Origin: a virus
Strand: one strand, 5' to 3'
Length of the DNA: 23,707 nt
Virus record (IMG/VR): IMGVR_UViG_3300042308_000130
Span: 1 to 23,707 of that record
Shown here in pieces: positions 1 to 23,707 of the stretch. Both the position numbers and the translations under genes were made by a program. The stretch's first letter is position 1. Each line of letters begins with the position of its first letter. The notes beneath the pieces are model-generated. The model did not search any database. It saw only the letters and a list, made by a program, of their open reading frames with translations, and was not told the DNA's origin.

Positions 1-3000
1 CATTATTTACAGACAGTCCGTTGAGTACACCGACCGATGTGATGTTGGTCTGTGCAGGAGTTAGAAGAGTTCCGGCGATTCCACCGGTTACACTCAAACC
101 GTTGGACTGAATGAATACTGGTCCTGCTGCGGATAAACCACCATTGGTGATGTTTACTCTCTCGGATGAAGTAAGTCCTGCTGTGCTTAGTGAAGTCAAT
201 GTACCCAAGCCAGTAATGTTCGTTTGACTTGGCGTGATCAAAGTTCCTGCGATTCCGCCAGTTACACTCAAGCCATTGGATTGGATGAATACTGGTCCTG
301 CTGCCGATAGACCACCATTGGTGATATTGATCCTCTGAGAGGAAGTGAGTCCTGCGGTAGACAAGGACACCAAGGAACCAACAGTCGTGATATTGGTCTG
401 TGCAGCGGTCAACAAAGTTCCAGCGATGCCACCAGTCACACTCAAGCCATTGGATTGGATGAAGACAGGACCAGAAGCAGACAGACCACCATTGGTAATG
501 TTGACTCTTTCAGACGAGGTAAGTCCTGCCGTAGACAAGGAAGTCAAAGTTCCGATTGAAGTGATGTTGGTCTGTGATGAAGTGACTAGAGTTCCAGCGA
601 TGCCACCAGTCACACTCAAGCCACCCGAGTCAACAAACAACCCACCAAAGATGTCTGCTGATCCTGTAACAACCATGGAACCCGTAACACTCAATCCACC
701 TGATTGAATTCTAGACCCACCAAAGATCGTTTCTCCTCCTGTTATACTTACTCCACCAGTAACGCTAAGACCATTGTTGACAGATAGACCGTTTAGTACA
801 CCAACCGAAGTGATGTTGGTCTGTGCAGCAGTTAGAAGAATACCTGCAATGCCACCAGTCACACTCAACCCATTGGACTGAATGAATACAGGACCAGCCG
901 CAGAGATACCGCCATTTGTGATATTGATTCTTTCGGACGAGGTAAGTCCTGCCGTTGACAAAGACACCAAGGAACCCACAGCCGTGATGTTGGTCTGTGA
1001 TGGCGTTACCAAGGTTCCCGCAATCCCGCCAGTCACACTCAAGCCACCCGATTGAATCCTTGATCCGCCAAAGATTGCTTCTCCGCCCGTTATGCTTGCC
1101 CCACCTGTGACACTCAAGCCACCAGAGTCAACAAATAGTCCACCGAAGATGTCGGCACCTCCGGTTACCACCATCGAACCTGTGACACTCAAGCCATCAG
1201 CAATCCTTGATGGTCCAAATTGAAGAATACCACCCGTAATTGAAATTCCACCAGTTACACTCAATCCATTGTTAACCGAAAGACCATTAAGTACACCGAC
1301 CGAAGTGATATTGGTCTGTGCAGCGGTCAACAGGGTTCCTGCGATGCCGCCAGTTACACTCAAGCCATTGGATTGGATGAATACTGGTCCTGCTGCCGAT
1401 AGACCACCATTGGTGATATTGATCCTCTGAGAGGAAGTGAGTCCTGCGGAAGCCAAGGAAGTCAAGGTTCCAACCGAAGTGATGTTGGTCTGTGCAGCAG
1501 TTAGAAGAGTTCCGGCAATGCCGCCAGTTACGCTCAAACCACCCGAGTCAACAAACAAACCACCAAAGATGTCCGCTGATCCCGTGACAACCATCGAACC
1601 CGTGACACTCAGGCCATTATTTACAGACAGTCCGTTGAGTACACCGACCGATGTGATGTTTGTTTGTGTCGCTGTCAACAAAGTTCCTGCGATTCCGCCA
1701 GTTACACTCAACCCGTTGGATTGGATGAATACTGGTCCGGCAGCAGACAAACCACCATTGGTGATATTGATTCTCTGTGAAGAAGTAAGTCCTGCCGTTG
1801 ACAAGGACACCAAGGAACCAACAGTCGTGATGTTGGTCTGGCTTGGAGTTACGATAGTTCCGGCAATTCCTCCCGTGACACTCAAGCCACCAGAACTTAT
1901 GTTTACTCCACCGGCAAATGTTGCACCCGTGGAGACATAGAGGTTTGAAGACGAAACACCGCTTGAGAAGGATTGATACCCTGTGAATGTCTGTGGCAGG
2001 AAGTTCCAGGCGACACCGGTAACACCACCTGTTACACCATTCACGGATCGCACATAATTGCTTGTCAGGCTTACTGCACCAAGAGCGGATACGACAAACT
2101 CATTGCCAAACGAGGCAACACCCGTAACGGTAGCGGATGCTAGTGGAAGCGCACCGGCAGCCGCTATGTTGAAATAGGTGGTTCCATCATTTGTGTATTG
2201 CCATGTACCGCTAGACTCGTTCCACCTAAGAATACGATTAGTAGCGGCTGGTCCACGATAAACTTCTATGCCTCCGCTGTCTGCTACAGTTGCGTTGGAA
2301 TTGAGGACGATGAAGTTGTCTTCGATCAGGACATTTTCACTAACGGTCGTGGTGATTCCACCACTCACCAACAAGTCTCCAAAGATCCTTACCGCACCAT
2401 TGAATGTTGCACCGGCAGCAATATTAAGGCTATTCCCAGAAAGACCCGCAGTAGTAGAGATCAGGCCCGAGGAATTGAGTGAAGTCAGGGTTCCCACGGA
2501 TGTGATATTGGGTTGTGCTGCTGTGAGCAAAGTTCCGGCAATGCCTCCCGTGACACTCAAGCCACCACTTTGTATCGTTCCTCCCCCAAACAGAGTAGAT
2601 CCGCCAGTCACACTCAAGCCACCCGTGACGCTCAGTCCACCACTTGAAATTTGAACATTTGTTGCCGTCAGGTTCGACAAGGTTCCAACTGATGTGATGT
2701 TGGTTTGTGCAGCGGTCAATAGTGTTCCCGCAATGCCACCAGTCACACTCAAGCCATTGGATTGGATGAATATTGGTCCTGCTGCCGATAGACCACCGTT
2801 GGTGATATTGATCCTCTGAGAGGAAGTGAGTCCTGCTGTGGACAAGGAAGTCAAGGTTCCAACCGAAGTGATGTTTGTCTGTACAGCAGTTACAAGAGTT
2901 CCGGCAATGCCTCCCGTGACACTCAAGCCACCACTTTGAATCCTTGAGCCACCAAAGAGGGTTTCACCACCAGTCACACTCAAGCCACCCGTGACACTTA

Positions 3001-4585
3001 GTCCACCACTTGAAATTTGAACATTCGTTGCCGTCAGGTTCGACAAGGTTCCAACTGATGTGATGTTGGTTTGTGCAGAAGTCAACAGGGTTCCTGCGAT
3101 TCCGCCAGTTACACTAAGTCCTCCACCACCAACACTAACTCCACCAGTTACGCTAATTCCACCCGTGACACTCAAACCATTGTTAACAGAAAGTCCGTTC
3201 AGAACACCAACGGATGTAATGTTGGTCTGTGATGGTGTGACTATTGTTCCTGCAATGCCGCCAGTAACACTCAAGCCACCGGAGTCAATGAATAGACCAC
3301 CAAAGATGTCTGCTGATCCCGTCACAACCAGAGAACCCGTGACGCTGAGTCCGTTGTTGACAGACAATCCGTTGAGTACACCAACCGATGTGATGTTGGT
3401 CTGTGCAGCGGTCAACAGGGTTCCTGCGATTCCACCAGTTACACTTAGGCCATTGGACTGAATGAAGACAGGACCAGAGGCAGAAAGTCCACCATTGGTG
3501 ATGTTGATTCTTTCGAACGAGGTAAGTCCTGCCGTACTGAAAGAAGATAGAGTTCCTATTGCAGTAATATTGGGTTGAGAAGCCGTAACTATTGTTCCCG
3601 CGATTCCGCCTGTTACGCTGAGCCCACCGCCAGAAACCTGAACATTGGCAGCAGTAAGCGCAGACAACGAACCAAGCAATGTTATGTTTGGCTGCGTCGA
3701 AGTCAGCAAAGTTCCCGTGATGCCGTTGCCAGAAATGCCGGAACCAAATGTCTGCAATCCGGTGAATGTCTGAGAAACATTGGTTCTTGCCACGGTTCCC
3801 GTGAGACTCACCGAACCAGTCACAGATACATCAAAGTCCGCTGCACGGAAAGAGGCAACACCGGTAACACTTGAGGTGGCAAGAGTTGCGGGAGTTGCAG
3901 CAGCCGCTATTGTTATCTGTTTGCCCGACTGAGTGATCGTGATGTTGGAACCGGATGTGATGGTTACCGCACCTGTGATTCCATTGACACCCGTGACCAT
4001 GTTTGGCGCATAGATGTTGGAGCCAAAGGTGGCACCATTGGTAACAAACAGGTTGCTTGCCGACAGACCGGCGTTTGCAGAGATCAGCCCCGATGCAGTA
4101 AGCGAGGAAAGGATTCCCACCAAGGTGATATTTGGTTGGGTTGCGGTCAGAATGCTTCCTGTGATTCCCCCAACAACGGTCAGACCGTTTAGAATTTCAG
4201 TAGTTCCACCAAGATTGTTGGTGATCGTAAAATTTCCCGAGAAGGTAATTCCGCCAGAACCACTTGCCCCAGCGACAAACATCAGCAAGTTTGCAGGATT
4301 GAATGATCCAGTTCCACCTCCACCGCCCACAGCCTGCCAAGAACCAGAGATGTAGGCACTTTCATATGTGCCGTTGTACCATCTGTCTCCTTCGATTGGG
4401 TAATCGGGAGCGGTAGCCCCGGTGAAGAACCTGTTGTTTATCGCCAGAACCGAGCCAGTCAAGGAACCAACATACAGACGGACATCCGTGGTGTTTATGG
4501 CAAGTTCACCGTGGGTCAGGCCAGTCGGTGCTGCCCCACCCGAAACACCACGCTTCAACTTTATGATGATATCTTCTGCTCCCAT
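1..4585 (-). CDS. Giant repeat-built tail fibre protein, C-terminus beyond window
   Basis: The reading frame stays open from the ATG at 4585 to the left edge, giving about 1528 codons with no stop, so the C-terminus is missing. The N-terminus (starting [13 protein letters not shown], then GELAINTTDVRLYVGS at about residues 25-40) resembles the start of many phage tail fibre proteins. A Gly-rich linker follows, then a long series of repeats built on a 58-residue unit. Recurring pieces are GGIAGTLLTAAQTNITSVG, NGGLSAAGPVFIQSNGL and ADIFGGLFVDSGGL. The Gly/Thr/Ser/Asn-rich beta-type repeats suggest an elongated fibre shaft; this is inference. The start overlaps the stop of the upstream collagen-like fibre gene as ATGA, so translation is probably coupled. 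It is the last visible gene of the four-gene fibre operon. The fibre role is likely; the receptor is unknown. Confidence 0.8.
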   Translation of the reverse strand, partial: MGAEDIIIKLKRGVSGGAAPTGLTHGELAINTTDVRLYVGSLTGSVLAINNRFFTGATAPDYPIEGDRWYNGTYESAYISGSWQAVGGGGGTGSFNPANLLMFVAGASGSGGITFSGNFTITNNLGGTTEILNGLTVVGGITGSILTATQPNITLVGILSSLTASGLISANAGLSASNLFVTNGATFGSNIYAPNMVTGVNGITGAVTITSGSNITITQSGKQITIAAAATPATLATSSVTGVASFRAADFDVSVTGSVSLTGTVARTNVSQTFTGLQTFGSGISGNGITGTLLTSTQPNITLLGSLSALTAANVQVSGGGLSVTGGIAGTIVTASQPNITAIGTLSSFSTAGLTSFERINITNGGLSASGPVFIQSNGLSVTGGIAGTLLTAAQTNITSVGVLNGLSVNNGLSVTGSLVVTGSADIFGGLFIDSGGLSVTGGIAGTIVTPSQTNITSVGVLNGLSVNNGLSVTGGISVTGGVSVGGGGLSVTGGIAGTLLTSAQTNITSVGTLSNLTATNVQISSGGLSVTGGLSVTGGETLFGGSRIQSGGLSVTGGIAGTLVTAVQTNITSVGTLTSLSTAGLTSSQRINITNGGLSAAGPIFIQSNGLSVTGGIAGTLLTAAQTNITSVGTLSNLTATNVQISSGGLSVTGGLSVTGGSTLFGGGTIQSGGLSVTGGIAGTLLTAAQPNITSVGTLTSLNSSGLISTTAGLSGNSLNIAAGATFNGAVRIFGDLLVSGGITTTVSENVLIEDNFIVLNSNATVADSGGIEVYRGPAATNRILRWNESSGTWQYTNDGTTYFNIAAAGALPLASATVTGVASFGNEFVVSALGAVSLTSNYVRSVNGVTGGVTGVAWNFLPQTFTGYQSFSSGVSSSNLYVSTGATFAGGVNISSGGLSVTGGIAGTIVTPSQTNITTVGSLVSLSTAGLTSSQRINITNGGLSAAGPVFIQSNGLSVTGGIAGTLLTATQTNITSVGVLNGLSVNNGLSVTGSMVVTGSADIFGGLFVDSGGLSVTGGIAGTLLTAAQTNITSVGTLTSLASAGLTSSQRINITNGGLSAAGPVFIQSNGLSVTGGIAGTLLTAAQTNITSVGVLNGLSVNNGLSVTGGISITGGILQFGPSRIADGLSVTGSMVVTGGADIFGGLFVDSGGLSVTGGASITGGEAIFGGSRIQSGGLSVTGGIAGTLVTPSQTNITAVGSLVSLSTAGLTSSERINITNGGISAAGPVFIQSNGLSVTGGIAGILLTAAQTNITSVGVLNGLSVNNGLSVTGGVSITGGETIFGGSRIQSGGLSVTGSMVVTGSADIFGGLFVDSGGLSVTGGIAGTLVTSSQTNITSIGTLTSLSTAGLTSSERVNITNGGLSASGPVFIQSNGLSVTGGIAGTLLTAAQTNITTVGSLVSLSTAGLTSSQRINITNGGLSAAGPVFIQSNGLSVTGGIAGTLITPSQTNITGLGTLTSLSTAGLTSSERVNITNGGLSAAGPVFIQSNGLSVTGGIAGTLLTPAQTNITSVGVLNGLSVNN
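39..1985 (-). repeat. 174-bp in-frame repeat array in the fibre gene
   Basis: The segment encoding NITSVG recurs with its plus-strand landmark (gtgatgttgg or close variants) at 39, 213, 387 and 561; 810 and 984; and 1305, 1479, 1653 and 1827. Inside each group the spacing is exactly 174 bp, or 58 codons. Further copies lie at 2502, 2694, 2868, 3060, 3216, 3390, 3564, 3681 and 4125, with spacings that are all multiples of 3. A 103-bp stretch at 255-357 is identical to 1347-1449, and 1-46 is identical to 1615-1660. The units therefore behave as shuffled cassettes inside one open frame, not as noncoding repeats. Confidence 0.85.
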
Positions 4586-6120
4586 CAGGCCAAGTCTCCG
4601 TGTACGACCCAAGTATCTATTGACCTATTTACAAGAGTCACGACCGACCATTGGCCGTTCAGAGAAAACATTGAATTTCTTGAATTCAGGGTAACACCGG
4701 CAGCCCCTGTCAATGATGTGTTCCCTGCCCCAGCCTGCATGACCATGATCTGAGTACCCGTGGGGAATGCAACATTGGAGTATGAGGGAATCTGCAATGT
4801 GTTGGCAGAACCATATACCATCTCTATGGTCTTGGCAGAATCACCAATGACAAGCGTATAGTCGGATGTAGCCTGCTGAGAGAATGTCAATGGTCCCAAG
4901 GTGTTTCCTGATGGTCCACGGAACGATGTGTTTATGGCATCGGGAATCACGGAAAGTTCTACCCATTGTCCTGTCACTTCGCCTGCATCCACAAGGTAGG
5001 TGTAGAGTTTCCCGTCAACAGAATTCAGCCATTCATCTCCAGATGTGGAACCAGTTGGTTCCATAGAACTGTAGGTAAATTTGTTGACTCCTGTTGCACC
5101 ATCGCCACCTATTGTCGTGATGCTTGTGTTGTAGTTGACCCATTGGCCTGTTCCTTCTCCCTCATCGACCAGCCAAGTATAAAGATTTCCATTGACTTCA
5201 TTGAGCCATTGATCTCCCATTTGAGGCGAAGATGGAGCAGTTGCACCATAGGTGAACGCTATTCTTCCTGTAGCACCCGTGGCACCCTGTGAGCCCGTTG
5301 CACCTTGCGGACCTGTTGCACCCTGTGGGCCTGTTGATCCTTGTGTACCCGTTGCACCCTGTGGGCCTGTTGGGCCTTGTGTACCCGTTGCACCCTGTGA
5401 GCCCGTTGCACCTTGCAGACCTGTTGGGCCTGTTGGGCCGGGAACAGTTGAATTTGCACCAGTTGCACCTTGCGGACCTGTTGCACCCTGTGGGCCAGTT
5501 GAACCCTTTTCTACAAATACATCCCAACCCACTAAAGAATCTGGTTGAGAGCCAGTAAGACCATTAGTTAAACAAATATAAGAATTGCCAATGAATGTAA
5601 CTACATCATTGAGATTATAAACAATCTCTGAACCACCGTAAGGGCCTCTAAAGTAAAAACTTTCACCCTGAATGCCTTGAGGGCCAATTTCTCCTTGAGG
5701 ACCTGTTGCACCCTGTGGGCCTGTTGGGCCTTGTGTACCCGTTGCACCCTGTGGGCCTGTTGGGCCTTGTGTACCCGTGGCACCCTGCGGACCCGTGGAA
5801 CCAGTAGCACCCTGCGGACCTGTGGCACCCACAGGACCAGTAGCACCTGTTGCTCCTGTGGCACCATTTGCGCCGCTTCCTGTTCCTCCACCGCCGCCTC
5901 CGCTAGACGCAATTGTCAGGGTCTGTCCCGACTTCGTGATGGTTACATTTGCACCAGCCGTGAGTGATACGCTGCCGGATATGCCGTTAATGTCCGAGAC
6001 ATAATCAACCGTAAGGGATGCGTTGTGTGTCTCCCATGCGGCTCCGTTCCATCGCCAAGCCTTGCCATTGGCAGCATAGACCTGGTTTAGGAAGGGATTC
6101 GACGGAAAGTCCAAGGGCAT
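4585..6120 (-). CDS. Collagen-like fibre protein with inserted sugar-binding-like module
   Basis: This 511-residue protein starts [15 protein letters not shown], with a WRWNGAAWE motif near residue 22 that is common at the N-terminus of phage fibre proteins. Two collagen-like arms of Gly-X-Y triplets, rich in GPQGAT, cover about residues 83-152 and 206-285. Between them, residues about 155-206 ([17 protein letters not shown] and a Trp near 199) resemble a carbohydrate-binding module of the CBM5/12 type. Next come two related segments (about 287-330 and 347-390), each with LVDxGExTGQWV. The C-terminal part (about 408-511: [30 protein letters not shown]) resembles a domain common at phage fibre ends. 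ATGA overlaps link it to the genes on both sides. Gly-X-Y triplets suggest a trimeric shaft. The binding role of the inserted module is inferred. Confidence 0.8.
5273..5505 (-). repeat. Collagen-coding DNA repeats, C-terminal arm
   Basis: This stretch consists of 9-bp and 36-bp in-frame repeats encoding GPQGATG/GTQGPTG triplets. Long units here, such as the plus-strand run ccctgtgggcctgttgggcc, also occur in the other collagen arm at about 5700-5870. The two arms could therefore recombine around the module between them. This is coding repeat, not a CRISPR array. Confidence 0.7.
5665..5872 (-). repeat. Collagen-coding DNA repeats, N-terminal arm
   Basis: In-frame Gly-X-Y coding repeats include two consecutive near-identical 36-bp units (about 5705-5776) that match units in the other arm at about 5345-5395. 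They flank the AT-rich insert at about 5503-5664. Confidence 0.7.
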
Positions 6121-7355
6121 CAGATGATCTCAAACCAAGAGAAGTCAGCGCATATCTTTGCACCATCATAGATTGGTGTCATGGTGAACACGATCACATC
6201 GCTAACTCCAAGTTGGGTTCTTCCGATTTGGAAATTGAAGTCATTGACATCCGATATTACCAAAGATCCGCTGCTGCTGATGTATCCGCCTATGATGTCG
6301 GTTCCACCAGTTATGCTTGCCATTGTGTTGTTGTAGTCAACATTTCCGTTGTAGTGGGTGACCCATGAACCGCCGCTTATCGATGGGTTGAACAGTATGC
6401 GATACTGTGCCGTGTTGGGCTTGTTGTTGCTGGTTTCCTGAATCACGGCATTGATGTTGGAAGGAACCACAACGCTGTCGAGCCGATTGGAATTGAGTCG
6501 AAGTGCGATGATCGGATACTGCACCCCCGCCGTGGTCAGGGTCTTTAGGGTTGCTCCGTTATGGGTGACATTGTGTCTGCGGCTGAATCCTTCATATCCA
6601 CCCTCGCTTATCACGGATGAGCATATCTGCTTCATCGTGCTGCTTCCGGTCTGCCCCTTGGTATTCATCAGTTCATACCGAATCGGCAATATCGCCGTTG
6701 TCATGTAGGTCGTTGGATTCAGGTTGTCGTTGTGGAATGTATGGGCAACGATTGGCCGTCCATCTACAATGAACCCTGTCCTCACATCACCGACACCGAG
6801 CCATTCAATGTCCATCCACATTATGTTTCCCTTGGTTGGATCAAGAGTCCTTCCCGACTCTCCGTTTCCATCGAACTTGTCTCCATTCCAATTTGACTGA
6901 TTGACCGTGATTGTGTTGCCAAGTGACGCACTAGCCAAGCACATGGACATCGTGAGCCCGTCTTGCTGCAAGTAGATGCCATTGAAGGGAACGGATGCGG
7001 TCGCCCCTCCCGTGATGCCGAAATACCCTACCCGCTGCAACAGACCATCCTTGGGAGTGTTCATTGCAAAGGTGTTGAGGACGAGCAGGGACTTGCCGGG
7101 TTGGTAGGGGAACACCCTCTTGGTTTCCCGTGTGACCTTGCTTCCTGCCGTTGTTCCCACGGTCATGTTGATGGCGCTTTCAAGTACTGCGAATGTGGCA
7201 GTACCTCCGGTGGCACCGAATGTGTCCCACTTGTCGTTCATCTGATAGCGATTCTGGCTGTCGAAAAGCGTGAAAGGTGCAGAGACTTTCAATCGGTTGA
7301 AGGCATCTACTGCATTTCCCTTGAATTGCACTTGATCGTTGAAAAGGTAACTCAT
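6120..7355 (-). CDS. Conserved phage virion-type structural protein
   Basis: This 411-residue protein starts [26 protein letters not shown] chose the ATG at 7355 over the in-frame ATG at 7367 because GGAG lies six bases before it and it forms an ATGA overlap with the upstream collagen gene's stop. The central stretch ([46 protein letters not shown]) resembles a structural protein family I recall from T4-like cyanophages. I see no enzyme motif, signal peptide or membrane segment. It sits between two collagen-like fibre genes and overlaps both by ATGA, so it is probably made in step with them and may form a tail or fibre adaptor; that role is inference. Confidence 0.7.
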
Positions 7356-8806
7356 ACTATTCTCCACCCATTGTTGTATATGAAATGCAGTCCTGCGTTA
7401 TTTAGATTGATGGTTGCGGACTCTTGGTTGTCAACCGTGTCTGCCGCCGTTGCACCGACTATGGTGATGTATCGATAAGGCTCTCCTGCCCGACCCGACT
7501 CATCCTTGACGATGATTTCCCTTCCCGTGAACGGCAGGGAAGGAAGAGTTATCGTCACGGGTCCGGTTGCGTTGACACCGATGTAGTGATCCCTACCCGT
7601 GGCTAGGTATGTGCTTCCCGTTACCGATGTCACGGCAACCACCATTGCAGGATTCACCGTGGGCTGCACCCATTGCTGCGTGTTGCCGTCATTGATGTAG
7701 ATGTACTCCTGTCCATCATCCGAATCCATCCATCGTGAACCGGCGGTGAATCCCGATGTCGGGGGATCGGGCTGATAGAAGAAGTTCGTGCCCGAAGAGG
7801 ATATGGTTATGCTGTTCGTCGCAGGGTTGGTGATCAGTTGTACATTGTTGCCTGCATCGAACCGAAGAGTCTCTGCCTGATACTGGATGGCAGTAAGACC
7901 GGGCTGTCCTGCGACTTCAACGAACTTGAATGCTTCACCCATTCCGCCGCCGGGATTGCCCAGTACGGTGGTTCCGCGATTCAGGTTGGTAAGGTCTACC
8001 TTGAGTGTCTTTGACTTGGGATCGTACTTGAGTGGATAGATTGCATGAAGAACGCCAGAGTCTCCCGTGGCACCCTTCTCACCTTGTGGACCGGCAGGAC
8101 CAACATCACCCTTCTCGCCCTTTTCTCCACGGTCACCCTTTTGTCCCTTGGAACCACGCTTGCCCTGCGGACCAACTGGACCAACAGCACCCTTCTCTCC
8201 TTTGGCTCCCGCGACTCCGGCGATTCCCTGAAGACCCGGCTCACCCTTGTCTCCCTTATCGCCCTTATCTCCTTTGTCTCCCTTGGGGCCAGCGATACCC
8301 CGTGGGCCTACATCGCCCTTCTCTCCCTTGTCCCCCTTGGGACCAGCAACCCCCTTCAGTCCTTGCGGCCCTGCTTCTCCTCTGTCTCCCTTGTCACCTT
8401 TTTCGCCACGAAGACCTTGGGGTCCAGGTGTGCCTTGGGCACCCGCTTTCCCGTCACTTCCTTTTTCCCCACGGGGGCCGACCTCGCCTTGCGGACCTCT
8501 TTCGCCCTGCGGACCCTTTTCGCCACGCTCGCCCTTGTCGCCCTTCTCGCCACGGTCACCTCTTTCGCCCCTTGGGCCTGTGATTCCACGCAAACCACGA
8601 AGACCCCGTTCGCCGGTGTCTCCCTTGTCACCCTTTTCGCCCTTCGGGCCGGGTGAACCCCTCACTACTCGGATTTTTTGCTTGGATGTTGCAGACGAGA
8701 CTACATCCGGCTCAGGAGCCTCCATGAACTCCTGAAATTCCTTGTACAGTTCTTCCAACCCTTCGGGATCGGGTTCCTTGCCTATGAAGTCTCGGAATTT
8801 GGCCAT
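7352..8806 (-). CDS. Collagen-like fibre protein with uninterrupted charged Gly-X-Y domain
   Basis: This 484-residue protein starts MAKFRDFIGKEPD. Residues 50-250 form 67 Gly-X-Y triplets without a single interruption, rich in KGD, KGE and RGE triplets of the kind known to stabilise collagen triple helices. The rest (about 252-484) contains a segment with WMDSDDGQEYIYINDG and a C-terminal domain (YIGVNATGPVTITLPS, REIIVKDESG, ending NNGWRIV) that resembles the tips of phage fibre or receptor-binding proteins. A late-type promoter motif ends only a few bases before the ATG, and I see no Shine-Dalgarno site. The gene is first in the fibre operon and couples to the next gene by ATGA. A trimeric fibre is likely; the target is unknown. 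Confidence 0.8.
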   Translation of the reverse strand: MAKFRDFIGKEPDPEGLEELYKEFQEFMEAPEPDVVSSATSKQKIRVVRGSPGPKGEKGDKGDTGERGLRGLRGITGPRGERGDRGEKGDKGERGEKGPQGERGPQGEVGPRGEKGSDGKAGAQGTPGPQGLRGEKGDKGDRGEAGPQGLKGVAGPKGDKGEKGDVGPRGIAGPKGDKGDKGDKGDKGEPGLQGIAGVAGAKGEKGAVGPVGPQGKRGSKGQKGDRGEKGEKGDVGPAGPQGEKGATGDSGVLHAIYPLKYDPKSKTLKVDLTNLNRGTTVLGNPGGGMGEAFKFVEVAGQPGLTAIQYQAETLRFDAGNNVQLITNPATNSITISSSGTNFFYQPDPPTSGFTAGSRWMDSDDGQEYIYINDGNTQQWVQPTVNPAMVVAVTSVTGSTYLATGRDHYIGVNATGPVTITLPSLPFTGREIIVKDESGRAGEPYRYITIVGATAADTVDNQESATINLNNAGLHFIYNNGWRIV

Positions 8807-8810
8807 GCAA

Positions 8811-8820
8811 GGTATTTAGA
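8811..8820 (-). promoter_or_regulatory. T4-type late promoter motif before collagen gene
   Basis: The minus strand reads TCTAAATACC, then TTGC and the ATG at 8806. It matches the T4 late consensus TATAAATA at six of eight positions. The thyX stop codon (TAA, 8816-8818) lies inside the motif. If transcription starts 6-8 bases downstream, the mRNA begins close to the start codon. Confidence 0.55.
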
Positions 8821-9559
8821 TACCCGCAGATGGCTTTTCCGTGAGTGCCGCCCAAGAATGCTTGAACAAAGGCGCAATAATCAAATTGATGGCCTGTGCA
8901 TACTGCTGAACTTCCCATTGTGCGTGTGCGTCTATGCGCTGTGCATACACACGGGCATATGCGGACAAAGATCCAGTCCACCACCACTCCGTGTAGGTTC
9001 CCTGCGGCAAGACCGCCCGTGCCTGCTCGGGTGCAACCCCACGATCAATTAGTTCGTGATAGGTCAGAAGAGACTCCCTGACCGTCATCTCGTAGTGTCG
9101 ATTGATGGTATTGAGTTCTTCGTTGACGGGCAGAAAGTCATCGGAACCCTGCTTTGCGCCGTTTGTGGGCTTGCCACGCCAACGGGGGTAATAGACCTGT
9201 GGCGGCTCAGAGATATAGCGACGAGAAACCTCGTTCTCGGTGAATCCTACCTTGTGCTTGAAGAGTTGCGTCCGAACGAAGATTGGAGCCTTGATTCGGA
9301 GCGTCACCTGTGGGTGAGCGAAAGGTGTCCAATGCTTGTGCTTGGCAAGGTACTTGATGAGTTTCTGGTCCTTCTCGGACAGATGACCACGGGGGACATG
9401 TGAATCCTCCCACTCCCAACTGCTTTCCTTGTGGAACGAAACCCGAGCCGCATTCACCACGGTCAGGTCATCGCCAAGATGATCGATATATTCAACGAAC
9501 CCCTTGTCCAAAGCAAGGACACTCTTCGGTCGCCCACCCAACACTTCAGTAACTTGCAT
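8816..9559 (-). CDS. thyX: Flavin-dependent thymidylate synthase ThyX
   Basis: ThyX makes dTMP from dUMP using methylene-tetrahydrofolate and FAD-mediated hydride transfer, and supports phage DNA synthesis. The 247-residue length fits the family. Family features in order are HKHWTPFAHPQVTLRIKAP (about 74-92), FVRTQLFKHKVG (about 94-105), the signature region NEVSRRY (109-115), and the C-terminal AQWEVQQYA (about 213-221). The signature KHKVGFTENEVSRRY differs from the textbook RHRxxSxNExSxRY by Arg-to-Lys changes and one extra residue, a form I recall from other phage ThyX proteins. A strong Shine-Dalgarno site (AAGGAGATAGATC-ATG) precedes the start, only 14 bases after the stop of the upstream gene, so the two are probably co-transcribed. 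Confidence 0.92.
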   Translation of the reverse strand: MQVTEVLGGRPKSVLALDKGFVEYIDHLGDDLTVVNAARVSFHKESSWEWEDSHVPRGHLSEKDQKLIKYLAKHKHWTPFAHPQVTLRIKAPIFVRTQLFKHKVGFTENEVSRRYISEPPQVYYPRWRGKPTNGAKQGSDDFLPVNEELNTINRHYEMTVRESLLTYHELIDRGVAPEQARAVLPQGTYTEWWWTGSLSAYARVYAQRIDAHAQWEVQQYAQAINLIIAPLFKHSWAALTEKPSAGI

Positions 9560-9573
9560 GATCTATCTCCTTG

Positions 9574-10311
9574 TCACTTCTTCATGTGCTTGAAATACTC
9601 AATCTGCCGCAGGCGTTTCTCGGCATCCGCAAGGTTGTCGTACTCGCCAAGTTGCTTGCTGCCATCCTTGGAAAGGATGACGAACTTCTCGCCACGCTTG
9701 ACGATCTTTTCGCGGATGTTCACCATCATGTCGCTGACCTTTGCACCCATGGCCTTGCCTGTTCCGGTGATCTTGTCCAAGTCACCTAGGTTCCACCCCC
9801 CGGCCTCCACGGACTCACCGATTTTCATGGACGAAAGAACCTTGCCATCGCGACCATGAATCTTGATGACCTCCGCACCCTTCTCGGCCATGATCTTGCC
9901 AAGTTCCTTCATGGCTTCCTGTGCCCGATCAAGAGTCTCGGCGTTCATCTTTGCGGTGTCGATGATTTGACCATCCTTCTCGGCGGTCCACACGAACTCG
10001 GTCGGGAACTGACGGTAGTGAGGCTTGAATCCTCTACGGGCGGTTCCCTGCTTGTCAGGAGTCAGGGCAGCACCAACGCCGCTTTCAGCAATCTCAACCT
10101 CGGGTTCATTGACTTCGATTCCATCGATAGGAGCCGTAGTTGAATTGAGGGTGTCTAGCCGTCCCCTCAACTTGGAGAAGAGGATGGAACGAATCATGTC
10201 CTTTCCTCCGATCAAGTCCTTGCTTTGCAGACGGTCGATCAGATCGCCAATGGGAGAGGACTGAACTTCTGTTTCGTCATTCTGTGGTTGTTCTGTTGAT
10301 TCTTCGCTCAT
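9574..10311 (-). CDS. Unknown phage protein with C-terminal KFVILSKDG/FKH motif
   Basis: I do not recognise this 245-residue protein as a whole. The N-terminus is acidic and polar (MSEESTEQPQNDETE) and looks disordered. The middle has the segment GFKPHYRQFPTEFVWTAEKDG (about 94-114) and a helical stretch with AEKGAEVIKIHGRDGKVL. The C-terminus (KRGEKFVILSKDGSKQLGEY then AEKRLRQIEYFKH) resembles a short motif I have seen at the ends of several unrelated phage proteins. There are no membrane segments. A late-type promoter motif lies directly before the ATG, and thyX follows after 14 bases. Late expression suggests a virion or assembly role, but this is only inferred from context. Confidence 0.65.
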   Translation of the reverse strand: MSEESTEQPQNDETEVQSSPIGDLIDRLQSKDLIGGKDMIRSILFSKLRGRLDTLNSTTAPIDGIEVNEPEVEIAESGVGAALTPDKQGTARRGFKPHYRQFPTEFVWTAEKDGQIIDTAKMNAETLDRAQEAMKELGKIMAEKGAEVIKIHGRDGKVLSSMKIGESVEAGGWNLGDLDKITGTGKAMGAKVSDMMVNIREKIVKRGEKFVILSKDGSKQLGEYDNLADAEKRLRQIEYFKHMKK

Positions 10312-10314
10312 GTT

Positions 10315-10324
10315 GGTATTTAGT
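10315..10324 (-). promoter_or_regulatory. T4-type late promoter motif before 10311 gene
   Basis: The minus strand reads ACTAAATACC, then AAC and the ATG at 10311. It lies in the 13-base gap after the primase stop. The distance again allows a nearly leaderless transcript. Confidence 0.55.
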
Positions 10325-11365
10325 TCATGTATGCCGCCATGTGGACAGTTTCAGTCTGGCAATCAGCCCACTTGACGAATTTTCCCGTATCGTTCTTTCA
10401 ATTTCCTTGGGTTCGTGTCCTGCAATCACCATGTCGTTGATGTCCTTCACCCGAATGTTCTCAGGCCAGAAGCAGACACGGTATCCGTCTTCCACGAGTT
10501 TTTGATAAATTCCCACCACTTCCTTGTTCCTTGGCTCATTGTCAAGGGCAAAGGTAATGTTGCATCCCTCAAGTTCCGCAGGCAGTTCACCGATGTGCTT
10601 TGCTCCAAGCATTGCCACGCAGTTGGGAAGGAACAGCGAATCGAGCGGTCCTTCGACCACAATCACGGGCTTGGTCTTGTCGATGCGCTCCAAGCCGAAC
10701 CAGATGGACTGCAAGTCCTTGTCTCGCTTGATGGTGATGTAGCGAATGATCCTGCCGGAAGCCGTGGAAGACAGCGATCTTCCCTGTGCTGCAACCAATC
10801 GATTGCCACGCATGATTGGAATGACCAACCGCTCGTCGGGAGGGGATTCGATCTCGGGATCGACTTGCTTGGCCCACCACCCAAAGTCCTCCGTGAAGTA
10901 AAGCCTCTCCCATTGCTCCACGGGAATCCTTCGGTTCCTGACGAATTCCACCGCCTTGTGGTCATCGGGCAGATCGGTCAAGGGCTCAAGGGATTCAAGC
11001 AGAAGTTCCCTGCGCTTGCTTTCGAACACGGGCTTTTCAAACTTGAACTGCTTCTCGGCATCGGCCTTTCCGTCATGGCGACCCTCAAGACCATCACGGT
11101 ACTTCTCAAGCATGTACTGCTTGTACACGAACGGATCGATGTATTCGATGAACTTCCCCAAGGTGGTGCCATAGTCGCAATTGTGGCAACGGACGAAGAA
11201 TCCGCCCTTCTTCTCGTAGAAGTAGAACCTCGTCTTGCTCTTGGACTTCTGGCTGTCTCCACAGATGGGGCATCGACAGACAGCAAGGCTCTGCTTCTTC
11301 CACCCAAAGCGTTGCAGCCTAGGGGAGATGATGTTGATGTACTTGCTGTCGATGTAGTTGCTCAT
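10325..11365 (-). CDS. DNA primase, T4 gp61-like
   Basis: The primase makes RNA primers for lagging-strand synthesis and acts with the hexameric helicase encoded at 21972-23393. The protein has 346 residues from the ATG at 11365 (MSNYIDSKYINI). A longer in-frame start at 11410 exists, but a promoter -10 box lies between the two, so the inner start is preferred. The N-terminal zinc-binding region has C30, C32 and C35 (CRCPICGD) paired with C60 and C63 (RCHNC). The TOPRIM-like catalytic region has VIVVEGPLDS (E238), TFALDNEPRNKE (D275) and KDINDM (about 307-312). Length and motif order fit T4-type primases. The host-type promoter at 11377-11404 suggests early expression, unlike the late-type genes on either side. 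Confidence 0.88.
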   Translation of the reverse strand: MSNYIDSKYINIISPRLQRFGWKKQSLAVCRCPICGDSQKSKSKTRFYFYEKKGGFFVRCHNCDYGTTLGKFIEYIDPFVYKQYMLEKYRDGLEGRHDGKADAEKQFKFEKPVFESKRRELLLESLEPLTDLPDDHKAVEFVRNRRIPVEQWERLYFTEDFGWWAKQVDPEIESPPDERLVIPIMRGNRLVAAQGRSLSSTASGRIIRYITIKRDKDLQSIWFGLERIDKTKPVIVVEGPLDSLFLPNCVAMLGAKHIGELPAELEGCNITFALDNEPRNKEVVGIYQKLVEDGYRVCFWPENIRVKDINDMVIAGHEPKEIERTIRENSSSGLIARLKLSTWRHT

Positions 11366-11376
11366 GTGGTTCGGAA

Positions 11377-11404
11377 AGTATACACCACCAACGAAGACAG
11401 TCAA
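11377..11404 (-). promoter_or_regulatory. Early sigma70-like promoter for primase
   Basis: The minus strand has TTGACT (11399-11404), a 16-bp spacer and TATACT (11377-11382) followed by TT. The same layout precedes the helicase and the 79-residue gene. The ATG at 11365 is 11 bases after the -10 box. Confidence 0.7.
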
Positions 11405-11527
11405 CAGCAAATCTCAACGATTCGCTCACTAAAAGTTGACTTCCGCCCTCTTTTTCTCGCCGCAAAAATAATTGTTGTAACTGCCCGAAAAAGTGGGATT
11501 TTCAGCAACGGTCACGCATACATAGCG
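11405..11527. other. Longest gap without a gene (123 bp)
   Basis: It lies between the stop of the membrane protein gene and the primase promoter. It is AT-rich with runs of A and T. I see only a weak four-base inverted repeat near 11515 and no convincing terminator, RNA gene or open frame. Confidence 0.5.
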
Positions 11528-12418
11528 TCACTTTGACTCGGGCGGTGCTGCCCCCGTTGCTCCTGTCTTCTCCGACTCCTTCATGGCATTGCGGATTTCC
11601 TCAAGCCGCTTGAAACCATTCTTCTCCTTGACCTTTGCGATGATCTCCTTGGTCAGATCGGACTGCACCTTGCTTGCAATCCCATCCGGCCCGAAGATTC
11701 GATTTCTCTCATCGTCTGTCATGGTTTCCTTGAGAATCTGCATCATCTCCACGATTTCCTTGACGGCAATGCTGCTTCTCTTGCTGTTGATGGTTGACCA
11801 GACAATCATTCCCACAGCCGTGATGAACCCTGCCACAAGAAGTATGGCACCGACCATGGCGATCTCGTCAAGATAGCGATGCGATGCAGAGGCAAACCCA
11901 AGCATCAGGGCACCTAGGAGCGCCAACATCCCACCATATGTCTTGTTGAGAAAGAACGCAACCGCAGCGCCAGCCGCGATCAAGATGAAGCCGATTACCC
12001 AGAACAAAGTGATGTAGCCATAAAGCCGTTCAAGTGCAGCGGCCTTGGCTTCTTCCATGGCAATCCTCAAGGTAGTCAGGGACTTTTCAAGTTTAGTCAC
12101 CTCTGCCGTGAGTTTCTTGAGTTTGGCGGTTTCCTTCTGTATGTCATTGGCAGAGGCAACGATTGCGTCTGCCTCGCTGTCGATCTTGCCCAACACCATC
12201 TCTGGTCCACTCTTTGACAGCATTGCACTCTTGGTATTTTCCTTGATCTCCAAGGCATCTCGCTTGATGTTTGCCACCTCATCGTTGGTTCTGTCAACCA
12301 CGGAATTGAGGGTTGCGGATGCTGCACCCGTGGAAGGTTCGACAGGAGGAAGGCTCTTGCAGCCATTTGCAAATAGGATGGTTGCCCCCAACACCACGGC
12401 AAAGCATCTAAAAAGCAT
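11528..12418 (-). CDS. Coiled-coil membrane protein with lipoprotein-like signal
   Basis: This 296-residue protein starts with a signal-like peptide (MLFRCFAVVLGATILFANGC) whose Cys20 could be lipidated; the lipobox ANGC is imperfect. Residues about 36-130 are rich in Lys, Glu and Ala with heptad character and probably form a coiled coil. Three hydrophobic segments follow at about 134-157, 161-178 and 186-209. The C-terminal part (about 215-296) is charged and probably soluble. A Shine-Dalgarno site, AAGGAG, overlaps the end of the upstream gene, which stops three bases before this ATG. A lysis-related or envelope-modifying role is possible, such as a holin partner or superinfection exclusion, but no family was recognised. 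Confidence 0.7.
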   Translation of the reverse strand: MLFRCFAVVLGATILFANGCKSLPPVEPSTGAASATLNSVVDRTNDEVANIKRDALEIKENTKSAMLSKSGPEMVLGKIDSEADAIVASANDIQKETAKLKKLTAEVTKLEKSLTTLRIAMEEAKAAALERLYGYITLFWVIGFILIAAGAAVAFFLNKTYGGMLALLGALMLGFASASHRYLDEIAMVGAILLVAGFITAVGMIVWSTINSKRSSIAVKEIVEMMQILKETMTDDERNRIFGPDGIASKVQSDLTKEIIAKVKEKNGFKRLEEIRNAMKESEKTGATGAAPPESK

Positions 12419-12421
12419 GTC

Positions 12422-13150
12422 TTACTCCTTGTCTTCTTTGGCAATCACATTGAGGGTCTTTGAATCCCTCCTGAGTTGCATGATCCTTTTCTTCTTCATC
12501 TTGGCCAATGCCTTGAACCCACCCTTTGGACCCGGCGGTTCCTGACCCGGCGACACACCGGCGATGTTTCCTGATCCGACATTGTTGGCAGGAACAGCCA
12601 CGGCTGCTGCTCCATCCTCGCTGCTAGTCTTCTTTGCCTCAAGAGTCAGGAACAAGTCTTCACCATTTCTGTAAATTGGGAATCCAAGGATTTCATCAAT
12701 CGGCATGACTGGCTTTTCGAATGACACGGGCTTTCCGTCTAGTTCATACTTTCCGATAAGCGGACGGGCATCGTGGTTCTCTTCAAGTAGCGACTGTAGG
12801 TCGATGTTTGTTTCCTTGAAGATGATCCTTGCGGCTTCATCGATGGACTTTGGATTCACCATGTCTTCCTTCGTCTTCTCGCGGATGTCGTAGAGAGCGA
12901 CGATGGCCTTGGCAATCTCGGTTGGAGTCTTGGCTGTCTCAAGGAGTTTCTTGAATTTCCATGCAAGAGCATAGAAGTTGCTTGGATATGCAGCCTTCTC
13001 TTCCTTGGTCACAATGGATACACGATTGCGTAGAATCGCCCCATGCTCGTTGATGATGCCCCACATGAAGGCAGGCTGTTCTGTCCAAGAGGTCAGCACA
13101 AGATCAAGCAGGCGATGCTGTATGAGTTTGTCTTGTGCCTTGCTCTTCAC
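12422..13150 (-). CDS. Conserved phage protein of unknown function
   Basis: This 242-residue protein starts at a GTG that overlaps the upstream stop as GTGA, which implies coupled translation. The N-terminal part (PAFMWGIINEHGAILRNRVS, then a Tyr/Phe/Trp-rich helix AYPSNFYALAWKFKKLLE) resembles hypothetical proteins I recall from T4-like phages. The middle has FEKPVMPIDEILGFPIYRNG (about 144-163). The C-terminal third is Gly/Pro-rich, then strongly basic (KALAKMKKKRIMQLRRDS). There is no signal peptide or membrane segment. It lies in a three-gene operon before the coiled-coil membrane protein. A virion or assembly role is possible but unproven. Confidence 0.7.
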   Translation of the reverse strand: MKSKAQDKLIQHRLLDLVLTSWTEQPAFMWGIINEHGAILRNRVSIVTKEEKAAYPSNFYALAWKFKKLLETAKTPTEIAKAIVALYDIREKTKEDMVNPKSIDEAARIIFKETNIDLQSLLEENHDARPLIGKYELDGKPVSFEKPVMPIDEILGFPIYRNGEDLFLTLEAKKTSSEDGAAAVAVPANNVGSGNIAGVSPGQEPPGPKGGFKALAKMKKKRIMQLRRDSKTLNVIAKEDKE

Positions 13151-13536
13151 CCGAGTGTCCTTAATCGATCTATGATCGTCTGATCCAACTGAATTGCAAT
13201 AATATCTATGCCATCTATGGTGTTTGTCTTTGGGTCCATGTAGTTCAGGAACACAATGAAGGTCTTCAACACATCATACAAATCGGGGTCTATTTTGAAA
13301 AAGAGAAGCCGAGTTGCGGCTTCCACACCAAAGACATTGTAGAAAGTAATCAAATGATTCAGTATCAATCGCTCACGCAATTCACCCGTCCTTCGATAGC
13401 GGCGAAACAGACGCTTGAGGTATATCAGGCGGGTCAAATCCTCGTTGAATTCCTCAACTCCACGACAAGTTGGATTGTCGTAGTATTTCGCTGCATACAG
13501 CGAGTAGTTGTCATTGTCTAGTTTCTTGAATTGCAT
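13147..13536 (-). CDS. Conserved T4-type phage small protein (DUF7207-like)
   Basis: This 129-residue protein starts MQFKKLDNDNYSLYAAKYYDNP and continues with EEFNEDLTRLIYLKRLFRRY (about 28-47), LRERLILNHLITFYNVFG (about 53-70) and LFFKIDPDLYDVLKTFIVFLN (about 78-98). The pattern matches a family widespread in T4-like phages that I associate, from memory, with DUF7207; no function is known to me. It is largely helical, with no membrane segment. It follows the terminator at 13574-13603, so it should have its own promoter. The gap holds AT-rich sequence with GATAGATAATGG but no clear match to either promoter class seen here. No clear Shine-Dalgarno site is visible. Confidence 0.75.
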   Translation of the reverse strand: MQFKKLDNDNYSLYAAKYYDNPTCRGVEEFNEDLTRLIYLKRLFRRYRRTGELRERLILNHLITFYNVFGVEAATRLLFFKIDPDLYDVLKTFIVFLNYMDPKTNTIDGIDIIAIQLDQTIIDRLRTLG

Positions 13537-13561
13537 GATGAGTCATTGATACACCATTATC

Positions 13562-13603
13562 TATCCAAATAACAAGGGGCACCAGCCGAAACTGATGCCC
13601 CTT
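13562..13603 (-). terminator. Rho-independent terminator with UUCG loop
   Basis: On the minus strand GGGGCATCAGT pairs with GCTGGTGCCCC (13576-13601, including G-U pairs) around a TTCG tetraloop, followed by TTGTTATTT. It lies 16 bases after the stop of the 13619-14215 gene. Confidence 0.8.
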
Positions 13604-13618
13604 TCTTCATATCTTCGA

Positions 13619-14215
13619 TTATTGCTTGGAGAATGTCGGGTTGGTGAATGGATTCTTGTTTGCCATTACCGTGCTTGCCGACATGTTCATGGGTGCATTC
13701 TTGGGCTTCATCTCGGGAGAGGTTGGCATTTCATTGGCAGGACAAATCTTGGCACACATGTTGGTGAGGCCGTTTGACTGACGCATGGTGGTGATCATCA
13801 GGTTCAATCCGTGACCAAGACGATGGGTGATGCCATCGTCGTTGATTGGATTGTAGGATGTCCCGTCCATTCCGTAGCGTCCGCCGAACTGCTTCAGCGG
13901 GAAGATGTGATCGCCGTCTTCCATCACATCATCGGGCTTGAAGTCAAACGAAATGCCCTGTGTCTGCAACTTCTGCTTCATGTTGTTGATGGCTACATTC
14001 ACATCAATGTAAGCCTTGTCCTCTGAAGCACCAAGGAAGGTGTTGAGTCTCTTCAATTCCTGATGCGTGAGTTTGTGGACGCTGGCCTCGGGAGCATCAA
14101 CTGCATTGTCCTGAGAGTCCAAGGGTCCAACCTTTGTGCCGACAACATACCCACCGTAGTAGTCGGTAGGAAGCATTGCTTCCTCAATCTTCTTACGCAA
14201 GTCCTTGAAACGCAT
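13619..14215 (-). CDS. Unknown phage protein with capsid-targeting-like N-terminus
   Basis: I do not recognise this 198-residue protein. It starts MRFKDLRKKIEEAMLP. This resembles the T4 internal-protein leader MKTYQEFIAEA and contains IEE|A, which fits the T4 prohead protease consensus (L/I)xE|(A/G/S). The middle has FDFKPDDVMEDGDHIFPLKQ (about 89-108) and GGRYGMDGTSYNPIND. The last 40 residues are rich in Met, Asn and Pro and probably disordered. A Shine-Dalgarno site (TAAGGAG-TCAAG-ATG) is clear. The gene follows a virion-like gene by 13 bases and is followed by a terminator, so the two form one transcription unit. A virion role is inferred from this context. Confidence 0.7.
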   Translation of the reverse strand: MRFKDLRKKIEEAMLPTDYYGGYVVGTKVGPLDSQDNAVDAPEASVHKLTHQELKRLNTFLGASEDKAYIDVNVAINNMKQKLQTQGISFDFKPDDVMEDGDHIFPLKQFGGRYGMDGTSYNPINDDGITHRLGHGLNLMITTMRQSNGLTNMCAKICPANEMPTSPEMKPKNAPMNMSASTVMANKNPFTNPTFSKQ

Positions 14216-14228
14216 CTTGACTCCTTAC

Positions 14229-15110
14229 TTACTTCGAGTACGAAGTGATCCACTTGGCATCGGCGGCATTACGGTCGAACGACAGCGTGAATTCGGCAAA
14301 GCCGGTTGCTCCCGTCAGACCGTTGATGGTGCCGAAGGTGACACCCGAGTTGTCGCGAACGATTAGATCAACAACCTTTGTACCGGCAGCAGTCTGGCCA
14401 CCGACAACAAGAACAGCGATGTTGTCTTGACGATACTGCTTGATCCCCGGATCATCTCCGGTTGCACCGAAGAAGGCGTTGTACACAACCTCTGGAATGG
14501 CAGGAGCGGCATTGCCGACAGTCAGTCCGATGCCGGTGTAGAGAGCCATTCCGTTGTAGGTTCCCGACAGACCGATAGTTAGGTTCTGTGTCAGGTTGGT
14601 ATCGTTGGCAACAATCTTGATGTAAGCGGTAACGCCGGTCAGGCCACCGAGGGTGGACACGCCATAGGCATTCACGCCATACTGGTAGCCGACTCCAGCA
14701 CCGCGAGTTGCACCATTGGGAACAACATAGGTGATGTTGTCGTGGGTGACTCCAACACCAGCAGGACCGCCTGCGGTGGCGCTGTCTCCATCGAAAGGAG
14801 TCGAGAAGTAGGGAGAATACTGCACTTCGGTGGACGAAGTGATGCCACGGCTGTCCGAGGAGAGCCCGCCTACTGTTCTGTAGGCATATGCGCTGTTTAC
14901 GCCACCCGTGATCGAAGGATCATAAGGCATGGTGACAAGGAGTTCCATCTGAACAGGAACCGAGTTGGTTGCGGTGGTTCCTTGGCTGAAGAAAGACCCA
15001 TCAAGGGGCTTCTCCCAACCACGGACGGTGCGGACGCAAAGTCTCTTCTCGATCTTGTTCAGCCATGACGGCTTCGACTCTTCGCGATTGTTGTTCTTCC
15101 AGAGTGGCAT
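14229..15110 (-). CDS. Putative virion structural protein
   Basis: This 293-residue protein starts MPLWKNNNREESKPSWLNKI, followed by TVRGWEKPLDGSF. The N-terminus resembles structural proteins of T4-like marine phages that begin MxLW. The body is rich in Gly, Thr, Val and Asn, with repeated beta-type segments such as TAYIKIVANDTNL and VLVVGGQTAAGTKVVDLIVRDNSGV, and ends with EFTLSFDRNAADAKWITSYSK. There are no Cys pairs, enzyme motifs or membrane segments. A late-type promoter motif and a strong Shine-Dalgarno site (AAAGGAG, eight bases before ATG) suggest abundant late expression. A head decoration or tail protein is plausible; I cannot choose between them. Confidence 0.7.
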   Translation of the reverse strand: MPLWKNNNREESKPSWLNKIEKRLCVRTVRGWEKPLDGSFFSQGTTATNSVPVQMELLVTMPYDPSITGGVNSAYAYRTVGGLSSDSRGITSSTEVQYSPYFSTPFDGDSATAGGPAGVGVTHDNITYVVPNGATRGAGVGYQYGVNAYGVSTLGGLTGVTAYIKIVANDTNLTQNLTIGLSGTYNGMALYTGIGLTVGNAAPAIPEVVYNAFFGATGDDPGIKQYRQDNIAVLVVGGQTAAGTKVVDLIVRDNSGVTFGTINGLTGATGFAEFTLSFDRNAADAKWITSYSK

Positions 15111-15134
15111 CTATGGTTCTCCTTTGGGGGCTCT

Positions 15135-15144
15135 GTTATTTAGT
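15135..15144 (-). promoter_or_regulatory. T4-type late promoter motif before 15110 gene
   Basis: The minus strand reads ACTAAATAAC. Here a normal 5' leader with AAAGGAG follows before the ATG, unlike the near-leaderless cases. Confidence 0.55.
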
Positions 15145-15158
15145 CTCTCGGAAAGGGA

Positions 15159-16076
15159 TTACTTGATCCCTGCGTCCTTTGCAACCTTGCTGAAGCCGCC
15201 ACCGTAGGTATAGCCCTTGGGGTCTTTGTTGTACTGCTTCTGCATTGCTGCGAGGATCTTGTTGAACTTGGTGTTGTCGGCGCTTGGATAATTGTTGCGA
15301 ATCCAAGAGCGAAGCATCATGTCGGATGCAGCCTCATCAACGACTTCTTCCTTCTTTAAAGTCTTACCGGCTCCGAGATCATTCTTAACATCGTACTTGC
15401 CCTTAATATTTACACCCTTTAGGTTCTTCAGATAATAACCAATAAGGTGCTTATAGTTAGGGTGCGTACCGTTGGCAAATGATCCGAAATTGTTCTTTTT
15501 CATCCATGCATTGATTCCATCTGCATGTTTGGCAAGTGTGTCATATGCTTTCTTAGTATTAGCCGAGGTGTAGGTTTTGTCGTTTGTTCCAAACACCTCT
15601 CTTACCCAGAGCATAAGTCCAGCCCGTGTTGTTGCACTCATTCCTGGATATTCGAAGAAATAACGGCCATCTTTTGTTTGTGTGACCTTAGCCTTGCTTT
15701 CGGTAAGAGTTTCTTCTTCGGTTTCGGTCACTACTGCCTCATCAACGACTTCTTCCTTCTTGGTTTCCTCGGCAACTTCCTTCTTAGCATCAACCTGAAC
15801 GGGCTTGGAAGCCTCTTCCTCGTAGCGGTTGATCATTTCCGTGGTCGGAGTGCATCCGCACTTCTTCAACCCCTCTGCGAGGTTGCGGCGAAGGATGTCG
15901 CGGCGGCGTTCTGCCGACAGATAGCCCTCGTCAAGGAAGGCATGACCCAGATCGATGGAAGCCTGCTTTGCGGCCTCCATGATGGCGGTCGGGAGTTCGG
16001 TCTTCGAAATAGTTTCGCCACGAAGAACCTTCAGAATGTCATTTTGCAAATTGGCAGAGATTTTGTTACTGTGCAT
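15159..16076 (-). CDS. Mosaic phage protein with duplicated KKEEVVDEA linkers
   Basis: This 305-residue protein is not a family I recognise. The N-terminal domain (about 1-90) is helical, with AFLDEGYLSAERRRDILRRN and the Cys pair KKCGC. An acidic linker containing KKEEVVDEA follows, then a domain rich in aromatic and polar residues (about 128-230: DGRYFFEYPGMSATTRAGL, NGTHPNYKHLIGYYLKNL). A second KKEEVVDEA and a C-terminal helical segment (MMLRSWIRNNYPSADNTKF, TYGGGFSKVAKDAG) complete it. The two linkers come from an exact 26-bp DNA repeat 405 bp apart, and the DNA between is visibly more AT-rich. LTE|S at about 120 and VDE|A in the linkers resemble prohead-protease sites. A late-type promoter precedes it, and GAGG lies eight bases before ATG. 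Confidence 0.7.
   Translation of the reverse strand: MHSNKISANLQNDILKVLRGETISKTELPTAIMEAAKQASIDLGHAFLDEGYLSAERRRDILRRNLAEGLKKCGCTPTTEMINRYEEEASKPVQVDAKKEVAEETKKEEVVDEAVVTETEEETLTESKAKVTQTKDGRYFFEYPGMSATTRAGLMLWVREVFGTNDKTYTSANTKKAYDTLAKHADGINAWMKKNNFGSFANGTHPNYKHLIGYYLKNLKGVNIKGKYDVKNDLGAGKTLKKEEVVDEAASDMMLRSWIRNNYPSADNTKFNKILAAMQKQYNKDPKGYTYGGGFSKVAKDAGIK
15331..15356 (-). repeat. 26-bp direct repeat, copy 1
   Basis: The plus-strand sequence gcctcatcaacgacttcttc plus cttctt is identical to 15736-15761. The spacing is 405 bp, exactly 135 codons, and both copies encode KKEEVVDEA in the same frame. Confidence 0.85.
15736..15761 (-). repeat. 26-bp direct repeat, copy 2
   Basis: This is identical to 15331-15356. 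Together they bracket an AT-richer in-frame segment that encodes the middle domain of the 15159-16076 protein. Confidence 0.85.
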
Positions 16077-16105
16077 TGTTTACCTCTAGGTGAAGTTGAT
16101 GCTTG

Positions 16106-16115
16106 GGTATTTAGC
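16106..16115 (-). promoter_or_regulatory. T4-type late promoter motif before 16076 gene
   Basis: The minus strand reads GCTAAATACC, placed just after the stop of the DUF5824-like gene and 29 bases before the next ATG, leaving room for a normal leader. Confidence 0.55.
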
Positions 16116-16120
16116 GAAAT

Positions 16121-16387
16121 TTAACGCTTGCTGCCCTTGTACTTTTTCCAAATGTCTGCATCGGCGGTATGACGAGTCTTGCCGCCGACGATGAAACTGT
16201 TGACTCTTGCCAGACCCCATTGCTCGGGGCCAGCCCCCGGCCTATGGCCTCCCTTCCATGCGACCACTCCACGGTCATAGACTTGCTTGAGGAAGCGGTA
16301 AGGGATGCCTGAAGCCTTGGACTTCTTCTCCAAGGATGTATGTGCGGCTGGCTTGTCTTCGGAGATGTAGTTTTTGAATCTTTGCAT
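16121..16387 (-). CDS. DUF5824-like small phage protein
   Basis: This 88-residue protein from the ATG at 16387 starts MQRFKNYISEDKPAAH. A longer in-frame start at 16414 would reach back into the upstream gene and is less likely. The core has KKSKASGIPYRFLKQVYDRG, VVAWKGGHRPGAGPEQWGLA and RVNSFI. This matches my memory of the DUF5824 family, found in many phages and sometimes fused to larger multidomain proteins; its biochemical role is not known to me. The N-terminal MQRFKNYISE resembles the T4 capsid-targeting leader MKTYQEFIAE. Only five bases separate it from the stop of the large fusion gene, so it is part of the same transcript. Confidence 0.75.
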   Translation of the reverse strand: MQRFKNYISEDKPAAHTSLEKKSKASGIPYRFLKQVYDRGVVAWKGGHRPGAGPEQWGLARVNSFIVGGKTRHTADADIWKKYKGSKR

Positions 16388-16392
16388 TTGAA

Positions 16393-19300
16393 TTATTCCG
16401 GGTTGTGGCCCCAAATCTTCAGAGCCAGAAGTTTCCTTGTTGGGCGACCCTTTTCGTCACGCATCGGTCCTTGGGCTCCCTTCATGCGTGTGATGAAATT
16501 GACCTGTCTTCGTGCCCATTCCCAATCGTTGGGTGTCCAATCCTTCTTCTTGGTCTGCAACATGCGTACAATGGCACGGGCCGAGTCTCGTCCGGACTTG
16601 ATCTTTCCGCCCTTGGCTCCTGCTTTGGAAGCCTCCTTGCGGGAAAGTCCTGCTTCTTCGCCCTCATCTGAATCGATGAAGGACTCCAACTCCTTTGGAC
16701 CCATGTTGACCAACTTTTCCCATTCCTTGTAAAGGGCATCCTGCTCTTCCTTGGCCTTGTCCTCGGTGTAGTACTTCTGCCCCGGAGTCATCTTGGAATA
16801 CGCCTTGACGATTTCGTTGGTTCCGATTTCAAGAACTTCCTGCAACTTCTTCTTAATGATTCTTGCCGTGGACTCTGAATCCGTACTGTTGTACATCATC
16901 CACTCGAAATCCTCGTCCAAGGTTGTCTTGATGTTGGAATATGGTTCGTACATCTCGTTCTTGACGACTTCAATAAAGACCGTGCAGATGTCTCTTTCTT
17001 CCTTCGTCTGCAACTTGGATTGGTATTCCCTGACTCGTTCGACCTTTTCCGACATGGGGATGGAGAGTGAATCGATCTTCATCAATTGATCGATTGCCTC
17101 TTCAACCTTCTTCCCAAACTTCTTGGCAAACAATTGAGTGTACTTGGACTTTCTCTTGGTTTCCTTTGGATCACCCGGCAACTTCTTCCATGCACGGGGA
17201 TCGCTGTCGGGAATGTCCTTGCGCTTGTCAAATTGTGCCTTTCGCTTTGCCTTCTGCGTCTTGCTCAGGCCAGCGACATACTTCTTCGGCAAGTCGGCCT
17301 TCGTGTCTCTTGCAGGAGACACGGCCTTTCCGGTCTTGGTTGTGTACTTGGATTCCTCCACGGATTCCTTGCCAAGTTCTCCCTTTTCCTTCTTGCCGCT
17401 GTCACGCTTAATCATTCCACGGGCAGCAAGACGAGCAGCACCTGTCGCACCTACGATCTTCATAGCCTGCGAATAGGTCACATTTGTGCTTCCATGCTTT
17501 TCCCTGATCTTTGAAATCAGACCGTCAAGGTGACTCTTCATTTCCTTGCCTTGCATGGCAAGTTTCTCCTCATCGATCTTCGTCTTCGAAGCCGACATGT
17601 CCTTGGGATCGACCATGACACCGGCCTGAACGAGGAAACGAAGACCAAGAAGAACCTTGTAGTTCATGTGGCTTCTGTCGGCAAGACTGAACTTGACATT
17701 CTTGAATTCCCTGCCATTAAATTCAACATCAAACAGGACAGTCGGACGGACTGCCTCTTCCTTGGAAGAACCATGGCGAAGACGAATACGGCTCTGTATG
17801 GGCTTGGTCATCTCCTTCTCGCCATTGAACTTGAAGGTGACTGTGTGGTTCTTCTCGTTGATCTTAATGTCCGTGGCATGGATTGAGTTGTAACCGCTGT
17901 TGCCCGTATCCACCTTGCCGTAGAATTCCTCGCCTGCGACCTTTATTGGTTCGACCACCGCGACGGAACTGAACAACTTCCAATTCTGCTTGTTGGACAG
18001 GTGCTTGACGAGTTCTTCGACAAGTTCATCGCCATCAACATCCTTTGTCGGCTTTCCGTCCTCATACAGAGTGTAGACATTTCCGCTTCCGGGGCTCGCA
18101 TTCATCTCTATGATGTAAGGCTTTCCACCAGCGACCACATGATCGACTCCGACATAGTAGCACTTGGAAACCCTCGCCACGGTTTCCACCAACTTGATCT
18201 CGTCCTCAGATAGTTCGAATGAACCGCCCTTTGAACCACGGGCAATATTCGTTCTGAAGTCTCCCTTGGCCTTGTCTCGCTTGGCAGATGCGAAAATCTT
18301 GCCGTTGAGACAGATGCTTCGGACATCATGGGTGAAGCCGGGAATGAATTCCTGAAGAATGATCTCGGCACCGTACTTCCACAGGCTTTGCAGCACGGAC
18401 ACAAGTGACTTTTCGCTTTCGATGATCGATACGCCAATTCCCTCCGCTCCCGTCAGGGTTTTGACGATGACGGGGAACTTCCCTCCGATCTGCTTCAGGG
18501 CATCGGGAATGGATTCAGCATCTGCGACGAATGCAGTCTTTGGGTGAGGAATGTTGTGTCGCTTTAGCGTGATGGCAGTCTGCAACTTGTTTGCACACAG
18601 ATCCATGCCGCCTCGTTCGTTCACCATGAATACGCCGTTGTTCTGCAACAACATGAGGAGGGCAATGCCGACTTCGCTGTTCATCGTGCCACCACGGACA
18701 ACGCACAGGGTCTGGTTCGGGATGATGGTGACATCATTTCCTTCGCCATCGAAGTTCTCTATGGTGATCTTGTCGGGACTTGCCTTGGCGATGTTGATGG
18801 TGGCGGTCTTGATGCGGATCGGATGGAAGTTCACCTTGTACTTCTTGCAGGCTTCCTCCATCTTTCCGATTGTGCTTTTCTCGCTCTCTTCCATGCTTGA
18901 AGTGAGAGCGATGATCGTCACGGGTGTCTTGGTTTCCTCTACGATCACCTCTTCCTTTAGGCTCATTCCCTTGCGGACATCATTGTACATCTGCTTTGCT
19001 ACCGTCTTGGAAACTCCTGAAGGAATGCCCGTCATGAAGGTCTTGATGTCCTTATCGAATGCGGCCTTACGCATCTTGCTTGCAGACATGCCGACCACTC
19101 CCTCAGAATCGGGATCACGCTCTCCTGCGCTGATTATCTCGTACTTGCTGAAGTTGTACCCGTCCTTCTGTGTCGGGGTCTTCTTGATGTACTTCTTGAC
19201 AAGTTGGTATTCCGTCATGTGATCGGCACCGGTCACAACATAAACCTGTGTGTAGCCTTGGTCGCTCAACTCCTGCATACAGGCATATACACCCGAACCC

Positions 19301-19578
19301 TTTGCCGAAGGCTTGGGCATCTGCTTGAACTTGTAGCCGGGGAAGAATTGCTTGAGATACTTGGCTTTCTGCGCCGCAGTCAGGGGATTCTTCTTAGGAT
19401 CGTTGGAATAACTGTAGTAGATGACATGAGCATCGGCACCCTTTGCAGACTGCACTTCCTTGACCTTCTTGAGAAGAAGTTCATGCCCTGTGGTGGGGGG
19501 ATTGAACCTCCCAACAGCCACTACTACGGACTTGCCCTTTGGCTTGAAGTTCTTTGTTGCTTCCGAGAAGGTTTTCAT
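16393..19578 (-). CDS. Nucleotidylyltransferase, ATP-grasp ligase and retropepsin-like protease fusion
   Basis: Positions count from the ATG at 19578 (MKTFSEATKNFK, 1061 residues), chosen because it forms an ATGA overlap with the upstream stop; an in-frame start at 19665 lies inside that gene. Residues about 17-200 are a cytidylyltransferase-type domain with GRFNPPTTGH (23-32) and GMSASKMRK (163-171). About 216-531 is a RimK-like ATP-grasp ligase with VKTLTGAEGIGVS (372-384), QEFIPGFTHDVR (409-420) and the metal site EMNASPGSG (491-499). About 541-658 is a retropepsin-like domain of the putative ATP-dependent zinc protease type, with DTGNS (557-561), HATDI and LADRSHMNYKVLLGLRFL (632-649). 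A basic segment (DLPKKYVAGLSKTQKAKRK, about 761-779) resembles a DUF5872-type phage module. A helical region and the C-terminal KSGRDSARA to ALKIWGHNPE domain (about 994-1061) follow. Domain calls are by eye; the substrate is unknown. Confidence 0.82.
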   Translation of the reverse strand: MKTFSEATKNFKPKGKSVVVAVGRFNPPTTGHELLLKKVKEVQSAKGADAHVIYYSYSNDPKKNPLTAAQKAKYLKQFFPGYKFKQMPKPSAKGSGVYACMQELSDQGYTQVYVVTGADHMTEYQLVKKYIKKTPTQKDGYNFSKYEIISAGERDPDSEGVVGMSASKMRKAAFDKDIKTFMTGIPSGVSKTVAKQMYNDVRKGMSLKEEVIVEETKTPVTIIALTSSMEESEKSTIGKMEEACKKYKVNFHPIRIKTATINIAKASPDKITIENFDGEGNDVTIIPNQTLCVVRGGTMNSEVGIALLMLLQNNGVFMVNERGGMDLCANKLQTAITLKRHNIPHPKTAFVADAESIPDALKQIGGKFPVIVKTLTGAEGIGVSIIESEKSLVSVLQSLWKYGAEIILQEFIPGFTHDVRSICLNGKIFASAKRDKAKGDFRTNIARGSKGGSFELSEDEIKLVETVARVSKCYYVGVDHVVAGGKPYIIEMNASPGSGNVYTLYEDGKPTKDVDGDELVEELVKHLSNKQNWKLFSSVAVVEPIKVAGEEFYGKVDTGNSGYNSIHATDIKINEKNHTVTFKFNGEKEMTKPIQSRIRLRHGSSKEEAVRPTVLFDVEFNGREFKNVKFSLADRSHMNYKVLLGLRFLVQAGVMVDPKDMSASKTKIDEEKLAMQGKEMKSHLDGLISKIREKHGSTNVTYSQAMKIVGATGAARLAARGMIKRDSGKKEKGELGKESVEESKYTTKTGKAVSPARDTKADLPKKYVAGLSKTQKAKRKAQFDKRKDIPDSDPRAWKKLPGDPKETKRKSKYTQLFAKKFGKKVEEAIDQLMKIDSLSIPMSEKVERVREYQSKLQTKEERDICTVFIEVVKNEMYEPYSNIKTTLDEDFEWMMYNSTDSESTARIIKKKLQEVLEIGTNEIVKAYSKMTPGQKYYTEDKAKEEQDALYKEWEKLVNMGPKELESFIDSDEGEEAGLSRKEASKAGAKGGKIKSGRDSARAIVRMLQTKKKDWTPNDWEWARRQVNFITRMKGAQGPMRDEKGRPTRKLLALKIWGHNPE

Positions 19579-20822
19579 TTCTTCCAATCCTTGGTTATGT
19601 TCATGTTTGCGTTTGCGAACACCAATCTGTCTATCAACTTGATGGTTGAACAAGTCTTTCCACACACGGCAACGAATCCTTCGGGATTGGTTGCCTTCAA
19701 GCCGGATGCGGTTGGCAAGTATGTTCCTATCGTCTTTACTTCAGACAACTTGCTGATTACCACCATCTTTGCTTCCGACACCAACGAGTGAACCTTGAAC
19801 AACTGATCAAACTGCCCTGCGTATGCATCGATGAAGGCAATTGCCTTCTTCTTGTCGTTTTGTTTCTCTGCTATCTTTGTCTGTGTCTTCAACTTCGCGA
19901 TTGCTGCATTGTATTTACCTTCGATGAACACCTTCAACTTGGCGGAATCGTATTTTGAAATTCCTGCCCGAACCCCCGAATTGATGAAGGGCATCAGTTC
20001 TGCGTAGATGTCCTTTTCGTGGGACTTCTTCACAATCTTGAGAAATGAGTTGACTTGGGTTGCCGATGCCGCAATCAATCCAATAAGGTCAACTATCTGC
20101 TTGGCGTTGCTTGCCGTGAGGAAGGTTGATCCTGATGGCGGGGACGGCAAAGTGGCACCCGTGAACCATACGGCAGTTGTCTGCTTGAACCCTTGCAGCG
20201 AGGAAAGGGGAGACTTGGACAGATCCTTGAGTTCCTTGCCCGTGCCCGTGTACTGCGTATGGAATACGATTCCCATCTTTGCAGCCTTTATCTTCACTCC
20301 CATTGGGCTGTCAGCAGGAACGGCATACATGATCGTGTTTGGTCGGAAAGTCACCATAGATGTACCGTCAATTGTGGCGATCTTCTTGTTGTCTGTGAAG
20401 AGCAAGTCCCCATGATAGATTCCCTTTGCAGGCAACACGGAGGGAAGGTTCTTCAGGCAAACTGAAAGTTTGGATGCAAGTTCCGCCTTGTCTCCATACT
20501 CCCGGTTGATGTCTGCCTGTGTATAGCAAATCTTGGGATTGGCAGAAAGGGTTGCTCCCTTGAGTGCCACGAAGAACTTCTTAGTTGCCGGGTGGATTCC
20601 TGCCACTATTGCCGGTGCCCCATCCCACTTCGTGGTGATGACCATCTTTGCCGTAGGGGTGGCTGAAGCCAAGGACTTCACCAGATTCTTAAGGATTTCG
20701 GTGGCTTTCTTTACCCCTCCATCCAAAAAGATCAAGTCCTCAAGGTGATCAAGATGCTGCGACTGCACCGCCTCCATGACGGGTTGCCGCTCTTCGATCA
20801 GGCTTGAGAAAGTCCTTATCAT
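19575..20822 (-). CDS. Ligase-fold nucleotidyltransferase-like phage protein (DUF6267-like)
   Basis: The likely start is the ATG at 20822 (MIRTFSSLIEER, 415 residues). In-frame ATGs at 20828 and 20846 also exist, but the late promoter motif overlaps or follows those. TTKWDGAPAIVAG contains KWDG (K65), which fits the KxDG nucleotide-binding motif I of DNA/RNA ligases and capping enzymes. Possible later motifs are GIYHGDLLFT (about 134-143), KMGIVFHTQYTG (about 182-193), EGFVAVCG (about 381-388) and TIKLIDR (about 393-399). I recall this pattern in phage proteins labelled DUF6267. The protein could join or adenylate nucleic acid, but activity is unproven. ATGA overlap couples it to the large fusion gene. 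The N-terminus resembles capsid-targeting leaders. Confidence 0.72.
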   Translation of the reverse strand: MIRTFSSLIEERQPVMEAVQSQHLDHLEDLIFLDGGVKKATEILKNLVKSLASATPTAKMVITTKWDGAPAIVAGIHPATKKFFVALKGATLSANPKICYTQADINREYGDKAELASKLSVCLKNLPSVLPAKGIYHGDLLFTDNKKIATIDGTSMVTFRPNTIMYAVPADSPMGVKIKAAKMGIVFHTQYTGTGKELKDLSKSPLSSLQGFKQTTAVWFTGATLPSPPSGSTFLTASNAKQIVDLIGLIAASATQVNSFLKIVKKSHEKDIYAELMPFINSGVRAGISKYDSAKLKVFIEGKYNAAIAKLKTQTKIAEKQNDKKKAIAFIDAYAGQFDQLFKVHSLVSEAKMVVISKLSEVKTIGTYLPTASGLKATNPEGFVAVCGKTCSTIKLIDRLVFANANMNITKDWKK

Positions 20823-20825
20823 GGT

Positions 20826-20835
20826 CATATTTATC
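20826..20835 (-). promoter_or_regulatory. T4-type late promoter motif for ligase/ATP-grasp cassette
   Basis: The minus strand reads GATAAATATG, which contains TAAATA in the late-motif context. It lies just upstream of the ATG at 20822 and below a terminator, so it marks the start of a new transcription unit. Confidence 0.5.
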
Positions 20836-20850
20836 CTTTCCCCCATCCTG

Positions 20851-20885
20851 ATTTAAAGAAACAGCCCCCTGCTAGCGGGGGCTGT
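20851..20885 (-). terminator. Rho-independent terminator after the co-chaperonin-like gene
   Basis: A perfect 9-bp stem (ACAGCCCCC with GGGGGCTGT, 20861-20885) around a 7-base loop is followed on the minus strand by TTCTTTAAAT. It separates the 20929-21318 gene from the ligase-like cassette. Confidence 0.85.
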
Positions 20886-20928
20886 CGGGCCGGAGATGCT
20901 ATCTCTGGCGGGGTGCATTTATTGAATT

Positions 20929-21318
20929 TCAAGCGTTAAGTTGGACTTCCTGTTCCTCTGCGGTGTCAAACAAAGTCGCTTCGACCTGTTCCCGTTCACG
21001 ATAAACAGCAAGCACGGTGTCCTTGCGGACGAGGAACAAGTGCTTTCCCTCATGGACCGTGGCGTGTTCCCAAGAACCACATACGACTTCCTCGCCGTTC
21101 TTCAGCGGGAACTCGTCCGGCCTCCGTGCCCAAGAGAAAGACCGTCCATCTCCCATCACAGGGCTGTCAGAGAACTTGCTGTCACCCACAGCATAGATTC
21201 GGCCCGTGACATTGTAGAGCATGTCCGTGGTGAAGTTGGCGTTGCTTCTGTCAGTTCGCTTCTCGAATTCTTCCTTGGTGGTTTCGATGATGATGTAGTC
21301 AGTATTTGGAATAAGCAT
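20929..21318 (-). CDS. GroES-like co-chaperonin, gp31-type
   Basis: This 129-residue protein starts MLIPNTDYIIIE. It matches the GroES layout: an N-terminal strand (PNTDYIIIETT), a variable mobile-loop region (about 20-35), GRIYAVGDS in the place of GroES GEVLAVGNG, LKNGEEVVCGSWEHATV in the place of VKVGDIVIFNDG, and a closing FLVRKDTVLAVYRE like the GroES end IMSESDILAIVEA. T4 gp31 is the known phage example; it replaces GroES so that the host GroEL can fold the major capsid protein. The protein is longer than GroES, with an insert at about 48-70. A late-type promoter and a strong Shine-Dalgarno site (AAAGGAGATTGCC-ATG) precede it and a terminator follows, so it is a single-gene unit. Similarity is moderate and judged by eye. 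Confidence 0.6.
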   Translation of the reverse strand: MLIPNTDYIIIETTKEEFEKRTDRSNANFTTDMLYNVTGRIYAVGDSKFSDSPVMGDGRSFSWARRPDEFPLKNGEEVVCGSWEHATVHEGKHLFLVRKDTVLAVYREREQVEATLFDTAEEQEVQLNA

Positions 21319-21336
21319 GGCAATCTCCTTTGTGGT

Positions 21337-21347
21337 GGTATTTATCC
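21337..21347 (-). promoter_or_regulatory. T4-type late promoter motif before co-chaperonin-like gene
   Basis: The minus strand reads GGATAAATACC. It lies between the tRNA gene and the Shine-Dalgarno site of the 21318 gene. Confidence 0.6.
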
Positions 21348-21353
21348 GTCAAG

Positions 21354-21427
21354 TAGGGCGATCAGGATTCGAACCTGCGCCAGAGAGGTATAAACTCTCC
21401 TGGGCCAACCAAAGACCCCCTCGCCCC
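21354..21427 (-). tRNA. tRNA with UAU anticodon, probably tRNA-Ile
   Basis: The minus strand folds as a cloverleaf: a 7-bp acceptor stem GGGGCGA/TCGCCCT with one G-U pair, then discriminator A; D-stem GGGT/GCCC with GG in the loop; anticodon stem GAGAG/CTCTC with loop TTTATAC, giving anticodon UAU for AUA codons; and T-loop TTCGAAT on a stem with one G-A mismatch. Position 8 is G instead of the usual U, and there is an extra base between the D-arm and the anticodon stem. CCA is not encoded. It sits between two genes and probably is co-transcribed with the zinc-ribbon gene. Confidence 0.75.
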
Positions 21428-21435
21428 ATTCGGTG

Positions 21436-21783
21436 TCACTCAAGTGACTTGGTTCTCTGTATGTGCTTCAGCAAGGCTTTGTAGATTGGATCGACTATGA
21501 GCATTGCCTCCTCATCGGTGTAGTAGTAGCCACACTTGGCATTGACGCATTGATATACGGGAAGGTTGTAGACGATGGTTGCCTTGACCAATGGTTCTGT
21601 CCGTGCATTTTCCCTGCTTCCGATCTCAAACTGATGATCTCGCAATGTTCGAAGCGTGGCACAGCCGCAATTCAGGCAAGTCGGCCCGTTGGTGGGATAC
21701 TTATCTGAACCGTACTTTGCTCTTCTTGCTTGAGCAATGCCCTCTAGTATCGATGTCCAGATAATTCGAACGCTGCCGATCAT
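21436..21783 (-). CDS. Zinc-ribbon protein, YgiT/MqsA-type finger
   Basis: The C-terminal part, from GSDKYPTNGPTCLNCGCATL to the end, has CLNCGC and, about 45 residues later, CVNAKCGYYYTDEEAMLIVD. Two Cys pairs followed by Tyr-Thr-Asp-Glu resemble YgiT-type zinc fingers, which in MqsA form the antitoxin's N-terminal domain. No helix-turn-helix is present, so it need not be an antitoxin. The start is uncertain: the ATG at 21783 gives 115 residues and overlaps the upstream gene by 83 bases, in-frame ATGs exist as far as 21858, and none has a good Shine-Dalgarno site. The tRNA follows eight bases after the stop. Confidence 0.6.
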   Translation of the reverse strand: MIGSVRIIWTSILEGIAQARRAKYGSDKYPTNGPTCLNCGCATLRTLRDHQFEIGSRENARTEPLVKATIVYNLPVYQCVNAKCGYYYTDEEAMLIVDPIYKALLKHIQRTKSLE

Positions 21784-21940
21784 CGTCATGACCCAATCTG
21801 TAATTGATCTCTTCAACGAGATGACCCATTTGGGCATCTTCACGAATCGAAAGTTCATTCAGGATTCCTCTTGCCTTCTCTTGAGCCTCCTCCACGGAGC
21901 AGGCTTCAATCGGAATGTCAATGTGTAGGCGATATGTCAT
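21701..21940 (-). CDS. Small conserved phage protein with GHDDDRQRSNY motif
   Basis: This 79-residue protein starts MTYRLHIDIPIEACSVEEAQ at the ATG at 21940. Longer in-frame starts inside the helicase gene are ignored because a promoter lies directly before this ATG. It has a strand (TYRLHIDIPI), a helix (VEEAQEKARGILNEL) and a conserved-looking acidic/basic stretch, EEINYRLGHDDDRQRSNYLD. I recall similar small proteins in T4-like cyanophages but know no function. It is soluble and charged, with no membrane segment. Its TATACT box ends only seven bases before the ATG and there is no Shine-Dalgarno site, so translation may be leaderless. Confidence 0.65.
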   Translation of the reverse strand: MTYRLHIDIPIEACSVEEAQEKARGILNELSIREDAQMGHLVEEINYRLGHDDDRQRSNYLDIDTRGHCSSKKSKVRFR

Positions 21941-21947
21941 GGTGTAA

Positions 21948-21975
21948 AGTATACCTTGTATGTTGACAAGTTCAA
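21948..21975 (-). promoter_or_regulatory. Early sigma70-like promoter for 79-residue gene
   Basis: The minus strand has TTGAAC (21970-21975), a 16-bp spacer and TATACT (21948-21953) then TT. The -35 box overlaps the helicase stop codon (21972-21974). Confidence 0.65.
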
Positions 21976-23393
21976 GACCAGTCATCGAAATTATTCTTCT
22001 TGACAAACTTGTCCTCCATCCGCTGACGGAAAGTCCTGAATCCTCCCTGTTCCTGCTCCTCGTCCTTCTCGGCATCGCCCATTTTAGAAATGCCTTGCTG
22101 TGCGGAGGCATCCAAATCAAACAACTTCATCTTGCTGCGGTCAACACCGACAACGAATCGCCTGTTACTTGACGGGTCACCATATCGATTCTTCAACTGC
22201 TTTACCATCAACTGTCCAAGTTCCTCAAGTTCCTCGGTGGAAATCAGGGCAACCATGAAGTCAGCCGTGGCGGGAAGACCGAAGGACTCGCTTGTGTTGG
22301 TGAGTTCCACATCGCTGTTTCCGAACCCTTCGCGATTGGTCTGTGTTGCCGTGAAGATGGGAACATCGTACTTGACGGCCATGCCACGAAGTTCCTCGGC
22401 AATCGCCTTGACATAAGTGTAGGAGTTCACATTGGAGTTAGCCTTGAAGCGACTTGATGCACAGATGTTGAGATAGTCGATGAACACGATATCGGGCTTG
22501 AAGTTCTTCTTCAGCCGCAGTTCATCCAACAGGTGTTCAAAGTGCATAGCATTTGCCGTTGCTGTGGGATACTCCTTGATGATCAACTTCGATGAAGTGG
22601 AGGACATGATCCTCTGCATTTTTCGGGTGTAGATGTCCTTGGGCAACTTCTTCAGGTCATCAAGGGAGATGTCCATGAGATTGGCATCGATGCGTTCTGC
22701 GATCCTCTCCTCTGCCATCTCACAGGTGATGTACAGGACATTGTTCCCACCGATAAGGCATTGGGCGGCATGATGGCACATGAAGAGGCTCTTGCCCACA
22801 CCCGTGCCCGCGAGGATGACATTGAGTGTCTTGCTCGGTACACCTCCTTGAGTGATCTTGTTCAGGTATTCAAGGTCAAACGGCATCTTCCGTTCGATCT
22901 TGTGGTAGAAGTCGTACCGTTCGTTGTGGTCATCGATGAAGTCATGGCCGATGTGTGTGTCGAACGAAACAGCCAAGGCATCAGATAGAATCTCGGGAAT
23001 GGCGTTCTGTGTCTTATTGCCCTTGCCATCGATGATCTGAATCGACTCCATGATGGCATTGTAGATGGCCTTGTCCCGGCAGAACTTCTCGGTGCTTTTG
23101 ACAAGCCAGTCTGTGTCGGGCTTGTTGTACTCCGCGATCTCTTCGATTACCTTCTTTGCCTGCTTGAACTCTTCTTCGGAAAGTCCATCACGGTTCGATA
23201 GGTCGATGCAGAGTGATTCTGCGGTAGGAGTCTTGTTATAGGTAGTGATGAACGAGTGGATGGTTTCATAGACCACCTTCTCGTTTCGATCCATGAAGTA
23301 CTCGGGCTTGATGAACGGCAAAGCCCGACGAGCGAACTCATCATCGTGAATCAGCGAACGAAGTACAAGGGTTTCGATTCGATCAGAAGTCAT
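21972..23393 (-). CDS. Replicative DNA helicase, DnaB/T4 gp41-like
   Basis: This 473-residue protein is a hexameric 5'-3' helicase that unwinds the phage replication fork and works with the primase at 10325-11365. The N-terminal domain (about 1-160) is helical. The RecA-like ATPase domain has Walker A GTGVGKS (196-202), the catalytic Glu in ITCEMAEER (E225), Walker B IVFIDYLN (D306), the sensor-like ATQTNREG (Q351) and the arginine-finger region KQLKNRYGD (399-406). The C-terminal tail is acidic, then FRTFRQRMEDKFVKKNNFDDW, possibly a partner-binding tail. Length and motifs fit the T4 gp41 group of the DnaB family. The ATG at 23393 is ten bases from the nearest promoter box and lacks a Shine-Dalgarno site. 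Confidence 0.92.
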   Translation of the reverse strand: MTSDRIETLVLRSLIHDDEFARRALPFIKPEYFMDRNEKVVYETIHSFITTYNKTPTAESLCIDLSNRDGLSEEEFKQAKKVIEEIAEYNKPDTDWLVKSTEKFCRDKAIYNAIMESIQIIDGKGNKTQNAIPEILSDALAVSFDTHIGHDFIDDHNERYDFYHKIERKMPFDLEYLNKITQGGVPSKTLNVILAGTGVGKSLFMCHHAAQCLIGGNNVLYITCEMAEERIAERIDANLMDISLDDLKKLPKDIYTRKMQRIMSSTSSKLIIKEYPTATANAMHFEHLLDELRLKKNFKPDIVFIDYLNICASSRFKANSNVNSYTYVKAIAEELRGMAVKYDVPIFTATQTNREGFGNSDVELTNTSESFGLPATADFMVALISTEELEELGQLMVKQLKNRYGDPSSNRRFVVGVDRSKMKLFDLDASAQQGISKMGDAEKDEEQEQGGFRTFRQRMEDKFVKKNNFDDWS

Positions 23394-23400
23394 TGGGCAA

Positions 23401-23428
23401 AGTATACAGCACCCAACACCGAAGTCAA
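23401..23428 (-). promoter_or_regulatory. Early sigma70-like promoter for helicase
   Basis: The minus strand has TTGACT (23423-23428), a 16-bp spacer and TATACT (23401-23406) followed by TTGCCCA-ATG. The expected transcription start falls at or next to the start codon. Confidence 0.7.
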
Positions 23429-23435
23429 GACAGGT

Positions 23436-23707
23436 TCAGTCCAGATCGAACTTCTCCATGCAATCAAACACAAAATCCGAACAGACTGCACCGAATGTTG
23501 GTTCTTGAGAATACGCCTCTATCGATTCTTTTGAAAGCAATGGAACCACGCACTTCTCTGTCATTTTATTTGTCAAATCATGCGACCATATCCATCCATT
23601 GCTTATCAATGTGTATCGATCACTTTCGTGGCAGAAAAACTTACAATCAGGGCAATTCTCCATCAGCCACACCAAAGCCTCGTATTCCTTGACATGAATC
23701 CATAGCC
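23436..23707 (-). CDS. Cys-rich small protein, 5' end beyond window
   Basis: The frame is open from the right edge to a TGA at 23436, so the start may lie outside the window. Visible residues include WIHVKEYEALVWLMENCPDCK, then FFCHESDRYTLISNGWIWSH and VCSDFVFDCMEKFDLD. The CPDC pair and four other Cys residues suggest metal binding, but no family was recognised. Possible starts inside the window (TTG at 23675, ATG just after) would give 75-79 residues. It ends seven bases before the helicase promoter -35 box and so precedes the helicase on the same strand. Confidence 0.5.
   Translation of the reverse strand, partial: LWIHVKEYEALVWLMENCPDCKFFCHESDRYTLISNGWIWSHDLTNKMTEKCVVPLLSKESIEAYSQEPTFGAVCSDFVFDCMEKFDLD

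What the first reader, a model, noticed from the sequence alone, without database searches (positions are those of the whole stretch)
16393..19578. One polypeptide joins a nucleotidylyltransferase, an ATP-grasp ligase and a retropepsin-like protease
Seen: GRFNPPTTGH, ATP-grasp signatures ending EMNASPGSG, and DTGNS plus LADRSHMNYKVLLGLRFL, in this order in one frame. Known: RimK-type ATP-grasp enzymes add amino acids to proteins or peptides, and retropepsin-like 'ATP-dependent zinc protease' domains are often encoded next to RimK-like ligases. Inferred: the phage may carry a write-and-erase peptide-tagging enzyme, with the HxGH domain activating a substrate. Basic and DUF-type modules at the end suggest DNA or capsid binding. 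Such a three-enzyme phage fusion is unusual.
Basis: partly seen in the sequence, partly recalled or inferred. Interest (0 to 1): 0.82.

Follow-up and report, generated by a model that had tools for sequence, protein, structure and literature searches.

The report
Phage polyprotein of packaged host-modifying enzymes
An uncultured T4-like phage family encodes one long protein joining three enzyme domains, and signs in its relatives suggest that it is loaded into the virus head, possibly cut into parts there, and delivered into the bacterium with the DNA to modify host proteins at once.

Summary
Observation confirmed. Window 16393-19578 (-) is one 1061-aa frame with a TxGH nucleotidylyltransferase, a RimK-type ATP-grasp ligase and a retropepsin; key residues are invariant in 46 aligned proteins. 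It is a conserved family: 61 full-length ORFs in IMG/VR loci, the window's included, while no place in 50,697 phage records covers 80% of it. The ligase has the RimK fold (Z 27.4).

17 of 22 representatives begin with a T4-like capsid-targeting sequence holding the prohead-protease motif [LI]xE, as do 79 of 80 Mosig-type ligase-retropepsins, the exception being cut off. Nucleotidylyltransferase homologs found in two cyanophage virions by mass spectrometry carry it. [LI]xEA recurs in linkers, never in the ligase or retropepsin domains. Fourteen of 22 encode a Glu6+ run behind the retropepsin, each followed by [LI]xE.

Best reading: a virion-packaged, injected polyprotein with a RimK/RimB-like write-and-erase pair, comparable to T4 Alt. 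Caveat: the window's own copy has neither the signal nor the Glu run, so for it the case rests on relatives and neighbours. New variant of a known kind.

The parts
16393..19578 (-). whole open reading frame, 1061 aa plus stop (P0001)
19531..19578 (-). residues 1-16, MKTFSEATKNFKPKGK: position of the capsid-targeting-like N-terminus of the family; the window's own copy matches neither the strict nor the loose pattern
18964..19530 (-). residues 17-205, nucleotidylyltransferase (TxGH and SASKMR motifs), NMNAT/cytidylyltransferase-like
   Evidence: PHROG 3041/395; Pfam weak; Foldseek hit of a low-confidence model to a nicotinate nucleotide adenylyltransferase, E 2.9e-5
18922..18963 (-). residues 206-219, acidic linker holding LKE and IVE (putative prohead-protease sites)
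17977..18921 (-). residues 220-534, RimK-type ATP-grasp ligase
17599..17976 (-). residues 535-660, retropepsin of the RimB/RloA kind (DTGNS, VLLGLRFL)
16834..17598 (-). residues 661-915, variable middle with a DUF5824-like segment (764-831; below Pfam cut-off); the poly-Glu linker of relatives is missing here
16396..16833 (-). residues 916-1061, conserved C-terminal module (DUF3140 above, DUF6321 just below cut-off)
19575..20822 (-). upstream gene, DUF6267 protein with KWDGAPA; read from this ATG it has a strict CTS-like N-terminus MIRTFSSLIEERQ (earlier start codons exist)
16121..16387 (-). downstream gene, DUF5824 protein; read from this ATG it has a strict CTS-like N-terminus MQRFKNYISEDK

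Best explanation
The gene encodes a virion-packaged polyprotein of enzymes. (1) Its N-terminus acts, in the family, as a T4-type capsid-targeting sequence that puts the chain into the prohead core (inferred from sequence, with mass-spectrometry support in homologs of the N-terminal domain). (2) The gp21-type prohead protease encoded in the same genome removes this peptide and cuts acidic linkers with [LI]xE between modules, freeing nucleotidylyltransferase, ligase-retropepsin and C-terminal modules inside the head (inferred from site placement, not shown). (3) The modules enter the host with the DNA, as T4 Alt and IPI do (inferred). (4) The RimK-like domain adds, and the retropepsin trims, glutamate-type residues on a host protein, most likely a ribosomal or other translation protein as for RimK/RimB, from the first minute of infection (inferred from family function). 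The nucleotidylyltransferase may raise NAD levels, as cyanophage authors suggested for its homologs.
For: Domains: RimK and retropepsin profiles, RimK fold, key residues invariant in 46 of 46 aligned proteins. Targeting: strict pattern in 10 of 22 representatives, strict or loose in 17 of 22 and 47 of 61, against 8 strict and 81 loose of 3,724 internal M/V/L positions; 79 of 80 Mosig-type ligase-retropepsins, the best 80 of 221, tried at every start-like codon in the first 80 residues, the one miss (L232) being cut off at its start; Melnitz-3 RimK and 5 of 7 annotated phage nucleotidylyltransferases looked at. Packaging: in S-CREM2 the pattern hits 3 annotated starts (gp6, gp14, gp154), all three in the published virion proteome; in S-SCSM1 one annotated start, the NMNAT, labelled virion protein; in T4 ipII and ipIII. 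Cleavage: over 22 representatives [LI]xEA is seen 16 times against 0.28 expected at the N-terminus, 12 against 0.61 in linker 1, 23 against 5.8 in the middle, 0 against 6.2 in ATP-grasp, 0 against 0.6 in retropepsin. G001, which holds the window, has a gp21-type protease and a gp23 with QYLKEAAP where T4 gp23 has FLTEAEIG.
Against: The window's own copy (MKTFSEATKNF) and 4 other representatives match neither pattern; it has no [LI]xEA, and its linker-1 sites are LKE|E and IVE|E. Seven [LI]xEA sites of relatives lie at one nucleotidylyltransferase position (1.5 expected), and with the wider pattern [LI]xE[AGSV] five lie in ATP-grasp (26.5 expected). No member of this fusion family has been seen in a virion or cut. 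25 of 28 S-CREM2 virion proteins not classed as structural lack the motif; T4 ipI and Alt are packaged without it; the T4 hit I-TevIII has no head role that I know of. HTVC008M and Melnitz-1 nucleotidylyltransferases, three stand-alone S-RIM RimK proteins and YerA41 gp066 lack it. S-CREM1 virions (14 proteins) are not reported to hold an NMNAT (passages). The S-CREM2 and S-SCSM1 authors warn of carry-over from lysate. The retropepsin scores higher with RloA3 than with RimB (36.6 against 27.8 bits). No substrate is known, and RimBK of Desulfotalea did not glutamylate the RpsF tested.
Confidence: 0.5

Rival explanations
1. An ordinary intracellular phage enzyme fusion that is never packaged. The N-terminal motif is an inherited leader or chance, and the acidic [LI]xE stretches are plain flexible linkers.
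For: The window's own copy lacks the signal. Stand-alone RimK proteins of S-RIM8, S-RIM12 and S-RIM32 lack it, so RimK in phages need not be packaged. Acidic linkers contain L/I and E often by composition.
Against: Counts exceed composition-preserving shuffles; the motif is kept in 79 of 80 distant relatives and sits on nucleotidylyltransferase homologs found in virions.
Confidence: 0.27
2. A metabolic or DNA-modification enzyme: the nucleotidylyltransferase makes a nucleotide-linked intermediate, the ATP-grasp domain adds an amino acid to a small molecule or base, and the retropepsin only stabilises or regulates the ligase.
For: MptN, LysX and CofF profiles also match, below their cut-offs; such enzymes act on small molecules or carriers (recalled). 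RimB stimulates RimK apart from cleaving (PMC11957791, abstract). YerA41, reported to have modified DNA, carries the ligase-retropepsin pair.
Against: RimK is the best match by Z (27.4 against 26.5 for ArgX, tied within 1; 25.6 LysX; 21.3 glutathione synthetase) and clearly by profile E-value (8.5e-38 against 1.1e-20 for the Thermus entry 3vpd, LysX by its title, which is named an S6 modification protein in the table). The retropepsin keeps DTG in 46 of 46. In 55 of 60 listed phage records only the nucleotidylyltransferase matches, and it is a separate gene in L287.
Confidence: 0.13

Closest known systems
RimK / RimB and the bacterial RimBK hybrid (PMC11957791; passages)
   Same: Two enzyme families of the same kind in one chain, one adding and one removing glutamate; DTG and ATP-grasp residues kept
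   Different: RimB precedes RimK in RimBK; here ligase precedes retropepsin, a nucleotidylyltransferase and further modules are fused on, it is viral, relatives have a capsid-targeting-like N-terminus and an encoded poly-Glu run. Far below NCBIfam's RimB cut-off (27.8 against 200 bits) and nearer RloA3 (36.6)
T4 internal proteins IPI-IPIII and Alt (PMC9026906, PMC9958956; passages)
   Same: N-terminal targeting peptide of the same type as in ipII/ipIII; enzyme or inhibitor ejected with DNA; L/I-x-E processing by gp21. The review already suggests CTS as a way for T4-like phages to load varied proteins and notes CTS-like sequences in T-even relatives
   Different: T4 cargo proteins are not multi-enzyme chains; this would be a polyprotein with several internal sites
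Virion-associated cytidylyltransferase/NMNAT of cyanophages S-CREM2 and S-SCSM1 (PMC10665884 passages and section with Table 3; PMC9602691 passages)
   Same: Homologous first domain, found in virions by MS, with the strict targeting motif
   Different: Not fused to ligase and retropepsin
Pelagibacter phage Mosig 'putative glutathione synthetase' and Yersinia phage YerA41 gp066 'structural protein'
   Same: Ligase-retropepsin pair in the same order; the Mosig family carries the targeting motif; YerA41 gp066 is labelled structural in its record (the MS table was not readable)
   Different: No nucleotidylyltransferase or C-terminal modules; 27-29% identity; YerA41 gp066 lacks the motif
R2K-family ATP-grasp peptide ligases of jumbo phages (PMC7824862, PMC4431377; passages)
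   Same: Phage ATP-grasp ligases already proposed to modify host proteins
   Different: Another ATP-grasp clade; no retropepsin, packaging signal or polyprotein described in the passages seen; relation not tested here

Membership tests
RimK-type ATP-grasp ligase | Pfam RimK profile above curated cut-off | tested here: met
   107.9 bits against 21
RimK-type ATP-grasp ligase | NCBIfam TIGR00768 RimK family above curated cut-off | tested here: not met
   139.8 against 143.4 bits for P0001, just under; the Mosig relative passes with 173.8
RimK-type ATP-grasp ligase | ATP-grasp fold with RimK among the closest structures | tested here: met
   model pLDDT 82.1; Z 27.4, 288 residues, 2.8-3.0 A; ArgX tied at 26.5
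RimK-type ATP-grasp ligase | adds glutamate to ribosomal protein S6 | not testable with these tools
   needs enzymology
retropepsin-like 'ATP-dependent zinc protease' (PF05618) | Pfam profile above cut-off and DTG motif | tested here: met
   39.7 against 27 bits; D557 T558 G559 invariant in 46 of 46
RimB proper | NCBIfam RimB equivalog cut-off | tested here: not met
   27.8 against 200 bits; RloA3 36.6 against 210
retropepsin-like 'ATP-dependent zinc protease' (PF05618) | retropepsin fold in a structure search | tested here: inconclusive
   solved 9g58 and 2pma match by profile, but the ATP-grasp domain filled the fold lists
bacterial RimBK hybrid | RimB domain N-terminal to RimK | tested here: not met
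   order is ligase then retropepsin
T4-type capsid-targeted (CTS) proteins | N-terminal motif in the window's protein | tested here: not met
   MKTFSEATKNF fails strict and loose patterns
T4-type capsid-targeted (CTS) proteins | N-terminal motif in the protein family | tested here: met
   10 of 22 strict, 17 of 22 strict or loose; 79 of 80 in Mosig-type relatives
T4-type capsid-targeted (CTS) proteins | presence in the virion and removal of the peptide by gp21 | not testable with these tools
   only nucleotidylyltransferase homologs have published virion MS seen here
Nucleotidylyltransferase (NMNAT/cytidylyltransferase) superfamily | (H/T)xGH and second basic signature (recalled) | tested here: met
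   T29, G31, H32 and R170 invariant, M164 and S167 in 90% or more of 46; PHROG 3041 E 3.9e-57
Nucleotidylyltransferase (NMNAT/cytidylyltransferase) superfamily | Pfam CTP_transf_like above cut-off | tested here: not met
   19.4 against 21 bits
Nucleotidylyltransferase (NMNAT/cytidylyltransferase) superfamily | fold | tested here: inconclusive
   Foldseek NaMN adenylyltransferase E 2.9e-5 from a model of overall pLDDT 59.9; no PDB sequence match at E 0.01

The most novel reading that the evidence does not exclude
A phage head carries an enzyme polyprotein: packaged as one chain, cut into modules by the prohead protease, and injected to write and erase poly-glutamate on the host's ribosome or another target at time zero. 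The Glu6-8 run encoded directly behind the retropepsin in 14 of 22 representatives is a built-in substrate for that retropepsin (self-release site) or a tethered product mimic that governs the ligase.
Probability: 0.18. Interest if true: 0.87.

Novelty: new variant of a known kind. Interest (0 to 1): 0.7.

Why it matters
It turns a vague 'three-enzyme fusion' into a testable claim about where and when the enzyme acts. If right, a family of T4-like phages known here only from metagenomes injects a protein-modifying machine, a counterpart of T4 Alt with another chemistry, and uses a polyprotein layout for head cargo. The same short N-terminal signal picks out, in two published cyanophage virion proteomes, enzymes whose authors could not tell cargo from contamination, so it may give a simple way to predict some injected effectors of T4-like phages from sequence.

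Tried and rejected
Full-length AlphaFold model of P0001 (46 sequences): mean pLDDT 59.9, pTM 0.32; its Foldseek hits would be weak alone. An alignment with 13 Mosig-type relatives added gave pLDDT 82.1 for residues 217-662. The nucleotidylyltransferase profile found no solved structure at E 0.01. A YerA41-based scan of viral contigs found no relative. PADLOC gave no family for P0001. I thought that a ligase-retropepsin fusion might occur in archaea (L289, L295), but there the two lie in separate ORFs. Rejected: frameshift or assembly artefact (identical and divergent intact copies). Papers: I searched for ATP-grasp with retropepsin and phage; RimK, amidoligase and related terms; capsid targeting with cyanophage; RimK with virion; capsid targeting with T4-like and marine. 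In the listings (titles, starts of abstracts) and the passages read I saw no description of this fusion or of a capsid-targeting motif in cyanophages; only open-licence papers are held, and most papers of subscription journals are missing. Passages read: PMC9958956, PMC9026906, PMC7354516, PMC5694885, PMC10665884 (also its Table 3 section), PMC11957791, PMC7824862, PMC4431377, PMC9602691, PMC9964418; no paper in full.

The strict pattern was written after I had seen the T4 record, some G001 starts and S-CREM2 gp154; S-CREM2 gp6 and gp14 were found by the scan itself, whereas S-SCSM1 NMNAT had been seen before its scan. P-values ignore kinship and this history and are not used. The representatives are related, so counts are not independent. 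After checking, I lowered the novel case from 0.20 to 0.18 because the retropepsin's nearest model is RloA3, not RimB.
Full report
Observation. The frame 16393-19578 on the minus strand encodes 1061 residues with the three motif sets in the stated order. Pfam finds RimK (E 6e-31) and Zn_protease/retropepsin (E 6e-10) above their cut-offs; the first domain is below cut-off in Pfam but clear in PHROGs as a cytidyltransferase (E 4e-57). The window is a 23.7-kb virus record; six 60-base probes of it lie at one constant offset in a 177-kb contig, G001, which has a gp21-type prohead protease and gp23. Of 13 records of the family searched, the same 3 have both genes and 10 have neither; several of these may be fragments.

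Family. A scan of viral contigs found 84 stretches, of which 80 were kept as 79 loci. With the window and three annotated phage loci, 83 ORFs matched; 61 were full length (>900 aa, both ends closed, the window's included), giving 22 representatives below 85% identity. The first ~660 residues and the last ~146 are conserved; the middle varies. Among 50,697 phage records 524 match, but no place covers 80% of the protein; of the 60 rows listed 55 match only the nucleotidylyltransferase. With the ligase-retropepsin unit as query 29 records match and 3 cover it: Mosig and two Yersinia phages.

Enzymes. A profile of the unit matches solved RimK at E 8.5e-38 and the PF05618-type protein 9g58 at 9.6e-9. 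The model of residues 217-662 (pLDDT 82.1) aligns to RimK with Z 27.4 over 288 residues, ArgX at 26.5 being tied within 1. Positions that I take as catalytic or ATP-binding from family knowledge are invariant in 46 of 46 sequences: T29, G31, H32; K331, K373, E410, E491, N493; D557, T558, G559. RimB is a retropepsin that removes glutamates from RpsF, cleaves internal poly-Glu and stimulates RimK (PMC11957791, passages). The domain here is not RimB proper: NCBIfam gives 27.8 bits for RimB (cut-off 200) and 36.6 for RloA3 (cut-off 210), so poly-Glu specificity is an inference from the RimK partner and the Glu run.

Targeting signal. T4 ipII and ipIII begin MKTYQEFIAEA. In T4 the first ten residues of IPIII suffice for head entry, residues 4 and 7 matter most for targeting, 8 and 10 for processing, and gp21 cuts after L/I-x-E (PMC9026906, passages). 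Family N-termini look alike, for example MKNFTRHLTEAPKK and MMERFATHITEAKK. A strict pattern (start, 1-4 residues, F/Y, two residues, one of FYHWLIRM, L/I, x, E) matches 10 of 22 representatives, strict or loose 17 of 22 (47 of 61 ORFs); the same tests at 3,724 internal M/V/L positions give 8 and 81. It matches 79 of 80 Mosig-type ligase-retropepsins, of which the 13 aligned share 28-31% identity with the window's unit; the miss, L232, lacks its start. L287, a 3.6-kb contig binned as Saprospiraceae, has what looks by eye like a DUF6267 end, then a ligase-retropepsin ORF, then a nucleotidylyltransferase beginning MNKTYQQFLKE, a strict match. Of seven nucleotidylyltransferases of annotated phages looked at, five match and two (HTVC008M, Melnitz-1) do not.

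Link to virions. In S-CREM2 the pattern hits 4 of 3,095 start-like codons; three are annotated starts: gp6 SAM hydrolase, gp14 kinase and gp154 cytidylyltransferase. All three are in the published virion proteome of 52 proteins, and they are the three listed there as regulatory. In S-SCSM1 7 of 2,710 codons match and one is an annotated start, the NMNAT, a virion protein. In T4 (55-168.9 kb) 5 of 1,345 match, three at annotated starts: ipII, ipIII and I-TevIII, probably a false hit. The motif has low sensitivity: 25 of the 28 S-CREM2 virion proteins not classed as structural lack it, as do T4 ipI and Alt. In S-CREM1, with 14 virion proteins, no NMNAT is reported in the passages seen.

Cleavage sites. 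In 22 representatives [LI]xEA occurs 16 times in N-termini (0.28 expected from shuffles), 12 in the first linker (0.61), 23 in the middle (5.8), 5 in residues 869-925 (1.6), once in residues 926-1061 (2.6), and never in ATP-grasp (6.2) or retropepsin (0.6); 7 occur at one position of the nucleotidylyltransferase (1.5). With [LI]xE[AGSV] the counts in the same order are 16 (0.65), 14 (2.1), 34 (17.8), 23 (6.7), 5 (8.6), 5 (26.5), 0 (5.3) and 7 (4.6). The first linker reads roughly xLKEE(Y/F)[VIL]xEA; a script confirmed [LI]xE[AGSEQ] in 20 of 22, and the two it could not parse show it by eye.

Poly-glutamate. Right after the retropepsin, 14 of 22 representatives (32 of 61 ORFs) encode six or more consecutive glutamates, followed directly by [LI]xE in 14 of 14 and by [LI]xEA in 4; none of 896 other stop-to-stop frames of 200 aa or more from the same loci has such a run. 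The window's copy does not have it.

Conclusion. The enzyme domains are real, and the family is most simply read as head cargo. What is shown: domains, conserved residues, motif statistics, published MS for nucleotidylyltransferase homologs. What is inferred: that this protein is packaged, cut, injected, and acts on a host protein. For the window's own member the targeting motif has drifted (MKTFSEATKNF, resembling T4 ipI MKTFKEF), so its packaging is inferred from relatives and from its two flanking genes, both of which can be read with strict motifs.

Noticed in passing
window 19575-20822: DUF6267 protein with KWDGAPA, resembling the KxDG motif of covalent nucleotidyltransferases and ligases (motif recalled), with a strict CTS-like N-terminus from this start; similar proteins lie beside the nucleotidylyltransferase in Melnitz-1 and, by eye, L287.
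   Followed up: partly
window 15159-16076: 305-aa protein without a family above cut-off, with acidic linkers KKEEVVDEA and TEEETLTESKAK like those in the fusion; possibly a second processed head protein.
   Followed up: no
L094:14069-14596 (-), L095:12612-14298 (+): Further G001 genes with strict CTS-like starts: a 5'-nucleotidase-like protein (NT5C, E 6e-5, just under cut-off) and three consecutive proteins without Pfam match; predicted cargo.
   Followed up: partly
L172:3837-5081 (-) and L172:10579-12846 (-): The virion SAM hydrolase (gp6) and APH/ChoK-like kinase (gp14) of S-CREM2 carry the same N-terminal motif, a possible explanation of their detection in virions.
   Followed up: yes
window 21353-21427 (-): tRNA-Ile with anticodon TAT, which would read ATA codons.
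   Followed up: no
window 7352-8806 and 2-4612 (-): Collagen-like GxKGxx repeat protein and a very long GLSVTGG repeat ORF (part of an 8.5-kb ORF in G001), probably fibre proteins.
   Followed up: no
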